Assembly: GCF_013041615.1 (NCBI RefSeq)
Contig: NZ_JABEPQ010000002.1
Coordinates: forward strand, 868,001 to 932,000
Direction: 5' to 3'
DNA length: 64,000 nt
Origin: Knoellia koreensis
GTDB taxonomy: Bacteria > Actinomycetota > Actinomycetes > Actinomycetales > Dermatophilaceae
Below, one piece after another: positions 1 through 64,000 of this stretch (its first letter is position 1; every line of letters starts with the position of its first letter). The notes under the pieces were generated by a model. The model was not told the DNA's origin, did no database searches, and saw only the letters and a list, made by a program, of their open reading frames with translations. Position numbers and translations under genes: made by a program.

Positions 1-1
1 C

Positions 2-3001
2 CTCGTCTGGGGTGACGAGCCGCCCGCGCACCCCACCAAGGCGCTCCAGGTCCTCGTGTCGCGGCTGCGCTCGGTCGACCGCGACCTCGTCGCACGCCGC
101 GAGGGCGGCTACCACCTCGGTCTGGGCCGGCACGCCGTCGACGCGTGGGCGCTCACCGACCTCGTCGCCCGGGCAGAGCAGCTGCTGCGCTCCGACCAAC
201 CGGCCGACGCCGCGAGGCTCGCCGCCGAGGCGACCGCAACCGCCGTCACCGACGCACCCGACGGCCCGCTGTCCGACCTGCGCGCCGCAGCCACCGGCAC
301 CATCGACTCCGCCCGTCGGGTCCACGCCGTCGCGCTCGCCCGCAGCGGTCACGCCGACACCGCACTGCCGCTGCTCGCGGACCTCCACGCCCAGGCCCCG
401 GACGACGCCACCCTGCTCGCCGAGCTGCTGCGTACCGAGGCCCGGGCCGTCGGCACGGCACCGGCTCTCGCCCGCTACGACGCCTACCGCCGCGACCTCG
501 CCGACCGCCTCGGGCGCGACCCCGACCCGGCCCTGCGCCGGATCCACCGCGAGCTGCTCGCCGCCGACTCCCCCGTCCATACCGGCGTCCGCTACGACCC
601 GGACGAGCTGCTCGGCCGCGACGACGACCTCGCCCGGCTCCGCGCGGCGCTGGCGAGCGGCCGGCTCACCACCGTCCTGGGCCCGGGCGGCATCGGCAAG
701 ACCCGCATCGCCCACGTCCTGGCCCGCGAAGCCACGCAGCCGCGGGTCCACGTCGTCGAGCTCGTCGGCGTCGGCTCGGGCGACGACGTCGTCGCCGAGG
801 TGGGCGCGGCCCTCGGCATCCGCGGCTCGGTGACCACGCGGCATACCCTCACCCCTGCGCAGGCGGCGGACGTCCGCGGCCGCATCGCCCGCGAGCTCGA
901 CACGGGGCCGGCGCTGCTCGTCCTCGACAACTGCGAGCACGTGCTCGAGTCGGTCGCGGGGCTCGTGGCCTACCTGCTCGTCACGACGCGCGACCTCAGC
1001 GTGCTCGCCACCAGCCGCGCACCGTTGCGGATCGCCGCTGAGCGGGTCGTGCCCCTCACCCAGCTGAGCAGCGGTCACGCGGCCGACCTCTTCGCCCGCC
1101 GCGCCCGGGCGGCGCGGCCCGATGCGACCCTCGACCCCGAGGCGGTCGACGCGGTCGTGAGCCGGCTCGACGGGCTCCCGCTCGCGGTCGAGCTGGCGGC
1201 CGCGAGGGTGCGCACCATGTCGGTCGAGCAGATCCGAGGCGCCCTCGACGACCGGTTCGGTTTGCTGCGCAGCCGCGACCGCACCACTCCGGAGCGTCAC
1301 CGCACCCTTGCCGCGGTGATCGAGTGGTCGTGGGGGTTGCTGTCACCGCACGAGCGGGAGGCGGCCGCGCGGCTCTCGGTGTTCCACGACGGCTTCGACG
1401 CCGCGACGGCGACCACGGTCCTCGGGCCCGATGGCATGGACCTCGTCGAGGCACTGGTCGAGCAGTCCGTCGTCACCGTCAGCGAGTCGGGCGGGGCGAC
1501 GCGCTTCCGCATGCTGGAGACGATTCGCGAGTATGCCGCGCAGCAGCTCCTCGACTCCGGTCACCACGACGACGCGGTCGCGGCCCAGGACCGCTGGGCG
1601 GTCGAGCTCGTCGAGGCGCACGGCTCGATCTTCTTCTCCCCCAACCAGATTGCGAGCATCGACGCCATCCTGGCCGAGGAGGGCAACCTGACCGACGTGC
1701 TGCGTCGTGCCCTGGCGACCGGCCGGGCCGCGGTCGGTGTCGGGCTGCTCAGCACCCTGGGCAGCCTGTGGACCATCACCGGCAACCACCCCCGCATCTT
1801 CGCCGTGGCCGACGCCGCGTCCGAGCTGCTCGCCGACTTGGACCCCACCGGCTCACGCGAGACCGACGCCGCCTTTGAGGCCGCGGCACTGCTGCTCGTG
1901 CACCTCAGCTGGATCCCCGGTCGTGACACCGACGCGATCAGCGCGGCGATGACCAGGTGGGGCCAGCCGACGCACCCGTGGGCGCGCGCGACGCAGGCGA
2001 TGTTCGGGTCGGACGACGAAGAGGACCCGGGCACGCGGATCGCCGCTCTCGCCGATGCCGAGACCGACCCCTACAACGAGGCGATGCTGCTGATGTGGGC
2101 GGCGCTCAGCGCCGAGAACCGCGGCGACATCGAGGCGGCCGCCTCCTACTCCCGCCGGGCCCTCGACTCCGGCGGGCTCACGCCCTACATCGAGGCCTCG
2201 CTGCACTCCGAGCTGTCGCAGCTGGCGAGCTACCGCGGCGACCACCACCTCGCGGCCCACCACGCCGAGCTGGCCTGGCCGATGATGATGCGGCTGCACG
2301 CCGTCGACGACGCCAACTCGCTGCGGTTCACCTCGGCGGCGTCCCTCATCCTCGACCGCGACCTCGACGGGGCGGAGCGCATACTCGACGAGATCGGCGA
2401 CCTGCCGGAGGGTGGCCAGCTCGGCTCGCGGATGCTGCTGATCGCCGCCCGCTCCGAGCTCGCCCTGGCCCGCGGCGACGTCGAGGCCGGGCTGGCCGGG
2501 TTCGACCGGGCGGTGGACGAGGTCCTCGTCGACCTGCCCGGGTGGGCCGGCGGAGTCACTCCATGGGTGCTCATCGCGGCGTCGGAGGCGCTCACCGCCC
2601 ACGTCCTGCACGCCCCGCCCGGACCCGACCCGCGGGCCGACGAGCTCCGTTCCCTCCTGCTGGAGGGCGCTGGCGGCGGACTCGTCGGAGTGCCGACCGA
2701 CGACCTCCCGTTGAGTGGTGTGCTCATGGTGGCGGTCGGCGCGTGGGGGCTGCGCCACGGCGATCCTTCAGACCACGAGAACGCGTTGCGCACCATGGCA
2801 GTTGGCCACCGATGGCGTTACAACCGGGGTCTGCCGTCACTCACCTGGGAGCCGCTGGCCGCGCTCGCGGAGCGCGTCGCACCGGGCCGGCTCGAGGCGC
2901 TCGTCGACGAGTACGCCGACCGGCCGGCCCGGGACCTGCTGGACGAGGCCCGGGACCTGCTGGCGAGCCTGTCCCCCGGCCCACCCGCGGCACACGGCTG
3001 A
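2..3001 (+). CDS. SARP/AfsR-family transcriptional regulator with NTPase domain (5' partial)
   Basis: The reading frame is open to the window edge, so the N-terminus is missing. The first visible residues (LVWGDEPPAHPTKALQVLVS) are the end of an OmpR-like winged-helix DNA-binding domain of the SARP type. A bacterial transcriptional activation (BTAD) domain follows to about visible residue 180. Next comes an STAND/NB-ARC-like NTPase with a Walker A (GPGGIGKT, about residue 227) and a Walker B (LLVLDNCEHV, about 305). The C-terminal half is alpha-helical and TPR-like. Such proteins switch on exporter or secondary-metabolite genes. The leftward DrrAB exporter 2 kb away, with SARP-like direct repeats at its promoter, is a plausible target (inference). 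An iterated CGGCATAC octamer lies in the coding sequence at 839. Confidence 0.9.
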   Translation, partial: LVWGDEPPAHPTKALQVLVSRLRSVDRDLVARREGGYHLGLGRHAVDAWALTDLVARAEQLLRSDQPADAARLAAEATATAVTDAPDGPLSDLRAAATGTIDSARRVHAVALARSGHADTALPLLADLHAQAPDDATLLAELLRTEARAVGTAPALARYDAYRRDLADRLGRDPDPALRRIHRELLAADSPVHTGVRYDPDELLGRDDDLARLRAALASGRLTTVLGPGGIGKTRIAHVLAREATQPRVHVVELVGVGSGDDVVAEVGAALGIRGSVTTRHTLTPAQAADVRGRIARELDTGPALLVLDNCEHVLESVAGLVAYLLVTTRDLSVLATSRAPLRIAAERVVPLTQLSSGHAADLFARRARAARPDATLDPEAVDAVVSRLDGLPLAVELAAARVRTMSVEQIRGALDDRFGLLRSRDRTTPERHRTLAAVIEWSWGLLSPHEREAAARLSVFHDGFDAATATTVLGPDGMDLVEALVEQSVVTVSESGGATRFRMLETIREYAAQQLLDSGHHDDAVAAQDRWAVELVEAHGSIFFSPNQIASIDAILAEEGNLTDVLRRALATGRAAVGVGLLSTLGSLWTITGNHPRIFAVADAASELLADLDPTGSRETDAAFEAAALLLVHLSWIPGRDTDAISAAMTRWGQPTHPWARATQAMFGSDDEEDPGTRIAALADAETDPYNEAMLLMWAALSAENRGDIEAAASYSRRALDSGGLTPYIEASLHSELSQLASYRGDHHLAAHHAELAWPMMMRLHAVDDANSLRFTSAASLILDRDLDGAERILDEIGDLPEGGQLGSRMLLIAARSELALARGDVEAGLAGFDRAVDEVLVDLPGWAGGVTPWVLIAASEALTAHVLHAPPGPDPRADELRSLLLEGAGGGLVGVPTDDLPLSGVLMVAVGAWGLRHGDPSDHENALRTMAVGHRWRYNRGLPSLTWEPLAALAERVAPGRLEALVDEYADRPARDLLDEARDLLASLSPGPPAAHG

Positions 3002-3063
3002 GCCCCGGGGCGGGGGCGCTGGACTGGGGGCACGGGGGTGAGCACGCGGCATACCCGCACCGG

Positions 3064-4176
3064 CTATTGGGTGGCGATCCACTCCGCGTAGAACAGGCCG
3101 AGCCCGGCGATCACGCAGATGCCGGCCACGATCCAGAAGCGGATGACGATCGTGATCTCGGCCCAGCCCACCATCTCGAAGTGGTGGTGCAGCGGCGCGA
3201 TCCGGAAGACCCGCTTGCCGGTGAGCTTGAAGCTGGCCACCTGGATCACGACCGACATGGTGATGATGACGAACAGGCCGCCGAGGACGACCAGCAGCAG
3301 CTCGGTGCGGGTCATGATGGCCAGACCCGCGAGCGCCGCCCCCAGCCCGAGCGAACCGGTGTCGCCCATGATGATCTGGGCGGGTGAGGCGTTCCACCAC
3401 AGGAACCCGAAACACGCCCCCGCGATCGCGCACGCCACCACGGCCAGGTCGAGCCCGTCGCGGATGTCGTAGCAGCCCACGCCGGGGGTCAGGGAGCAGC
3501 TCTGGTTGTACTGCCACAAGCTGATCCCGCTGTAGGCGCCGAACACCATGACCGACGTGCCGGTGGCGAGCCCGTCGAGCCCGTCGGTGATGTTGACGCC
3601 GTTGGAGGCACCCGCGATGAGCAGGTTGGCCCACACGACGAACAGGACGACCCCGAGGACGGGACCGGCCACCGCGAGGTCGATCGGGGTGTCCCGGATG
3701 AACGACACCGCCGTCGACGCCGCCGAGCGCCCGTGCCCATCCTTGACCAGCAGCGCGAGCAGGGCGAACGCGACCGTGACCACGGACTGCCCGAGCAGCT
3801 TCTGCCTGGAGGTGAGGCCGAGGCTGCGCGCCTTGGAGATCTTGATGTAGTCGTCCAGGTAGCCGACGGTGCCCATACCGACCAGCAGGAACAGCACCAG
3901 CAGCGCGCTCAGCGAGACGCGGCCCGGGATCACCGGGAACGACCCGCTCGAGCCGACCGCCCACAACACCAGGTGCGAGCCGAAGTAGCCCAGCACCGCG
4001 GCGGCGATGATCATGACACCGCCCATGGTCGGCTTGCCGCGCTTGTAGTGGTGGTGGGCGAGGTCGTCGCGGATGAACTGGCCGTACTGGCGCCGGATCA
4101 GGGACCGGATGAACATCGGCGTCCCCAGCAGCGCCACGACCATGGCGATCCCGCCCGCGAGCAGGACGTTGACCAT
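3064..4176 (-). CDS. mraY: Phospho-N-acetylmuramoyl-pentapeptide-transferase (MraY), outside the dcw cluster
   Basis: A 370-residue polytopic membrane enzyme of the MraY family, which transfers phospho-MurNAc-pentapeptide to undecaprenyl phosphate to make lipid I. Family motifs are present: GYLDDYIKI with the double aspartate, NITDGLDGLA, and the C-terminal PLHHHFE histidine motif. About ten hydrophobic segments are visible. The N-terminal substrate loop is unusual: the usual GP before the histidine reads LA, and the usual GTPTMGG reads GKPTMGG. The gene stands alone, without murE/murF/murD/ftsW neighbours, between a SARP gene and a DrrAB exporter. It may therefore be a second, diverged copy rather than the housekeeping one. 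The start is ATG with a GGA-rich upstream stretch; an inverted repeat separates it from drrB. Confidence 0.93.
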   Translation of the reverse strand: MVNVLLAGGIAMVVALLGTPMFIRSLIRRQYGQFIRDDLAHHHYKRGKPTMGGVMIIAAAVLGYFGSHLVLWAVGSSGSFPVIPGRVSLSALLVLFLLVGMGTVGYLDDYIKISKARSLGLTSRQKLLGQSVVTVAFALLALLVKDGHGRSAASTAVSFIRDTPIDLAVAGPVLGVVLFVVWANLLIAGASNGVNITDGLDGLATGTSVMVFGAYSGISLWQYNQSCSLTPGVGCYDIRDGLDLAVVACAIAGACFGFLWWNASPAQIIMGDTGSLGLGAALAGLAIMTRTELLLVVLGGLFVIITMSVVIQVASFKLTGKRVFRIAPLHHHFEMVGWAEITIVIRFWIVAGICVIAGLGLFYAEWIATQ

Positions 4177-4257
4177 CGAGTTCCGTTCGTGGGGGCTGCG
4201 GGGACGCCCTCACGCTATCCGGCTGCCGCGTCGTCGTCGCCTACCGACGCGCAAGCG

Positions 4258-4319
4258 CGGGTATGCCGCCCGCCCGCGTCGGTGCCGGCCGGTCACCGTG
4301 GTGACCGGCCGGCATACCC
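4258..4319. terminator. Long perfect hairpin with an outer octamer pair
   Basis: The arms at 4283-4298 and 4299-4314 form a 15-bp perfect inverted repeat (TGCCGGCCGGTCACC) around a 2-base centre. An outer pair, GGGTATGCCG at 4259 and CGGCATACCC at 4310, is also inverted. It lies between the drrB stop and the mraY start, so it probably ends the drrAB transcript. There is no T-tract, as is common in high-GC actinobacteria. Confidence 0.65.
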
Positions 4320-4320
4320 G

Positions 4321-5175
4321 TCACATCTTGCGGTTGAAGCTACGCACCGACAGGGGCGCGAAGATCGCGACGACGACGGCGCAGCCGAGCACCGCCCAGC
4401 CGACCTCGGCGGTGACCTGGCCGTGGTTGGCCAGCTCCCGGATCGCGCTGATGACGTGGCTGACAGGGTTGACGTCGGCGAAGGCGCGCAACCAGCCGGG
4501 CATCGTGGCGGTCGGGACGAACGCGTTGGACAGGAACGTCAGCGGGAACATCACCATCAGCGAGATGCCCTGGACGCCCTGCGCGGTCTTGCCGACGGTG
4601 CCGAACCAGGTGAAGATCCACGCCAGCGACCAGCCGGTGACGATGGCGAGCAGGATCGCACCGAACACGCCGAGGACGCCGCCGCCGGGGCGGTAGCCCA
4701 TCGCGATGCCGGTGCCGAAGGTGAGGGTCGAGGCGATGGCGTATCGGACGAGGTCGGCGACCATGGGTCCGGCCAGCGGTGCGATCCGCGCGATCGGCAA
4801 GACCTTGAACCGGTCGAAGACACCCTTGTCCATGTCCTCACGCAGCTGGACGCCGGTGGCGATGCAGGCGGTGAGGACGGTCTGGCCGATGAGGCCGGGG
4901 ATGATGACGGGCAGGTAGTCCTTGACGCTGCCGCTGATCGCGCCGCCGAAGATGTAGGCGAACATCGCGGTGAACAGCAGCGGCTGGATGGTGACGTCGA
5001 AGAGCTGCTCGAAGTTGCGCCGCATCTTCATGGTGGCCCGCCACGCCAGGGTCATCGTCTGGGCGACGGTCTGGCCCAGGGATACATGGGTGGCGAGCCG
5101 GCGGTCGAGGACGCCGGTGTCGACGGTGACCCGCTGGGTCGCGTCGCCGGGTGGGGTGGTGGTCAGGGTGCTCAT
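4321..5175 (-). CDS. ABC-2 type exporter permease, DrrB-like
   Basis: A 284-residue inner-membrane permease of the daunorubicin-resistance (DrrB) ABC-2 family. About six hydrophobic segments are visible after a roughly 40-residue cytoplasmic N-terminus. The conserved stretch FEQLFDVTIQPLLFTAMFAY and the C-terminal SNAFVPTATMPGWLRAFADV are typical of drug or lipid exporters. Its start overlaps the stop of the upstream ATPase gene by four bases (ATGA), so the two are translationally coupled and should form one transporter. The substrate cannot be read from the sequence; a hydrophobic drug or cell-envelope lipid is the usual range. A strong hairpin follows the stop codon. Confidence 0.9.
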   Translation of the reverse strand: MSTLTTTPPGDATQRVTVDTGVLDRRLATHVSLGQTVAQTMTLAWRATMKMRRNFEQLFDVTIQPLLFTAMFAYIFGGAISGSVKDYLPVIIPGLIGQTVLTACIATGVQLREDMDKGVFDRFKVLPIARIAPLAGPMVADLVRYAIASTLTFGTGIAMGYRPGGGVLGVFGAILLAIVTGWSLAWIFTWFGTVGKTAQGVQGISLMVMFPLTFLSNAFVPTATMPGWLRAFADVNPVSHVISAIRELANHGQVTAEVGWAVLGCAVVVAIFAPLSVRSFNRKM

Positions 5176-6161
5176 GATGCGGCCTCCATGCTCGCGGAGT
5201 CGTCGGTGTCGGAGTCGGCGGTGTGCCCAGTGAGGGCGAGGAAGACCTCGTCGAGCGACGGCTTCTGCACGGTGAGGGACTCGATGCCGATTCCCTTCTC
5301 CCGCAACGCAACCAGCACGTCAACGGCCTGCTCGCTGCGCTCGAGCGGCACCGACAGGCGGCGCGCCTCGGGCGACGGCACGGGCTCCTCGCCGACGAGG
5401 CCACGAGCAGTGGCGGCAGCGAGGACGAGGTCGTCGCGCTCGGCCAGGTGAACGGTGAGCGAGCTGCGCCCGACGGAGGACTTGAGCTCGTCGGAGGTGC
5501 CCTCGGCGACCTTGACGCCACGGTCGATGACGGCGATGCGGTCGGCGAGCTGGTCGGCCTCGTCGAGATACTGCGTGGTCAGCAGGACCGTGCAGCCCTC
5601 GTCGACGAGCTCGCGGATGGTGTCCCACATCTGCCCGCGGGTGCGCGGGTCGAGGCCGGTCGTCGGCTCGTCGAGGAAGATCAGCGGCGGGCGCGTGATG
5701 AGGCTGGCGGCGAGGTCGAGCCGGCGCCGCATGCCGCCGGAGAACGCGCTGATCGGCTTGTTCGCGGCCTCGGTGAGGTCGAACTGCTCGAGCAGCGTGG
5801 CCGCGCGGCGCTTGCTCTCGGGCCGCGAAAGCCCCTGGAGGCGGCCGAAGAGCAGCAGGTTCTCGGTGGCGGTGAGGTTCTCGTCGACCGAGGCGTACTG
5901 CCCGGTGACGCCGAGCAGCTGGCGGATGACGTGGCCCTCGCGGCTCACGTCGTGGCCGAAGACCTCGGCGCGTCCACCGTCGATGGGCAGCAGGGTGGCG
6001 AGCATCTTCAGGGTCGTCGTCTTGCCGGCGCCGTTGGGCCCGAGGACGCCGAACACCTCGCCGCGGCGGACCTCCAGGTCGATGCCGTCGACGGCCCGCT
6101 GGTCGCCGAAGGTCTTGACGAGCCCCTGGGCGTGGACTGCGAGTGTGTCGTTCGTGTGCAT
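5172..6161 (-). CDS. ABC exporter ATP-binding protein, DrrA-like
   Basis: The ATPase partner of the DrrB-like permease, 329 residues from the chosen ATG. Walker A GPNGAGKTTT, signature SGGMRRRLDLA and Walker B LIFLDEPTTGLD are all intact, followed by TQYLDEADQLAD typical of DrrA. The C-terminal 90 residues match the accessory domain of that family. An in-frame extension upstream is possible, but translation probably starts at MHTNDTL. A -10-like CATCCT (6169-6174) sits seven bases ahead of this ATG, suggesting a leaderless message. Three TTTCAC direct repeats lie just upstream. The gene overlaps drrB by ATGA. Confidence 0.9.
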   Translation of the reverse strand: MHTNDTLAVHAQGLVKTFGDQRAVDGIDLEVRRGEVFGVLGPNGAGKTTTLKMLATLLPIDGGRAEVFGHDVSREGHVIRQLLGVTGQYASVDENLTATENLLLFGRLQGLSRPESKRRAATLLEQFDLTEAANKPISAFSGGMRRRLDLAASLITRPPLIFLDEPTTGLDPRTRGQMWDTIRELVDEGCTVLLTTQYLDEADQLADRIAVIDRGVKVAEGTSDELKSSVGRSSLTVHLAERDDLVLAAATARGLVGEEPVPSPEARRLSVPLERSEQAVDVLVALREKGIGIESLTVQKPSLDEVFLALTGHTADSDTDDSASMEAAS

Positions 6162-6182
6162 GCTCCCAAGGATGGGGGCGGC

Positions 6183-6223
6183 CGCTTTCACCGTGGTTTC
6201 ACGGCCGGTCCGGGTGGTTTCAC
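6183..6223 (-). promoter_or_regulatory. Direct-repeat operator candidate upstream of the drrA-like gene
   Basis: On the given strand TTTCAC occurs at 6186, 6197 and 6218, with the last two extended to TGGTTTCAC. Spacings are 11 and 21 bases, that is one and about two helical turns, so all face the same side of the DNA. SARP proteins are known to bind heptameric direct repeats of 11-bp period just upstream of the -10 box. The repeats end about 11 bases before a possible -10 (CATCCT). Assignment to the SARP encoded at 2-3001 is inference. Confidence 0.5.
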
Positions 6224-6256
6224 GCCCCCCGTCGCCTCGACTTCGGCCCCCAACCA

Positions 6257-6307
6257 CACGGGTATGCCGCGTGGTCACCCCCGCGGGGACCACGCGGCAT
6301 ACCCGTG
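6257..6307. terminator. 20-bp-arm perfect hairpin built from the iterated octamer
   Basis: Arms 6257-6276 and 6288-6307 are a perfect 20-bp inverted repeat, each containing the extended motif GGTATGCCGCGTGGTC or its complement. The loop is 11 bases. It lies just 3' of the MFS gene (stop at 6324, leftward) and before drrA, so it should end the MFS transcript. It is the longest of the octamer hairpins in the window. Confidence 0.75.
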
Positions 6308-6323
6308 CGTGGGTCTGACGACG

Positions 6324-7868
6324 TCAGGCGTCGACGCGCGCCCGCTCGGCCGCGAGGAAGGTGTCGCGCTGCTCGACGCGAGCGCTGCGCGCCATCCGGG
6401 CGACGACGACCCACGAGCCGATCGCGGCCAGCACGACCAGTCCCACGACGACCGCGACGCCGGTGACCATGCCGGGCAGCAGCTCGCCCGGGACGGGCTC
6501 GCCGCCATCGGCCGCGGCGGACCCGATGATCGCGGTGACGACCGCCATCATCGCTGCGCCACCGACCTGGACACTGGTGTTGACCAGCCCGGAGGCGAGT
6601 CCCTGCTCGTGGTCGGCGACACCGGCGGTCGCCTGGCTGTTGATCGACGGGAAGGTCAGCGCGAACCCGAAGCCGAGCAGCAGCATCGTCGGCAACAGGA
6701 ACGCCCAGTAGGACGCGCCGGGCTGGACCCGCAGGAACAGCGCGTAGGCGAGGACGAACGCGGTGAGCCCGACGGCGATGAGGCGCTGGGTGCCGAACCG
6801 GTCGAGCACGCGGTCGATCTTCGTGGAGCTGGCGACCACGAGCAGCCCGGCCGGGAGGAACCCCAGGGCCATGGCCAGCGGCGACCACCCGAGCGAGCTC
6901 TGCAGGTAGATCGTCACGAGGAACTGGAAGGCGGCGTAGGCGCCGAACATGGCCGCGCCGGAGAGGTTGGCGTGCACCAGGTGCACGGAGCGCAGGATGC
7001 CCAGCCGCACCAGGGGCGCGGGGTGGCGCAGCTCGGTGACGACGAAGGTCGCGGCCAGGGCGGCGGCCACGGCGAACGACCCGAGCGTCACCGGGCTGGT
7101 CCAGCCACGCGACGGCGCCTCGACGACGGCATACACGGCGAGCAGGAGGGCACCGGTCACCGAGACCGCACCCAGCAGGTCGAAGTCACGCAGCCGGATG
7201 TGCTCCTGCGCGGCCACCCGCGGCACCAGCCGCCACCCGGCAGCGGCGAGCAGCAGCGCCACCGGCCCGGGCAGGAGGAACGTCGCCCGCCAGCCGAGCT
7301 CGGTGAGCAGGCCGCCGAAGACGAGACCGAGCGAGAACCCGCTCGCACCGCAGACGGTGTAGATCGACAGGGCGCGGTTGCGCGCCGGGCCCTCGGCGAA
7401 GGTCGTGGTGATGATGGACAAGCCGGCCGGGACGGTGAAGGCGGCGGCGACGCCCTTGACGAAACGCAGCGCGATGAGCGCCGTCGGGTCGCTGAGGACC
7501 GCACTGACCACCGACGCCAGACCGAAGACGAGGACGGCGCCGAGGAAGACGCGGCGGCGGCCGAGCAGGTCCGAGCTGCGGCCGCCGAGCAGCAACAGGC
7601 CGCCGTAGCCGAGGACGTAGCCGCTGACGATCCACTGGAGCGTGCTGGGGGCGAGCTCGAGGTCTGCGCCGATCGAGGGAAGGGCCACGCCGACCATGGA
7701 GATGTCGAGGCCGTCCAGGAAAAGGGCACCGCAGAGCACGACGAGGAGGAGCCACGTGGAGCGGGTCCAGCCGGTGCCGCTGGTGACGGTCGCGTGGGAA
7801 ACGTCCTGCGGCTCAGTGGTTTCCGCGGTGGGAGCGGGAGCGTGGGAGAGGTCATGGATTGACGTCAT
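6324..7868 (-). CDS. MFS drug exporter, DHA2 (EmrB/QacA) type
   Basis: A 514-residue major facilitator superfamily protein with about 14 hydrophobic segments, the layout of the DHA2 proton-drug antiporters. The family motif GRSSDLLGRRRVFLGAV follows helix 2 and an LDISMVGVALPSIG motif lies in helix 1. The start chosen is the ATG giving MTSIHDL; an in-frame ATG four codons upstream is also possible. It is transcribed away from a MarR gene across an 88-base intergenic region holding TGCAT-rich palindromes. MarR control of its expression is therefore the obvious model. The substrate is unknown. A strong hairpin follows the stop codon. Confidence 0.9.
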   Translation of the reverse strand: MTSIHDLSHAPAPTAETTEPQDVSHATVTSGTGWTRSTWLLLVVLCGALFLDGLDISMVGVALPSIGADLELAPSTLQWIVSGYVLGYGGLLLLGGRSSDLLGRRRVFLGAVLVFGLASVVSAVLSDPTALIALRFVKGVAAAFTVPAGLSIITTTFAEGPARNRALSIYTVCGASGFSLGLVFGGLLTELGWRATFLLPGPVALLLAAAGWRLVPRVAAQEHIRLRDFDLLGAVSVTGALLLAVYAVVEAPSRGWTSPVTLGSFAVAAALAATFVVTELRHPAPLVRLGILRSVHLVHANLSGAAMFGAYAAFQFLVTIYLQSSLGWSPLAMALGFLPAGLLVVASSTKIDRVLDRFGTQRLIAVGLTAFVLAYALFLRVQPGASYWAFLLPTMLLLGFGFALTFPSINSQATAGVADHEQGLASGLVNTSVQVGGAAMMAVVTAIIGSAAADGGEPVPGELLPGMVTGVAVVVGLVVLAAIGSWVVVARMARSARVEQRDTFLAAERARVDA

Positions 7869-7879
7869 GTCGCCCATCA

Positions 7880-7949
7880 TGCATGCACTTGCATTCAATG
7901 CACAAGCAAATAATGCATGAACAACTTTTGCACCTGCACGTGGTAGGAT
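7880..7949. promoter_or_regulatory. MarR-type operator and divergent promoter region
   Basis: The centre is an almost perfect palindrome at 7888-7906 (CTTGCATT-C-AATGCA-C-AAG). It is flanked by TGCATGCA at 7880-7887 and AATGCATGA at 7912-7920, giving three TGCAT-type half-site clusters at about one-turn to two-turn spacing. A -10-like TAGGAT at 7944-7949 lies seven bases before the marR ATG, which suggests a leaderless transcript. The AT-rich stretch is conspicuous against the surrounding GC. Confidence 0.6.
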
Positions 7950-7956
7950 CACGCGC

Positions 7957-8364
7957 ATGAGCCGAGCCGACGACGACGCCTTGGCCCAGGCATGGCATGA
8001 CCTGATGGGCCGTTACCAGCGGATGATGTGCACGCTGGACCGCGAGCTGGAGCAGCACGGGCTGAACGCCAGCGAGTTCGAGGTGCTCCAGCAGCTGCAC
8101 TCCGGCAAGGCCTGCGAGCTGCCGATGAGCGCCCTCGCCGAGCACGCCCACCTCACCCAGAGCGCCCTGTCCCGCCTCGTCTCACGGCTCGAGAAGGACG
8201 GCCTCATCACCCGCAAGACGTGCAGCAACGACCGGCGCGCCCAGTTCGTCGCGCTCACCGACGAGGGCCGCCGCCGCTTCCGCGAAGCCAAGCCGACGCA
8301 GCGCCAGGTGCTGCGTGAGGGCGCCGTCGACTGCCCCCAGCTCGCCCCCGCCGCAACCTCCTGA
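7957..8364 (+). CDS. MarR-family transcriptional regulator
   Basis: A 135-residue winged-helix regulator. The core SEFEVLQQLHSG, LTQSALSRLVSRLEKDGLI and the wing with DRRAQFVALTDEGRRR are classical MarR features. The dimerising C-terminal helix looks short, ending in a Pro/Ala-rich tail. It is divergent from a DHA2 drug exporter, with palindromic TGCAT elements between them, so it most likely represses both genes until a ligand binds. The transcript may be leaderless. A pair of E1 palindromes and an octamer hairpin lie immediately downstream, before a convergent permease gene. Confidence 0.9.
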   Translation: MSRADDDALAQAWHDLMGRYQRMMCTLDRELEQHGLNASEFEVLQQLHSGKACELPMSALAEHAHLTQSALSRLVSRLEKDGLITRKTCSNDRRAQFVALTDEGRRRFREAKPTQRQVLREGAVDCPQLAPAATS

Positions 8365-8372
8365 CCCCTCCC

Positions 8373-8446
8373 CTGGCGAACTTTGGCCCAAAGTTCGCCA
8401 GGGCTTGGAACCTTCCCGTGCCCCACGAACTTTGGCCCAAAGTTCG
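8373..8446. repeat. E1 element, copy a: paired GAACTTTGG palindromes
   Basis: Two palindromes are separated by 24 bases. The first (8373-8401) is a perfect 29-base odd palindrome, with 14-base arms CTGGCGAACTTTGG and their complement around one C. The second (8426-8446) has perfect 10-base arms CGAACTTTGG around one C. The same two-palindrome arrangement recurs at 60351-60419. It sits between the convergent marR and NCS2 permease genes. Confidence 0.85.
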
Positions 8447-8486
8447 GTATGCCGCGTGGCCGGGTGACCCGGCCACCCGGCATACC
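8446..8486. terminator. Octamer-pair hairpin between convergent genes
   Basis: The arms are 8446-8464 and 8468-8486, complementary at 18 of 19 positions with a 3-base loop. Each arm begins with GGTATGCCG or its complement. It directly abuts E1 copy a and probably works as a bidirectional terminator for marR (+) and the permease (-). Confidence 0.65.
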
Positions 8487-8513
8487 TGACGTCGCCGTCG
8501 GCGACCCCCCGCG

Positions 8514-10019
8514 TCAGCCGACGCCGAGCAGGGTCTTGACCGGGTCGATCGCGAAGTAGATGACGAACAGTGCCGACACGCCCCACAGGAGTGGGTGGAT
8601 CTGGGCGGCCTTGCCACGCACGAGCTTGATGACGACGTAGACGACGAAGCCGGCGCCGATGCCCGCCGTGATCGAGTAGGTGAAGGGCATGAGGACGATG
8701 GTGAGGAACGCCGGGATCGCGACCTCGAGGTCGTCCCAGTCGATGCCCTTGACCTGCTGCATCATGAGGAAACCGACCACGACCAGGGCCGGCGTCGCGG
8801 CCTCGTAGGGGACGATCTTGACCAGCGGCGCGAGGAAGGTCGCCAGGAGGAACAGCACGCCGGTGACGACCGATGCCAGGCCCGTGCGGGCGCCCTCGCC
8901 GACACCGGCGGCGGACTCGATGTAGGACGTGTTGGACGAGACCGACCCGGCACCACCGGCGACCGCGGCGAGGGAGTCGACGAGCAGGATCTTGTCGGAG
9001 TTCGGCGGGTTGCCCTCCTTGTCGAGCAGCCCGGCCTCGCCACCGATGGCGACCATCGTGCCCATCGTGTCGAAGAAGTCGGCCAGCAGCAGGGTGAAGA
9101 CGAGCAGGATCGCCGAGACCGCGCCGATCTTGCCGAACGAGCCGAGCAGGTTGAAGTCACCGAGCAGCGAGAAGTTGGGGACGTCGAGGACCTGGTCGGG
9201 CAGCTTCGGGACGTTGAGGCCCCAGCCGGCGGGGTTGACGAGCTTGCCCGTCGCGTCGGTCTGGCTGCCGATCTTGCCGACCGCCTCGACGATGACGGCG
9301 AGGACGGTGGCGCCGACGATGCCGATGAGGATGGCGCCCTTCACCTTGCGCACCAACAGGATCACGATGGTGAGCAGCCCGACGACGAAGACGAGCGTGG
9401 GCCAGCCGTTGAGGAACCCGCCGATGCCCAGCTCGACGGGCACGGGTCCGCTGGCCGGGCGTCGGACCACTCCGGCGTCGACGAGCCCGATGAACGTGAT
9501 GAACAGGCCGATGCCGACCGAGATCGCGGTCTTGAGCTGCGCCGGGATCGCCTTGAACACCGCCTGCCGGAACCCGGTCAGCACGAGGATCGTGATGATG
9601 ATGCCCTCGAGGACGATGAGACCCATCGCATCGGCCCACGTCATCTCGGGCAGCTTGGCGATGCCGAACGTCACGAACGCGTTGAGCCCCAGGCCCGCCG
9701 CGATCGCCATGGGGTAGTTGGCGACGATGCCCATCAGCAGGGTCATGACGCCAGCGATGAGCGCGGTGCCGGCGGCGACCAGCTGGAGGGCGCGCGGCAC
9801 GTCACCCCCGCCGAGGAAGCCGCCCGTGCCGTCGGCCTGGGTGCCGAGGATGAGCGGGTTGAGCACCACGATGTAGGCCATCGCGAAGAAGGTCACCAGT
9901 CCACCGCGGACCTCGCGGCCGACGCTGGACCCACGTTCGGTGATGCGGAAGAAGCCGTCGAGACCGGTGCGGGAGGGACCGGGGCGCTGCGCCGGGGGCG
10001 CGGAGGAGGGCTTGGCCAT
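8514..10019 (-). CDS. NCS2 family permease, AzgA-like (adenine/guanine/hypoxanthine)
   Basis: A 501-residue membrane carrier of the nucleobase:cation symporter-2 family, AzgA branch. Diagnostic stretches are GGLVTFFAMAYIVVLNP near the N-terminus, FFDTMGTMVAIGGEAGL, SVSSNTSYIESAAGVGEGAR and IPAFLTIVLMPFTYSITAGI. About 12-14 hydrophobic segments are visible. AzgA-type proteins import adenine, guanine or hypoxanthine with protons. The start was chosen at the ATG giving MAKPSSAPP, because residues further upstream in the open frame look non-coding. The gene is convergent with marR and divergent from a DUF2530 gene. No purine riboswitch was recognised ahead of it. Confidence 0.9.
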   Translation of the reverse strand: MAKPSSAPPAQRPGPSRTGLDGFFRITERGSSVGREVRGGLVTFFAMAYIVVLNPLILGTQADGTGGFLGGGDVPRALQLVAAGTALIAGVMTLLMGIVANYPMAIAAGLGLNAFVTFGIAKLPEMTWADAMGLIVLEGIIITILVLTGFRQAVFKAIPAQLKTAISVGIGLFITFIGLVDAGVVRRPASGPVPVELGIGGFLNGWPTLVFVVGLLTIVILLVRKVKGAILIGIVGATVLAVIVEAVGKIGSQTDATGKLVNPAGWGLNVPKLPDQVLDVPNFSLLGDFNLLGSFGKIGAVSAILLVFTLLLADFFDTMGTMVAIGGEAGLLDKEGNPPNSDKILLVDSLAAVAGGAGSVSSNTSYIESAAGVGEGARTGLASVVTGVLFLLATFLAPLVKIVPYEAATPALVVVGFLMMQQVKGIDWDDLEVAIPAFLTIVLMPFTYSITAGIGAGFVVYVVIKLVRGKAAQIHPLLWGVSALFVIYFAIDPVKTLLGVG

Positions 10020-10074
10020 GGCCGACAGGGTAGGGCCTGCGTGGGGCCCGGTGGTGAAGGCTACGCTGAGGATC

Positions 10075-10407
10075 GTGACCGAGTCGGAGCCGCCCGAGGC
10101 CGCCCGCGAGAGCGGTGTCGCCGACGAGGCCCGGTATGCCGCGGAGCGCGGCGCCGCGAGCGCGTCACCGTCGGGTCGCGCCGGCACCGGTGCCGAGCTC
10201 GAGCCGCTGGCCTGGAGCACGGGCCGGATCGTGCTCGGCGGCATCGCCGCCTGGGTCGTCGCGCTCGTCGTCACGCTGGTCGTGCCGGACCTGCACACCG
10301 GCGAACGGTCGTGGTGGCCGTGGTGCTGCGTCGCCGGGATCCTGCTCGGCTTCCTCGGCTACAGCTACGTGCGCCGCGGCCGCGGCAACGCCGCCGACGC
10401 CCACTGA
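10075..10407 (+). CDS. DUF2530 small membrane protein
   Basis: A 110-residue protein starting at a GTG that follows GAGGA at good spacing. The first 45 residues are charged and variable. Two hydrophobic segments follow (around residues 50-70 and 80-97), with the well-conserved block LEPLAWSTGRIVLGGIAAW and the HTGERSWWPW loop characteristic of DUF2530. The molecular role is unknown. It is divergent from the purine permease with only about 55 bases between the starts, a common actinobacterial pairing, so they may share a control region. A copy of hairpin element E2 lies 57 bases beyond the stop. Confidence 0.8.
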   Translation: MTESEPPEAARESGVADEARYAAERGAASASPSGRAGTGAELEPLAWSTGRIVLGGIAAWVVALVVTLVVPDLHTGERSWWPWCCVAGILLGFLGYSYVRRGRGNAADAH

Positions 10408-10463
10408 CCCGCCCACCCGCAAACCCCACGTTGCGCGGCATACCTCTCGCCTGCGCGCCTCCC

Positions 10464-10534
10464 GCAAACCGGGGGTTGCGTGCATGAAACGGGGGTCATT
10501 TCCATCCGTTTCATGTCAGCAACCCCCGCTTTGC
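10464..10534. repeat. E2 hairpin element, copy a
   Basis: A 71-base interrupted hairpin. Outer stem GCAAA/TTTGC, middle stem CGGGGGTTGC (10470-10479) with its complement (10519-10528), and inner stem CATGAAACGG (10483-10492) with its complement (10506-10515) are all perfect. It ends 11 bases from the stop codon of the AbiEi-like gene. Copy b lies on the other side of that gene in the same orientation. Confidence 0.85.
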
Positions 10535-10545
10535 CAGCGTGCCGC

Positions 10546-11481
10546 TCACGCGGCGAGTCGCGACAAGGCGGCCCGGATCCGGCTGAGCAGAGTCGCTGGG
10601 TCGGCCAGTTCGTCCCAGGTGATGCGCACGACGGCATAGCCGAGCTCGCGGAGGCGGTCTTCACGTCGCTTCTCGGCGATGAGGACCTCCCTCCCATCCT
10701 CGCCGCCGTACTTGACCGCCCCGTCGAACTCGACGATCACCCGGCCGGCCACCAGGAAGTCGACCCGTCCCACGAGGTGCCCATCGACGTCCCGGATCGG
10801 CACCTGGCTGTCAAAGGGCAGCCCCAGCGCGGCAAGGATCAGCCGGGTGCGGCTCTCCCCCACTGACTCGCACTTCGGGTCGAGCGCCGCCACGGCGTTG
10901 CGCAGCCGTCGTTTGCCACGCAGGCTCGGCCCGAGCCTTTCGGCGGCCTCCTCCAGCTCCTCCACTGAGCAGGCGCCGCTCTGCAGGGCGGCATCTCCAG
11001 CGACGACACCGGCTGCGGTGCTGACTGACGAGGTGGTCACCACGGCATCGGGGATGCTCAGCACCCGCAAGCCGTCCAGCTCGACCTCGTCAACCAGTCC
11101 GCGCGTGGGCATCACGCGCAGGCCTGACACTGTCGTGCTCTCCTCGACATCTGCGGCCACCACAACCAGGTCCCGCGGGACGTGCCACAGAGGAAGTCCG
11201 TGCAGTGCCACAGCAGAGTGATGAGTTGCGTACTCCTTCGCGGTTCGGGAACGAAGGACCGCTTGCACCCGGAGGCGATACTGCTCATCGGATCCGGCTG
11301 CTGCCCACACGGTGCTGTCGACAAAGGCACCACGTCGAACTCGCACCAGCAGGCCGACCCTCACCCACTCACGGACGAACCTCGGGTCCACGTCGAGACG
11401 GATGAAGTCGCGGGCGGTGACGACCCCGGACTGAGCAGCCAGCACCGCGGCCACGGCGGAGTCAAGCATTGGGTCTGCCAT
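10546..11481 (-). CDS. AbiEi-like winged-helix protein with PD-(D/E)XK/DUF559-like C-terminus
   Basis: A 311-residue protein. The N-terminal 60 residues (AQSGVVTARDFIRLDVDPR and LVRVRRGAFVDSTVW) resemble the winged-helix antitoxin domain of type IV AbiEi proteins. The middle region has the ATHHSAVALHGLPLW block seen in that family. Residues from about 215 on resemble a small Vsr/DUF559 endonuclease fold (VDFLVAGRVIVEFDG, a lysine-rich helix, then LRELGYAVVRITWDEL). No AbiEii toxin gene is adjacent. The gene is bracketed by two nearly identical E2 hairpins, which is unusual. It may be a solitary regulator or nuclease, or a selfish cassette; the function is inference. Confidence 0.75.
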   Translation of the reverse strand: MADPMLDSAVAAVLAAQSGVVTARDFIRLDVDPRFVREWVRVGLLVRVRRGAFVDSTVWAAAGSDEQYRLRVQAVLRSRTAKEYATHHSAVALHGLPLWHVPRDLVVVAADVEESTTVSGLRVMPTRGLVDEVELDGLRVLSIPDAVVTTSSVSTAAGVVAGDAALQSGACSVEELEEAAERLGPSLRGKRRLRNAVAALDPKCESVGESRTRLILAALGLPFDSQVPIRDVDGHLVGRVDFLVAGRVIVEFDGAVKYGGEDGREVLIAEKRREDRLRELGYAVVRITWDELADPATLLSRIRAALSRLAA

Positions 11482-11573
11482 GGCTGGAGCGTGACGAGTG
11501 CACGCCCCGCCTGCATCAGCCGGATCGGTCGCCTGTGGACGAACTCTCGGCGGTGGCCGCCCTGTGGATGACG

Positions 11574-11646
11574 CGCAAAACGGGGGTTGCTGTCATGAAA
11601 CGGGGTGTATGGACGCCCGTTTCATGCCAGCAACCCCCGTATTGCG
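11574..11646. repeat. E2 hairpin element, copy b
   Basis: A 73-base hairpin of the same design as copy a. Outer stem CGCAA/TTGCG, middle stem CGGGGGTTGC (11581-11590) and inner stem CATGAAACGGG with its complement CCCGTTTCATG are present, with a shorter loop. Between copies the stems are nearly identical while loop and junction bases differ. It lies between the AbiEi-like gene start and the DUF3027 stop. Confidence 0.85.
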
Positions 11647-11658
11647 GGCGTGGCGCCG

Positions 11659-12408
11659 TCAGACGGGGTCGAAGGCCAGCTCGTCGACCAGGGGGTCGCC
11701 GGCCTCGACCAGCGACTCGGGTGCGGGCGCGTCCACCTCGGAGTGGGCGCCGCAGCCGTGGTCAAGGCTCACGACGCGACCGTCGGAGGGTGACCAGGCG
11801 TTGGCGCACACGCCGAAAAAAGACCTCAACGCCCCCGCCATCGGCAGGAAGTAGCCGCAGGTCGAGCACGGAGCCGGCGCCTTCTCGGCCACCTCGGAGT
11901 GCGGGCCGTTGTCGCCGTCGTACCACCGCTGGGCCGCGGCCTCGCGACCCTCCGCCGACAGCACGCGCGGCCTCCCGAGACCCAGCTCGAACTCAGCCAT
12001 CTCGTCGACGTCCTCGTCGCCCGTCGCCTCGAACCCGGGCTCGAGCAGCGGGTCGTCCTCCTTGTAGGGGAGTACGTCGCCGGCGCCGAGGTCACCCGGA
12101 GCCAGCCGGTCGGCATACGGCACCCAGGCGGGCGCGAGCAGCGCGCCGTCACCGGGCACGAGGTTGGTCTCGCAGATGGTCGCGACCTTGCCGCGCGGCA
12201 CGCGCGCCACGGTGACGGCCCACCGCCAGCCCGGGTAGGCCTTGGCCGTGCAGGCGAAGTAGTGCGTCCCCAGGCGCTCCTCGTCCATGGTCATGCCGAG
12301 GTGCTCGCCGACGGTGCCGGCCTCGGCAATCTCCTCGGCGGCACCGCGCGCGAGCTCGACCGCAGCCGCGAGGACGGCGTCGCTCTTGGCGGGCTTGGCG
12401 GCCGCCAT
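11659..12408 (-). CDS. DUF3027 domain-containing protein
   Basis: A roughly 249-residue conserved actinobacterial protein of unknown function. The N-terminal half contains the block LGTHYFACTAKAYPGWRWAV. The C-terminal half has paired cysteines in CSTCGYF and a further cysteine-histidine motif DHGCGAHSE, which suggests metal binding (inference). It starts at an ATG that overlaps the stop of the cold-shock gene (TGATG; a GTG one codon earlier is also possible), so the two are translationally coupled. That pairing is commonly conserved. No signal peptide or membrane segment is seen, so it should be cytoplasmic. Confidence 0.85.
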   Translation of the reverse strand: MAAAKPAKSDAVLAAAVELARGAAEEIAEAGTVGEHLGMTMDEERLGTHYFACTAKAYPGWRWAVTVARVPRGKVATICETNLVPGDGALLAPAWVPYADRLAPGDLGAGDVLPYKEDDPLLEPGFEATGDEDVDEMAEFELGLGRPRVLSAEGREAAAQRWYDGDNGPHSEVAEKAPAPCSTCGYFLPMAGALRSFFGVCANAWSPSDGRVVSLDHGCGAHSEVDAPAPESLVEAGDPLVDELAFDPV

Positions 12409-12803
12409 CACGGCTCGATCTGGTCGGCGAGGAACCGCAGGACCTGGGCGAGCTTCTTGCCGTGGTCCTTGTCCAGCCGGCGTCCGCGGCGCAGCGAGTT
12501 CGACGCGTTGTCGAGCAGCTTGATGGCGTCCTCGACCAGCGGCGCGAGGTCCTCCGGCGACTTGCGGCTCTGCTCGCGCTTGCCGGCGGCGACGCTCGGC
12601 GCGGGCTCGAGCAACGTCACCTGCAGCGCCTGCGTCCCCCGCCGCCCCTCGGCCACGCTGAACTCGACGCGGGTGCCGCCCTTGAGCGTCTGCACCCCGT
12701 CGGGGAGGGCGTTGGCGTGCAGGAACACGTCACCGCCGTCGTCGTCGGAGATGAAGCCGAAGCCCTTCTCCTGGTCGTACCACTTGACCTTGCCTGTGGG
12801 CAC
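12408..12803 (-). CDS. Cold-shock domain protein with C-terminal extension
   Basis: A 131-residue protein with an N-terminal cold-shock OB-fold. PTGKVKWYDQEKGFGFI carries RNP1 and DVFLHANAL carries RNP2, so it should bind single-stranded RNA or DNA. The C-terminal 60 residues are an Arg/Lys-rich extension (LLDNASNSLRRGRRLDKDHG) not found in the 67-residue CspA proteins. The GTG start was chosen over the longer open frame because AGGGA lies at good spacing before it. It is followed without a gap by DUF3027. Likely roles are RNA chaperoning or regulation at low temperature. Confidence 0.9.
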   Translation of the reverse strand: MPTGKVKWYDQEKGFGFISDDDGGDVFLHANALPDGVQTLKGGTRVEFSVAEGRRGTQALQVTLLEPAPSVAAGKREQSRKSPEDLAPLVEDAIKLLDNASNSLRRGRRLDKDHGKKLAQVLRFLADQIEP

Positions 12804-12986
12804 CTGTCGTCCCTTTACCTCGAAGTTCGTGTGCGCGGTCACGCGCGGACCAAGCCTAACCGCCGAGGCGAGGTGCCTGCTCAGGTATGCCCGCGGTGCC
12901 CGTCTAAGGTGCCCGCGTCGCCACCCGAGGCAGACGAGGAAAAAACCCTATGGAGGCGTGTCGGTGCACGCTGCGAGGATTGGCCG

Positions 12987-14360
12987 GTGAGTGGGACGAC
13001 GACCTCCGGGCACGGCATCCGCGACTTCTGGGCGGCGCTGCCGGTCGAGGGGCGGTGGCTGCTGTCGACGGTCGCCGTGCAGACGCTCGGTCGCGGGCTG
13101 ACGCTGCCGTTCACGGTCATCTACATGCACGAGGTCCGCGGCATCTCCCTCGACCTCGCGGGCGTCCTGATGGCGGTCATCGCGGTGGCTGCACTCGCCG
13201 TCACCGGCCCGGGCGGGGCGCTGACCGACCGCGTGGGGGCACGCCGCATGCTGCTCCTCGCGACCACGGCCCAGCTGGTCGGCTGCGTGGTGCTCGCGTT
13301 CGCGACGACGCCGTGGCTGTTCGCGCTCGGGTTCCTCTTCCTCGGCTTCAACTTCGGCATCTCATGGCCGGCCTTCAACGCGCTCATCGCCGCCATCGTC
13401 ACCGGCGAGGCCCGCCAGCAGTACTTCGGCATCAACTTCGCCCTGGTCAACCTCGGCATCGGGCTCGGCGGCATCATCGGTGGGCTATACGCCGACGTCA
13501 CCAACCCGACGACGTTCACGGTCATCTTCCTCGCCGACGCGGCGTGCATGCTCGTGCCGATCGGGCTGCTGCTCGGCCCGTTGCGCCACGTCCACGGCCG
13601 CGCCGAGCGCCCCGCCGACGGGGGCGACGACTCCGGCTCCTACCTGACGATCCTGCGCCAGCCGGCCGTGCTGTGGCTGACGGCCCTGACCTTCCTCGGG
13701 GTGTTCATCGGCTACGGCCAGATGGAAGCCGGCTTCCCCGCGTTCGCCCGGCAGGTGAGCCAGGTGTCGACGGGTGTCATCGGGTTCGCGTTCGCCGTCA
13801 ACACCGTGGTGATCGTGGCCCTCCAGTTCTGGGTGCTGCGGCGCATCAGCGGCAAGCGCCGCACCCGCGTGCTGCTGGTCATGCTGGCCCTGTGGTCCGT
13901 GGCGTGGATCTCGTTGGGGCTCACCGGATTCGTGGCCGGGACGGCCGCCGCGACCGCGGGTGTCATCGTTTTCCACGCGTTGTTCGCGCTGGGCGAGACG
14001 ATGCTCCAGCCGACGATCCCGGCCATCACCAACGACATGGCCCCCGACCACCTCCGCGGCCGCTACAACGCCGTCAACGCCGGCGCCTTCCAGGCCGGCA
14101 CGATCCTGGCGCCGGTCGTCGCGGGTTTCCTGCTGCGGCACCACCTGTCCACGGTGTTCATCGCGATGCTCGTGGTCGGATGCGCTGCCATGGTCGCCCT
14201 GGCGCTGGCTCTCGAGCGACGAATCAGCCCACGGGTCAACGGAGTTGGTCCGGCAGCGGTCGACGAGGCCACCCTGCCGGAGACGGCTCAGCCGAGCGAC
14301 GGGGCGATCCCCCAGGTGCCGCTCCACGAGTCGCCGGGAGCGAGCACGACGAGTCCCTGA
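12987..14360 (+). CDS. MFS transporter (12-TM, DHA1-like)
   Basis: A 457-residue major facilitator carrier with about 12 hydrophobic segments. The loop after helix 2 reads GGALTDRVGARRMLLLATT, a good MFS motif A (DRVGRR-like). The second half repeats the fold with FLGVFIGYGQMEAGFPAFAR. Resemblance is to MdtH-like multidrug carriers, but the substrate is not deducible. The start is a GTG preceded by GAGGA at seven bases. The last 73 bases overlap the 3' end of the convergent mutarotase gene, so the two transcripts are antisense at their ends. Confidence 0.88.
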   Translation: MSGTTTSGHGIRDFWAALPVEGRWLLSTVAVQTLGRGLTLPFTVIYMHEVRGISLDLAGVLMAVIAVAALAVTGPGGALTDRVGARRMLLLATTAQLVGCVVLAFATTPWLFALGFLFLGFNFGISWPAFNALIAAIVTGEARQQYFGINFALVNLGIGLGGIIGGLYADVTNPTTFTVIFLADAACMLVPIGLLLGPLRHVHGRAERPADGGDDSGSYLTILRQPAVLWLTALTFLGVFIGYGQMEAGFPAFARQVSQVSTGVIGFAFAVNTVVIVALQFWVLRRISGKRRTRVLLVMLALWSVAWISLGLTGFVAGTAAATAGVIVFHALFALGETMLQPTIPAITNDMAPDHLRGRYNAVNAGAFQAGTILAPVVAGFLLRHHLSTVFIAMLVVGCAAMVALALALERRISPRVNGVGPAAVDEATLPETAQPSDGAIPQVPLHESPGASTTSP

Positions 14361-15205
14361 CCCGAGTTGAACGCGTCGGCCGGGCAGGTCATCGGCTCGA
14401 CCGCGATACCGCGCTCACCGGGTTCGTCGTCGGCCCCCTTGGCCGTGAACACCTGCGTCCACGTGAACGCGTCGTCGCCCCACACGGTGACCGGCCCGCG
14501 GTCACGCAGCCCCGACACGGTCACCTCCCAACGGCCGCTCGCCGCGTCCCGCGCCAGCCCGGTGTATGCCGTGTCGAGACTCGTCGTGCCGAGCGCACGG
14601 GCGGTGCGGAAGTCGTCCTCGGGCCGGACCGCAACGGTCTCGACCGGCAGCGAGCGCTCGTCGACGAGCACCTCGGTGTCGGCGGGCAGCTCGAGCACGA
14701 CCTCGGCGAGCGGGGTGTCCCCGATCGCCACGTACGGGTGGGCGCCGTAGCCGAACGGCACCGAGCCGTCCCCGGCATTGGTCGCCGCGCTCGTCACGGT
14801 CAGGCCGTCGTCGCCCAGCGCATAGCGGACGGTCAGGTCGAGGACTCCGGGCCAGCCCGACTGCGGGAACAACCGGGTGTTCACCGTGATGGCGTCCTCG
14901 CCCCGCTCAGTCACCCGCCACGGCGCCCAGCGCACCAGTCCGTGGCTCGCGTTCTGCTTGGCCGGCTCGGTCAGTGCGAGCTGCCGCTCCACCCCGTCGA
15001 AGGTGTACTTCCCGTCGCGGATCCGGTTGGGCCACGGCATGAGCAGCTGCCCACGGCCGTAGGTCGCCACCTCGTCCTCGCCATAGCCCGCGACCACGTC
15101 GACGCCGTCCACGGCATACCGGCGCAGGCCGCCACCCACCTCGACGACGGTGGCCTCCTGGCCGCCCCGACGGATCGTCCACTGCTCACCAGAGGGAAAG
15201 GTCAC
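14288..15205 (-). CDS. Aldose 1-epimerase family protein
   Basis: A 305-residue cytosolic beta-sandwich enzyme of the mutarotase family, which interconverts alpha and beta anomers of free sugars. Expected catalytic positions are visible: a histidine in NASHGLVRWAPW, a second in GYGAHPYVAIG, and the glutamate of GIAVEPMTCPADAFN. Length is normal for the family. The start is GTG. It overlaps the convergent MFS gene by 73 bases at its 3' end and begins 24 bases after the stop of the membrane-anchored protein gene, so those two may be co-transcribed. Sugar specificity is unknown. Confidence 0.88.
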   Translation of the reverse strand: MTFPSGEQWTIRRGGQEATVVEVGGGLRRYAVDGVDVVAGYGEDEVATYGRGQLLMPWPNRIRDGKYTFDGVERQLALTEPAKQNASHGLVRWAPWRVTERGEDAITVNTRLFPQSGWPGVLDLTVRYALGDDGLTVTSAATNAGDGSVPFGYGAHPYVAIGDTPLAEVVLELPADTEVLVDERSLPVETVAVRPEDDFRTARALGTTSLDTAYTGLARDAASGRWEVTVSGLRDRGPVTVWGDDAFTWTQVFTAKGADDEPGERGIAVEPMTCPADAFNSGQGLVVLAPGDSWSGTWGIAPSLG

Positions 15206-15229
15206 GCGGCCAACCTAGTGTCCGCCCGC

Positions 15230-15943
15230 TCAGCGCACCGGGCGGATGCTGACCGCCTTGGAGCCGTCCTTGGTGGCGAGCACGATCACCCGGTCGCCGA
15301 CGGCGGGCGCCTGGCCGGGCACCCGGGTCGAGCCGTCCACGGCATACGTCGCGGTGAAGTCGTCGCTGCTGCGGACGGTGACCGAGGTGGCCGACGCCTT
15401 GGTGACCTCGCCGCGCTGGACGAGCATGGTGGCCGGCTTCCCGTCACCGCCCTGGGTGGTGAACTCACCGTGCTCGACTGCTCCGAGGCCGGGTATGCCG
15501 CCCTTGCGGCCGCCGCCGCCCGGCTCGCCCCCGTTGCCCTTGCCGTTGCCGCGGCCCTGGCCGGGTCCCTGGGGTTGGGGCGGCCCTCCCGGCTCGTCGC
15601 CGCGCGGTCCGGACCACTTCCGTCCGTCCTCGTGACCGGCGGTCATGCGCTCGGCGCCACCGTGGCCGAAGGCCGCGCGGGCCACGACGAGCGAGCCGAT
15701 GCCGAGCGACCCCAGCACGAGCAGCGCGGCCAGCCCGGCGGCCACGGCGACCGCGATCCGCCCACCGGTGGTCGAGGTGGCCTCACGCCAGACACCCGGC
15801 TTGCGCGGCGGTGGCTCGGCTGGGGCCGCTGCCCCGGTGGCGGCGGCCGGGGGCAGCTGCTGGGTGTCGTGGGTGGGCAGCTGCTCGGTCGGCCGGTCTG
15901 TCGGTCGGTCGGTGGGGCCGTGAGGGGGTGTGGGCGTGGGCAT
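15230..15943 (-). CDS. Membrane-anchored protein with extracytoplasmic beta domain (hypothetical)
   Basis: A 237-residue protein I do not recognise as a named family. The N-terminus is a low-complexity Pro/Thr/Asp stretch (repeated PTDR). One transmembrane segment lies near residues 60-85 (RIAVAVAAGLAALLVLGSLG). A Gly/Pro-rich linker follows, then about 85 residues of beta-strand-rich sequence ending VIVLATKDGSKAVSIRPVR, similar in style to DUF5666-type OB domains. It is probably anchored in the membrane with the C-terminus outside. An RBS (GGAG) lies five bases before the ATG. It is upstream of the mutarotase gene on the same strand. Confidence 0.7.
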   Translation of the reverse strand: MPTPTPPHGPTDRPTDRPTEQLPTHDTQQLPPAAATGAAAPAEPPPRKPGVWREATSTTGGRIAVAVAAGLAALLVLGSLGIGSLVVARAAFGHGGAERMTAGHEDGRKWSGPRGDEPGGPPQPQGPGQGRGNGKGNGGEPGGGGRKGGIPGLGAVEHGEFTTQGGDGKPATMLVQRGEVTKASATSVTVRSSDDFTATYAVDGSTRVPGQAPAVGDRVIVLATKDGSKAVSIRPVR

Positions 15944-16083
15944 GGCGTCTCCTGTCGTTCCCCCGGTGTCGATCCCACCAGTGTGTGGGCAGAACCTGTG
16001 ACCGCGCCCGTGGATTGCCTGTGAGAACCCCGCGCCGACCCACCACCGGCGCGACCCCGTGCGTGCGGGACTAGTTTGGTGCG

Positions 16084-18393
16084 GTGACCGCCTCGTCCCC
16101 CTCCGGTGCGTCCGGCGCCGGCGCGCGCTCGATGGCCGACGACATCCGTGGTCGCAGCGACGACGAGCTGCGTGCCCTGGTCACCCGCCGCCAGGACCTC
16201 GCCCGCCCCGCCCCGGCCGACCTGTCCGCGCTCGCCGCGCGGGCCGGCACCCGGGCCAGCATCCAGCGGGCCGTCGACAGCCTCGACCTGGCGCACCTGC
16301 AGGTGCTCGAGGCGGCGTTGGCGAGCGGTGTGCCGGTGCGGCCCGAGACCGTGACGCGGCTGCTCGGCGCCGACGAGGACGACGCGGAGAGCAGCGGCGT
16401 CGACGGCAGCGGCGCTGCTGTCGTGGGGTCGTTGCTCGACGACCTCTGGTCCTTGGGGCTGCTGTGGCGCAGCCCCGAGGGCCTGCACCCGGCACGGGCC
16501 GTGACCGAGGTGCTCCCCCACCCGGCGGGGCTCGGTCCCCGGGCGGCGGACCTGTTCGTGCGCCTGCCCGACGACCCCGCGACCACGGCGGACGAGGCAC
16601 CATCGGCCGCCCGCGCGATCCTCGACCGGCTCGCCTGGGGTCCGCCGCTCGCTGTCCTGCCCGCGGGCAGCCCGGCCCGCGTCTCGGAGGGTGCCCGCTG
16701 GTTGCTCGAGCACCATCTCGTCGCATCGACGGGTGCCGACCAGCTCACCCTGCCCCGCGAGGTCGCGCTGGCGTTGCGCGGCGGACGCACCCACCGCGAC
16801 CCGACCCTGACCGTCCCCGCCCCGACCGGCACCACCGTCGACCAGGCCTTTGTCGACTCCGCCGCCGGTCAGCAGGTGACCGACCTGTTCGTGCTCATCG
16901 ACGAGCTCGCGGCCGAGTGGGGCCTGCGACCACCGCGGGTGCTGCGCTCCGGCGGGCTGGCCGTGCGCGACCTGCGCCGGGTCGCCGCGCTGCTCGACGT
17001 CGACGAGGCACGGGCCGCGTTCGTCGTCGAGGTGGCGTATGCCGCGGGCCTCCTCGCAGATGACGGCGCGCTCGAGCCGTCGTGGGCGCCGACCCCCGCC
17101 TACGACGAGTGGCAGCAGCAGCCGGCCGGCGACCGGTGGGCGACGGTGGCACGCGCGTGGCTGGGCAGCACCCGCGCCGCCCACCTCGTCGGCACGACGC
17201 CGGCGGGCATGACGAGCAGCGTCAACGCCCTCGGGCCCGACGCCCACTGGCCGCCGGCGCGGGGCCTGCGGGCGGACGTGCTGGGCCAGGCCGCCGCTGC
17301 CGGTGAGGCCATGGCGGTCAGTCCTTCGACTCTGGCGACGGCGGTGCGCTGGCACCGACCCCGACGGGTGCCGAGCCAGCTGGACACGGTCGTCGAGGCG
17401 GTCCTGCGTGAGGCCGAGTGGCTGGGCGTGACCGGACGCGGCGCGCTGTCGAGCGCCGGTCGGGCGCTGCTGGCGGGTGCCGACGACGACGCGATCGCCG
17501 CGGCGATGGCCGCGCACCTGCCCGAACCGGTCGAGCACGTGCTGCTGCAGGCAGACCTCACCGCGGTGGCACCTGGCCCCCTGGCCGGGTCGCTCGCGAC
17601 CTTCATGCGGCTCGTGGCGGATGTCGAAAGCCGTGGCGGGGCAACGGTTTACCGGTTCACTGCTGACTCCGTGCGACGCGGCCTCGACGCCGGCTGGTCC
17701 GTCGACCAGGTGCTCGGCACCTTGGCCGAGGCGAGCCCCACCCCAGTCCCCCAACCGCTGGAGTACCTCGTCCGCGACGTCGCCCGGCGGCACGGCCAGG
17801 CGCGGGTCGGCTCGGTCAGCGCCTACGTGCGCTGCGACGACGAGACGACCCTCGGCGCGATGCTCGCCGACCGGGAGCTGTCGGCGCTGCAGCTGCGCCG
17901 GATCGCACCGACGGTCGTGGTGTCACCGGTGGCCGCCGACACGGTCCTGGGGTTCCTGCGGGACAACGGTTACGCGCCGGCTGCCGAGACCCCGGACGGT
18001 GGTGTCGTGGTGCCGTCGGTGGGTCGGCACCGCACCCCGACGCAACGCAGCCGCACGCCCGTCACGGCCAGCGTCGTCGACGACGACCTGGTGACGACGC
18101 TCATCGGCACCATGCGCGCAGGCGAGGAGGCCGCGGCATACCACCGCGACCAGCTCGCGACCCGGCAGGGACCGGCGCTGCCGAGCACCGACCCGACCAC
18201 GACGCTCGCCGTCCTGCGTGACGCCGCCGCCGACCGGCAGGCGGTGTGGATCGGGTATGCCGACGGCGAGGGGCAGGTGCGCCGGTTGCTGTTCTACCCC
18301 GAGCGGGTCGAGGGCGGACGGGTGCACGGGACCGCCGACGGCACCACGCGAACGCTGTCGATCCACCGGGTGACCGGGGCGGCGCCCGGCTGA
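16084..18393 (+). CDS. Helicase-associated (XPB/Ssl2 N-terminal-like) domain protein
   Basis: A 769-residue actinobacterial protein related to the helicase-associated C-terminal domain family usually encoded near xpb. The N-terminus has a repeated helical DNA-binding-like region (SMADDIRGRSDDELRALVTR). The C-terminal third contains SVSAYVRCDDETTLGAML and a final WYL-like stretch AVWIGYADGEGQVRRLLFYP. No helicase motifs are seen, so it is not itself an ATPase. The xpb gene lies 2 kb downstream on the same strand, but an HMG-CoA-lyase-like gene and DUF4190 intervene. The GTG start lies six bases after TAGTTT (16072-16077), which fits leaderless transcription. A role with XPB in DNA repair is inference. 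Confidence 0.8.
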   Translation: MTASSPSGASGAGARSMADDIRGRSDDELRALVTRRQDLARPAPADLSALAARAGTRASIQRAVDSLDLAHLQVLEAALASGVPVRPETVTRLLGADEDDAESSGVDGSGAAVVGSLLDDLWSLGLLWRSPEGLHPARAVTEVLPHPAGLGPRAADLFVRLPDDPATTADEAPSAARAILDRLAWGPPLAVLPAGSPARVSEGARWLLEHHLVASTGADQLTLPREVALALRGGRTHRDPTLTVPAPTGTTVDQAFVDSAAGQQVTDLFVLIDELAAEWGLRPPRVLRSGGLAVRDLRRVAALLDVDEARAAFVVEVAYAAGLLADDGALEPSWAPTPAYDEWQQQPAGDRWATVARAWLGSTRAAHLVGTTPAGMTSSVNALGPDAHWPPARGLRADVLGQAAAAGEAMAVSPSTLATAVRWHRPRRVPSQLDTVVEAVLREAEWLGVTGRGALSSAGRALLAGADDDAIAAAMAAHLPEPVEHVLLQADLTAVAPGPLAGSLATFMRLVADVESRGGATVYRFTADSVRRGLDAGWSVDQVLGTLAEASPTPVPQPLEYLVRDVARRHGQARVGSVSAYVRCDDETTLGAMLADRELSALQLRRIAPTVVVSPVAADTVLGFLRDNGYAPAAETPDGGVVVPSVGRHRTPTQRSRTPVTASVVDDDLVTTLIGTMRAGEEAAAYHRDQLATRQGPALPSTDPTTTLAVLRDAAADRQAVWIGYADGEGQVRRLLFYPERVEGGRVHGTADGTTRTLSIHRVTGAAPG

Positions 18394-18416
18394 CAACCCT
18401 TGCGGCACAATGATTT

Positions 18417-19358
18417 TCAGTCGGAACCCGCGAGTGCCCGCACGACGGCCGAGGGTGACGGGCGGCCGAGGTGGCCGGCCATCCAGACACTTGTCTGCAC
18501 GAGCGAGGTGAGGTCGACACCGGTCTGCACACCGGCACCGTCGAGCGCCCAGACGAGGTCCTCGGTGGCGAGGTTGCCCGTGGCGCTCTTGGCGTAGGGA
18601 CAACCGCCCAGCCCGCCGGTGGACGCGTCGACGACGCAGACGCCGTGCCGCAGCGCGGTCATCGTGTTGGCGAGCGCCTGGCCGTAGGTGTCATGGAAGT
18701 GCACACCGATGCGGTCCGAGCCGATGCCGACGGCGTCGAGGGCGTCGAGCAGCCGGCTGACGTGGCCCGTCGTGCCGGTGCCGATCGTGTCGCCGAGCGA
18801 GAGCTGGTCGGCGCCGAGGTCCATCATCCGCTGGCAGACGTCGACGACCTGCTCGACGGGCACCGGACCCTCCCACGGGTCGCCGAAGCACATCGAGACG
18901 TAGGCGCGCACCCACAGGCCGGAGTCCTTGGCGCGCTCGACCACCGGCCGGAACATCTCGATCGACTCGGCGACGGTGCGGTTGAGGTTCTTGCGGGCGA
19001 ACGTCTCAGTGGCGGAGCCGAACACCGCGACGGCGCCCACGCCCGCCGCGAGCGCGTTGTCGAGACCTCGCTCGTTGGGGACGAGGACGGGGCGGCGCGG
19101 TCCGAGGCCGGCATCACCGAGGTCGGCGAGCACCTCCGTGGCGTCGGCCAGCTGCGGCACCCAGGACGGCGGGACGAACGACGTGGTCTCGATCGTCTCG
19201 AGCCCGGCGGCCGCGAGGCGACGGATGAACTCGGCCTTGACCTCGGCGGGGACGACCGACTTCTCGTTCTGCAGACCGTCCCGCGGGCCGACCTCGTAGA
19301 TCGTCACCCGCTCGGGCAGGTCGGTCGCGGGCTCACGCTGCGGCAGTCCGATGCTCAC
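18417..19358 (-). CDS. Hydroxymethylglutaryl-CoA lyase
   Basis: A 313-residue TIM-barrel enzyme of the HMGL-like family. It carries the N-terminal metal/substrate motif YEVGPRDGLQNE, the barrel histidines in GVHFHDTYG and the catalytic-cysteine loop GGLGGCPYAKSATGN diagnostic for HMG-CoA lyase, which cleaves HMG-CoA to acetyl-CoA and acetoacetate in leucine degradation. The GTG start follows AGGATCGGGGC. No other leucine-catabolic genes are next to it; it lies between the helicase-associated gene and DUF4190, on the opposite strand to both. Related lyases with other CoA substrates cannot be excluded. Confidence 0.88.
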   Translation of the reverse strand: MSIGLPQREPATDLPERVTIYEVGPRDGLQNEKSVVPAEVKAEFIRRLAAAGLETIETTSFVPPSWVPQLADATEVLADLGDAGLGPRRPVLVPNERGLDNALAAGVGAVAVFGSATETFARKNLNRTVAESIEMFRPVVERAKDSGLWVRAYVSMCFGDPWEGPVPVEQVVDVCQRMMDLGADQLSLGDTIGTGTTGHVSRLLDALDAVGIGSDRIGVHFHDTYGQALANTMTALRHGVCVVDASTGGLGGCPYAKSATGNLATEDLVWALDGAGVQTGVDLTSLVQTSVWMAGHLGRPSPSAVVRALAGSD

Positions 19359-19534
19359 GCCCCGATCCTGCCACGCCCGGCGCAGGCTGCGGCTCACGCA
19401 ACCTGAGCGCCCTCTGGGGTGCCCAGGTGGCAGCTGACGGGCGGGATCGCCGGACGGGGGGGCGGGGCGGCGGGATAGATTTGGGTGACGGCGACGACCG
19501 ACGCCGGGCCGCACGACACCGAGGACGACGACAC

Positions 19535-20383
19535 ATGACCGACACACCCCGCGAGGACCCGCAGTTCCGCGACCCGACCGCCCCCAGCGATCACGTGTCG
19601 GACGAGTCCACCCCGCACTCCCAGCCCGAGCCCGACGGACAGTCCGCGACGTCGTCGGACTCCGCGACGGACTGGTCGATGGACCCAGCGACCGCTGACC
19701 AGACACGACCGGTCGACACCGGTGCCACCCGGGAGGTGCCGCGCGCCCAGGACGCGCCGACGCCCGAGCCCGCGACCCCACCCGCCGGACCGACGCCACC
19801 GGGCACGCCGCCCGCCCCGCCGGCATACGGCACGTCCAGCGGTGCCCAGCAGAACCCGTACGCCACTCCTCCGGGTGGTACCCACGGCCAGCAGGGCGGC
19901 TACGGCCAGGGCGGTTACGGGAAGCAGGGTGGCGGTTACGGCCAACAGGGCGGTTATGGCCAGGGCGGCTACGGGCAGCAGGGTGGCTACGGCCAGCAGC
20001 CGACCAACCCGTATGCCGCCGCGGGCGGCTCGGGTGCGTCGCAGCCACCGGCTCCCCCGGCCTACGGGCAGGCGCCGCCGCCCGGGTACGGCACGCCGTA
20101 CGCCGCGCCGCGAACCATGAGCGGCAACACCATCGCGCTCCTCGTCGTCACCGGTCTGCTGACCGTCGGCGGCTGCGGCGTCGGCATCATCGGCCTCGTG
20201 TTCGCGATCATCGCGGCCACGAAGAACGACCAGCCGGCCGAGCAGGCGAAGTTCACCAAGTGGGGCTGGATCGCCCTGGCCATCACGGTCATCCTCGCCA
20301 TCGTGGGCGTGGTCGCGGCCATCGCCATCGGCGTCGCGTCCAGTGACGGCTACAGCAGCTACAGCAGCTACGACGGGTCTTGA
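19535..20383 (+). CDS. DUF4190 membrane protein with Gly/Gln/Tyr-rich repeat region
   Basis: A 282-residue protein. The first 120 residues are acidic and Pro-rich. A prion-like low-complexity region of QGGYGQGGY-type repeats follows (about residues 115-155), then a Pro-rich linker. The C-terminal DUF4190 unit has two transmembrane helices (NTIALLVVTGLLTVGGCGVG and WGWIALAITVILAIVGVVAA). A similar soluble-tail/two-helix plan is frequent in actinobacterial envelope proteins; function unknown. GAGGA precedes the ATG at nine bases. Its stop overlaps the xpb start (TGATG), so expression is coupled to the helicase. Confidence 0.85.
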   Translation: MTDTPREDPQFRDPTAPSDHVSDESTPHSQPEPDGQSATSSDSATDWSMDPATADQTRPVDTGATREVPRAQDAPTPEPATPPAGPTPPGTPPAPPAYGTSSGAQQNPYATPPGGTHGQQGGYGQGGYGKQGGGYGQQGGYGQGGYGQQGGYGQQPTNPYAAAGGSGASQPPAPPAYGQAPPPGYGTPYAAPRTMSGNTIALLVVTGLLTVGGCGVGIIGLVFAIIAATKNDQPAEQAKFTKWGWIALAITVILAIVGVVAAIAIGVASSDGYSSYSSYDGS

Positions 20384-22035
20384 TGCCGGTGCCTGATGGC
20401 GCACTGATCGTCCAGTCCGACAAGACTCTCCTGCTCGAGGTCGACCACCCGCGCGCCGAGGAGGCCCGGCGGGCGATCGCCCCGTTCGCCGAGCTCGAGC
20501 GCGCGCCGGAGCACATCCACACCTACCGGGTCACCCCGCTGGGGCTCTGGAACGCCCGGGCCGCAGGTCACGACGCGGAGCAGGTGGTCGACGCGCTCGT
20601 CACCCACAGCCGCTACCCCGTGCCGCACGCCCTGCTCGTGGATGTCGCCGAGACGATGGACCGTTACGGCCGGCTGACCCTCCTCAAGGACGACGAGCAC
20701 GGACTGGTCCTGCGCACGACCGACCGCCCGGTGCTCGAGGAAGTGTTGCGGCACAAGAAGATCAAGCCGCTCGTGGGCGAGAAGGTCGACGACGACACGG
20801 TGCTCGTCCACCCGTCCGAGCGGGGCCACCTCAAGCAGGAGCTGCTCAAGGTCGGCTGGCCGGCCGAGGACGAGGCCGGCTACGTCGACGGTGAGGCGCA
20901 CCGCATCGACCTCGACACGTCGGGCTGGTCACTGCGGCCCTACCAGCAGCAGGCGGTCGACGGCTTCTGGCACGGCGGGTCTGGGGTGGTCGTGCTGCCG
21001 TGCGGTGCGGGCAAGACGCTCGTCGGCGCGGGCGCCATGGCCGAGGCGAAGGCCACCACGCTCATCCTCGTCACCAACACCGTCTCGGCCCGGCAGTGGC
21101 GCGACGAGCTGCTCAAGCGCACCACCCTCACCGAGGACGAGATCGGCGAGTACTCGGGCGCCCGCAAGGAGATTCGCCCGGTCACCATCGCGACCTACCA
21201 GGTGCTGACGACCCGCCGGAAGGGCACCTACACCCACCTCGACCTGCTCGACGCCCGCGACTGGGGCCTCATCGTGTACGACGAGGTGCACCTGCTGCCG
21301 GCACCGATCTTCCGGATGACGGCCGACCTGCAGGCGCGCCGCCGCCTCGGCCTCACCGCGACGCTGGTGCGCGAGGACGGCCGTGAGGCCGACGTGTTCT
21401 CCCTCATCGGGCCGAAGCGCTACGACGCACCGTGGAAGGACATCGAGGCGCAGGGTTACATCGCCCCCGCCGACTGCGTCGAGGTGCGCGTCACGCTCGG
21501 TGACGGTGAGCGGTTGGCGTATGCCGTGGCGGAGCCCGAGGACCGTTACCGACTCGCCTCGTGCAGCCCGGCGAAGAACCCCATCGTCGAGCGAATCGTC
21601 AAGCAGCACAAGGGAGAACCCACTCTCGTCATCGGCCAGTACCTCGACCAGCTCGACGAGCTCGCCGAGCGGCTCGGGGCTGACGTCATCACCGGCGAGA
21701 CGCCGGTCGGGCAGCGGCAGAAGCTGTTCCAGGCCTTCCGCGAGGGCGAGATCGACCTGCTCGTGGTGTCGAAGGTCGCCAACTTCTCGATCGACCTGCC
21801 CGAGGCGAGCGTCGCGATCCAGGTGTCGGGGACGTTCGGGTCGCGCCAGGAAGAGGCCCAGCGGCTCGGAAGAGTGTTGCGCCCCAAGGGAGATGGACGC
21901 ACCGCGCACTTCTACACCGTGGTGTCGCGGGACACCGTCGACGCCGAGTTCGCCGCCCACCGGCAGCGGTTCCTCGCCGAGCAGGGCTACGCGTACCGGA
22001 TCGTCGACGCCGACGACGTCGACGCCACCGCCTGA
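20383..22035 (+). CDS. xpb: DNA repair helicase XPB
   Basis: A 550-residue superfamily 2 helicase of the bacterial XPB/RAD25 type. Walker A reads LPCGAGKTLVGAGAMA (about residue 205), motif II is the DEVH box VYDEVHLLPAP (about 300), motif III is LTATLVREDGRE, and motif VI is RQEEAQRLGRVLRPK. The N-terminal damage-recognition-like region starts with GALIVQSDKTLLLEVDHP, typical of actinobacterial homologues. Length is normal. The ATG overlaps the DUF4190 stop. Homologues unwind DNA 3' to 5' and act in nucleotide excision-type repair. A GTG two codons on is an alternative start. Confidence 0.94.
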   Translation: MPVPDGALIVQSDKTLLLEVDHPRAEEARRAIAPFAELERAPEHIHTYRVTPLGLWNARAAGHDAEQVVDALVTHSRYPVPHALLVDVAETMDRYGRLTLLKDDEHGLVLRTTDRPVLEEVLRHKKIKPLVGEKVDDDTVLVHPSERGHLKQELLKVGWPAEDEAGYVDGEAHRIDLDTSGWSLRPYQQQAVDGFWHGGSGVVVLPCGAGKTLVGAGAMAEAKATTLILVTNTVSARQWRDELLKRTTLTEDEIGEYSGARKEIRPVTIATYQVLTTRRKGTYTHLDLLDARDWGLIVYDEVHLLPAPIFRMTADLQARRRLGLTATLVREDGREADVFSLIGPKRYDAPWKDIEAQGYIAPADCVEVRVTLGDGERLAYAVAEPEDRYRLASCSPAKNPIVERIVKQHKGEPTLVIGQYLDQLDELAERLGADVITGETPVGQRQKLFQAFREGEIDLLVVSKVANFSIDLPEASVAIQVSGTFGSRQEEAQRLGRVLRPKGDGRTAHFYTVVSRDTVDAEFAAHRQRFLAEQGYAYRIVDADDVDATA

Positions 22036-22212
22036 GGCGACCCGGGCAGCTACGCGGCCACGCGGCATACCGCCGCGCCGTGGCCTGAGTGCCAGGCCGC
22101 GTTCGCGAGCCCTGGGGGAGTCCTCCCCATCGACCGCAACGCAATTCGCTGGAACGGTCATGCCCAAGGACGAGGCGCACAGGGCGCCGACAGACACCGA
22201 GGGGAAACCGAG

Positions 22213-23079
22213 ATGAAGAAGCTCACCACCAAGATCGCGATCGGCAGCCTGGTCGCCGCCGGCGCCATCGGCGGGGCCGTGGCGTTCGGCACCAGCTCCG
22301 CGAGCGCAGCGCCCAACTTCCAGCTGCCGTTCCCGTGCGGGCAGACCTGGTCGGGCCAGACCCGCACCAACCACTCGCCGCCGCCGTCGGTGGACTTCAA
22401 CCGCGCCGACGACTACGGCGACACCGTGGTGGCCTCGGCGGGCGGCACCGTGAGCCGGGTCGCCAACGAGGGCAACACCTCCTACGGCCGCTGGGTCGAG
22501 GTGAACCACGGTGGTGGCTACACCACGCGCTATGCGCACCTGTCGCTGCAGAGCGTCCGCGTCGGCCAGCCGGTCAAGGCCGGACAGAAGCTCGGCAACG
22601 TCGGCAGCACCGGCGGCTCCACCGGTCCGCACCTGCACTTCGAACAGCGCCTCAACGGCAGCACCATCAAGGCCCGCTTCAACGGCTCCCAGGCGCTCTA
22701 CTACGGCATGAAGAACTACACCTCGAAGAACTGTGGCGGCGGCAGCTCGACCCCGGTGAACCCGTACTCGCCGACCGACGTCTGCGGCGCCGGCTCGAAG
22801 GTCATCGACAGCAAGGCGATCACCGGCGGCAAGGTCTACCTGACCTACAACTCGCGCAACGGCGAGAACTGCGTCGTCACGCTCAAGACGTCCAAGCTCA
22901 ACACCGCCACCAGGACCTCCGCCTTCCTCGAGGTCAAGGGTGGGACCCGCAGCACCGACACCGGCTCCTACCAGTCCTACGCCGGCCCGGTGAAGAAGAA
23001 GGCCCCCAACAAGTGCGTCAAGTGGGGCGGTTCGGTCGAGGGTGCGAGCTACACCAGCCCGTTCGAGCACTGCGGCTGA
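22213..23079 (+). CDS. Secreted M23 metallopeptidase with SapA-like C-terminal domain
   Basis: A 288-residue exported protein. A signal peptide (MKKLTTKIAIGSLVAAGAIG to ASAAP, cleavage near residue 34) is followed by a compact LytM/M23 peptidase. Its zinc ligands are expected in SVDFNRADDYGD and the HLHF motif of TGPHLHFEQ, so it probably cuts cell-wall cross-bridges. From about residue 180 the sequence (NPYSPTDVCGAGSKVIDSKA to the end, with four cysteines) resembles the spore-associated protein A family of streptomycetes. The GAGGGGAAA RBS is good. A 13-bp perfect hairpin terminator lies 30 bases after the stop. The upstream 177 bases hold one octamer copy and no riboswitch that I recognise. 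Confidence 0.85.
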   Translation: MKKLTTKIAIGSLVAAGAIGGAVAFGTSSASAAPNFQLPFPCGQTWSGQTRTNHSPPPSVDFNRADDYGDTVVASAGGTVSRVANEGNTSYGRWVEVNHGGGYTTRYAHLSLQSVRVGQPVKAGQKLGNVGSTGGSTGPHLHFEQRLNGSTIKARFNGSQALYYGMKNYTSKNCGGGSSTPVNPYSPTDVCGAGSKVIDSKAITGGKVYLTYNSRNGENCVVTLKTSKLNTATRTSAFLEVKGGTRSTDTGSYQSYAGPVKKKAPNKCVKWGGSVEGASYTSPFEHCG

Positions 23080-23109
23080 CGCCAGACCAGCCACGACAAC
23101 TGAATGAGC

Positions 23110-23141
23110 GCGGCGCCCTCCCTGCGACGGGAGGGCGCCGC
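23110..23141 (+). terminator. Intrinsic-type terminator after the M23 peptidase gene
   Basis: A perfect 13-bp stem (GCGGCGCCCTCCC and its complement) around the 6-base loop TGCGAC. It sits between the convergent peptidase and sugar-operon genes and can serve both directions. There is no T-tract. Confidence 0.75.
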
Positions 23142-23147
23142 TGCGCG

Positions 23148-24503
23148 TCACGACTCGGCAGGCCCTACCTTCGGGGCGCTCTCCAGCCCGTCGGCCACCC
23201 GCTGCCAGTCGTCGAAGTAGCCGAACGCGGTCTTGATCTGGACCCCCACGGGCAGCTCGGGACACTCGTTCTCGCCGTTGCTGCCCCAGTTCACCCAGCC
23301 CGACTGACGCCGCTGCACGATCTGGAAGGCGCCCGAGGGCTGGGAGGTCCACCAGACCATGCACCGCCCCGTCCCCGTGTCGTACTCCGCAGACTTGGAC
23401 GCCGGCCCGGAAAAGATCGTCTCGTGCTCGGTGCCGGAAACGTCCACAGGTTCGTCGGTGATGACCCAGCTCCGCTCCGGCAGGTCGGCCAGGACGTGGG
23501 ACGTCTCCCGCACCCGAGTCAGCCGCTCGCGAATCTCGTTCTCGGGCAGCGCTTTCTCCCAAGCACAGAACAAACGCCAGTAGAGGTCCCAGTGGGCGGA
23601 GGCGAGGTCTCCGGTCAGCGCCTCCTTGAAGGTGCGGAATCTCTCGCTCTCGGCGGGCGAGGTGGCCAAGGTCTCCTCGACCATGTCCGCCAGAACGCCT
23701 GCGTAGGGGTCGCCGGCGCGGTAGCGCGTTCCACCGTGGGCGGCGAACCGGTTGAACAGCAGCTCACCCTGACCGCTCTCGAACTCGTCACCGACGGTGA
23801 TCTTGTTCGTGACCGAGCGTCCGTTGATCTCGGTCTGGAAGTCGTCCACGGTGTACTGCCGCCGGAAGTACGGCGTTCCGTATGTGAACCACCAGTCGAT
23901 GCTGAACGCCTTTCCGCGCAGCTCCGGAAGCAGCCCGTCAGGGACCACCCCGTGCATGCGGTAGTGCTTGAGCACCGGTCCGTCCTCCAGGACCTCGATG
24001 TCGACGGTGGTGTGCTCGGGAGGGTTGATGAGTCCGTTCTCGGGGGTGAAGAAGGGTCCGTAGAACCCGCCAATGGCGTTGTTCCCCGAGGGCAGCAGGT
24101 CGATGCCGTCACTGGTGAGCCGGAAATGCCTGATGCCCCACTTGGAGTTGCCGGTGCCCTCGGCGGTGCCAGAGCACAGCTCGAGATCGAAATAGCCCGT
24201 GTCCAGGCGCACGAACGAGTCCTTCTCCACGCCATCGAGCTCGACCATGCCGATGACGCCCTCCGGAGCTCCCGGCCGAACTAGGGTCAGCGTGACTGAC
24301 TCGGTGAAGGACACCGTGGCCACGAAGCTGGTGGTCCCGGGCGTTGACGCGTCCGGGGCGCCCAGCCGTTGGCACAGCACCTCCTCACCACTGTCGGTCA
24401 CGGCGATCCACAGGTCGCCGTCGAGCTCCCCCGGCACGGTGAAGTGGACGGGCTCGTGGTTTCGGGAAGTGTTCGGTGCGTCGACGATGGTGACGGCGGC
24501 CAA
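23148..24503 (-). CDS. Unrecognised protein at the end of the sugar ABC operon
   Basis: A roughly 451-residue soluble protein that I cannot assign. It is rich in beta strands and aromatic residues (FSIDWWFTYGTPYFRRQYTV, WGIRHFRLTSDG, MVWWTSQPSGAFQIVQRRQ), suggestive of a carbohydrate-active beta-sandwich such as an epimerase-like or lyase-like fold. There is no signal peptide. The likely start is a TTG with AAAGGACA eight to nine bases before it; the longer open frame upstream overlaps the permease 3' end. It is the last gene of the lacI-SBP-ATPase-permease unit, so it most likely processes or senses the imported sugar (inference). Confidence 0.6.
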   Translation of the reverse strand: MAAVTIVDAPNTSRNHEPVHFTVPGELDGDLWIAVTDSGEEVLCQRLGAPDASTPGTTSFVATVSFTESVTLTLVRPGAPEGVIGMVELDGVEKDSFVRLDTGYFDLELCSGTAEGTGNSKWGIRHFRLTSDGIDLLPSGNNAIGGFYGPFFTPENGLINPPEHTTVDIEVLEDGPVLKHYRMHGVVPDGLLPELRGKAFSIDWWFTYGTPYFRRQYTVDDFQTEINGRSVTNKITVGDEFESGQGELLFNRFAAHGGTRYRAGDPYAGVLADMVEETLATSPAESERFRTFKEALTGDLASAHWDLYWRLFCAWEKALPENEIRERLTRVRETSHVLADLPERSWVITDEPVDVSGTEHETIFSGPASKSAEYDTGTGRCMVWWTSQPSGAFQIVQRRQSGWVNWGSNGENECPELPVGVQIKTAFGYFDDWQRVADGLESAPKVGPAES

Positions 24504-24537
24504 CGGTGGTTGTCCTTTCGCTCTAGGGATGGTCTGT

Positions 24538-25578
24538 TCACTCGGCCGGGACTGCACCGGTGGGAACAGCGTTGGCACGGCGACGGATCGGCCGCTGCTT
24601 CAACCCGTCGATGGCGACCGCCAGGATGATGACCGCACCCTTGATGAGCAGCTGGGTGAAGAACGGCACATTCATGAGGATGAGTCCGGTGCTGAGGACG
24701 CCGAGGATCACCGAGCCGATCAGCGTTCCGTAGATCCGACCCCGTCCGCCCATCAGCGAGGTCCCACCGAGGACTACGGCTGCGATGGCGTCGAGCTCGT
24801 ACCCCGTGCCCGCTGTGGGCTGGGCGGAGACCACTCGGGCCGCGAAGATGACGCCGGCCAGGCCGGCACAGGCACCGGCGATGACGTAGACGATGCACGT
24901 GACGCGCTTGACGTTGATTCCCGCGAGGCGAGCGGCCTCGGCGTTACCCCCGACCGCGTAGACGTGTCGCCCGAACCGGGTGCGCTCGAGGACGAACCAC
25001 GCCGCGAGGTAGACCAGCACCATGACGACGACCGGAGCGGGGATCCCCGCGAAGTAGCCATTGCCGATGTCACGGAAGTTGAGGGTGTTCGACACGATCG
25101 GCTGACCATCGGTCAAGGTGTAGGCCAGACCACGCAACAAGGTCATGGTGCCCAGCGTGATGATGAAGGCAGCAAGACTCAGGTATGCCGTGAGGGCGCC
25201 ATTGACGAAGCCTGCGGCCGCGCCTGCGAGGATCCCGACGAGAATCGCCACCGGGGCGGGGGCGCCTGCCAACGCGGTCATGACCGCCACGACCCCGGAC
25301 ACCGCCACGATGGAGCCGACCGACAGGTCGATGCCGGCGGTGAGGATCACGAAGGTGAGCCCGGCTGCCAGGATCGCGTTGATGGAGATGGACCGGGCGA
25401 TGTTGAACAGGTTGTCCACCGACGCGAAGTTCGGGGCGATGACGGCCATCAGGGCAACGAGCACCACGAGGACGGCCAGGATTCCGACCCGGTCCCACCA
25501 GTAGGCGAAGTCGAATCCTGCACCGGCCGCCGTGGGCTTGCCTCGGGTTGTGGTGGCTCCGGACGAGTTGTCAGTCAT
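24538..25578 (-). CDS. Sugar ABC transporter permease, RbsC-like
   Basis: A 346-residue permease of the ribose/xylose/galactoside (BPD_transp_2) family. The hallmark LAAGLTFVILTAGIDLSVGS lies in the N-terminal half, with the ATPase-contact region AVGGNAEAARLAGINVKRV and the C-terminal VVLGGTSLMGGRGRIYGT. About eight to ten hydrophobic segments are seen. It starts inside the last codons of the ATPase gene (eight-base overlap), so both are translated together. As only one permease gene is present it should act as a homodimer. The substrate is unknown, although the family imports monosaccharides. Confidence 0.92.
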   Translation of the reverse strand: MTDNSSGATTTRGKPTAAGAGFDFAYWWDRVGILAVLVVLVALMAVIAPNFASVDNLFNIARSISINAILAAGLTFVILTAGIDLSVGSIVAVSGVVAVMTALAGAPAPVAILVGILAGAAAGFVNGALTAYLSLAAFIITLGTMTLLRGLAYTLTDGQPIVSNTLNFRDIGNGYFAGIPAPVVVMVLVYLAAWFVLERTRFGRHVYAVGGNAEAARLAGINVKRVTCIVYVIAGACAGLAGVIFAARVVSAQPTAGTGYELDAIAAVVLGGTSLMGGRGRIYGTLIGSVILGVLSTGLILMNVPFFTQLLIKGAVIILAVAIDGLKQRPIRRRANAVPTGAVPAE

Positions 25579-27094
25579 GGGGGTGCTCCTTGGGTTGCGT
25601 ACCAGTCGCGTGCGCCATGACCTCTTCCTCGGTGGCGCCCGCGGTGGGCATTTCGTGAACGATCTGGCCTCCCCGCATCACCAGGATGCGGTCACTGATG
25701 CCAAGAACTTCTGGCAGGTCCGACGACACGACCAGGACTGCGCGACCAGCCGCAGCAAGGCCGTTGATGGCGTCGTAGATCTCGCTTTTCGCGCCGATGT
25801 CGACTCCGCGGGTTGGCTCGTCGAGGATCAGGACCTCGGCGTTGCGCATGAGCCAGCGACCTAGCACGGCCTTCTGCTGGTTTCCTCCGGAGAGTGCACG
25901 CACAGGCAGGTTGATGGCATTGGCACGCAGCTTGAGCTTGGACATCTGGGCGGCCGCAGCAGCCCGAATCTGCTTGCGCTGCAACACCCCTCGCGGTGAG
26001 AACGCGGAGAGGGAGCTCACGGCGATGTTGTCGACGACGCTGTGGTCGAGGAACAACGCCTGGTCCTTGCGACTCTCGGGCACCATGGCGATGCCGGCGC
26101 GGATCGCATCCTGGGGCCGCCGCGGGACCACCGACGTGCCGTTGACGGTGACCGATCCGGTCCTGGGACGGTCGGCCCCGAAAATGAGCCGGGCCACCTC
26201 GGTGCGACCCGCACCCACGAGACCGGCCAGGCAGACGACCTCGCCGGCCCGGACCGCGAAGGAGACCGGCCCGATCTGCGCGCCGTCACCCAGGCCGTCC
26301 ACGTGAAGGACCACCGGGCCCTGGTTCTGTCGGTCGTGCTGGTAGAGGTCGTCCAGGTTGCGTCCGACCATCATGCGCACGACGTCCGGCGGGCTGATGG
26401 AGCTCTTGTCGCGGGTGCCGACGAGCCGCCCGTCCCGGAAGACCGTGACACGGTCGGCGAGGTCCCAGACCTCCTCCATCCGGTGCGAGATGTAGATCAA
26501 TCCCGTGCCGGCAGCACGCATCTCGCGGACGATCCGGTAGAGGTGTTCGGACTCCCCCCGCGAGAGGGAAGCCGTGGGCTCGTCGAGCACCAGGACACGA
26601 GCATCCTCACTGACGGCACGGGCGATCTCGACCATCTGCTGCATGCCGACACTGAGCTCACCCAGGGTGCGACGGGGGTCGACATCGGCCCCGATACGGT
26701 CCAGCTTGCGTTGCGCGTCGACGACCATGGCCCGTCGGTCGAGACGGCCGAACCGGCCGACCGGTTCGCGGCCCAGAGCCAAGTTCTCGGCAACCGTCAT
26801 GGAGGGAACGGTGTTGAGCTCCTGGTGGATGATGGCGATGCCGTGAGCGGCCGCCTCCCCGGGATTGCGGATGTCGATCTCGTTGCCGTCCAACAGGATT
26901 CGGCCAGAGTCCCGGCCGGTGTTACCAGCGAGGATCTTCATGAGCGTGGACTTGCCGGCGCCGTTCTCACCCATGAGGGCGTGGATCTCCCCGGATCGCA
27001 GGTCGAAGTCGACCGCATCGAGTGCACGGGTGGCGCCGTACTGCTTGGTCACGCCTTCCAAGCGGAGCAGCGGGGCTCCGGGTGTGTCAGTCAT
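25571..27094 (-). CDS. Sugar ABC transporter ATPase, RbsA-like (two nucleotide-binding domains)
   Basis: A 507-residue tandem ATPase of the RbsA/MglA/XylG family. The first domain has Walker A GENGAGKST, signature LSVGMQQMVEIARA and Walker B VLVLDEPTASLS. The second domain has the degenerate Walker A (CLAGLVGAGRTEVAR) normal for this family, then signature LSGGNQQKAVLGRW and VLILDEPTRGVD. The ATG chosen has AGAGGA eight bases upstream; the open frame extends seven codons further. It overlaps the permease start by eight bases and follows the binding-protein gene by 60 bases. It energises import of the sugar. Confidence 0.93.
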   Translation of the reverse strand: MTDTPGAPLLRLEGVTKQYGATRALDAVDFDLRSGEIHALMGENGAGKSTLMKILAGNTGRDSGRILLDGNEIDIRNPGEAAAHGIAIIHQELNTVPSMTVAENLALGREPVGRFGRLDRRAMVVDAQRKLDRIGADVDPRRTLGELSVGMQQMVEIARAVSEDARVLVLDEPTASLSRGESEHLYRIVREMRAAGTGLIYISHRMEEVWDLADRVTVFRDGRLVGTRDKSSISPPDVVRMMVGRNLDDLYQHDRQNQGPVVLHVDGLGDGAQIGPVSFAVRAGEVVCLAGLVGAGRTEVARLIFGADRPRTGSVTVNGTSVVPRRPQDAIRAGIAMVPESRKDQALFLDHSVVDNIAVSSLSAFSPRGVLQRKQIRAAAAAQMSKLKLRANAINLPVRALSGGNQQKAVLGRWLMRNAEVLILDEPTRGVDIGAKSEIYDAINGLAAAGRAVLVVSSDLPEVLGISDRILVMRGGQIVHEMPTAGATEEEVMAHATGTQPKEHPHD

Positions 27095-27154
27095 GTGTGC
27101 GTCCTCTCGCGACACGCAGGGACCTGGATGGGATGGCTGTCTGGTCCGGCGGAC

Positions 27155-28117
27155 TCACCAGCCCGGGTACTCGTCGACCTTGTCGCGCTCGACCAGCACG
27201 CTGGGGATGAGGATGGTGCTGTCGCTGGGCGGGTTGCCGGCCACGATGTCCTGAGCCACCTTGACGGCCTGACGCACCATCTCGGCCGGGTTCTGCGTAG
27301 CGGTGGCGATGAAGGGCGACCCGGGTCGCTTGAGCTCCGCGACGGCCTCCGGGCTGCCGTCCACACCGGTGACCTTGACCTGACCCGCCTTGCCGGCCTG
27401 CTCCACAGCCAGGACCGCGCCCAGCGCAGAGGGGTCGTTCATGCCGAAGATGCCCTGTACGTCCGGGGTCGCGGTGAGCATGTCGGTGGTCACGGCCAGA
27501 CCCGACGCGCGGTCGTTCTTGGAAGCCTGCTGCCCGACGATCTTGATGCCGGGGAACTTCTCCTTGACCTTCTTGCACCCGTCGATGCGGTCGCGGATTG
27601 TCTGGATGGGGGTGCCGTCGACCAGCAGCACGTTGCCCTTGCCACCCAGCTGCTCGAAGAGGAACGTGCACGACTTCTCACCGGCCTGGACGGCGTCGGT
27701 CATGACGACCGCGTCGGCGCCCTTGGCCGGGGTGTCCACGGCGATGACGATGATGCCGGCGTTCCTGGCACGCTCGATGGCCGGCTGCAAACCGTCCTCG
27801 TCCACGGCGCTGACGACGATGAGGTCAACGCCCTGTTGGATGAACGCGTCGATCTGGTTGTTCTGGTTGGCCAGATCGAGTTGGGCGTCCTGGGTGTTGG
27901 TGGTCGCACCGATGGACTTGGCCGCCTCCTTGGCGCCCTTGTCCATGGCCGAGAAGAAAGGGTTGGACATGTCCTGGACCATCAGGCCGATCCGCTCGAT
28001 CTTCTCCGGCTTGGCGGCTCCCCCTGCCGGGTCACCGGAGCTGCAGGCGGCCAGGGACAGCACACACGCGGCCCCCAAAGCCAGGAAACCTGGTGCCGTG
28101 AAACGCTTGCGGTTCAT
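27155..28117 (-). CDS. Sugar ABC transporter substrate-binding lipoprotein, RbsB-like
   Basis: A 320-residue periplasmic-binding-protein-like (type 1) lipoprotein. The N-terminus MNRKRF, a hydrophobic core and lipobox LAAC (cysteine near residue 25) indicate lipid anchoring. The ligand-binding fold is clear from IGLMVQDMSNPFFSAMDKGA, DLIVVSAVDEDGLQPAIERA, VIAVDTPAKGADAVVMTDAV and VTGVDGSPEAVAELK. AAGGAG lies nine bases before the ATG. It is separated by 164 bases from the lacI gene upstream, in which I see no further LacI operator, so it may be read through from the lacI promoter. The ligand is probably a pentose or hexose. Confidence 0.93.
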   Translation of the reverse strand: MNRKRFTAPGFLALGAACVLSLAACSSGDPAGGAAKPEKIERIGLMVQDMSNPFFSAMDKGAKEAAKSIGATTNTQDAQLDLANQNNQIDAFIQQGVDLIVVSAVDEDGLQPAIERARNAGIIVIAVDTPAKGADAVVMTDAVQAGEKSCTFLFEQLGGKGNVLLVDGTPIQTIRDRIDGCKKVKEKFPGIKIVGQQASKNDRASGLAVTTDMLTATPDVQGIFGMNDPSALGAVLAVEQAGKAGQVKVTGVDGSPEAVAELKRPGSPFIATATQNPAEMVRQAVKVAQDIVAGNPPSDSTILIPSVLVERDKVDEYPGW

Positions 28118-28281
28118 CTCGATACTCCTTCTCCGGCTCCGTCGGCCGGCATGTTTCTGCGTGTTTCGGTATGGGTGATCCACGGCCGCCGGTTCTCCGG
28201 ACGGCCTGTGGGTGGCGCAGTGGGCGCGGCGACCGCCGACAGGCGGCGCCGGGGGCTGGAGGGCTGCTGGGGAGAGGTGGC

Positions 28282-29337
28282 TCAGCAGCCGCAGGAGGCG
28301 CGGATGATGAGATCTGCCGAGGCCACCTGACGGTCCTCGGGAAGGTATTTCGGCTTGGGCGGTCGGCCCTCGGTCTCCGCCCGCACCTGCTCGTCGATGA
28401 TGCGGCTGAGGATGGTCGCCGCCTCGACGCCGATGGCTTCGCTGCCCTCGTTCACCACGGTCAGTGGCGGATCGAGCAGCGGCGCCCACGGGAACTCGTC
28501 GAACGCCACGAGGGCAATGTCCTGCGGGATGCGGATCCCCTTCTCGCGCAGGTAGCGCATCGTGCCGTGCAGCAGCGGGTTGTTGCCCGCCACCACGACG
28601 TCGGGCGGCACCCTGCCGGGGGTCTCGAACCAGTCCCGGACCTGGTCGAACGCCGACGCCTCGTCGTTGTCGGTCTCGAGCACGTGCAGCTCGGCGCCGG
28701 CCGCAGCTGCCGCTTCGCGCAGTCCCTGCTCGCGCGGCTCGCGGGTTGACCACAAGGTCGGGTAGGCGACGAAGAGCCAGCTCGTGAACCGGTGTTCCGC
28801 GAGATGACGACCCAATCGCACACTGGCCGCGACGTTGTCGGTGGTGAGCGACGGCACCTGCGTTGCCTCGGCCGGCGGTGCGGAGTCGACGAAGACCACG
28901 GGGATGTCCCAGTCGTCGAGGAGCTTCACGTTCTGGGCGCTCAGGGTCAGGGTGGCGATCACGCCGGCGGTGCGCGACTGGATCAGCTGCTGCACCGTGG
29001 CGTCCTCGACGGCCCGGGTGTATCGACCCTCCGCCGCGATGTCTGCCACGACGACCGTTCGCGAGGTGGGGCGTAGGACGCGCTGCACGCCCTTCATGAG
29101 GTCGAGGTAGTAGGCGTTGGACGTGCTCGCGGTCAGCACGGTCACCGAGCTGCGCGTGTTCTTGCGCAGCTCCTGCGCCGCGCGGTTGGGCACGTAGCCC
29201 AGGGCGTTGGCAACCTGGAGGATCCGCTCGCGGGTGCTTGCGGCGACGTCCTGGCCACCCCCCAGGGCGCGCGACACCGTGTAGATCGACACCCCCGCGT
29301 GCTGGCTCACGTCTCGCAGCGTTGGCTTCTTTGCCAT
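28282..29337 (-). CDS. LacI-family transcriptional regulator
   Basis: A 351-residue repressor. The N-terminal LacI helix-turn-helix and hinge (TLRDVSQHAGVSIYTVSRAL, then GYVPNRAAQELRKN) are intact, followed by a periplasmic-binding-type sensor domain ending in SADLIIRASCGC, a familiar C-terminus for this group. It heads the leftward sugar-import operon. Two copies of a CCTAA-ACGA-TTAGG palindrome lie in its own leader, the nearer one seven bases from the ATG, indicating autoregulation and probably control of the whole operon. The inducer is most likely the imported sugar or its derivative. Confidence 0.92.
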   Translation of the reverse strand: MAKKPTLRDVSQHAGVSIYTVSRALGGGQDVAASTRERILQVANALGYVPNRAAQELRKNTRSSVTVLTASTSNAYYLDLMKGVQRVLRPTSRTVVVADIAAEGRYTRAVEDATVQQLIQSRTAGVIATLTLSAQNVKLLDDWDIPVVFVDSAPPAEATQVPSLTTDNVAASVRLGRHLAEHRFTSWLFVAYPTLWSTREPREQGLREAAAAAGAELHVLETDNDEASAFDQVRDWFETPGRVPPDVVVAGNNPLLHGTMRYLREKGIRIPQDIALVAFDEFPWAPLLDPPLTVVNEGSEAIGVEAATILSRIIDEQVRAETEGRPPKPKYLPEDRQVASADLIIRASCGC

Positions 29338-29343
29338 GATCGT

Positions 29344-29357
29344 CCTAAACGATTAGG
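29344..29357 (-). promoter_or_regulatory. LacI-type operator, proximal copy
   Basis: CCTAA-ACGA-TTAGG is a palindrome centred on CG like other LacI-family operators. It overlaps the ribosome-binding region of the lacI gene. An identical 14-base site lies 44 bases upstream, about four helical turns, which allows cooperative binding on one DNA face. Confidence 0.8.
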
Positions 29358-29387
29358 TCGGAAGGAGTGCCACCACAGCGGCGGCTC

Positions 29388-29401
29388 CCTAAACGATTAG
29401 G
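29388..29401 (-). promoter_or_regulatory. LacI-type operator, distal copy
   Basis: The same 14 bases as the site at 29344-29357 (CCTAAACGATTAGG). Its position upstream of the lacI gene suggests it covers or adjoins the promoter of the leftward sugar operon. Confidence 0.8.
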
Positions 29402-29630
29402 GAGAAGGTAGCCGCCGGGCCTCCCCTCGGTCAAGACCCCCGGGTCGAAAACTTTTGCGGTAACGAAACCCGCCTGGTGGCGCGGGAATCCGACCGCGAT
29501 GAGCCTTTCGGTATGCCGCGGGGCCAGCGCCCAGCTCGACCTCACCCCGGCGTCGGGTGAGAGCCGGAGCGCTTCGCGCGCCCAGACGGCATACAGGAAA
29601 CTCCCAGCCTGCACGCCGACACTGGACGTC

Positions 29631-30338
29631 GTGACCACTGCACAACCCGAGGCCAGCCTGCTCGTCGTCGAGGACGAACCCAACATCCGCGAGCTGCTCG
29701 CGACGTCGCTGCGGTTCGCCGGATTCGAGGTGCACGTCGCCGGCGACGGTGCGACCGCGCTCAACCTGGCCACGCAGCACGACCCCGACCTCGTGGTGCT
29801 CGACGTGATGCTGCCCGACATGGACGGTTTCACCGTCACCCGCAAGCTGCGCGACACCGGACGCCAGCTGCCGATCGTCTTCGTGACGGCGCGCGACAGC
29901 GTCGACGACAAGATCAAGGGACTCACCGTCGGCGGTGACGACTACGTGACCAAGCCGTTCAGCCTCGAGGAGGTCGTGGCCCGCATCCGCGCGGTGCTGC
30001 GCCGCACCCGCGGCGAGGTCGACGAGAGCGCGGCGCTGCGGTTCGAGGACCTCGAGCTCGACGAGGACTCGCACGAGGTGCGTCGCGCGGGCCGGGTCAT
30101 CGACACCTCCCCCACCGAGTTCAAGCTGCTGCGCTACCTCATGCTCAACCCCAACCGGGTGCTGTCGAAGGCGCAGATCCTCGACCACGTGTGGGACTAC
30201 GACTTCCGTGGCGAGAGCGGCATCGTCGAGTCCTACATCTCCTACCTGCGCCGCAAGATCGACACCGACGGCCTGGCGCCGCTCATCCACACCAAGCGCG
30301 GGGTGGGTTACGTGCTGCGCAAGCCGCCGGAGGCCTAG
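29631..30338 (+). CDS. OmpR-family response regulator (MprA/TrcR-like)
   Basis: A 235-residue two-domain regulator. The receiver has the acidic pair in VVEDEP, the phosphorylation site in VVLDVMLPDMDG, the conserved T in VTARD and the lysine of TKPFSLEE. The C-terminal winged helix contains LSPTEF-like DTSPTEFKLLRYLMLNPNRV and ends HTKRGVGYVLR. The GTG start was chosen because the open frame upstream contains octamer-rich, non-coding-looking sequence. Its stop overlaps the kinase start by one base (TAGTG). With the kinase and an HtrA-like protease downstream it forms a unit like mycobacterial mprA-mprB-pepD, which answers to envelope stress. Confidence 0.9.
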   Translation: MTTAQPEASLLVVEDEPNIRELLATSLRFAGFEVHVAGDGATALNLATQHDPDLVVLDVMLPDMDGFTVTRKLRDTGRQLPIVFVTARDSVDDKIKGLTVGGDDYVTKPFSLEEVVARIRAVLRRTRGEVDESAALRFEDLELDEDSHEVRRAGRVIDTSPTEFKLLRYLMLNPNRVLSKAQILDHVWDYDFRGESGIVESYISYLRRKIDTDGLAPLIHTKRGVGYVLRKPPEA

Positions 30339-32023
30339 TGGCCGCCGCCCCCATGACCTCGTCGCCGACGCCGCGCCCCCAGGACCGTCCCTCCGCCAAG
30401 GACCGGGCACGCAAGCACCTCGAGGCGTTGCCGCTGCGGGTCCGTCTCATCGCGATCCTGTTGAGCCTGTTGCTGATCGCGCTCATCTTCACGGCGTCGG
30501 CAACGGCGGTACTGATCCGCCAGGACCTCATGCGGCGGGTCGACTCCGACCTGCGTTCGGCGGCGACTCCCGTGGCGAACAGCGCGGTGCGGCTCATCCA
30601 GGCCGAGCGCGAGACGGGCCTGCCGACCGGGTATGCCGTCGTGATCCAGACCGAGGACGGCAGCACCTTGCCGATCTACCCCACCGGTGAGTCGCGGCGA
30701 CCGGACGTGCCGGACCTCGCCCTCACCGACCCGCGGGTGAGGTCGCACGCACCGTTCACGATCGGCTCCACCGACGGCACGCTCAAGTGGCGGGCCGTGG
30801 CCGGGCCGGTCGTCGACGAGTCGAGCAAGCAGCAGATCGGCACCTATGTCGTGGCCGTGTCGCTCGGCGGCGTCAACCGCACCATCTCGCGGCTCGTGCT
30901 CGTGGAGCTGCTCATCGGCCTGGCCGTGATCACGGCGTGCGCCGCCGCCGGTTGGTATGCCGTGAACCGCGCCTTCCGCCCCTTGCGCCAGATCGAGGAC
31001 ACGGCCGCGGCGATCGCCGACGGGGACCTCACCCGCCGCATCCCGACCCGGACCGCGAAGGACGAGGTGACGTCGCTGTCCCGCTCGCTCAACGTGATGC
31101 TGGCGCAGATCGAGCAGTCGTTCGCCGCCCGGGAGGCGTCCGAGGAGAAGATGCGCCAGTTCGTGGCCGACGCCTCGCACGAGCTGCGGACGCCACTCGC
31201 CGCGGTGCGGGGGTATGCCGAGCTGTACCGCCAGGGCGCCGTGCGCGAGCCCGAGGACGTGGCCAGCGCCATGTCGCGCATCGAGGGGGAGGCCGGTCGG
31301 ATGGGCGGTCTCGTCGAGGACCTGCTGGTGCTCGCCCGGCTCGACGACCAGCGACCGCTCGCCATCACCGAGCTCGACCTCACGGTGCTCGCCGGCGACG
31401 CCGCGCAGGACGCGCGGGCCATCGACCCGGAGCGGCGGATCAGCGTGGTGGGCCTCGACGGTCCGCTCCAGCCCACGACCACCCGCGGTGACGATGCCAA
31501 GCTGCGCCAGCTCGTGGCCAACCTCGTCTCCAACGCGCTCAACCACACGCCCGCCGGGTCGCCCATCGAGATCGCTGTGGGCACAAGGGATTCCGCCGCC
31601 GGGCAGGGCCCCGGCGCACAGGCCGCCCGGCGCGAGACCAGTGTCGGCGACACGTCGCCCAGCGGCTCGGGCAAGGGCAGGGCCGGCGACCGGCCGGAGC
31701 TGGCCGACGAGACCACCTCGGGCATGCCACTCACGGTCGTCGAGGTCCGCGACCACGGCCCCGGTGTCGACCCGGACAAGGCACGCAAGGTGTTCGAGCG
31801 GTTCTACCGCGCCGATCCCTCGCGCACGCGAGGTCAAGGTGGCGGCAACGGTCTCGGCCTGGCCATCGCGGCCGCCATCGTCGCCGCCCACCACGGGCGC
31901 ATCGGCGTGGCCCGCACTGCCGGTGGCGGTGCGACGTTCGTCGTCGAGCTGCCGGTGGCGCCGCAGTCAGCCACCGTTCCCGGGTCCACAGCAAACTCTC
32001 AGACTGCGCCCAGCACCTCTTGA
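30338..32023 (+). CDS. Sensor histidine kinase (MprB/TrcS-like) with a linker insert in the ATPase domain
   Basis: A 561-residue membrane kinase. Two transmembrane helices (about residues 40-62 and 185-207) enclose an extracytoplasmic sensor of about 125 residues, followed by a HAMP domain. The H-box is DASHELRTPLAAVRGYAEL, the N-box NLVSNALNHTP, and G-boxes DHGPGVDP and GGNGLGLAI are complete. Between N-box and first G-box lies an unusual 45-residue Gly/Ser/Arg-rich insert (about 31588-31722), where related kinases have only a few residues. GGAGG lies five bases before the GTG. It should phosphorylate the overlapping response regulator. Confidence 0.9.
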   Translation: MAAAPMTSSPTPRPQDRPSAKDRARKHLEALPLRVRLIAILLSLLLIALIFTASATAVLIRQDLMRRVDSDLRSAATPVANSAVRLIQAERETGLPTGYAVVIQTEDGSTLPIYPTGESRRPDVPDLALTDPRVRSHAPFTIGSTDGTLKWRAVAGPVVDESSKQQIGTYVVAVSLGGVNRTISRLVLVELLIGLAVITACAAAGWYAVNRAFRPLRQIEDTAAAIADGDLTRRIPTRTAKDEVTSLSRSLNVMLAQIEQSFAAREASEEKMRQFVADASHELRTPLAAVRGYAELYRQGAVREPEDVASAMSRIEGEAGRMGGLVEDLLVLARLDDQRPLAITELDLTVLAGDAAQDARAIDPERRISVVGLDGPLQPTTTRGDDAKLRQLVANLVSNALNHTPAGSPIEIAVGTRDSAAGQGPGAQAARRETSVGDTSPSGSGKGRAGDRPELADETTSGMPLTVVEVRDHGPGVDPDKARKVFERFYRADPSRTRGQGGGNGLGLAIAAAIVAAHHGRIGVARTAGGGATFVVELPVAPQSATVPGSTANSQTAPSTS

Positions 32024-32075
32024 CGTCGGTCGGTTTGACTGAGGTCAACAGGACGAACGAGGAGCACGAAGAGCG

Positions 32076-33695
32076 ATGACCCAGACCCACCAGGACACCT
32101 GGTCCCGAGGCGGCGGCGACGACCGCACGCCGGACCAGCAGCCCCAGTCGGCTGACCAGGGCACGCCTCAGCAGGCTCACCCCCAGCAGCCCCACCCCCA
32201 GCCGGCCCAACCGCAGGCACCGGCCCGCGACCCCTTCGCCCGCCCGACCGAGGGCGGCCAGGCCGATGCCTCCGCCCCGGACGTGACGGCGCCGGTCTGG
32301 TACGGCCAGACCCGCGAACTGCCGACCGCGGCGCCGGTCGGCGCCCCGCCGGCCCAGGAGCGCACGGCCTTCGGCACCTACCCGGGCCACCCGGCATACC
32401 CCTCGACCACTCAGCCACCGGCTGGGCCGCCCCCCTCCGTCACAGCGCGGGGAGGGGCAGAGCCTGCCCAGCCGGCCAAGCGGCGCCGACTGACGGAACT
32501 CACCGCCGTCGCGGTGCTTGCCGCCCTGCTCGCCAGCGGTGGCACCTTTGCCGCGGCCCAGCTGCTCGACGACTCGCAGCCTTCCTCCTCTGCGACGTCG
32601 TCCAGCCTGGGCCGCGGCACGACCAACGCCCCGGTGGTCCAGGCCGACAAGAACAACCCCAACTGGACCGCGACCGCAGCGGCGGTCTCCCCCAGTGTCG
32701 TCGCCATCACCGTGGCCGGCGCCCAGGGCGAGGGCCAGGGCAGCGGCGTCATCATCGACGCCAAGGGCCACGTCCTCACCAACAACCACGTCGTCAACGG
32801 TGGCGGCTCCGGTGCCAAGCTGACCGTGACCCTCAACGACGGCCGGTCGTTCCAGGCCAAGGTCGCGGGCACGGACCCGAGCACCGACCTCGCGGTCATC
32901 ACCCTCGACAACGCGCCCAGCGACCTGAAGCCGATCGCGCTGGGCGACTCCGAGGCGCTCAAGGTCGGCGACCCGGTCATGGCCGTCGGCAACCCGCTCG
33001 GGCTCGCGGGCACCGTGACCACGGGCATCGTCAGCGCCCTCAACCGGCCGGTGACCACCCAGGCCGAGAGCAACGACAGCCAGCAGCAGGACCAGAACCC
33101 CTTCGGCCAGGGCAGCCCGTTCGGTCAGGGCGGTCAGGGCCAGGGACAGCAGCAGCCGCAGACCGGCAGCGACTCCACGGACGTCGTGACCAACGCGATC
33201 CAGACGTCCGCGGCGATCAACCCGGGCAACTCCGGTGGCGCGCTCGTCAACGCGGGCGGCCAGCTGGTCGGCATCAACTCCTCGATCGCCAGCCTGGGCT
33301 CGAGCAGCGGCGGCCAGAGCGGCAGCATCGGCATCGGGTTCGCGATCCCGGTCAACGAGGCCAAGGACATCGCGACCCAGCTGATCGAGAAGGGCAAGGC
33401 CGAGCACGCGATCCTCGGCGTCACCACCCGCGACGGCACCGCCACCGACGGCTCGAGCCAGCGGGCCGGCGCCCAGATCGCCGAGGTCACCAAGGGCTCG
33501 CCCGCCGCAGCGGCCGGCCTGAAGTCCGGTGACGTCGTCATCAAGGTCAACAACGACCCGGTCAACTCCTCGGAGTCCCTCGTCGCCAGCATCCGCGAGC
33601 TGGGTGTCGGTGACAAGGTCTCCCTCACCGTCCTGCGCGACGGCAAGCAGCAGACCGTGACCGCCACCCTCGCCGCCAAGCCTGCGACGAGCTGA
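32076..33695 (+). CDS. Membrane-anchored HtrA/PepD-like serine protease with PDZ domain
   Basis: A 539-residue protein. A long Gln/Pro-rich cytoplasmic N-terminus (about 135 residues) precedes one transmembrane helix (LTAVAVLAALLASGGTFAAA). The trypsin-like domain has the triad His in TNNHVV (about 236), Asp in STDLAVI (about 270) and Ser in GNSGGALV (about 386). A Gln/Gly-rich loop of about 35 residues interrupts it. A C-terminal PDZ domain has ILGVTTRDG and KSGDVVIKVN. Such proteases degrade or refold misfolded envelope proteins. It lies 52 bases behind the kinase gene, matching the mprAB-pepD arrangement. Confidence 0.92.
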   Translation: MTQTHQDTWSRGGGDDRTPDQQPQSADQGTPQQAHPQQPHPQPAQPQAPARDPFARPTEGGQADASAPDVTAPVWYGQTRELPTAAPVGAPPAQERTAFGTYPGHPAYPSTTQPPAGPPPSVTARGGAEPAQPAKRRRLTELTAVAVLAALLASGGTFAAAQLLDDSQPSSSATSSSLGRGTTNAPVVQADKNNPNWTATAAAVSPSVVAITVAGAQGEGQGSGVIIDAKGHVLTNNHVVNGGGSGAKLTVTLNDGRSFQAKVAGTDPSTDLAVITLDNAPSDLKPIALGDSEALKVGDPVMAVGNPLGLAGTVTTGIVSALNRPVTTQAESNDSQQQDQNPFGQGSPFGQGGQGQGQQQPQTGSDSTDVVTNAIQTSAAINPGNSGGALVNAGGQLVGINSSIASLGSSSGGQSGSIGIGFAIPVNEAKDIATQLIEKGKAEHAILGVTTRDGTATDGSSQRAGAQIAEVTKGSPAAAAGLKSGDVVIKVNNDPVNSSESLVASIRELGVGDKVSLTVLRDGKQQTVTATLAAKPATS

Positions 33696-33788
33696 CCAGA
33701 CCTGTCGCACCCGGCACTTCGCTCGGGTCGCGGCACCCGCCGCACGTGCGAGCGGCGGCCCCGTCGCAGGGCGAGCGACGGGATGCGG

Positions 33789-33834
33789 GCCGGGTGCACC
33801 TCCCAACTCCCCTTCCCGGGATGGTGCACCCGGC
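33789..33834. terminator. Inverted repeat after the HtrA-like protease gene
   Basis: Arms GCCGGGTGCACC (33789-33800) and GGTGCACCCGGC (33823-33834) are perfect. A smaller TCCC/GGGA pair nests inside the loop. It lies about 95 bases past the protease stop and may terminate the two-component-protease transcript. Confidence 0.55.
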
Positions 33835-33862
33835 TTTCGCACGTCGTGGGGCTTGCCAGGCG

Positions 33863-33895
33863 GCGTATGCCGCGTGGTCACGTCGCGGCATACGC
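33863..33895. repeat. Octamer-pair hairpin upstream of the HelD-like gene
   Basis: A perfect 12-bp inverted repeat, GCGTATGCCGCG (33863-33874) with its complement (33884-33895), and a 9-base loop. It is one of five loci where the iterated octamer forms an inverted pair. The rest of the 277-base gap (33696-33972) holds another inverted repeat and no gene. Confidence 0.7.
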
Positions 33896-33972
33896 GCCGG
33901 TGGTCGCGACCACACGTCAGGCGACGGATAACCCGTTGGTGCGCCTCGGTCCCCGTGGCAGAATCGCTCCTT

Positions 33973-35994
33973 GTGCCTGACGCCGTGAGCCCCTCCCCCG
34001 AACTGGCCCGCGAGCAGGAGCACCTGGCCACGGCCCGGGCCGCGCTGGCGCGGATGCGCGAGCAGACCCTGTCGCTGAAGATCCAGGCCCACGACCCGAT
34101 CTCGGCCGAGAACCTCGCCCGCACCCTGCACCTGCGGGCCGCGTCACTCCAGGACGACCCGTCGACGACGCTGTTCTTCGGCCGGCTCGACACCGACACC
34201 CCCGAGCGGTTCTACATCGGGCGGCGGCACGTCACCGACGACCACGGCGACCCGCTGGTCATCGACTGGCGGGCGCGCATGTCGACCGCCTTCTACCGGG
34301 CGTCCCGGGCCGAGCCGATGGGCGTCGTGCTGCGTCGCCGGTTCGGGTTGGACCACGGCGCGATCACGGCCTACGAGGACGAGCACCTCCAGGACCGCGC
34401 CGAGCACGACTCGCGCAGCCAGATCCTCGCCGAGGAGATCGAGCGCCCCCGGGTCGGGCCGATGCGTGACATCGTCGCGACGATCCAGCCCGAACAGGAC
34501 GAGATCGTCCGGGCGGGCGCCGACACCACCATCTGCGTGCAGGGCGCGCCCGGCACGGGCAAGACCGCGGTCGGCCTCCACCGCGCCGCGTGGCTGCTCT
34601 ATGCCTTCCGCGACAAGCTTTCGCGCAGCGGTGTGCTCGTCATCGGGCCCAACCGGGCCTTCCTCGAGCACATCGGTGCGGTGCTGCCGGCGCTTGGCGA
34701 GGTGGCGGTGGGACACACCACGATCGAGGAGCTCGTCGCGTCGGTGCCGATCCGCGGCACGGACCACACCGAGACCGCCGTCCTCAAGGGTGACGCGCGG
34801 CTGGCCGAGGTGCTGCGCCGCGCGGTGTGGTCGGGCGTGGGCCGGCCGACGGAGGCGCTCGTCGTGCCGCGCGGGTCGCGCAAGTGGCGCGTCCCGGCCT
34901 ACGAGGTGGCCGAGATCCTCGACGAGCTCGTGGCGCGCGGGGTGCGGTACGACGCGGCGCGGCAGATGCTGCCGCAACGGCTCGCGCACGCGGTGCTGCT
35001 CCAGATGGAACGCGCTGGCGACTCCCCCGATGACCGCGTGCAGGACTCCGTGGCCCGCTCGGCGGTGGTGAAGAAGTATGCCGCCGGCCTCTGGCCGGCG
35101 CTCGACGCCAAGGCCGTGCTGTGGTCGCTGCTGTCCGACCCGGCCGTCCTCGCGGAGCACGCCGACGGCATCCTGACCGAGGACGAACAACGAATCCTGT
35201 TGTGGGACAACCCCCCTCGCACCAAGGGATCGGCCAAGTGGTCGCTCGCCGACGCAGTCCTCCTCGACGAGCTGGCCGACCACATCAGCCGCACGCCATC
35301 GCTCGGGCACGTCGTTCTCGACGAGGCGCAGGACCTCTCACCGATGCAGCTGCGCGCCGTCGGGCGGCGCTGCTCCACCGGAGCCGCGACCGTCCTCGGC
35401 GACATCGCCCAGGGCACGACGCCGTGGGCCACCGGCTCGTGGGAGCAGTCGCTCGAGCACCTGGGCAAGCCGGGCAGCCACGTCGAGGTGCTCGACCGCG
35501 GCTTCCGCGTGCCCGCGGCAGTGATCGAGTATGCCGCGCGCCTGCTGCCGCACATGGCTCCCGGTCTCGGGGTGCCGGTCTCGGTGCGTGACAACCCGGG
35601 ACGGCTCGACGTCGTGCAGGCGGACGGCGAGGCGCTGACCCTCGCGGCGGCGGACGCGGTGGCACAGGAGGTGGCCGAGCCTGGGTCGGTCGGCGTCATC
35701 GTCCCCGATGCGATCGTGAGCGCGGTGTCAGATGCGTTGCAGGGCAAGGGCATCGGACACGGCATCCTCGGTGCCGACCACGGCGACATCGACCACCAGG
35801 TCGACGTGGTGCCCGCCACCGTCGCCAAGGGCCTCGAGTTCGACCGGGTCGTCGTGGTCGAGCCATCCGCCATCGTCGCTGCCGAGCCCGACGAGCGCAC
35901 GGGCCTGCGCCGCCTCTACGTCGTCCTCACCCGCGCCGTGTCGGCCCTGACGGTCGTCCACTCCGCACCCCTCCCCGCCCAGCTGACCAGCTGA
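33973..35994 (+). CDS. HelD/HelR-like superfamily 1 ATPase (RNA polymerase-recycling helicase family)
   Basis: A 673-residue UvrD-like ATPase. The N-terminus is a helical hairpin (ELAREQEHLATARAALARMR), the region by which HelD proteins enter RNA polymerase. Walker A GAPGTGKTAVGLHRAA lies near residue 191, Walker B VVLDEAQDLSPMQLRAV in the middle, and helicase motifs DRGFRVPAAVIEYA, KGLEFDRVVVVEP and LYVVLTRAVSAL near the end. These match the HelD/HelR group, which removes stalled or rifampicin-bound polymerase. The start is uncertain: GTG at 33973 is preferred, but the frame is open upstream. Confidence 0.88.
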   Translation: MPDAVSPSPELAREQEHLATARAALARMREQTLSLKIQAHDPISAENLARTLHLRAASLQDDPSTTLFFGRLDTDTPERFYIGRRHVTDDHGDPLVIDWRARMSTAFYRASRAEPMGVVLRRRFGLDHGAITAYEDEHLQDRAEHDSRSQILAEEIERPRVGPMRDIVATIQPEQDEIVRAGADTTICVQGAPGTGKTAVGLHRAAWLLYAFRDKLSRSGVLVIGPNRAFLEHIGAVLPALGEVAVGHTTIEELVASVPIRGTDHTETAVLKGDARLAEVLRRAVWSGVGRPTEALVVPRGSRKWRVPAYEVAEILDELVARGVRYDAARQMLPQRLAHAVLLQMERAGDSPDDRVQDSVARSAVVKKYAAGLWPALDAKAVLWSLLSDPAVLAEHADGILTEDEQRILLWDNPPRTKGSAKWSLADAVLLDELADHISRTPSLGHVVLDEAQDLSPMQLRAVGRRCSTGAATVLGDIAQGTTPWATGSWEQSLEHLGKPGSHVEVLDRGFRVPAAVIEYAARLLPHMAPGLGVPVSVRDNPGRLDVVQADGEALTLAAADAVAQEVAEPGSVGVIVPDAIVSAVSDALQGKGIGHGILGADHGDIDHQVDVVPATVAKGLEFDRVVVVEPSAIVAAEPDERTGLRRLYVVLTRAVSALTVVHSAPLPAQLTS

Positions 35995-36035
35995 CGCGTG
36001 GTCGCGCGGGTGACCACGCGGCATACTGGCTGACC

Positions 36036-36686
36036 GTGCCGGCCCTCATCACCTGGTGGACCCTCGACCTGCGCGAGCTCGCGCCGCAGGCGCACAGCGA
36101 TGCCGTCCAGGCGGTCGGTGCCGACCTGTTGCGGCGCTGGACCGAGCCGCACCGGCGCTACCACACGACCACCCACCTGGTGGAGGTCTTCTGGGCCCTG
36201 GAGGACCTCGAGCAGGCGGGCGTCGTGGACACCCGGGACGCGGCCCTCGGGCGGCTCGTGGGGTGGTTCCACGACGCGGTCTACGACCCGGCTGCGGCGC
36301 TCGGCGACAACGAGACGGCGAGTGCCGCGCTGGCGTCCCGTGACCTGCATGCGTTGGGGCTCAAGGACTCTGACGTCGAGACGGTGCGCGACCTCATCCT
36401 CGCCACCGAGCGACACGACCTCGCGCCCGATGGGCTCGCCACCGCGTTCCACGACGCCGACCTGTGGATCCTCTCCGCTCCTCCGGAGCGCTACGCCGCT
36501 TACACCGAGCAGGTGCGCGAGGAGTATGCCGCCGTGCCCGATGACGCGTTCCGCGCCGGCCGGGCGGCGATCCTGCGGCCCTTCCTCGACCGCGACACCA
36601 TCTACGCCACGGACCTCGCGCGGGACACGTGGGAGTCGCAGGCCCGGGCCAATCTCGCTGCGGAGCTGACCGCCCTCACCCAGTGA
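36036..36686 (+). CDS. HD-domain metal-dependent phosphohydrolase
   Basis: A 216-residue protein of the predicted HD superfamily hydrolases. Metal-ligand motifs are RRYHTTTHLVEVF, WFHDAVYDP (the HD pair), TERHDL and DADLWIL. The architecture is a single HD domain without sensor or synthetase parts, so it is not a RelA/SpoT-type enzyme. Similar proteins may act on nucleotides, but the substrate is unknown. It starts at a GTG 41 bases after the HelD-like gene, behind an extended octamer copy at 36010-36024. Its 3' end overlaps the convergent Nudix gene by 11 bases. Confidence 0.85.
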   Translation: MPALITWWTLDLRELAPQAHSDAVQAVGADLLRRWTEPHRRYHTTTHLVEVFWALEDLEQAGVVDTRDAALGRLVGWFHDAVYDPAAALGDNETASAALASRDLHALGLKDSDVETVRDLILATERHDLAPDGLATAFHDADLWILSAPPERYAAYTEQVREEYAAVPDDAFRAGRAAILRPFLDRDTIYATDLARDTWESQARANLAAELTALTQ

Positions 36687-37185
36687 GCTGGCTGCCGATG
36701 AGCGGCCACCAGAACCGGTCGCCCGCCCGACGCTCGAACTCTTCGCCACTCACCCACTGCGGGTCGACCGCGTCGTCCTCGACGGCGACGAGCGGTGGCG
36801 CCGCGACGGCGAGCCGGGCGGCATACAGCTGCATCGAACCGCCACCGGGGGGCCAGCGACCATGGCCGGTGAGCGGCGAGAAGCGTTCCTGCCCAACGGG
36901 TTTGAGCTGATCGGCCGTGAGCACGAGACCGGTCTCCTCGCGCACCTCGCGGATGGCGCAGCCCACCACCGTCTCGTCGGCCTCCCGACCTCCGCCGGGG
37001 ATGGACCACTCCTGCCGGCGCGGGCTCCAGACCACGCACCACTGCCCGACCGCGTCCTGCAGGACCACCATCGCGGCGAAGACCTCGTCCGCCGGCACCA
37101 GCGCATCGTCGAGCCAGAGCTCGACCTGCGCCGCCGAACCGTCCGCGAAGGTGGCCCGCTCCACCCGTTCGAGCAGTCGCCTCAC
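36676..37185 (-). CDS. Nudix hydrolase
   Basis: A 169-residue Nudix-fold enzyme with a complete Nudix box: GGGREADETVVGCAIREVREETGL contains the glycine and REVREE residues that bind the metal. Substrates of the family are nucleoside diphosphates linked to other groups; specificity is not evident. A GTG start that overlaps the stop of the upstream DUF4031 gene (GTGA) is preferred to a longer frame, implying translational coupling. A C-terminal WPLIGSQLTG segment resembles the WWPLLEDGPRA tail of its neighbour, hinting at shared ancestry of the two C-terminal folds. Confidence 0.88.
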   Translation of the reverse strand: MRRLLERVERATFADGSAAQVELWLDDALVPADEVFAAMVVLQDAVGQWCVVWSPRRQEWSIPGGGREADETVVGCAIREVREETGLVLTADQLKPVGQERFSPLTGHGRWPPGGGSMQLYAARLAVAAPPLVAVEDDAVDPQWVSGEEFERRAGDRFWWPLIGSQLTG

Positions 37186-37919
37186 GCGCGGGGGCCGTCC
37201 TCGAGGAGGGGCCACCAGTGCCGCGTGCCGAGCTGTGCCGCCTGGTCGGCGGGTTGCAGCCAGCGCCCGGCCAGGACCGTCGCATCCGGGCCCACCTCAC
37301 GCTGCCATACGGTGAACGCGGCGCTCGGTGTCGGCCACGGGTAGTCGTCATCGGGCTGCTGGACGACGTTGCGGACGTACCCGATGAGGCGCAGGTCGGG
37401 CGGCGCGTCGACGCCGGTCACGACCCGGTGCAGCAGGTCGAGGGCCTGCGCGGGCGTGGCGTCACCGACTGGCGCCGAGGGCAGGTCGGGCCCCCCGCCG
37501 TCGGACCGGTCGAGGACCAGCACGTCGTCGCCCCGGAACAGCGCGAGCCGCACGACCACGGTGTGGCTCGGCGGGTTCTCCTGCCGGGAGGCGATGACGT
37601 CCGCGCGCGACCCCGGAGGCAGCCACGACGCGTCCGGCACCGAGGCGATGACCTTCTCGTGCCGCCGCTTCTGCACGCGCAGACCGCTCGCCTGCAGGAG
37701 CCGCACCAGCTCCCGGCCACCCACCTCACGCGCGCCCGCGGCTACCAGCGCGGCATACCTCTCCTCGGGCACGTCGTAGTGGTCACCTTCGAAGCCGCGG
37801 CGCGGAATCCCCTGTGCCGCAGCGAATTCGTGCAGCTCGTCATAGGACGTGTCACTGACCAGGTGGGACCAGAGACGCCCGTGGGCCGGCCATGCGGGCG
37901 GGTCGATCCAGATGGTCAC
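37182..37919 (-). CDS. DUF4031 protein fused to a degenerate Nudix-like domain
   Basis: A 245-residue protein. The N-terminal 80 residues (TIWIDPPAWPAHGRLWSHLV, then GIPRRGFEGDHYDVPEERY) are a DUF4031 domain, found in many actinobacteria and sometimes alone. The C-terminal part (VVVRLALFRGDDVLVLDRSD through RHWWPLLEDGPRA) follows the strand order of a Nudix fold but lacks the REXXEEXG metal-binding helix. The true Nudix gene begins inside its stop codon. The pair may form a complex in which one subunit is catalytic (inference). GTG start; the RBS is weak. Confidence 0.75.
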   Translation of the reverse strand: MTIWIDPPAWPAHGRLWSHLVSDTSYDELHEFAAAQGIPRRGFEGDHYDVPEERYAALVAAGAREVGGRELVRLLQASGLRVQKRRHEKVIASVPDASWLPPGSRADVIASRQENPPSHTVVVRLALFRGDDVLVLDRSDGGGPDLPSAPVGDATPAQALDLLHRVVTGVDAPPDLRLIGYVRNVVQQPDDDYPWPTPSAAFTVWQREVGPDATVLAGRWLQPADQAAQLGTRHWWPLLEDGPRA

Positions 37920-38035
37920 CTGCCCGACGCTACCCCGGCACCCGCACACTGTGGATAACTCCGCGGCAGGTGTCGCAGAACCGCCTAGCGTCGGGACAGG
38001 CGGTGCACGAGGCACCCGATGAGCAGGAGGACGCG

Positions 38036-38326
38036 ATGTCGGCACAGTTCCAGGTGGACACGGACAGGATCCAGGCGGCGTCGGGCGACATCGCCCGCAT
38101 CTCCGGCGAGATCGACACCCAGGTGAGCGCGATGATGGCGCGCCTGACCGGGCTGCAGGACGCGTGGACCGGCGCGGCGTCGGCGCGGTTCCAGGCGCTG
38201 GTCGCCGAGTGGCAGGGCACGCAGAAGCAGGTGCGGGCGTCCCTCGACTCGATCGGTGCCGTGCTCGCCGCCGCCGGGGTGCAGTACGCGGAGACCGAGG
38301 CGCAGACGCTGCGGATGTTCCAGTAG
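38036..38326 (+). CDS. WXG100-family small protein (EsxA-like)
   Basis: A 96-residue helical-hairpin protein. The turn carries the W-x-G motif in QDAWTGAASARF at about residue 43, and the helices have the expected heptad pattern; length is normal for WXG100. An excellent AGGAGG precedes the ATG. These proteins are substrates of type VII (ESX) secretion, but no secretion ATPase or partner gene is nearby, so it must use machinery elsewhere or act otherwise. It is a solitary gene in a divergent position to DUF4031, with two hairpins downstream. Confidence 0.9.
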   Translation: MSAQFQVDTDRIQAASGDIARISGEIDTQVSAMMARLTGLQDAWTGAASARFQALVAEWQGTQKQVRASLDSIGAVLAAAGVQYAETEAQTLRMFQ

Positions 38327-38365
38327 TCCCCGCGTCGCATTGCCCGGCGCACCAGCCCCAGGACC

Positions 38366-38408
38366 GGCGCCGGGTGGCCACCCTTCCCCCGGGTGACCAC
38401 CTGGCGCC
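38366..38408 (+). terminator. Hairpin terminator after the WXG100 gene
   Basis: Arms GGCGCCGGGTGGCCACCC (38366-38383) and GGGTGACCACCTGGCGCC (38391-38408) pair at 16 of 18 positions; the loop is TTCCCCC. It lies 40 bases past the WXG100 stop. Confidence 0.7.
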
Positions 38409-38438
38409 TTCCAGCCCGCTCACCACTGCGGGCGCGGC

Positions 38439-38467
38439 GGTATGCCGTCCGGCCCGGACGGCATACC
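38439..38467. terminator. Octamer-pair palindrome before the FtsX-like gene end
   Basis: A perfect 29-base palindrome: GGTATGCCGTCCGG and its complement around a single C. It lies seven bases from the stop of the leftward permease gene and probably terminates it. It is one of the five octamer inverted pairs. Confidence 0.7.
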
Positions 38468-38474
38468 CCTCGCC

Positions 38475-41021
38475 TCAGTCGGTGGTGATGGCGCGCAGGA
38501 TGTCCAGGCGCGCGGCCCGCCGTCCCGGCCACAACGCGGCCAGCACACCGACGACTCCGGCGAGGACCACGAACAACGCCAGCTGGGGCACGGGGATGGC
38601 CAGCACGTCGATGCCGTCGTCCGCCAGGGTGCGCTGCAGCGCCCAGCCGGCACCGACCCCGAGCACCACCCCGAGGACGGCCCCGACCAGGGCGATCGCC
38701 ACCGACTCGAGGCGCAGCATGGTCCGCAACTGGCGCCGGCTGAGGCCCACCGCCCGCAGCAGCCCGATCTCGCGCGTCCGCTCGATCACTGACAGCGCGA
38801 GGGTGTTGACGATGCCGAGGATCGCGATGAGCACGGCGAGCCCGAGCAGGGCATAGATGATGAACAACAGCTGGTCGATCGGCTTGCGCTGCTCCGCTGC
38901 GAAGGCGTCCTGGTCCTTGACCGACACCGTCGGCAGGTCCGCGATGACCCGGTTGATGCCAGCCTCGACGCTCTTGGCGTCGGCGCCGGGTGCGCGCAGC
39001 ACCATCGTCAGCGAGTCCTGTTGTGGCGCACCGGCTTTCGCCGCAGCGGCCTGGGTGAGCATCACTGGAGGCGCCAGCGTCTGGCGCTTGTAGATGGCGG
39101 CGAGGACGTACGGTGCCGGCTTGGCCCCCGCGACGGCCGCCTGCACGGTGTCACCCACGGAAGCCCCGAGCTCGGCCGCCTTGCCGTCGTCGACGAAGAT
39201 GCTGTTGACCTTGGCTCCGGCGAAGGAACCCGCGGTGAGGTCGAGCGGCACGACCTTGGGGAAGACGGCCGGGTCGATGGCTCCGCTGAACGAGCGGTCG
39301 CCGTCGATGTTCACGGCGGTGTAGCGCATCGACGCCACCTCACCCACACCGGGGACGGCAGCGACGTCCTTGGTGATCGCCGCGCTGAACGGCTGTCCGA
39401 TGGCGCTCGAGACGACGTAGTCGGCGGCGAAGTTCTCACCGATCGTCTTGTCGACGCTGGCCTTGGCCGAGGCGCCGAACACCGACATCATCGAGACCAA
39501 CGTGAGCCCGATCATCAAGGCGGACGCGGTCGCGGCGGTACGGCGCGGGTTGCGCACGGCATTCTGCTCGGCCATCAGCCCCACCCTCCGGAACATCGCG
39601 CGGTAGACGGCCCCGAGCGCCACGATGAGCGGACGAGCCAGCACCGGGCTCGCCGTGATGGCGCCGAGGATGAGCAGGCCCACTCCGCCGCCGACCCACC
39701 ACGGGCGGTGCCCGAGATCGGTGAGGAACACCCCGAGCACGATGCCCTCGAGCCCGAGCACCATGGCGGCGCCGCCCAGCGCGGTGCGCCACGCCAGGCT
39801 CGACTCGGGCAGGGCGATGTCGTCACGCATCGCCGCGACCGGCGGCATCTTTCCTGCGCGGCGCGCGGGGAGGTAGGCCGCCACGAGGGTGACGACGAGG
39901 CCCACGAGGTATGCCGCGAGGGCGGTGCGTGGCTGCAGCACCAGCGGGGTGCCGCTGAGGTCCAAACCGAAGGTGGCGAAGAGGGACCGGATGCCGATGG
40001 CCAGCACGAACCCCAGCCCCAGACCGACGGTCGAGCCGAACACCGCGACGACGAACGCCTCGAACAGCACCGACCTGCTCACCTGTCGCCGGGCCGCCCC
40101 CAGGGCTCGCAGCAGCGCCAGCTCACGGCTGCGCTGGGCCACGAGGATGGAGAAGGTGTTGATGATGAGGAAGGCGCCGACGAACAGGGCGATTCCGGCG
40201 AAGATCAGCAGGAACGTGTTGATGAAGCCGAGGGCCTGACCGATCCCGTTTGCCTGCTCCTTGGCGACCGAGGCACCGGTCACGGCTTGGTAGCCGGACG
40301 GCAGCTTCGCCTGGACCGCTGTGGCGAGCGCGGCCGGGTCGACGCCGGGTCGCGCCGTCACCCAGGCATCGGTGAACTCGTCCTTGCCGTCGAAGTAGAG
40401 CTGCTGGGCCGTCTTGGTGTCGAAGAAGGCGAGAGTGGCGCCGACCAGCCCGCCGTCGCTGAACTTCGACGTGCCGACGAGGGTCGCCCGGACCTTGGGG
40501 CGGGCACCGCTGGTCACGAGCGTGACGGTGTCGCCGATGCGGTAACCGGCGCGCTCGGCGGTCCCCTCGTCGAGGTTGACCTCACCGCTGCGCTCGGGCC
40601 ACCGCCCGTCGACCAACGAGACGGGCGGCTTGCCCGAACCGGTCGGCGCGTCGTTGTGGCTGAGGCCCAGCCCGGGCGGCCCACCGCCGCCGATCAGCTT
40701 GCCCTGCTTGGAGACGACGAAGGTGCTGGGGTCGGAGACGTTGCCGTCGGCCCGGGCGGCGCCCTCGACCGATGCCAGCTGGCGCACGAGGGATGCCGGC
40801 ACGGTCTTGGCGGTGGGGGCGCTGTCGATGGTGGAGCTGGCGGTCGCCGGGCGGACGACCACGTCACCGACGACCTCGGTGATGCCGTTGAACGCCTTGC
40901 CGAGGGTGTCGGTGAAGATGAACGACCCCGACACGAACGCGACCCCGAGGACGATCGCGAAGGCGCTCATCGCTAGCCGCAGCTTGCGGCCCAGCAGGCT
41001 CTTCCAGCTGGCGTGCAACAC
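38475..41021 (-). CDS. FtsX-like ABC transporter permease (large, two FtsX domains)
   Basis: An 848-residue membrane protein. One N-terminal transmembrane helix precedes a large extracytoplasmic MacB-like domain, then three helices, a short joint, a second extracytoplasmic domain and three final helices. Both FtsX units are visible (FLIINTFSILVAQRSRELAL and GIVNTLALSVIERTREIGLL). Such permeases do not pump through the membrane like ordinary ABC proteins; they transmit ATPase motion to envelope substrates such as lipoproteins, lipids or antibiotics. It follows the ATPase gene by three bases and begins at GTG. Confidence 0.92.
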   Translation of the reverse strand: MLHASWKSLLGRKLRLAMSAFAIVLGVAFVSGSFIFTDTLGKAFNGITEVVGDVVVRPATASSTIDSAPTAKTVPASLVRQLASVEGAARADGNVSDPSTFVVSKQGKLIGGGGPPGLGLSHNDAPTGSGKPPVSLVDGRWPERSGEVNLDEGTAERAGYRIGDTVTLVTSGARPKVRATLVGTSKFSDGGLVGATLAFFDTKTAQQLYFDGKDEFTDAWVTARPGVDPAALATAVQAKLPSGYQAVTGASVAKEQANGIGQALGFINTFLLIFAGIALFVGAFLIINTFSILVAQRSRELALLRALGAARRQVSRSVLFEAFVVAVFGSTVGLGLGFVLAIGIRSLFATFGLDLSGTPLVLQPRTALAAYLVGLVVTLVAAYLPARRAGKMPPVAAMRDDIALPESSLAWRTALGGAAMVLGLEGIVLGVFLTDLGHRPWWVGGGVGLLILGAITASPVLARPLIVALGAVYRAMFRRVGLMAEQNAVRNPRRTAATASALMIGLTLVSMMSVFGASAKASVDKTIGENFAADYVVSSAIGQPFSAAITKDVAAVPGVGEVASMRYTAVNIDGDRSFSGAIDPAVFPKVVPLDLTAGSFAGAKVNSIFVDDGKAAELGASVGDTVQAAVAGAKPAPYVLAAIYKRQTLAPPVMLTQAAAAKAGAPQQDSLTMVLRAPGADAKSVEAGINRVIADLPTVSVKDQDAFAAEQRKPIDQLLFIIYALLGLAVLIAILGIVNTLALSVIERTREIGLLRAVGLSRRQLRTMLRLESVAIALVGAVLGVVLGVGAGWALQRTLADDGIDVLAIPVPQLALFVVLAGVVGVLAALWPGRRAARLDILRAITTD

Positions 41022-41024
41022 CGG

Positions 41025-41855
41025 TCAGTCCTCCGCGCGCGCGGCGGCGGCGTGCGACGCGGCCGTGCTCGCCGAGCCGGCCGACAGCTCGGCCATCCGC
41101 TCGAGGATCCGCTCGGCCGTGGGCTCGCGCATCTCGTCGACGAACTGGCCGTCCGCGAGGAACAGCACCCGGTCGGTGTGCGCGGCCGCCACCGGGTCGT
41201 GGGTCACCATGACGATCGTCTGCCCGAACTCGTCGACGCTGCGCCGCAGGAACCCGAGCACCTCGGCACCCGACGTCGAGTCCAGGTTGCCCGTCGGCTC
41301 GTCGGCGAAGACGATTTCGGGCCGGCTCACGAGCGCACGGGCGCAGGCGACTCGCTGCTGCTGGCCGCCCGAGAGCTGGTTGGGACGGTGTCCCAGACGG
41401 TCACGCAGCCCCACCGTCTCGATGACGAGGTCGAACCAGTCCTGCTCCGGCGTGCGGCCCGCGATGGCCAGCGGCAGCAGGATGTTCTCCTGCGCGGTGA
41501 GGGTCGGCACGAGGTTGAAGGCCTGGAACACGAACCCGATCCGGTCGCGCCGCAGCCGGGTGAGCGCCTTGTCCTTGAGGGTGGTGATGTCGACGTCGCC
41601 GATCAGCACCTGCCCACCCGAGGCCGCGTCGAGACCGGCCGCGCAGTGCATCAGCGTCGACTTCCCCGACCCGGACGGGCCCATGACCGCGGTGAACTCG
41701 CCCCGGTTGACGTCGACGCTCACCCCGTCGAGGGCACGCACCTCCGTCTCCCCCTTGCCGTAGACCTTGGTCAGGTCGACGACGCGCGCCGCGATGGCCC
41801 GCGCCGTCGTGGCGTCGCCGGTTGGCGCACTGGTCGTGTCGGTCATGGCTGTCAT
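41025..41855 (-). CDS. ABC transporter ATPase, LolD/MacB type
   Basis: A 276-residue ATPase partner of the FtsX-like permease. Walker A GPSGSGKSTLMHCAAGLD, Q-loop VFQAFNLVPTLTAQENILLP, signature LSGGQQQRVACARAL and Walker B IVFADEPTGNLDS are all present. The DEPTGNLD form is diagnostic of the LolD/MacB branch. A Ser/Ala-rich tail closes the protein. The ATG chosen has GGAG eight bases upstream; a second ATG three codons later is possible. Together with the permease it may extrude antimicrobials or handle lipids; the substrate is unknown. Confidence 0.93.
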   Translation of the reverse strand: MTAMTDTTSAPTGDATTARAIAARVVDLTKVYGKGETEVRALDGVSVDVNRGEFTAVMGPSGSGKSTLMHCAAGLDAASGGQVLIGDVDITTLKDKALTRLRRDRIGFVFQAFNLVPTLTAQENILLPLAIAGRTPEQDWFDLVIETVGLRDRLGHRPNQLSGGQQQRVACARALVSRPEIVFADEPTGNLDSTSGAEVLGFLRRSVDEFGQTIVMVTHDPVAAAHTDRVLFLADGQFVDEMREPTAERILERMAELSAGSASTAASHAAAARAED

Positions 41856-41985
41856 CTCTCCGGCTCCCGGGTTCGAGGGTGAAACCTGTTCGGAGCCAAC
41901 GCTAGGCAGACACCGCGACCCGCACCCTCAGGTTCGACCCTGAACCCACCCTGAGGGAACCCCGGGACCGCGTCGCGGTCGATGA

Positions 41986-42027
41986 CGTCTGCGTGAACGG
42001 TTGCCATGGCGACCGTTCACGCAGACG
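41986..42027. repeat. 42-bp near-perfect palindrome
   Basis: The 42 bases read the same on both strands except at one pair. Arms begin CGTCTGCGTGAACGG and meet at a central CCATGG with no loop. It lies between the leftward PhoD-like gene (stop at 42070) and the ABC ATPase start. It may terminate phoD-like transcription, but its lack of a loop is more typical of a cruciform or a dimer-binding site. Confidence 0.8.
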
Positions 42028-42069
42028 CAAGCAGGCGGCATACCGAGTCGTCGGCACCCGCCCCCATGG

Positions 42070-43773
42070 TCACTGGACGGCGAAGTGCGCGACCTCGCGC
42101 GCGTGCGGCTCGTCGTAGAGCTCGCCGACGACCTCGCCCTTCTGCCACTCGACCGCCAGCCCCTCGCCGCGCACCTCGAGGATGGCGATGTTGTTGTCGA
42201 ACCACGGCCCTTCGGTGACGCTCCAGCGGTATGCCGGGTCGGGCACCTTGGACGACGCGCCCGCCACGAGGCGCATGGGCCGCGCCATCCAGCGGGCCGC
42301 GAGTGCGTGCATCGCGCGGACCACGCGGGACAGCGGGTTGCGGATCGGTGAGCAGACCAGCTGGAGCACGCGGCTGGAGCCGGGTGCGAGCTGCGCGGGG
42401 TCGAGCTCGCAGACGTAGGAGTTGTGGACGTCACCGGACAGGAACGTGATGGTGCCCGGGCGGCGGCCGCGCTTGCCCTCGGCGACGGCAACGACGAGGT
42501 CGAGGACGTGGGCGAAACCCTTCTGGAAGGCCGCCCAGTGCTCGAGGTCGACCATGCGACGCACCTTCTCGCCGACCTTCCCCCAGGGCTTGCCCCAGGC
42601 GCCGGACGACCACGCCTCGTTGATCGCCTCGAGGTCGTGAATGCCCGGTGCGATGAGGAACGGCAACGACGTGCCGATGAAGAGGTGGTCGATGTCGCCG
42701 GTGAGCTGGCCCTCGAGCCACTCCATCTCGTAGTCGTCGAGGATGCTGCGCCGGCTCGGCTCGAGGACCCGTGCGGCCCGCGAGTCGACGACGACGAGCC
42801 GCGACTCGCCGAGGTCGCGCGAGTAGCTCCAGCGGTAGGTGTCGGGGTGCCGGTCGACCCGCTCGGCAAAAGTGTCGAGGACGTCCGTGAGGTCCAGCTC
42901 ACGGTCGTCACCAGAGGAGACGTGGGCCGAGATCCGTTGCCAGATCTCGTCTTCCGCGAGCTCTTCCGGCGAGAGGTTGCCGGCGTGCTGGTAGACCCAG
43001 TAGGACGCGAGGCCGCCGACGATGCGCCCGTGCCACCACGGCGTGGCGTTCATCTCGCGCTGCCAGTCGGCGGAGGTGTTCCAGTCGTCGCGGATGTCGT
43101 GGTCGTCGAAGATCATCGCGCTCGGCAGCGTCGACAGGAGCCAGCGGTTGAGCGGGTCGGACCACGCGAGCCGGTAGAGGTGGGCGTACTCGACGTAGTC
43201 CTTGAGCTCCTCGCCCGGCGGCTCGTCGATGTCGCGCCGGCTCGCGATGAACTCCTGCATCTCGTCGGAGGTGTCGTCGGCGTAGACCTGGTCGCCGAGG
43301 AAGCAGACGAGGTGTGGCCACTCGGCGTCGGTGCGGTCTGGCCGGCTCAGGTGGTAGGCGAACGAGCGCAGCGCGTCGACACCGTTGGTGCGGTTGCCGT
43401 CGGCGTCGTGCGGGACGCTCGTGCGGCACGACCCGAACGCCATCCGAGTCGGCTCGGTGTGGCGGAGCGTCCGGATGCGGCTCGGGGGCAGGCCCGGGTA
43501 GCCCTGGTCCGCCACGGGCTCGGGCCAGACCCGCTCGCCGTCGATGTGGACCTCGTAGTCGCCGACCGCGCCCGGCTCGAGCCCGTCGAGCACCACGAGC
43601 GCGTAGTGGTAACCGTGCACGGTGAAGGTCGGTTGCGACCACTCGCGGTCGAAGGCGCGCACCCGCACCGTCGCCCGGTCGCGGGTCTGCACCCACACGG
43701 TTGCGGACGTCTCCCCCACGTACCGCAGCAGCGGTCCGAGCTGGAGGGGGCCGGTCGGGAGGTCGTGGCGCAC
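42070..43773 (-). CDS. PhoD-like metallophosphatase (alkaline phosphatase D family)
   Basis: A 567-residue enzyme of the PhoD phosphodiesterase/phosphatase family. An N-terminal fibronectin-like domain (GPLLRYVGETSATVWVQTRD) is followed by the metal-binding core with MAFGSCR, FLGDQVYADD, IFDDHDIRDDWN and LSGDVHNSY. No signal peptide or twin-arginine motif is visible at the chosen GTG start, so it is probably cytoplasmic or uses another route, unlike the secreted PhoD of Bacillus. The natural substrate is unknown. Downstream is a 42-bp palindrome; upstream is an E3 element in the divergent gap to the DUF6069 gene. Confidence 0.88.
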   Translation of the reverse strand: MRHDLPTGPLQLGPLLRYVGETSATVWVQTRDRATVRVRAFDREWSQPTFTVHGYHYALVVLDGLEPGAVGDYEVHIDGERVWPEPVADQGYPGLPPSRIRTLRHTEPTRMAFGSCRTSVPHDADGNRTNGVDALRSFAYHLSRPDRTDAEWPHLVCFLGDQVYADDTSDEMQEFIASRRDIDEPPGEELKDYVEYAHLYRLAWSDPLNRWLLSTLPSAMIFDDHDIRDDWNTSADWQREMNATPWWHGRIVGGLASYWVYQHAGNLSPEELAEDEIWQRISAHVSSGDDRELDLTDVLDTFAERVDRHPDTYRWSYSRDLGESRLVVVDSRAARVLEPSRRSILDDYEMEWLEGQLTGDIDHLFIGTSLPFLIAPGIHDLEAINEAWSSGAWGKPWGKVGEKVRRMVDLEHWAAFQKGFAHVLDLVVAVAEGKRGRRPGTITFLSGDVHNSYVCELDPAQLAPGSSRVLQLVCSPIRNPLSRVVRAMHALAARWMARPMRLVAGASSKVPDPAYRWSVTEGPWFDNNIAILEVRGEGLAVEWQKGEVVGELYDEPHAREVAHFAVQ

Positions 43774-43835
43774 TCCTCCGTTCTACACGGCATACCTGAG
43801 GTCTGCTGATCACCACCTGACCGCCCCCTGTGCCT

Positions 43836-43896
43836 CAGCTTTTCCGCGTCATGCGGGAAAGCTGGCTTCGCGCGGGTTACTAGCGCGAGCGAACCT
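43836..43896. repeat. E3 element, copy a
   Basis: A 61-base element: a hairpin of CAGCTTTTCCGC (43836-43847) with GCGGGAAAGCTG (43853-43864) around GTCAT, then a second, weaker hairpin ending GCGAGCGAACCT. Copy b at 46895-46955 matches at about 55 of 61 positions in the same orientation. It lies in the 275-base gap between divergent genes, which otherwise contains only the DUF6069 leader. Confidence 0.88.
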
Positions 43897-44048
43897 CAAC
43901 TTTCCTCAGCGAAGCGCCCACCCGTACGGATGTACTGCGCAACCGGTGACACGTGACCCTGCCACCGCACCGGCCTGGGTCCATAGCGTCGAGATGTCGC
44001 CGACAGACCGGCGAACGACCCACCAAACCATCGACCCGAGGGAATCCC

Positions 44049-44528
44049 ATGACCACCCGCCCGCAGACCGCTCCACCCACGGATGGACCCACCACCGGCA
44101 CGACCGGCGCGACCGGCGCGGCCGGCGCGACGACTGAACCCGCGACCAAGCCCTTGCCCATCTGGTCGACCCTGGCCGCCACGACCGGTGCCGCACTGGT
44201 CGCGTGGTTCCCGCTGAGCCGGTTCGTCGACCTCGAGGTGGCCGCCGGTGACTCCACACGCATCGTCGGCGGCGCCTCGGTCGGCATCAGCGCGCTTGTC
44301 ATCGCCCTCGCCGCCCTGGGCTTCGCGACCGTCGTGCGGCGGCGGGCGCGTCGGCCGCGCCGCGTCTTCACCGTCACCGGGGCGGTGGTCCTCGTGCTGT
44401 CGCTGGTCAGCCCGCTGGCCCAGGCCGTGACGACGGATGCCGCGCTCTCGCTGCTCACCCTGCACGTGGTGGTCGGCGCTGTCGTGTTGGGCCTGGTGCC
44501 GCGGCGACTCCCCAGTCTGCGCCGGTGA
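44049..44528 (+). CDS. DUF6069 family membrane protein
   Basis: A 159-residue protein with a Thr/Pro/Gly-rich N-terminal tail of about 38 residues (repeated TGATGAAGA) and four hydrophobic segments (from IWSTLAATTGAALVAWFPLS to LLTLHVVVGAVVLGLVP). This plan matches DUF6069, a family of four-helix membrane proteins without known function. GGGAA lies before the ATG. It is first in a rightward four-gene unit whose members all overlap by four bases. The unit is bracketed by E3 repeats. A structural or sensory link to the two-component system is possible (inference). Confidence 0.75.
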   Translation: MTTRPQTAPPTDGPTTGTTGATGAAGATTEPATKPLPIWSTLAATTGAALVAWFPLSRFVDLEVAAGDSTRIVGGASVGISALVIALAALGFATVVRRRARRPRRVFTVTGAVVLVLSLVSPLAQAVTTDAALSLLTLHVVVGAVVLGLVPRRLPSLRR

Positions 44529-45124
44529 CCACCACCGCGCCATGCGCCGTGCCGATGGTGCACGACTACACTGGCTGGCGCCGTCGCCTCTCGTCCGGCC
44601 TGCACGGCACGATCCTCGAGCTCGGCGCGGGCGACGGCGCCAACACGGCATACCTGTCCCGCGACCTGCACTGGATCGGGCTGGAACCCGACGCCCGACG
44701 CGCGGCCGACGCGCGCCGGACCGCGCGAGGGTGGTTCGCCCACAGCAGCGTGCTCGAGTGCCGCGCCGAGGCGATCCCGCTCGCCGACGCGAGCGTCGAC
44801 GCGGTCCTGGGCACGCTGCTGCTGTGCTCGGTGCGCGACCAGGCCAGGGTGCTGTCCGAGATCCGCCGCGTGCTGCGCCCGGGCGGGGGGTTCCGCTTCC
44901 TCGAGCACGTCGCCGCACCGCGCGGCACGTGGATGCGACGTCTCGAGCTGGCCGCGACGCCGTGGTCGGTCCTCACCGACCACGGCTGCCACCCGGCCCG
45001 CGACACCGGCTCGGCCCTGGACGCGGCCGGCTTCGCGACGGTCACCGCACTCGCTTTCACCCGCCCTGGGCCGTGGGGCCGCCGCGTCGATCACCTCGCC
45101 GGCGAGGCCGTGACGACACAATGA
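44525..45124 (+). CDS. Class I SAM-dependent methyltransferase
   Basis: A 199-residue Rossmann-fold methyltransferase. Motif I is ILELGAGDGANTAYL, motif II/III region HWIGLEPDARRAADA, motif IV AEAIPLADASVDAVLGTLL and motif VI RVLRPGGGFRFLEHV, placing it in the UbiE/Methyltransf_11 group. Acceptor specificity cannot be read; small molecules or lipids are usual. It starts with GTG overlapping the DUF6069 stop (GTGA) and its stop overlaps the kinase start (ATGA), so it is tightly co-translated with a membrane protein and a two-component system. Confidence 0.85.
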   Translation: MTTTAPCAVPMVHDYTGWRRRLSSGLHGTILELGAGDGANTAYLSRDLHWIGLEPDARRAADARRTARGWFAHSSVLECRAEAIPLADASVDAVLGTLLLCSVRDQARVLSEIRRVLRPGGGFRFLEHVAAPRGTWMRRLELAATPWSVLTDHGCHPARDTGSALDAAGFATVTALAFTRPGPWGRRVDHLAGEAVTTQ

Positions 45125-46281
45125 CCGGTATGCCGCGCGCCCCCCTGCCGTACGCCTGGCCCCGGCTTCCCTTGTGGGCCGGGGCGCTGTGGGCGTCCTT
45201 GTGGGGTGGCGCCCTCCTCCTTCCCTCGTTCGTCGGGCTGGGCGAGGCGCGCCACCCGGGGTGGTGCGCAGTGGGGCTCGTCGTGGCCTTCGGGCTGTTC
45301 GTCGTGACCACGGTCGACGCCACGGCAAGGGCGGGCGCCCGCCGCGCAGACCTGTGGCCGGTCGTGCTGTTGCTGGCGGTCGTGTGCGCTGCCCTCGTCG
45401 CAGACGGAGGTATGCCGTGGGGCACGCTGCCCATCCTCGTCGCCGTCGCGGTGGGCACCAGCACTCCGTTGCGCTGGGCCCCGTGGCTCGTGGTGGCGCT
45501 GGCCGCGGCGGCCGCCCTGGCGGACGGATTCCGTTCTGGCGCATGGGATGGCGCCATCTGGAGCACCGGACTGGTCACACTGCTCGCCGGGCTGCTCACG
45601 TGCGCCTTCGGGTGGCTGGCGTCGGTCATCGGCGAGCTGCGGGCCACGCGTCGTGAACTGGCCCGGACCGCGGTCTCGGCCGAGCGGCTGCGGTTCTCGC
45701 GCGACCTGCACGACCTGCTCGGCCACAGCCTGTCCGTCATCTCCGTCAAGGCACAGGCCGCCCGCCGGTCGGTGCGCACGGATCCCGAAGCGGCGGAACG
45801 GCATTCGGCCGACATCGAGTCGCTCGCGCAGCAGGCGCTGGCCGAGGTGCGCGAAGCCGTCCAGGGCTACCGCCGCACCGACCTCGACCTCGAGGTGACC
45901 CGCGCCGCCCAGGCCCTGCGGTCGGCGGGCATCACCACCGAGGTGGTGCGGGACGACGCCGACCTCACCCCCGACCAGCAGGACCTGCTCGCCTGGGTGG
46001 TCCGCGAGGGTGCGACCAACGTGCTGCGGCACGCCCACGCCAGCCATGCCGTCATCCGGACCTCGTCGGCCGGTGGCCGGGCCACCCTCGTCATCGAGGA
46101 CGACGGCTCGGGGTCGACCGACGCCCCGGCGGTGGGTCCCCACGGCGAAGCGATGCCCGGCGGCACCGGCCTCACGGGTCTGCGTGACCGTCTCACCAGG
46201 GTCGGCGGCACACTCGCGACCACCGCGGCCGCAAGCGGATTCCGTTTGACCGCAGAGGTTCCCGCGAAGGAGGCACGATGA
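45121..46281 (+). CDS. NarL-type sensor histidine kinase (HisKA_3, DesK-like)
   Basis: A 386-residue membrane kinase. The N-terminal 160 residues form about five or six hydrophobic segments without a large external sensor, as in DesK-type kinases that sense membrane state. The H-box RFSRDLHDLLGHSLSVISVK is typical of HisKA_3. The ATPase domain has VVREGATNVLRHAHAS, VIEDDGSG and GTGLTGLRDRL. ATGA overlaps join it to the methyltransferase gene upstream and the response regulator gene downstream. It should phosphorylate that regulator. Confidence 0.92.
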   Translation: MTGMPRAPLPYAWPRLPLWAGALWASLWGGALLLPSFVGLGEARHPGWCAVGLVVAFGLFVVTTVDATARAGARRADLWPVVLLLAVVCAALVADGGMPWGTLPILVAVAVGTSTPLRWAPWLVVALAAAAALADGFRSGAWDGAIWSTGLVTLLAGLLTCAFGWLASVIGELRATRRELARTAVSAERLRFSRDLHDLLGHSLSVISVKAQAARRSVRTDPEAAERHSADIESLAQQALAEVREAVQGYRRTDLDLEVTRAAQALRSAGITTEVVRDDADLTPDQQDLLAWVVREGATNVLRHAHASHAVIRTSSAGGRATLVIEDDGSGSTDAPAVGPHGEAMPGGTGLTGLRDRLTRVGGTLATTAAASGFRLTAEVPAKEAR

Positions 46282-46883
46282 CGACACTCCTCATCGCCGA
46301 GGACCAGGTCATGATGCGCGAGGCCCTGGCCACCCTGCTGGACCTCGAGGACGACCTGTCGGTCGTGGGCCAGGTCGGCCGCGGCGACGAGGTCGTGGCC
46401 GCGGTGCTCGACCGCAGGCCCGAACTGGTGCTGCTCGACATCGAGCTACCCGGAGCGTCGGGGCTCGATGTCGCGGCGCAGCTGCGCGACCAGACACCGG
46501 ACACCCTCGTCGTCATCGTCACGACGTTCGGCCGGCCCGGGTACCTGCGGCGCGCCCTCGACGCAGGCGTGCGCGGGTTCGTCGTCAAGGACGGCCCGGT
46601 CGAGGGGCTGGCGGCCGCCATCCGCCGCGTCGCCGCGGGCGACCTCGTCATCGACCCGACCCTGGCCGCCGACGCCCTCGCTGCGGGGCCCAACCCGCTC
46701 ACCGACCGCGAGCGCGACGTCCTCCGGGAGTCCGCCGACGGCGCCACGGTCGCCGACATCGCCGGGTCGCTGCACCTGTCGGAGCAGACGGTCCGCAACT
46801 ACGCCTCAGCCGCGATCGCCAAGACCGCCACGCGCAACCGCGTCGAGGCCGCTGCTGAGGCCCGCCACCGCGGCTGGCTCTGA
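46278..46883 (+). CDS. NarL/FixJ-family response regulator (DesR-like)
   Basis: A 201-residue regulator. The receiver has IAEDQVMMREAL, the phosphorylation site in LVLLDIELPGASG, and the lysine in FVVKDGPVE. The C-terminal LuxR-type helix-turn-helix reads LTDRERDVLRESADGATVAD and LHLSEQTVRNYASAAIAKT. The ATG overlaps the kinase stop. It probably controls its own cassette or membrane-lipid genes, like DesR (inference). An E3 repeat begins 12 bases beyond its stop codon. Confidence 0.92.
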   Translation: MTTLLIAEDQVMMREALATLLDLEDDLSVVGQVGRGDEVVAAVLDRRPELVLLDIELPGASGLDVAAQLRDQTPDTLVVIVTTFGRPGYLRRALDAGVRGFVVKDGPVEGLAAAIRRVAAGDLVIDPTLAADALAAGPNPLTDRERDVLRESADGATVADIAGSLHLSEQTVRNYASAAIAKTATRNRVEAAAEARHRGWL

Positions 46884-46894
46884 CCCATCCGCCA

Positions 46895-46955
46895 CAGCTT
46901 TTCCGCGTCATGCGGGAAAGCTGGCTTCGCTCGCCTCACCAGAGCGAGCGAACCT
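46895..46955. repeat. E3 element, copy b
   Basis: The same first hairpin as copy a (CAGCTTTTCCGC, GTCAT, GCGGGAAAGCTG), then a cleaner second hairpin with TTCGCTCGC (46926-46934) and GCGAGCGAA (46944-46952). It lies between the convergent response-regulator and groEL genes and may act as a terminator. Confidence 0.88.
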
Positions 46956-47002
46956 GAAGCTTCGCGCGTGAAGTGCCGCCGCGGCATACCTGCGGGCACG
47001 CG

Positions 47003-47038
47003 AAAGGGGCGGCCCACCTTCCGGTGGACCGCCCCTTC
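47003..47038 (-). terminator. groEL terminator
   Basis: A stem of AAGGGGCGGCCCACC (47004-47018) with GGTGGACCGCCCCTT (47023-47037), one mismatch, and loop TTCC. It lies 45 bases beyond the groEL stop and carries a short A/T edge on each side, a classic intrinsic terminator. Confidence 0.85.
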
Positions 47039-47081
47039 GATGGTGCGTATGCCGTGTGGCCAGCAGGTCAGAGGCTTGGCC

Positions 47082-48851
<1,770 letters not shown>

Positions 48852-48859
48852 CGCCATTA

Positions 48860-48886
48860 TTGGCACTCTCGGGGTGGGAGTGCAAA
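48860..48886 (-). promoter_or_regulatory. CIRCE (HrcA operator), distal copy
   Basis: TTGGCACTC-N9-GAGTGCAAA is a second CIRCE element, 35 bases upstream of the first. Paired CIRCE sites ahead of chaperonin genes are known in actinobacteria and bind HrcA cooperatively. Confidence 0.9.
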
Positions 48887-48940
48887 CGCGAGGGGTATGC
48901 CGCGGACGCCCCTCGCCTTCGCGCGTCGCCACCGCGGCCC

Positions 48941-49084
48941 CACCCCTCCCGCACTTCGGGCCACCCTGGCTCGGTCCGGCGCGCAGCACCGGCCCTCAGT
49001 GGCCCGAAGTCGCACCCCTCCCGCACTTCGGGCCACCCAGGCTTGGTCCCGCCCGCAACACCGGCCCTCAGTGGCCGGAAGTGC
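48941..49084. repeat. E4 element: two tandem 72-bp palindromic units
   Basis: Units 48941-49012 and 49013-49084 are about 90% identical. Each begins CACCCCTCCCGCACTTCGGG and is itself a hairpin: CTTCGGGCCAC pairs with GTGGCCCGAAG near the other end (one mismatch in unit 2). Unit 2 runs into the 3' end of the gene at 49068, supplying its last codons and stop. Together with the CIRCE sites this fills the 360-base gap upstream of groEL. Confidence 0.88.
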
Positions 49085-49805
49085 GGGCGTCCTCCGCCTC
49101 CGGCTGCTGCCGCTGATCGAGCAGGGCGCGCAGGTCTGCAGCCATCCGGGTCTCGAGCTGCGGCCGCGACTGCCCTCGCACCTCGACCCGGCGGGCGTCC
49201 TGAGCCTGACGGCGCTTCACCTCGCCCATCGCGACGCCGATGGCGACGAGCACCGGGAGCACGAACCTCGCAGCGTCGAGGACCGGATCGAGCCACCCCG
49301 GCAGCGACCAGTCCGGCCACGGGATCGACGGCAGGTCGATGCTCGGCCACGGGATGTCGGGCAGGTCGATGCTGGGCCACGGGATGTCCGGCCACGGGAT
49401 GTCCGGCAGGTCCCAGTCGGGCAGCAGGTTGACGACGAACCCGACCCCGAACAACGGCGCGAGCACCTTGACCGTCGCCAGGACGCCCTCCACGACGGCG
49501 TGCCGGCGTGGGTGCTGGCGGATCCGCTCCTCGCGCCGCGCGGCCCGCGACCCGGGCTCGGGCTCCATGTCGACCGCACCCTGGCCGACGCTCAGCGTGG
49601 CCCGGTGCACCCCGGTCATCGACGCCTTGAGCTTGACCCGGCCGTAGCCGTTGGCCTCGAGCACGGCGTTGTCGTCCGTGGTCTTCGTGCGCGCGACCTC
49701 GGCGCCGTCGACGGTCCAGACGATCTCGCGCTGCACGCCGAGCTCGGTCGCCGTCACGGTGTGCTCGCGTCCCCGCACGAGCAGGTCGAAGCGTTGCTGT
49801 CCCAC
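49068..49805 (-). CDS. Hypothetical protein with Trp/Pro peptide repeats next to a membrane segment
   Basis: A 245-residue protein that I do not recognise. The N-terminal 85 residues look like a small beta domain (QQRFDLLVRGREHTVTATEL, VQREIVWTVDGAEVARTKTT). A hydrophobic segment (GVLATVKVLAPLFGVGFVVN) precedes a striking repeat in which IPWP and DLP alternate (DIPWPDIPWPSIDLP, then again), ending GWLDP, followed by another hydrophobic segment and a charged coiled tail. GGAAGG lies nine bases before the GTG. The last residues and stop codon are encoded by the E4 repeat. Function unknown; probably membrane-associated. Confidence 0.65.
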   Translation of the reverse strand: MGQQRFDLLVRGREHTVTATELGVQREIVWTVDGAEVARTKTTDDNAVLEANGYGRVKLKASMTGVHRATLSVGQGAVDMEPEPGSRAARREERIRQHPRRHAVVEGVLATVKVLAPLFGVGFVVNLLPDWDLPDIPWPDIPWPSIDLPDIPWPSIDLPSIPWPDWSLPGWLDPVLDAARFVLPVLVAIGVAMGEVKRRQAQDARRVEVRGQSRPQLETRMAADLRALLDQRQQPEAEDARTSGH

Positions 49806-49953
49806 GCGTCGAGCCTTCCGCACGGACAAGGCATGGCGCTTAGGCCCCCGGTCGGAACCCGGGTCCGACTTTGGTATGCCGTCGCGGGCGCGCCGACCAC
49901 GTCGCCGGGAAACGTCCACGACGGCGGGTGCGCACGCGGCATACGCTCGGCGC

Positions 49954-50601
49954 ATGGATCGGGCAGACGTCGTCGCGCGTGTCGACGCTGCATTCGAGAC
50001 GACGGGCGCTGGCATGACGGGGTGGCCCCCGCCGCGCCCCCTCGACGCGGCACCGCGCGACGAGGAGTACTCCCGGGTGCTGGACCCGGGGAAGTACAGG
50101 CTGCTCGGGGCCCGCTACGAGGCGTGGGCGCGGACCCTGGTCGACGTGGGAGCCGCCGTGCGTACGGACGGTGAGCCGTGGGCCGAGGGCGTCCCGAACT
50201 ACGGCGTCACCCGCACCGAGGGCCTGAAGCCGACGGTGAGAGGTGCCCTGCCGATCACGGTGGGGCACACCAGGATCGAGGACAACGCGGATGCAGGGCT
50301 CGTTGTCGGGGTAAGCGCCCCCGCCGTGCTCGTCGCGGCGCTGCCCTACTGCGGGTGCGACGCCTGCGACGACGGCTCGGTCCTGCTCCTTCGACAGCTC
50401 GACGACACGGTCTGGCTCATCGTGAGCGGCGCGTTCACCAGGGTCGAGGCGAGGCGCGGGCGGTCGGTGCAGACCACCCCCGAGGGCGGCTGGTCCGGTG
50501 AGGGGTTCTCCTCGGCGAGCACGGCGGAGCAGGTGCTGGCGGCAGCCGACTCACCGCGCAAGGGATACACGGTGACGCACGGCGCCAGCTGGTTCGGCTG
50601 A
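49954..50601 (+). CDS. DUF6226 family protein
   Basis: A 215-residue soluble protein. The block LPYCGCDACDDGS with three cysteines and the upstream LPITVGHTRIEDNAD are characteristic of DUF6226, an uncharacterised family common in actinobacteria. The cysteines could bind a metal, but the other ligands are not evident. No signal peptide is seen. It starts at an ATG shortly after an octamer copy at 49937 and ends seven bases before the stop of a convergent gene. Its function is unknown. Confidence 0.75.
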   Translation: MDRADVVARVDAAFETTGAGMTGWPPPRPLDAAPRDEEYSRVLDPGKYRLLGARYEAWARTLVDVGAAVRTDGEPWAEGVPNYGVTRTEGLKPTVRGALPITVGHTRIEDNADAGLVVGVSAPAVLVAALPYCGCDACDDGSVLLLRQLDDTVWLIVSGAFTRVEARRGRSVQTTPEGGWSGEGFSSASTAEQVLAAADSPRKGYTVTHGASWFG

Positions 50602-50608
50602 CGCGACG

Positions 50609-51070
50609 TCAGTCTCCGGGCAGGAGGGTGCGCAGGGTCGCCTCGGCCTCGGACTCGACGGGCGCGTCGAGGTCGCCGACGAAGACGGCGTATGCGGTCC
50701 GCGCGGGGTTGGCTTCGAGGTCGCGCAGCACCTGGGCCCAGGCCGCGGTGTTCGGGTGCTCGACGTCCTCGCACGCGAGGGCCGGCTTGAGCGTCTCGAC
50801 CACCGTGGACAGCTCGGTCTGCGACAGCTCGTACGTCGCCGAACCGGAGGCGTGCCCCACGACCTTGGCGAGGACCACCGCAGCCAGGCCGGCTGGGGCA
50901 TCCGGCCCGTTGACGTAGGGGAACTCGAGCTCGGGTGAGCTGGACGCGGGCGTGATTCCCACGGCATACGCCACTGGTGGCTCCCAGCCGTCGATCGTCG
51001 CGGCCAGCGCCTCCTTGATGGCCCGCAGGCCCTCGGGCGTGCTCCAGTCCGGCTCGTTCGTCGCGGTCAT
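50609..51070 (-). CDS. Hypothetical soluble protein, last gene of the peptidase unit
   Basis: A 153-residue acidic protein with no family I can name. It opens with MTATNEPDWSTPEGLRAIKE and contains YAVGITPASSSPELEFPYVN and YAVFVGDLDAPVESE. It looks like a compact alpha/beta domain without membrane segments or obvious catalytic residues. Its start overlaps the stop of the P1-family peptidase gene (ATGA), and it is the fourth of four leftward genes linked by four-base overlaps (GNAT, VOC, peptidase, this gene), so it belongs to that transcript. Confidence 0.7.
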   Translation of the reverse strand: MTATNEPDWSTPEGLRAIKEALAATIDGWEPPVAYAVGITPASSSPELEFPYVNGPDAPAGLAAVVLAKVVGHASGSATYELSQTELSTVVETLKPALACEDVEHPNTAAWAQVLRDLEANPARTAYAVFVGDLDAPVESEAEATLRTLLPGD

Positions 51071-52122
51071 CGGTCCATCCTGACAGCCGAGGGGTAGGCG
51101 TCACGGTAGGAGCGCAGGTCGACGGCGCCGTTGCTGACCGACTCGGCCGCGAGGACGGCGTGGGCGACGGCCCTGGTCATGCAGTCACCGGCCGCGACCA
51201 TGAGCTGGTGCAGTGCCGGCAGCTCGGGCGCCGGTCGCTGCCCGGACGCAAGCGTGAAGACGGTGTCGCCGTCGAGCAGCGTGTGCACCGGATGGATGGC
51301 GCGGGCAAGGCCGTCGTGCGCGAGGCCGGAGACCTTCTGGCACTGCGCCTTCGTGAGCGTCGCATCCGTGGCGATGACGCCGATCGTCGTCGCGGCACCG
51401 GGTTGCAGGGGCTGGTTGGCGTATGCCGCCTTGGCGCGTTCGCGAGCCTCCTGCGCCTCCTCGGCGGAAGGCGTTGCCACATGGGCGAACTCGTCACCGA
51501 GACCGTGCCGGAGCGCCCACAGCTCGCCGGTCGCCGGGTCGACGACGTCACCCAGGGCGTTGACGGCCACTATCGCCGCGACCGAGGTGCCGTCGTCGAG
51601 CACAGCACTGGCCGACCCGAGTCCGCCCTTGAGGCCACCGGCCCTGGCACCCGTCCCGGCGCCGACGTTTCCCTGCGTGACGGCCTCGGCGGAGGCTGCG
51701 TCGAATGCCGTCACCCCGTCGGAAGCCGTTGGCGCAGAAGCGAACTCGCCGCCACGGTCGAGGTCGAACAACACCGTCGCGGGCACGATCGGGACCACCT
51801 TGCCGGGCTGCCCCATCGGCCAGCCCAGCCCCGCGGCATACAGGCGCTGCATCACTCCGTCGGCGCTCGCGAGGCCGAACGCACTGCCCCCGGTGAGCAC
51901 CACGGCGTTGACGCGGTCGACGAGGTTGCGCGGGTCGAGCAGGTCGGTCTCGCGGGTGCCCGGCGCGCCGCCACGCACGTCCACACCGGCGACAGCTCCG
52001 GCGTCGGGCGGCAGGACGACGGTGGTACCGGTGAGCCAGCCCGGCTCGGTGCGGGTGGAGTGGCCGACGCGGAAGCCGGGGACGTCGACCAGGGTGTTGG
52101 TGGGTCCGGGGCGCAGGCTCAC
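51067..52122 (-). CDS. P1-family peptidase (DmpA/NylC-like N-terminal nucleophile hydrolase)
   Basis: A 351-residue member of peptidase family S58/P1. Conserved stretches are VDVPGFRVGHSTRTEPGWLTG, NAVVLTGGSAFGLASADGVM, GNVGAGTGARAGGLKGGLGS and TTIGVIATDATLTKAQCQKV. In this family autocleavage before a Ser/Thr in the last stretch generates the nucleophile; the TT there is the likely site. Known members are aminopeptidases or amide hydrolases such as the nylon-oligomer hydrolase. The GTG start overlaps the VOC gene stop (GTGA). Substrate unknown. Confidence 0.87.
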   Translation of the reverse strand: MSLRPGPTNTLVDVPGFRVGHSTRTEPGWLTGTTVVLPPDAGAVAGVDVRGGAPGTRETDLLDPRNLVDRVNAVVLTGGSAFGLASADGVMQRLYAAGLGWPMGQPGKVVPIVPATVLFDLDRGGEFASAPTASDGVTAFDAASAEAVTQGNVGAGTGARAGGLKGGLGSASAVLDDGTSVAAIVAVNALGDVVDPATGELWALRHGLGDEFAHVATPSAEEAQEARERAKAAYANQPLQPGAATTIGVIATDATLTKAQCQKVSGLAHDGLARAIHPVHTLLDGDTVFTLASGQRPAPELPALHQLMVAAGDCMTRAVAHAVLAAESVSNGAVDLRSYRDAYPSAVRMDR

Positions 52123-52547
52123 GAGGGCTGACCGGGCTCCGCGTCGTCGAGCCCCGGCGCCGCGTCGATGACGCAGAACCGGTTGCCGTCCGGGTCCTCG
52201 AGCACGACGAAGTCGACCTCCTCGTCCTTCGGGTAGGGCCAGTCCTCGACCCGGCGCGCCCCCAGGCCGACGAGGCGCTCCACCTCAGCGGCCTGGTCGA
52301 CGGCATACAGGTCGAGGTGGATCTCGGGAAACTTCGGCGGGTTGGCACCGACGCCGTCGAGCGAGAGGTTGGGGCCGGGGCGGCCGTCGCGCGGCTGGAG
52401 GATGACCCAGTCGGGCTCCGGGTCGTAGCGCGGCTCGTAGTCCAGGGCCGGCGCCCAGAAAGCCATCGCCCTCGTGGCGTCGTCCACGTGGACCACGATC
52501 GAGCCGATGGTCAGCGGCGGCCGGTCGGGCCTTGTGGCGTCGGTCAT
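52119..52547 (-). CDS. VOC (glyoxalase/dioxygenase-fold) family protein
   Basis: A 142-residue protein with two beta-alpha-beta-beta-beta units. Metal-ligand positions of the glyoxalase superfamily are suggested by SIVVHVDD, IHLDLYAVD and FVVLEDPDGNRFCVID. It belongs to the large uncharacterised Glyoxalase_6-type group; possible roles include resistance to electrophiles or antibiotics. Its ATG overlaps the GNAT gene stop (ATGA) and its stop overlaps the peptidase start. No clear substrate. Confidence 0.85.
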   Translation of the reverse strand: MTDATRPDRPPLTIGSIVVHVDDATRAMAFWAPALDYEPRYDPEPDWVILQPRDGRPGPNLSLDGVGANPPKFPEIHLDLYAVDQAAEVERLVGLGARRVEDWPYPKDEEVDFVVLEDPDGNRFCVIDAAPGLDDAEPGQPS

Positions 52548-52996
52548 CTCAGCTCCATCCGGTAGGCGCTCTCGTCGGGGGTGAACCCGACACGTTCCAC
52601 CATCGCCCGCGTGTGCGGCCCCGCGCTCATGACCGCCGCGGCGAACCCGCCGTCGCGCGCCCACGTCGTGGCCGCCCGGAGTAGATCCTCGCCGACTCCG
52701 AGCCCGCGATGGGTGGGCCGCACGAAGAACACCTCGACCACCAGCTCAGGCGCAATCTCGTTGCGGGGCAACGGCAACGGGTCGACCACGCGCGCCTGCA
52801 GGAACCCGCCGTGCTCCTCGCCCACCTCGGCGAGCCACACCGGCAGGTGCCGTTGGTCGGCCAGCCAGGCGCGCGCGTAGCGGTCGAGGAAGCCCGGCTC
52901 GCCGCTGCCGCCGCGATGGATCGCGCACTGCAGCACGAGCGCCGCGACGACGAGCGCGTCGTCGGCGCCAGCGGGTCGGATCCGCACCTCGGCCAC
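52544..52996 (-). CDS. GNAT-family N-acetyltransferase
   Basis: A roughly 150-residue acetyltransferase. The acetyl-CoA-binding motif is RPTHRGLGVGEDLLRAATTW, preceded by the strand LVVEVFFV and followed by FAAAVMSAG and the ERVGF strand. Substrate is unknown. The start is uncertain: a GTG giving VAEVRIRPAGADD fits the normal domain boundary, but no good RBS is seen and the frame is open for another 60 codons. It heads a leftward unit GNAT-VOC-peptidase-hypothetical with four-base overlaps, divergent from a membrane protein gene. Confidence 0.82.
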   Translation of the reverse strand: MAEVRIRPAGADDALVVAALVLQCAIHRGGSGEPGFLDRYARAWLADQRHLPVWLAEVGEEHGGFLQARVVDPLPLPRNEIAPELVVEVFFVRPTHRGLGVGEDLLRAATTWARDGGFAAAVMSAGPHTRAMVERVGFTPDESAYRMELR

Positions 52997-53066
52997 GGCG
53001 GAAGTCAAGCACGCGACACGCACCCTGCGCAGCGTGTCCGTCCGGTCGCGAGGCCGCGACGGCACA

Positions 53067-54032
53067 ATGACCGCCATGTCGTCGCCGACCATCGCACCCC
53101 ACGTTCCGGCCGACGGGGACACCCCACCACCGCGCCGCCGATCGCCCGCGGCGGCCCTCGGCACCGGCCTGCTCGTCGGCATCGCCGCCGGTGTCGTCGG
53201 GCTCCTGCCGTGGTTGACGACCGACCGCCGCCTCCCCCTGCAGAACCTCTGGTCCGAGCAGCGCCTGCCCGGCGAGATGCCGGTGTCGTTGCTGCCACTC
53301 AGCCAGTACTACGTGGTGCCCGTCCTCGCCATGATGCTCGTCGGCGCCGTGCTGGCGGGACTCGTGGTGCGCGCACTGCCCCGGTCGGGTCCGGCGCTCG
53401 GCGGCGCGTTCGTGGGCTGGCTGGTGGTCGCGCTCGCCGCATCCGGGCAGAGCGCGTGGACGGTCGCCGAGGGCATCGAAAGGTCGTCGCGGGGCGAGAT
53501 CTACCTGTATGCCGTGCTGGGCGCCTTGGCGGCATCGCTGGTCGTGTGCTTCGTGGCCCTGCCGGTCTCGGCCCGTGGCTCGCGCCCGGCCGCCGTGCCG
53601 TGGCTCGCCCTGGCCGCGGTCCTCACCGGCTCGTGGCTGGGCGTGTTCGCCACGGGCTTCGGTCACCGGTTCGACGAGAGCTCACGTCTGGCCGCGACGA
53701 GCAGCCACTGGGTCGCGGCCGCCCTCGTCGGCGTCACGCTCGCCTGGTGCGCCGCCCGGGGCGGCTGGGGCTCGCTCGCCGCAGCCTGGTTCGTGGGCCT
53801 GGCGTTGCTCTGGGTCGTCCCGGCCGCGGTGACCGCCGTGGGTTACGCGGGCGGGTCAGCCCGGTCGGCCCAGCACGCACCCGACCCGATCCGCGACCTG
53901 GCCTCCGGCGGGGTGCGCGTCTTCCTGCGAGCACTCGAGCCGAGCAGCCGCACCCTCGGGGACCTCGCCGTCGCCCTCGTGGTCGGAGTGCTCGGCGCCG
54001 TCCTCGCCCGCGCGATCACCAAGCGGGCGTAG
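53067..54032 (+). CDS. Polytopic membrane protein of unknown function
   Basis: A 321-residue protein with about seven or eight hydrophobic segments, from AALGTGLLVGIAAGVVGLLP to LGDLAVALVVGVLGAVLARA. A soluble N-terminal tail of about 30 residues is Pro/Arg-rich. No transporter or enzyme motif was recognised. It is divergent from the GNAT unit with 70 bases between, and the start (CACAATG with no RBS) looks leaderless. A strong hairpin follows, shared with the convergent Ig-like repeat protein gene. Confidence 0.75.
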   Translation: MTAMSSPTIAPHVPADGDTPPPRRRSPAAALGTGLLVGIAAGVVGLLPWLTTDRRLPLQNLWSEQRLPGEMPVSLLPLSQYYVVPVLAMMLVGAVLAGLVVRALPRSGPALGGAFVGWLVVALAASGQSAWTVAEGIERSSRGEIYLYAVLGALAASLVVCFVALPVSARGSRPAAVPWLALAAVLTGSWLGVFATGFGHRFDESSRLAATSSHWVAAALVGVTLAWCAARGGWGSLAAAWFVGLALLWVVPAAVTAVGYAGGSARSAQHAPDPIRDLASGGVRVFLRALEPSSRTLGDLAVALVVGVLGAVLARAITKRA

Positions 54033-54073
54033 GGCATCCGGCAGGCCACGCGGCATACCGGAACAGGCGCGAA

Positions 54074-54105
54074 GCGCCCCCGCCGGCCGAAGCCGACGGG
54101 GGCGC
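54074..54105. terminator. Bidirectional hairpin terminator
   Basis: Arms GCGCCCCCG (54074-54082) and CGGGGGCGC (54097-54105) are perfect, with extra G-C pairing in the loop and flanking AA/TT. It lies between the convergent membrane-protein gene and the secreted repeat-protein gene. Confidence 0.75.
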
Positions 54106-54127
54106 CTTGCCCTGCGAGCTCAGGAAC

Positions 54128-56515
54128 TCACTTGAGCTTGAACTGCGCGGTGAGGGTGCTGCCGTCGACGGCGGTCATGGTGACCTTGTAGCAGGAGCCG
54201 GCCGCCTTGGGGGTCTGCCAGTTCTGGATGAACTGGCCGCCCGAGGTGTCGTAGCGCAGGCTCGTGCCACCGGTGGTGGTGAGCTCGACGTCATCGACGG
54301 TTGCGCCGGTCGCGCAGGTGATCTTGGTCGCCGTGAAGCTGGCGACCGCGCTGGTCGAGGTGATCTCGGTCGAGCCGGAGAACAGCTCGAACTTCAGCGG
54401 GACGGTCGAGCCGGCCTTGACCGAGTTCAACACCCCACCCATGTCGACCGGCTGGTAGAAGCCACCGAGGCGGTAGGGGTTGATCGTGAACGAGCCGGTG
54501 CCGGTCGACCCGGTGTGGTTGGCGTCGCCCGCGTAGGTGGCGGTGACGGTGGCCGTGCCGGCCTTGGTGTTGTTCGCGTAGGCCAGGTCGGTGACGGCGA
54601 CGTCGAGCCCGCCGACTCCGGTGGCCCGGGCCGTGCACGGCGTCTGCGCGGCGCCGCTGAACTCCACCGAGGCGGGGCAGGTGACCGCCACGCTCGACGG
54701 AGCCTTGGCGATGGCGAAGCTGCCCGTCGCGGTGTCACCGAGGTGGTTGCGGTCGCCGCCGTAGGTGGCCGTGACGCTGGCCGTGCCCGCGTTGACGTTG
54801 TCGGCGTAGGTCAGTGTCGTCGCCTTGCTGTCGAAGGTGCCGGCACCGGTGACGGTGGCCGAGCACGGCGTCTGGGCGCTGCCGGTGTAGGTGGCAGCGG
54901 CGCAGTCGATGCTGACGGTCGAGGGCGCCTTGGCGATGGTGAAGGTCGCGCTGTCCGAGCTGGCGAGGTAGTCGCCCGAGCCGGCGTAGTCGGCGGTGAC
55001 GCCGACCTCACCCGCGTTGGTCGTGTCCGCCGTGTATGTCGGGCTGACCGCCTGGTCGAGACCGGCCGGGCCGGTGACCGTCGCCGTGCACGGCTGCTGC
55101 GAGCTGCCGTCGTAGGTGACCGACTCGGGGCAGGTCAGCGTGGTGGTCGTCGCCGCCTTGGCGATGGGGAACGTGGCGGTCGCATCGGACGAACCGTGGT
55201 TGGCATCGCCCGCGTATGCCGCGGTGGCAGTGGCCGTGCCCGCGTGGACGTTGTTCTCGTAGGAGACCGGGACGCTCTGCTGCAGGCCGCCGACACCGCT
55301 GACCTCAGCGGTGCACGGCGTCTGGGCCGTGCCGTCGAACACCGAGTCGTCGCTGCAGGAGAGGGCGATCGTCGAGGTGGCCTTGCCGATCTCGAAGGTG
55401 GCCTCGGCACTGCTGCCGACGTGGTTGGCGTCGCCCGCGAAGGTGGCGGTGGCCGTGCCATTGCCCGCGTTGGTGCTGTCGGGGTTGTAGCTGACGCCGA
55501 CCGCCTGGTCGAGGCCGCCGACACCGGTGACGTTGGCGGAGCAGATGTCCTGGGACCCGCCGGTGTAGACGACGCCGGTCCGGCAGGTCATGGTCGTCGT
55601 GGACGCGGCCTTGCCGATGGCGAAGGTGGCGCTCGCCGGCTGCGCGGCCGCGTGGGTGGCGTCACCGGCATACGAGGCACTGGCGCTCGCGGTGCCGGCA
55701 TTGGTGTTGTCGCCGTAGCCCACGGTGAGGGCCTGGTCGAGGCCGCCGACGCCGGTCACGCGCGCCGAGCAGGGGGTCTGGGCGGTGCCGTCGTAGGTGA
55801 CGGCGGCCGGACAGTCGAGGTTGATGGTCGACGGCGCCTTGGCGATCGTGAAGCTCACGGACGACGTCGCGGTGAGCCCGCCGCCGTCGGTGTAGGAGCA
55901 GGTGGCCGTCTGCGGACCCACGTAGTCGGCGGCGGTGTGCGCGAGGACCGCGGCGGACGTGCTGTTGCCGTCCTCCTTGTCCGTGACCGCGCAGCTCGCG
56001 GCGGGGACGGAGCCCCAGGTGTACGTCGCGCCCTCGCTGACGCCGATCACGCTGACGCTCGGCGCGGTGTTGGTGGGGACGGCCTTGGCGACGTTGGCGG
56101 TGAACGCCGCGGGCGCGGTGTTGAACGAGCCCTGCGAGCTGTTGGCGGTCTGCCGGAGCGTGACGCTGGAGGTGCCCTCGGCCACGGGCGTCACGGTGAG
56201 CGACCGGGTGTCGGAGCACGAGGTGAACGTCACCGAGGCCGGCGACACGGTGGCCACGGCCGGGTTGGACGACGTGACGGCGAAGGTCGCGCTCGTGCCA
56301 CCGGTGAGGTTGCAGCCGTTCTTGCCGTCACCGCCGGTCGGGGTGACCGACAGGACGGTCGAGCCGGGGGCGCCTCCGGCGGTGAGGCTCATGACCTCGT
56401 TCTGCGTGGTGATGTCGTTGACGATGTCGTCGGCGAGGGCGGGTAACGCCCCGGCGAAGAGGGCGAGCAGACAGCTCGCTGCGAGGGCTGGTGCTCGCAG
56501 TGCGGTGCGGGTCAC
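54128..56515 (-). CDS. Secreted Ig-like repeat protein with C-terminal PxKF domain
   Basis: A 795-residue exported protein. A signal peptide (to ALADD, about residue 30) is followed by a Thr/Ser-rich region, then six repeats of about 75 residues (for example residues 225-300). Each repeat has two cysteines and the pattern DGTAQTPC, GVGGLDQA, YAGDANH, ending in FTIAKAP. These resemble MBG/Ig-like adhesion modules. The C-terminal 120 residues contain VKAGSTVPLKFEL, the PxKF domain. There is no LPXTG or membrane anchor, so it is released or held non-covalently. It may be a surface or adhesion factor. Confidence 0.85.
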   Translation of the reverse strand: MTRTALRAPALAASCLLALFAGALPALADDIVNDITTQNEVMSLTAGGAPGSTVLSVTPTGGDGKNGCNLTGGTSATFAVTSSNPAVATVSPASVTFTSCSDTRSLTVTPVAEGTSSVTLRQTANSSQGSFNTAPAAFTANVAKAVPTNTAPSVSVIGVSEGATYTWGSVPAASCAVTDKEDGNSTSAAVLAHTAADYVGPQTATCSYTDGGGLTATSSVSFTIAKAPSTINLDCPAAVTYDGTAQTPCSARVTGVGGLDQALTVGYGDNTNAGTASASASYAGDATHAAAQPASATFAIGKAASTTTMTCRTGVVYTGGSQDICSANVTGVGGLDQAVGVSYNPDSTNAGNGTATATFAGDANHVGSSAEATFEIGKATSTIALSCSDDSVFDGTAQTPCTAEVSGVGGLQQSVPVSYENNVHAGTATATAAYAGDANHGSSDATATFPIAKAATTTTLTCPESVTYDGSSQQPCTATVTGPAGLDQAVSPTYTADTTNAGEVGVTADYAGSGDYLASSDSATFTIAKAPSTVSIDCAAATYTGSAQTPCSATVTGAGTFDSKATTLTYADNVNAGTASVTATYGGDRNHLGDTATGSFAIAKAPSSVAVTCPASVEFSGAAQTPCTARATGVGGLDVAVTDLAYANNTKAGTATVTATYAGDANHTGSTGTGSFTINPYRLGGFYQPVDMGGVLNSVKAGSTVPLKFELFSGSTEITSTSAVASFTATKITCATGATVDDVELTTTGGTSLRYDTSGGQFIQNWQTPKAAGSCYKVTMTAVDGSTLTAQFKLK

Positions 56516-56750
56516 GGGGTGCCTCCATGGCGCTGGGTGGGTGGTCCGGGCATGAAGGTAGAGATCGGATCAATTCGGACGCCAGCGGTTCGGGCGAGAA
56601 TGACTCGAAGATGGCCCGCGCCTGGTCACCCGGTGACTCGGATTACGTACACCAAACGACGTAGACCAGCGTCGGAGGCGGCGGATGGGGCGCGAAACGG
56701 GGGCACGCGGCATACGGCCGGAACCTGCGAACCCGGCCGCGGACGCAGCG

Positions 56751-56780
56751 ACGCCCGCCCGGATCGGTCCGGACGGGCGT
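56751..56780 (-). terminator. Hairpin terminator of the DUF3263 gene
   Basis: Stem ACGCCCGCCCGG with CCGGACGGGCGT (one mismatch) around ATCGGT, 24 bases after the DUF3263 stop. The remainder of the 288-base gap 56516-56803 holds the secreted-protein leader and one octamer copy; no gene was seen. Confidence 0.8.
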
Positions 56781-56803
56781 GCCTTGCTGGGGGTGGGTGC
56801 CCG

Positions 56804-57091
56804 CTAGAGCTGGATGCCGAGGCGGCGGGCGCTGCGGGCGCGCTGGCGTGAGGCGCGCAGCCGGCGCAGCCGCTTGATCAGCATGGGGTCGGCCTCGAGC
56901 GCGGCCGGGTTGTCGATGAGGCCGTTGAGCACCTGGTAGTAGCGGGTGGCGCTCATGTCGAAGAGGTCGCGGATCGCCTGCTCCTTAGCACCTGCGTACT
57001 TCCACCACTGCCGCTCGAACGCGATGATCTCGCGCTCGCGGTCGGTCAGCTCCCCGGTGTGGACCTGCTCGCGGCTGTGTGCGGCGTTCAC
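56804..57091 (-). CDS. DUF3263 small protein
   Basis: A 95-residue basic helical protein found across actinobacteria. The block LTDREREIIAFERQWWKYAG and ATRYYQVLNGLIDNPAALEA match DUF3263. The LTDRER start and the two-helix turn resemble a helix-turn-helix, and the C-terminal 20 residues are very Arg-rich (RLRRLRASRQRARSARR), so nucleic-acid binding is likely (inference). It has its own sigma-A-like promoter and a terminator, so it is a single-gene unit. Confidence 0.9.
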   Translation of the reverse strand: MNAAHSREQVHTGELTDREREIIAFERQWWKYAGAKEQAIRDLFDMSATRYYQVLNGLIDNPAALEADPMLIKRLRRLRASRQRARSARRLGIQL

Positions 57092-57136
57092 TCTCGACTC
57101 GCGCCCTTCGATGTTCGACCCGTGCGTTGCAGGCCC

Positions 57137-57166
57137 ACTATACGGAGCGAATCACACGCTTGTCAT
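57137..57166 (-). promoter_or_regulatory. Promoter of the DUF3263 gene
   Basis: Read leftward, -35 ATGACA (57161-57166) and -10 TATAGT (57137-57142) are 18 bases apart. They lie about 45 bases before the ATG, in an AT-rich patch that stands out from its surroundings. Confidence 0.6.
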
Positions 57167-57246
57167 TCCACTCGCGGAACGCGACGGCGCTGATCGGGCC
57201 GCGTGCGGCCCACCAGTCACAGGGGTCACATGGGGCGCACGAGACC

Positions 57247-58617
57247 TCAGGCCATGGTGTCGAGGATGGCCACGATGTCGTCCTCGCTGGTGCGTGGGTT
57301 GACGATCGCGAACCGCGTCAGCGTCTCGCCGGCGTGCGAGGTGGGCACGACGAACGCGAACTCCTCGGCCAGCAACCGGTCCGACCACTCCTGGTACTGA
57401 CCGGCGCTCCACCCCAGCCGCCGAAACACCACCACGGACAGGTCGGGCTCACGCACCACCTCGAGGTGGTCCCGACGCGCGATCTCGGCCGCTGCGAACC
57501 GGGTCACCTCGAGCGTGCGCTCGACCGCCGCCGAGTAGGCGGACGTGCCGTGCGTCGCGAGCGAGAACCAGAACGGCAGGCCCCGGGCGCGACGGGTGAG
57601 GCCGACCGAGTAGTCGGTGGGGTTCCAGTCCGGGGCGTCGGTGAGGACGTCGAGGTAGGACGCGTGCTGGGTGTGGGCGGCGCGCGCCAGGGCGGGGTCG
57701 CGGTAGAGGAGCGCACAGCAGTCGAACGGTGCGAACAGCCACTTGTGCGGGTCGACGATGAACGAGTCGCAGTGCTCGATGCCCTCGTAGAGGTGACGCA
57801 CCGACTCGGCGGCGAGCCCGGCACCGCCGTAGGCGCCGTCGACGTGGAACCAGATGCCGAACTCGCGGCACACCTCCGCGACCGACGCGAGGTCGTCGAC
57901 GATGCCGAAGTTCGTCGTCCCCGACGTGGCGACGACGGCGAAGAAGGTGTCAGGACCGTTCTCCTCCAACACCTTTCGCAGCTCCGCACCCGTCAGGCGC
58001 ATGTTGTCGTCCACCTCGACGCCGATGAACTCCGCATCCATGACATCGCACGCCGACTGGATCGAGGAGTGCGCGCCGTGCGTCGCGGCAACCCGCCACG
58101 GCCGGCCACCGGGACCAGTCACCCCGGCGCGGGCGGCCTTGGCCCGAGCGGTATGCCGCGCAGCCACCAGCGCGGACAGGTTGCCGATCGTGCCACCCGG
58201 CACGAAGACGCCACCGGCCTCGGCCGGCAGGCCCACGAGGTCGGCGATCCAGCGCAGCGCCTGGTTCTCGGCATACACCGCTCCCGCACCCTCGAGCCAC
58301 GACCCGCCGTAGATCGACGACGCGCCGACCACGAGGTCGAACATCGCCGCGGCTTCCGTTGGGGCACAAGGGATGAACGACAGGTAGCGCGGGTGGTCGG
58401 TCGAGATGCAGGCCGGCGCCAGCGTCTCGCCGAACAGCTCGAGCGCCTTGAGCCCGCCGATGCCCTCCGCGGTGATCGTGCCGCCCGCGGCGGCCTCGAG
58501 CTCGGCCAGCGTGTGCGGCTGGTCCAGCGGCACCGGGTCGAGCTTCAGGCGGTCGGCGGAGTAGGCGAGGATCGCGTCGCCCAGGATCTCGAGCTGCTTG
58601 TCCGTGTAGCCGTGCAC
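57247..58617 (-). CDS. Pyridoxal-phosphate-dependent decarboxylase (group II, aromatic/diaminobutyrate type)
   Basis: A 456-residue fold-type I decarboxylase. The PLP lysine is in FIVDPHKWLFAPFDC, the aspartate that pairs with the pyridine nitrogen is in WFHVDGAYGG, and the phosphate-binding region is VFVPGGTIGNLSAL. Related enzymes decarboxylate aromatic amino acids, glutamate or 2,4-diaminobutyrate; the sequence alone does not decide. The GTG start (VHGYTDKQL) fits the family N-terminus better than the longer open frame. It begins 10 bases after the HAD phosphatase gene and is probably co-transcribed with it. Confidence 0.88.
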   Translation of the reverse strand: MHGYTDKQLEILGDAILAYSADRLKLDPVPLDQPHTLAELEAAAGGTITAEGIGGLKALELFGETLAPACISTDHPRYLSFIPCAPTEAAAMFDLVVGASSIYGGSWLEGAGAVYAENQALRWIADLVGLPAEAGGVFVPGGTIGNLSALVAARHTARAKAARAGVTGPGGRPWRVAATHGAHSSIQSACDVMDAEFIGVEVDDNMRLTGAELRKVLEENGPDTFFAVVATSGTTNFGIVDDLASVAEVCREFGIWFHVDGAYGGAGLAAESVRHLYEGIEHCDSFIVDPHKWLFAPFDCCALLYRDPALARAAHTQHASYLDVLTDAPDWNPTDYSVGLTRRARGLPFWFSLATHGTSAYSAAVERTLEVTRFAAAEIARRDHLEVVREPDLSVVVFRRLGWSAGQYQEWSDRLLAEEFAFVVPTSHAGETLTRFAIVNPRTSEDDIVAILDTMA

Positions 58618-58627
58618 GGCCGCGAGT

Positions 58628-59275
58628 CTAGGACCCCGGCAGGAGGGCCTCGGCCAGCTCGGCGGAAGTGCCCACGAGCGCGTCCGGCGCGGTCGCCTCA
58701 AGCGCGGACTCGACGCCCGCTCCCCACGTCACGGCAATGGCGCCCATACCCGCTGCGCGTGCGGCCTGAACGTCGACCGTCGCGTCACCCACGTAGACGC
58801 ACGAGCCCGCGTCGGCGCCCAGTCTCGACGCGGCATACAGGAGGGGCTCGGGGTCCGGCTTGTGCCGCGTCGTCTCCTCCTGGCCGGCCACGACGTCGAT
58901 GACACCCTCGAGGCCCACGGCGCGCAGGCCGAGGCGCACGGTCTCGGCCTTCTTGCTCGACACGACGCCGGTGCGCGCGCCCGCGTCGTGGAGCCGCCCG
59001 AGCAGCTCGGGGATGCCGTCGACAGTGCGGATCAGCTCGTCGTGGTGGGCGAGGTTCCACGTGCGGTAGGTGTCGGTCAGCTCCTGCCCGCGACCTGGGT
59101 AGCGCTCCTCGAGCACCGGCTGGAGCGGACGCCCGATCCACGAGCGCACCTCGAGGTCGTCGGCCGCCTCACCGATCGTCCCGATGGCGTGGTGGTAGCT
59201 CGCGACGATGAGCGGGATGGTGTCGGCGAGGGTGCCGTCGAAGTCGAACAGCACGACGGGCCAGCGCAAGGTCAC
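58628..59275 (-). CDS. HAD-superfamily phosphatase (phosphoglycolate phosphatase-like)
   Basis: A 215-residue subclass-I HAD hydrolase with an alpha-helical cap. Motif I is VLFDFDGTLADT (nucleophile and acid aspartates), motif II VVSSKK, motif III HKPDPEPLL and motif IV YVGDATVDVQAA. The layout matches Gph/PpaX-type enzymes that remove phosphate from phosphoglycolate, pyrophosphate or sugar phosphates. The GTG start giving VTLRWPVVLFDFDG is preferred. It precedes the PLP decarboxylase on the same transcript and is divergent from DUF389, with an extended octamer copy at 59282 between them. Confidence 0.9.
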   Translation of the reverse strand: MTLRWPVVLFDFDGTLADTIPLIVASYHHAIGTIGEAADDLEVRSWIGRPLQPVLEERYPGRGQELTDTYRTWNLAHHDELIRTVDGIPELLGRLHDAGARTGVVSSKKAETVRLGLRAVGLEGVIDVVAGQEETTRHKPDPEPLLYAASRLGADAGSCVYVGDATVDVQAARAAGMGAIAVTWGAGVESALEATAPDALVGTSAELAEALLPGS

Positions 59276-59356
59276 GACGAGCAGGGTATGCCGCGTGGCC
59301 GCCTCGCCTGCGCGGGGTCCACCGTCGGGGACGGTCGCCACGGCAGACTGTCGGCC

Positions 59357-60337
59357 ATGTTGCAGCTGCGCGTCTCGGCCCCGAGTGCGCTCTCCGCCCA
59401 GGTGCGCGAGACGCTCGAGGACGACCCTGCCGTCAGCAGCATCGCGGCCGTCCACGGCGGGTCGATCAAGCCCCCGGGTGACCTCTTCTTCGCCGACGTC
59501 GCGCGCGAGGCGGCCAACGACGTCATCGACCGGCTCCGCGAGCTCGGGGTGCAGGAGCTGGGGACGATCCACATCGACCCGGTGCCGTCGTGGCTGTCGC
59601 AGCCCGGGCTGGACGCCGAGCGGATCGCGCCCGGCAGTGGTGCCGACTCGGTCGTGTGGTCGGAGGTGACACAGCGGGCGTTCGAGGACACCGAGACCAA
59701 CTGGACCTTCCTGTCGTTCATGGTGCTCGCGACGCTCATCGCGGCCATCGCGATCGTCCTCGACTCACCCGTCCTCATCGTGGGCGCGATGATCCTGGGC
59801 CCGGACTTCGGGCCAGTCGCGGCGCTGGGACTGTCGCTGGTGCGGCGGCGATACTCGTTGCTGCGCAGGGCAATTCGTTCGCTGGTGTTCGGATTTGCGA
59901 CGGCGATCGCGGTCACGTTCCTCGGCGGCCTGCTCGTGGGTGCACTGGGCTGGGTGACGGCCGACGACCTCGGCAGCCGCAACCGGCCGGACACGTCGTT
60001 CATCTACACGCCCGACCGGTGGTCGTTCATCGTGGCCGTCATCGCAGCCTCGGCCGGCGTGCTGTCGATGACGTCGTCGCGAGTGGGCGGCCTCACCGGC
60101 GTGTTCGTCTCGGTGACAACCATCCCGGCAGCCGGCAACATCGGCCTCGCACTGGCGTTCGGGGCGTGGCACGAGGTGAAGGGCAGCACCCTGCAGCTGG
60201 TCATCAACCTCACTGGCATGGCGTTGGCGGGCTGGGTCTCGCTGGCGTTGCAGCAACGCGTGTGGGCCGACGTCTCGGCCAAACGCGCCCAGCTCGTCAG
60301 CCGCATGCGTGGACGCCCAACCCCATCCGACACCTGA
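59357..60337 (+). CDS. DUF389 membrane protein
   Basis: A 326-residue protein. The N-terminal 110 residues form a small cytosolic alpha/beta domain (LQLRVSAPSALSAQVRETL). The DUF389 core follows with about six hydrophobic segments, beginning NWTFLSFMVLATLIAAIAIV, and the conserved SPVLIVGAMILGPDFGPVAA and TTIPAAGNIGLALAFG. The biochemical role of DUF389 is not established; transport is suspected. E1 palindrome copy b follows the stop codon, before the convergent arsC. Confidence 0.88.
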   Translation: MLQLRVSAPSALSAQVRETLEDDPAVSSIAAVHGGSIKPPGDLFFADVAREAANDVIDRLRELGVQELGTIHIDPVPSWLSQPGLDAERIAPGSGADSVVWSEVTQRAFEDTETNWTFLSFMVLATLIAAIAIVLDSPVLIVGAMILGPDFGPVAALGLSLVRRRYSLLRRAIRSLVFGFATAIAVTFLGGLLVGALGWVTADDLGSRNRPDTSFIYTPDRWSFIVAVIAASAGVLSMTSSRVGGLTGVFVSVTTIPAAGNIGLALAFGAWHEVKGSTLQLVINLTGMALAGWVSLALQQRVWADVSAKRAQLVSRMRGRPTPSDT

Positions 60338-60350
60338 CCCGACCGCGCCC

Positions 60351-60419
60351 CGAACTTTGGGCCAAAGTTCGCCAGTGCTGGGAACGTTTCAAGCACGAGC
60401 GAACTTTGGGTCAAAGTTC
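60351..60419. repeat. E1 element, copy b: paired GAACTTTGG palindromes
   Basis: The first palindrome (60351-60371) has perfect arms CGAACTTTGG around one G. The second (60401-60419) has GAACTTTGG with one mismatch. The spacer (GCCAGTGCTGGGAACGTTTC...) aligns with that of copy a at 8373-8446. Like copy a it sits between convergent genes (DUF389 and arsC). Confidence 0.85.
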
Positions 60420-60425
60420 AGCCGG

Positions 60426-60842
60426 TCACAGGCCCGGGGCCACGCCCAGCTCGCCCAGCAGGACCTCGACTCGCCGCCGGATCTCGTCGCGGATCGGCCG
60501 CACCGCCTCGACTCCCTGGCCGGCGGGGTCGTCGAGCACCCAGTCCTCGTACCGTTTCCCGGGGTAGATGGGGCAGGCGTCGCCGCAGCCCATCGTCACC
60601 ACGACATCGGACGCCTGCACCGCCTCCGCGGTCAGCACCTTCGGACGGGCGGCGGCGAGGTCGAGTCCGACTTCTGCCATCGCGGCGACGACCGCAGGGT
60701 TGAGCTGGTGGGCGGGCTGGCTTCCCGCGGAGCGCACCTCGACGGCGCCACCGGAGAGGTGTTCGAGGTATGCCGCGGCCATCTGTGAGCGACCGGCGTT
60801 GTGGACGCAGACGAAGAGGACGGAGGGGCGGTCAGACGGCAC
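60426..60842 (-). CDS. arsC: Arsenate reductase ArsC, low-molecular-weight phosphatase type
   Basis: A 138-residue arsenate reductase of the LMW-PTP fold. The P-loop is VCVHNAGRSQMAAA with the catalytic cysteine and arginine. Further cysteines lie in MGCGDACPIYPGKRY, as in thioredoxin-coupled or mycothiol-dependent ArsC enzymes, with the acid aspartate in WVLDDPAGQ. It reduces As(V) to As(III). Its start overlaps the end of the aquaglyceroporin gene by 11 bases, so As(III) produced here can leave through that channel. It is the last gene of arsI-aqp-arsC. Confidence 0.92.
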   Translation of the reverse strand: MPSDRPSVLFVCVHNAGRSQMAAAYLEHLSGGAVEVRSAGSQPAHQLNPAVVAAMAEVGLDLAAARPKVLTAEAVQASDVVVTMGCGDACPIYPGKRYEDWVLDDPAGQGVEAVRPIRDEIRRRVEVLLGELGVAPGL

Positions 60843-61533
60843 GGGCGTCCTCCTCGTGTTGCTGTGCTGGTTGGGGTTGGCGTGGTTCGACGACGGCCAG
60901 CGCCAGGCTGGCGAGCACCAGACCTGCTGCCTGGGCCGCGACGAACGGGACCACCGAGGCGGGGGCGATGCCCGCGAACGAGTCGCTCAGGGCGCGACCG
61001 ACGGTCAGTGCCGGGTTGGCGAACGACGTGGAGGAGGTGAAGAAGTAGGCACCGCCGATCCAGGCCGGCACGAGCACGGCGGCCCGGCCGGTCCAGCCGG
61101 GCCGTGACACCGCGGCCACGACGACCACCAGACCGGCCGTCGCCACGACCTCGCCGAGCGCGGTACCCAGACCCGCCCGGTCACGCGTCGCCACCGACAC
61201 GGCGGGCAGCTCGAACATGAGGTTGGCGACGACGACACCGACGCACGCCCCGAGGAGCTGCACCACGGCATACGGGAAGACCTCGCGGCGCGGCAAGAGG
61301 CCGCGCACGGCAGCGAAGACCGAGACCACCGGGTTGAGGTGCGCGCCACTCACCGGCCCGAGGACCGCGACGAGGACGCCGAGCGCGGCCACCGTCGCGA
61401 GCGCGTTGACCAGCAGCTGGACGGCGACGTCGTCGGTGAGCCGCTGCGCCATGACACCCGAACCGACCACGGCGGCAGCGAGCACGCCGGTGCCGACGGC
61501 CTCTGCACCAAGACGACGGGTCAGCGACAACAC
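60832..61533 (-). CDS. MIP/aquaglyceroporin, AqpS-like arsenite channel
   Basis: A 233-residue six-helix channel. The two pore loops read GAHLNPVVS (NPV instead of NPA) and SFANPALTVGRA. Its place between an ArsI/CadI gene and arsC recalls Sinorhizobium aqpS, a channel that lets arsenite flow out after arsenate reduction, in place of the ArsB or Acr3 pump. No arsenite pump gene is nearby. GGAGG lies five bases before the GTG. It overlaps arsI by 13 bases and arsC by 11. Its transport role in arsenic resistance is inferred from context. Confidence 0.88.
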   Translation of the reverse strand: MLSLTRRLGAEAVGTGVLAAAVVGSGVMAQRLTDDVAVQLLVNALATVAALGVLVAVLGPVSGAHLNPVVSVFAAVRGLLPRREVFPYAVVQLLGACVGVVVANLMFELPAVSVATRDRAGLGTALGEVVATAGLVVVVAAVSRPGWTGRAAVLVPAWIGGAYFFTSSTSFANPALTVGRALSDSFAGIAPASVVPFVAAQAAGLVLASLALAVVEPRQPQPAQQHEEDARAV

Positions 61534-61973
61534 GCGCCCTCCGCCAGCGGCAGGGCAGACCGATCCCCCACTGCCACAGGGGAACTCGCCGGGTTGTCGT
61601 CCTTGACGACGTAGACCTCCCACGGCGCTCCGGCGGGGTCGTGCACCCACACCTTGTCCTGCAGGGCGTAGCAGCAGGTGGTGTCGCGCTCGTCGAAGGT
61701 CGCGAGCCCGGCGTCGCTGAGGCGTCCAGTGGCCGCCTCAACGGCCTCGGTGGAATCGACCTCGATACCAAGGTGGTTGAGGGCACCGGTGGTACCGGTG
61801 CCGCGCTCGTCCTCGGGCACCTCGATGAGCACGAGCTTGAGGGCCGGGTCGTCGACCGCGAAGTTGGCATAGCCCGGACGGCGCTTGTGCGGCGGGGCGC
61901 CGAGGAGGGTCGAGTAGAACGCCACGGACGACTCGAGGTCCGAGACGTTGAGCGCGAGCTGAACCCTGGCCAT
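61521..61973 (-). CDS. ArsI/CadI-family metalloenzyme
   Basis: A 150-residue VOC-fold protein of the ArsI (C-As lyase)/CadI group. Paired cysteines in RDTTCCYALQDKVWVHDP are the trivalent arsenic-binding site of ArsI. The metal ligands should be His/Gln near the N-terminus, NHLGIEVDS and PWEVYVV. The C-terminal tail ends ACCR with another cysteine pair. ArsI enzymes demethylate methylarsenite; CadI is cadmium-induced and related, and the two cannot be separated here. AAGGAG lies before the ATG. It is first in the leftward ars unit and divergent from an arsR. Confidence 0.88.
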   Translation of the reverse strand: MARVQLALNVSDLESSVAFYSTLLGAPPHKRRPGYANFAVDDPALKLVLIEVPEDERGTGTTGALNHLGIEVDSTEAVEAATGRLSDAGLATFDERDTTCCYALQDKVWVHDPAGAPWEVYVVKDDNPASSPVAVGDRSALPLAEGACCR

Positions 61974-61982
61974 GACCACTCC

Positions 61983-62045
61983 TTCATTGACTATCATCGA
62001 TGCAGCTCAGTGAAGCCACTTCATCGAAGCCTGTCAATATGGAGG
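61983..62045. promoter_or_regulatory. Divergent arsI/arsR control region
   Basis: A 76-base AT-richer gap. It contains the palindrome CATCGATG (61995-62002) and a similar TTCATCGAAG further right, plausible ArsR binding sites. TTGACT (61987-61992) and, leftward, TTGACA (62032-62037) could be -35 boxes, but matching -10 boxes are not clear. Confidence 0.45.
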
Positions 62046-62049
62046 TTCC

Positions 62050-62400
62050 ATGCCCGGCCGCGCACTGCCCCTCGCGCCCGCCACGGAGGAGGCCTGCTGC
62101 GGAAGCCTCGCCTCCGACGAGGCGATGACGACCGCGGACGCCGAGGCCACGGCATACCTCCTCAAGGCGGTGGCCGACCCGGCGCGGCTGCGCCTCCTGT
62201 CCCTCATCCGTTCCTCGAAGGACCAGGAGGCCTGCGTCTGCGACCTCACCCCGGCCGTCGGGCTCTCGCAGCCGACCGTGAGCCACCACCTCAAGGTGCT
62301 GACCGAGGCCGGGCTGCTCACCCGCGAGCGCCGCGGCACGTGGGCGTGGTTCCGGCTCGTCCCCGAGCGGCTCGACGACCTCGCCGCGATCTTCCGCTGA
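62050..62400 (+). CDS. ArsR-family metalloregulator (arsenic-type)
   Basis: A 116-residue ArsR/SmtB repressor. The winged helix includes ADPARLRLLSLI, LSQPTVSHHLKVLTEAGLL and RRGTWAWFRLV. The metal site is suggested by EACVCDL in the DNA-recognition region, the ELCVCDL-type arsenic box, and by an N-terminal CC pair (EEACCGSL) that may add a ligand. It is divergent from arsI, so it probably represses the ars unit and itself until As(III) binds. A strong GGAGG precedes the ATG. A second ArsR gene follows 20 bases downstream. Confidence 0.92.
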   Translation: MPGRALPLAPATEEACCGSLASDEAMTTADAEATAYLLKAVADPARLRLLSLIRSSKDQEACVCDLTPAVGLSQPTVSHHLKVLTEAGLLTRERRGTWAWFRLVPERLDDLAAIFR

Positions 62401-62408
62401 GCTCGGCT

Positions 62409-62432
62409 TACTATTTGCGTATGCACGCAAAT
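62409..62432 (+). promoter_or_regulatory. Leaderless promoter and operator overlapping an arsR start codon
   Basis: A -10 box TACTAT (62409-62414) lies six bases before the ATG at 62421. A perfect inverted repeat ATTTGCGT-ATGC-ACGCAAAT (62413-62432) spans that ATG, so repressor binding would cover the transcription start and the start codon together. The site is clearly suited to the ArsR encoded here. Confidence 0.75.
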
Positions 62433-62780
62433 ACGCAACCACCTGACCTGGACGAGGACTTCGTCACCGTGGCGGTCGAGGTCCTGCGCGTGCTCGCCGA
62501 CCCGACGCGGCTTCGGCTGGCCGGTGCGCTGCTCGACGAGGAGAAGTCGGTGACCCAGCTCGCCTCCGAGCTGGAGCGTCCCGTGCCGGGCATCTCCCAG
62601 CACCTTGCCAAGCTGCGCATGGCCCGCCTCGTGACGACCAGGCGGCAGGGGACCTCGGTTCTCTACCGCGTGGAGAACGGTCACGTGCGCCAGCTCGTCC
62701 TCGACACCTTGGGCCACGTGGAGCACCTGCTCGATGCGGTGCCCGCACACCACCGCGGCACCGACGGGACGGCGTCGTGA
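62421..62780 (+). CDS. ArsR-family metalloregulator (zinc/cadmium/nickel-type)
   Basis: A 119-residue ArsR/SmtB repressor distinct from its neighbour. The helix-turn-helix is LASELERPVPGISQHLAKLR and the wing RRQGTSVLYRVEN. It lacks the CVC box; the last helix has HVRQLVLDTLGHVEHLLD and the tail HH, the alpha-5-type histidine site of zinc, nickel or cobalt sensors. A palindrome covers its start codon and transcription is probably leaderless. Its stop overlaps the CDF exporter start (GTGA), so it most likely controls metal efflux through that protein. Confidence 0.92.
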   Translation: MHANTQPPDLDEDFVTVAVEVLRVLADPTRLRLAGALLDEEKSVTQLASELERPVPGISQHLAKLRMARLVTTRRQGTSVLYRVENGHVRQLVLDTLGHVEHLLDAVPAHHRGTDGTAS

Positions 62781-63802
62781 GTTGCGGCGACCACGGCCGC
62801 GCCCACGCGGCATACGACGCGCACGACCACGACCACGACCACGACAGCACCTTCGCGGGGCGGCTGCGACACCTGCTGTCCGAGCTGTTCGGCGCCCACT
62901 CCCACGACGCCACCGACCAGGTCGACGCCGCGCTGGAGGCTGACGCGCGCGGTCGACGTGCCCTCTGGATCAGCCTGGGCGTCCTCGCCGTGACGGCTGC
63001 CGCCCAGGCCGTCATCGTCGCGTTCACCGGCTCAGTGGCCCTGCTCGGTGACACCCTCCACAACGTCGCCGACGCGCTCACCGCGGTACCGCTGCTGGTC
63101 GCCTTCGCCCTGGCGCGCAAGTCGGCCAACGACCGCTACACCTACGGCTACGGGCGCGCCGAGGACCTCGCCGGCCTCTTCGTGGTGGCGATGATCGCGT
63201 TGTCGAGCATCCTCGCCGGCTACGAGGCGATCAAGCGTCTGCTCGACCCCCAGGACGTCAGCCACCTCTGGGCGGTGGCGGCGGCCGGAGTCGTCGGCTT
63301 CGCTGGCAACGAGGTGGTGGCGCGATACCGCATCAGGGTCGGCCGCCAGATCGGCTCCGCGGCCCTCGTGGCCGACGGCCTGCACGCGCGCACCGACGGC
63401 TTCACGTCGTTGGCAGTCGTCCTCGGCGCCGCTGGGGTCGCGGCCGGGCTCCCGTGGGCCGACCCGGTCATCGGGCTGCTGATCGCGATCGCCATCCTCG
63501 GCGTGCTCCGGTCTGCGGCTCGGCAGGTCGGGGCGCGACTGATGGATGCCGTCGACCCCGAGCTGGTCGGCACCGCTCGCGAGGCGCTCGGCTCGGCGCG
63601 CGGTGTCCAGGCCGTGCGAACGGTGCAGCTGCGCTGGATCGGCCACACCCTGCACGCCGAGGCCGACCTCACCGTCGCAGACGGGCTCACGATCGAGCAG
63701 GCCCACGCCATCGCCCACCACGCCGAGTCACACCTCGTCGACCGGTTGCCCAGGCTCGCCGCCGCGAACGTCCACGTCAGCCCGGTGAGCGCCCACCACT
63801 GA
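62777..63802 (+). CDS. Cation diffusion facilitator (CzcD/ZitB-like metal exporter)
   Basis: A 341-residue CDF protein. The N-terminus is His/Asp-rich (HDHDHDHD, HSHD), expected to gather metal. Six transmembrane helices follow, with the binding motifs DTLHNVADAL in helix 2 and DGLHARTDGF in helix 5 (the HXXXD sites that favour zinc, cobalt or cadmium). A cytosolic C-terminal ferredoxin-like domain ends the protein. The GTG start overlaps the arsR stop by four bases. It exports divalent cations from the cytoplasm against protons. Confidence 0.93.
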   Translation: MSCGDHGRAHAAYDAHDHDHDHDSTFAGRLRHLLSELFGAHSHDATDQVDAALEADARGRRALWISLGVLAVTAAAQAVIVAFTGSVALLGDTLHNVADALTAVPLLVAFALARKSANDRYTYGYGRAEDLAGLFVVAMIALSSILAGYEAIKRLLDPQDVSHLWAVAAAGVVGFAGNEVVARYRIRVGRQIGSAALVADGLHARTDGFTSLAVVLGAAGVAAGLPWADPVIGLLIAIAILGVLRSAARQVGARLMDAVDPELVGTAREALGSARGVQAVRTVQLRWIGHTLHAEADLTVADGLTIEQAHAIAHHAESHLVDRLPRLAAANVHVSPVSAHH

Positions 63803-63807
63803 ACCAG

Positions 63808-64000
63808 TCAGCAGTTCGCATCGAGCATCCCCTCGATCGCGGTCTTCTCGGCCGAGTCGACGGCCAGGTCCCAGAAGTACTTCACGTTGATCCACTCACG
63901 CACGTACTCGCACCGCCACGCCGTCCGCGTCGGCTGCCACTGCGCGGGGTCCTTGTCGCCCTTGCTGCGGTTGCTCGACGCCGACACCGCGATGAGCTGG
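63808..64000 (-). CDS. HNH endonuclease family protein, DUF1524 (C-terminal part)
   Basis: The leftward frame from the window edge to the TGA at 63808 encodes 63 residues: LIAVSASSNRSKGDKDPAQW, WRCEYVREWINVKYFW and a final AIEGMLDANC. This is the typical end of secreted actinobacterial GmrSD-type/DUF1524 HNH nucleases, with the asparagine of SNRSKGDKDP in the active-site region and two cysteines that could form a disulphide. The N-terminal HNH histidines lie outside the window. It is convergent with the CDF gene, whose stop is six bases away. Confidence 0.8.
   Translation of the reverse strand, partial: QLIAVSASSNRSKGDKDPAQWQPTRTAWRCEYVREWINVKYFWDLAVDSAEKTAIEGMLDANC

Follow-up and report, generated by a model that had tools for sequence, protein, structure and literature searches.

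Matching dispersed palindromes accompany an AbiEi-Vsr-like nuclease gene family in Actinobacteria: a possible counterpart of RAYT/REPIN systems

A nuclease gene bracketed by two long palindromes lies in the 64-kb stretch of DNA analysed here (the window), and across the family to which this gene belongs, the association between nuclease gene and palindromes is firm. Each palindrome population is specific to its genome and matched to the resident nuclease gene; dispersed copies, sites with and without the element, and inverted states are all observed. The best explanation, to which we assign a probability of roughly 0.6, is a nuclease-palindrome system of Actinobacteria that is single-copy and chromosomal and that resembles RAYT/REPIN but employs an unrelated enzyme. 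We infer that the nuclease cleaves and disperses the palindromes, and this mechanism of spread appears reasonably probable.

The window locus and its protein

The gene and its two palindromes, termed E2, form a module of 1183 bp (Table 1). An earlier reading made from the DNA letters (the sequence-only reading) had described an AbiEi-like/nuclease gene bracketed by two E2 elements of 71-73 nt with near-identical stems and differing loops, in a 1.2-kb module whose stop codon lies only 11 nt from one hairpin, and all of this is borne out. In particular, the inner stem, CATGAAACGG-N13-CCGTTTCATG, is found at exactly two places in the 64-kb window even when three mismatches are allowed (0 expected from shuffles), and the loops of the two copies are unlike each other. 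The palindromes are contained in an 83-nt repeat that shows 78% identity between its two window copies; their arm complementarity is 86% and 94%, and strong folding is predicted for the pair. The immediate neighbours of the gene were assigned by Pfam as DUF2530, DUF3027, and a permease.

Table 1. Coordinates of the features discussed, within the window
Feature	Position	Strand	Basis or remark
Solo copy of the second palindrome family (GAACTTTGGNCCAAAGTTC twice), 68 nt	8378..8445	.	Pattern search, 0 expected
DUF2530 gene, left neighbour defining the insertion site	10075..10407	+	Pfam; close to DUF3027 in element-free relatives
Left palindrome, E2 copy downstream of the gene	10464..10534	.	71 nt; 11 nt past the stop codon
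Nuclease gene	10546..11481	-	311 aa
Vsr / EDxHD-homing-endonuclease-like nuclease half, residues 205-311	10549..10869	-	Alignment A1, PDB 3r3p, 3hrl, 1cw0
AbiEi-antitoxin-like half, residues 7-201: winged helix and second domain	10879..11463	-	Pfam, PADLOC, PDB 6y8q
Right palindrome, E2 copy upstream of the gene	11574..11646	.	73 nt; 92 nt ahead of the start codon
DUF3027 gene, right neighbour defining the insertion site	11659..12411	-	Pfam and comparison of relatives
Another solo copy of the second palindrome family, 68 nt	60352..60419	.	Pattern search

In the 311-aa protein, Pfam recognised AbiEi_4 above the cut-off (E=6.6e-8) and DUF559 slightly under it (E=7.4e-4); at E<=1, the matches were solely AbiEi_4, DUF559, and MTES_1575. 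Among the 18 proteins of alignment A1, 17 match AbiEi_4 and 11 match DUF559 at E<=0.01. The AlphaFold model of the window protein, built with the 18-protein alignment, has a mean pLDDT of 93.1. When compared by VIA-align, residues 7-201 resemble the AbiEi antitoxin 6y8q (Z 10.5), and PADLOC likewise reports AbiEi over residues 15-186. Residues approx. 205-311 resemble the catalytic domain of the homing endonuclease I-Bth0305I (3r3p, Z 11.4), which we take to be of the EDxHD type, as well as NGO0050 (3hrl, Z 11.2) and Vsr (1cw0, Z 9.9, 26% identity). By Foldseek alone, 6y8q is the top hit (E 1.3e-5) and 3r3p the third (E 4.4e-3). Thus, profile search and structure prediction uphold the proposed union of an AbiEi-like winged helix with a DUF559/Vsr-like fold.

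Within the nuclease half, amino acids D241, E251, D253, G254, K257, and Y258 are invariant in 18 of 18 proteins; we read them by the residue logic of PD-(D/E)XK nucleases, which presumably applies here. The strictly invariant columns of alignment A1 begin at D163 and fall nearly all within the nuclease half, the front half being the variable part. Homologues that are 56-61% identical and free of inner stops are found in six other genomes of the genus. Filing the protein as a defence system was considered and rejected: PADLOC gives AbiEi only, PHROGs gives one weak match (E 0.097), and NCBIfam gives none.

Palindromes across the family and within genomes

Bracketing was assessed in a sample of actinobacterial loci, the best 80 of 543 confirmed, from which L076, L108, and L115 were dropped for short flanks. 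The upstream and downstream flanks match in 55 of the remaining 77 loci, compared with 1 of 339 neighbouring ORFs in the same test (Fisher p 2.5e-49, some of the 77 being homologues at one site and hence non-independent). The threshold was the 99th percentile of 1500 mismatched pairs (their top score was 47.5), and the control ORFs, like the gene contexts given below, come from a GC-frame heuristic gene caller, some of whose ORFs overlap palindromes (e.g., L001, L157, L158). In further relatives' loci, a set that partly overlaps the 77, the flanks match in 28 of 34 (without L029; L019 and L045 are 100% identical and have the same flanks). Within the best-80 sample, 22 of the 77 loci have no matched pair, and short ORFs occur in 5 of these 22 compared with 2 of the 55 matched loci (p 0.018).

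In the window genome, five of the six family members, the window gene included, pass the flank-match threshold, and three members (L008, L009, L011) have clear two-sided palindromes that differ in sequence. The palindrome family that brackets paralogue L009, on contig 1, is the second family of Table 1. The flanks of L009 carry 1-2 mismatches per half, which explains why the exact pattern of this family matches 0 of 306 loci. Further strong palindromes are present in the window at 6257-6307, 8446-8486, 41986-42027, and 4283-4314 and possibly represent more families.

Matches to the outer stem are dispersed in some of the 11 genomes of the genus: 17 in the window genome (G000), 25 in G001, 18 in G002, 9 in G006, and 5 in G003, with 2 in G008, 1 in G007, and 0 in G004, G005, G009, and G010. 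A reversed-pattern control gave 0 in all 11 genomes. The strict pattern misses the window's own left E2 copy and one other, and the inner stem differs in 3 of the 17 matches in the window genome. This palindrome type flanks the gene in the five genomes with at least five copies; in the six genomes with 0-2 copies, the gene has other flanks or there is no close homologue. G008 has its two matches although it lacks a close homologue.

Where homologues occupy one site in five genomes, the palindromes match within each genome: G000, G001, and G006 have a common outer stem and differing inner stems, and G007 and G010 share another type. The strict pattern of the latter type finds 1 and 2 copies in these two genomes, one of the three not being a gene flank, and 0 in the other nine. 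In G006, a gene-flank copy and a solo copy approx. 254 kb apart are identical over 58 nt, and their surroundings differ by eye. G001 also contains another dispersed palindrome type, with the inner stem CATGAAACGG as in E2, that is unlike the flanks of its gene and may be an orphan family.

The same relationship was observed in Kribbella. The palindrome of Kribbella pratensis, predicted from the flanks of its gene, is present in 12 copies in its own genome, two of which are those flanks, and in 0 copies in five further Kribbella genomes, which have other members of the family. In one of these five, L105 has flanks that belong to a related but diverged type, and diverged relatives of the palindrome were retrieved by BLAST from several other Kribbella genomes. 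The palindromes are thus dispersed in the genomes of their own genes, weakly so for the G007/G010 type, and not scattered without association to the protein family, which would have spoken against the sequence-only reading.

Solo copies were further compared with the equivalent sites of relatives. Of the ten other genomes, eight carry no long palindrome at the first solo E2 site, and two carry a different one. At the second, the palindrome of G001 has the same outer stem, and common descent may thus account for this copy; in the remaining genomes, the site has another palindrome, a short hairpin, or neither. In Kribbella, a solo copy of approx. 97 nt is missing from G060, where the flanking sequences are 90-92% identical. 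A few bases next to the copy are missing from G060 as well, and thus its state could reflect a deletion; however, gain is favoured by other relatives, in which the spot contains a short sequence or a different palindrome. In other Kribbella species, a different palindrome was seen at the same intergenic spot (L278-L280), suggesting that spots may be reused.

The gene contexts of 19 of 23 copies were scored, leaving out L155 and L162 (gene flanks), L158 (unclear), and L014 (same site as L160). According to the heuristic caller, eight lie between convergent, eight between tandem, and three between divergent genes; G008, a genome with no clear cognate gene, supplied two of the 19. Some scored copies sit just past a stop codon.

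The copies look like sharp-edged units of about 60-97 nt, and many E2 copies end, by eye, in CGCAA...TTGCG. Flanks of dispersed copies in G000, G002, and G006 (L219-L227, L239-L276) appear to be rich in C on the left side and in G on the right side, a possible target preference. The internal architecture was analysed in 53 arms from 39 loci, picked for matched flanks and a strong palindrome. A short motif occurs twice per arm, 19 nt apart in 21 of 52 arms and 20 nt apart in 14 of 50, compared with approx. 1.1 each in shuffled arms; other spacings were found in 0-3 arms. In E2, the motif is AAACGG and the spacing is 20 nt. A palindrome with such arms thus consists of two motif copies facing two inverted copies. 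The palindrome sequence varies between distant family members, and close homologues are often of a common type: palindromes are similar in 67% of protein pairs at 60-70% identity and in 1-7% of pairs under 50%. The correlation of protein identity with palindrome similarity over all pairs was set aside as strong evidence and used as a guide only, since the Spearman coefficient is only 0.22 and the flanks may include shared neighbouring sequence.

Because the outer stem is fixed by the search pattern, base-pair covariation among dispersed copies was assessed at unconstrained positions only. Covariation is significant in G002 (p=0.0025; 17/500 shuffles for cells paired) and not significant in G000 (p=0.72) or G006 (p=0.78), and it was therefore not accepted as proof of a hairpin form. 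In G000 and G006, conservation is stronger for symmetric motifs than for free base pairing. With covariation significant in only one of three genomes, the palindrome may act as a symmetric binding site in duplex DNA instead of as an extruded hairpin; the functional form may be either, and extrusion is not claimed. A role of the hairpin as RNA was rejected, as Rfam yields only two microRNA-family matches, far below the gathering scores, in the right palindrome.

The conservation of symmetric motifs in G000 and G006 would also suit a main rival explanation, in which the protein is an AbiEi-type transcription regulator with an incidental nuclease half, the palindromes serve as its operators, the upstream one for self-repression and the downstream one as a terminator, and the dispersed copies make up its regulon. 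AbiEi antitoxins are described as binding inverted repeats in their own promoters (PMC7319586, as far as consulted), and many of the matched loci have a palindrome ahead of the start codon (not counted). However, congeners mostly have no palindrome, or others, at the two solo sites, and 8 of the 19 scored solo copies lie between convergent genes, where a promoter is not expected. Sharp-edged units of approx. 60-97 nt and nuclease residues that are invariant in 18 aligned proteins also argue against a regulator and its regulon, and we consider this explanation unlikely.

Sites of the gene and its mobility

The gene adjoins DUF3027, between DUF3027 and DUF2530, in 5 of 11 genomes (G000, G001, G006, G007, G010). 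In G009, G004, G003, and G002, the aligned DUF2530 and DUF3027 neighbours are just 11-124 bp apart. At the same site, G008 and G005 (L130, L133) have approx. 1.2 kb of other sequence with no match to the protein, and in G017, which belongs to another genus, a palindrome is found in the DUF2530-DUF3027 interval. Sites without the gene thus exist, and a site without the single palindrome has been seen. The gene position varies, in contrast to the fixed position, with no empty sites and E2 serving only as terminators, that had been considered as an opposing outcome.

Flanks were compared for 133 protein pairs with at least 52% identity, a set in which the L019/L045 duplicate and some short-flanked loci are counted. 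Both flanks are common to 57 pairs and neither flank to 67, and the remaining 9 show a partial or inverted match. Inversion of the gene at a conserved site was verified for three locus pairs (L085/L099, L093/L120, L111/L112), in which the gene sequences align on the same strand and the sequences around them on the opposite strand.

An ordinary transposon or homing element, with the palindromes as its ends or target and with gene and flanks moving together, would account for the sites that lack the gene, for the close homologues at different sites (the 67 of 133 pairs at or above 52% identity that share no flank), and for the resemblance to a homing endonuclease. However, both flanks are kept in 57 of the 133 pairs, and the window genome has no near-identical gene copies, its best paralogue being only 42% identical. 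Moreover, no match was found in 72,556 plasmid or 50,697 phage records, no viral contig was confirmed, and no target duplication was clear by eye at the sites compared, where the relatives are too diverged for a firm reading. With paralogues at most 42% identical in the window genome and no plasmid, phage, or viral relatives, the system does not look like an ordinary insertion sequence, and we regard a transposon or homing element as improbable.

Far less probable still, and already disfavoured, is the explanation that the palindromes are merely transcription terminators or insulators whose likeness to the gene's flanks is coincidental: the scored copies are mostly intergenic (heuristic caller), some right after a stop codon, and the window E2 pair folds strongly, but the palindrome sequence goes with the resident nuclease gene, congeners that lack this gene having few copies or none, divergent genes surround 3 of the 19 scored copies, neighbouring ORFs are without such pairs (1 of 339), and a terminator scan finds 0 at the E2 pair, for which reason a pure terminator role of the hairpin was rejected.

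Relation to known systems and proposed mechanism

RAYT/REP systems, or REPtrons, are described, in the parts of two reports considered here (PMC6006769, PMC3116915), as generally having one full-length gene per repeat type, which is often flanked by the repeat, while the repeat is dispersed between genes. According to the same sources, RAYT genes are single copy, co-evolution with the repeat has been suggested, and REPtrons are not thought to transpose as a unit. The family described here is alike in that a single-copy gene is flanked by its own repeat, which is dispersed between genes (contexts by the heuristic caller). However, its enzyme is an AbiEi-like protein joined to a Vsr-like nuclease, whereas RAYT is an HUH/Y1 enzyme, and its element, unlike REP/REPIN, is a palindrome of approx. 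60-100 nt with a motif repeated at 19-20 nt. PF01797 (Y1/HUH) was found in 0 of 11 genomes of the genus and in 5 of 14 control genomes; therefore, the system is not a RAYT, and RAYT-driven mobility was rejected. The sequence-only reading had likened the locus to RAYT/REP with a PD-(D/E)XK-type protein replacing the HUH enzyme, and this likeness is supported by the matched flanks (55 of 77, from the best 80 of 543, vs 1 of 339), by dispersal within the own genome, and by empty sites.

The two halves of the protein also have separate relatives. The nuclease half shares its fold with Vsr (Z 9.9 to 1cw0) and the presumed EDxHD homing endonucleases (I-Bth0305I, Z 11.4 to 3r3p); unlike these, the window protein has an AbiEi-like front half and a cognate palindrome family. 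The first approx. 200 residues have the fold of AbiEi antitoxins of the type IV AbiE toxin-antitoxin system (6y8q, Z 10.5) and match AbiEi profiles; unlike these antitoxins, the window protein is fused to a nuclease. An adjacent AbiEii (DUF1814) toxin gene characterises such systems; the genes on either side of the window gene match DUF2530 and DUF3027 in Pfam. AbiEi antitoxins are reported to bind 23-bp inverted repeats at their own promoters; of two homologues tested, neither bound the other's repeats, and a third, Rv1044, bound those of AbiEi (PMC7319586, in the portion consulted). A Caulobacter VsrA protein, which shares the DUF559 nuclease domain, has been proposed to be a mismatch-repair nuclease linked to a cytosine methylase; unlike in the present family, palindromes are not mentioned in the available portion of its description (PMC12907096). 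No earlier description of the nuclease-palindrome association was found in searches of the open-access PMC literature.

Under the preferred RAYT/REPIN-like explanation, the AbiEi-like half would recognise the repeated motif in its own palindrome, as fold precedent and the palindrome architecture suggest; by analogy with AbiEi antitoxins and the inverted repeats of their promoters, the likely motif reader is the front half. The Vsr/homing-endonuclease-like half would nick or cut at or beside the palindrome. Since a PD-(D/E)XK nuclease is, to our knowledge, not expected to rejoin DNA unaided, a repair step would be required. Host repair or recombination would copy the palindrome into new intergenic sites and would also keep the gene's two flanking copies alike. 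The outcome, which is observed, is a palindrome population specific to each genome and matched to its nuclease gene, together with a gene that occasionally turns around between its flanks and rarely moves. In its fullest form, this account holds that REPIN-like dispersed palindromes evolved a second time and that an AbiEi-Vsr fusion recognises its own palindrome by the motif repeated at 19-20 nt, copies it by break and repair, homogenises the flanks, and sometimes flips the gene, several specificities coexisting per genome; taken as a whole, it stands at slightly better than even odds.

These findings suggest an unrecognised enzyme-and-repeat partnership in soil actinobacteria, like REP elements but built on an unrelated enzyme. 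As each gene predicts its own target sequence, this reading is directly testable, and the family comprises many natural nuclease/target-site pairs of differing sequence for the study of DNA recognition. If the reading is true, the RAYT/REPIN way of life, a small palindrome population kept up by one chromosomal enzyme on its own, would have arisen independently with an unrelated enzyme. It would also account for a group of AbiEi/DUF559 proteins of unknown role and for some of the palindromic intergenic DNA in high-GC actinobacteria.
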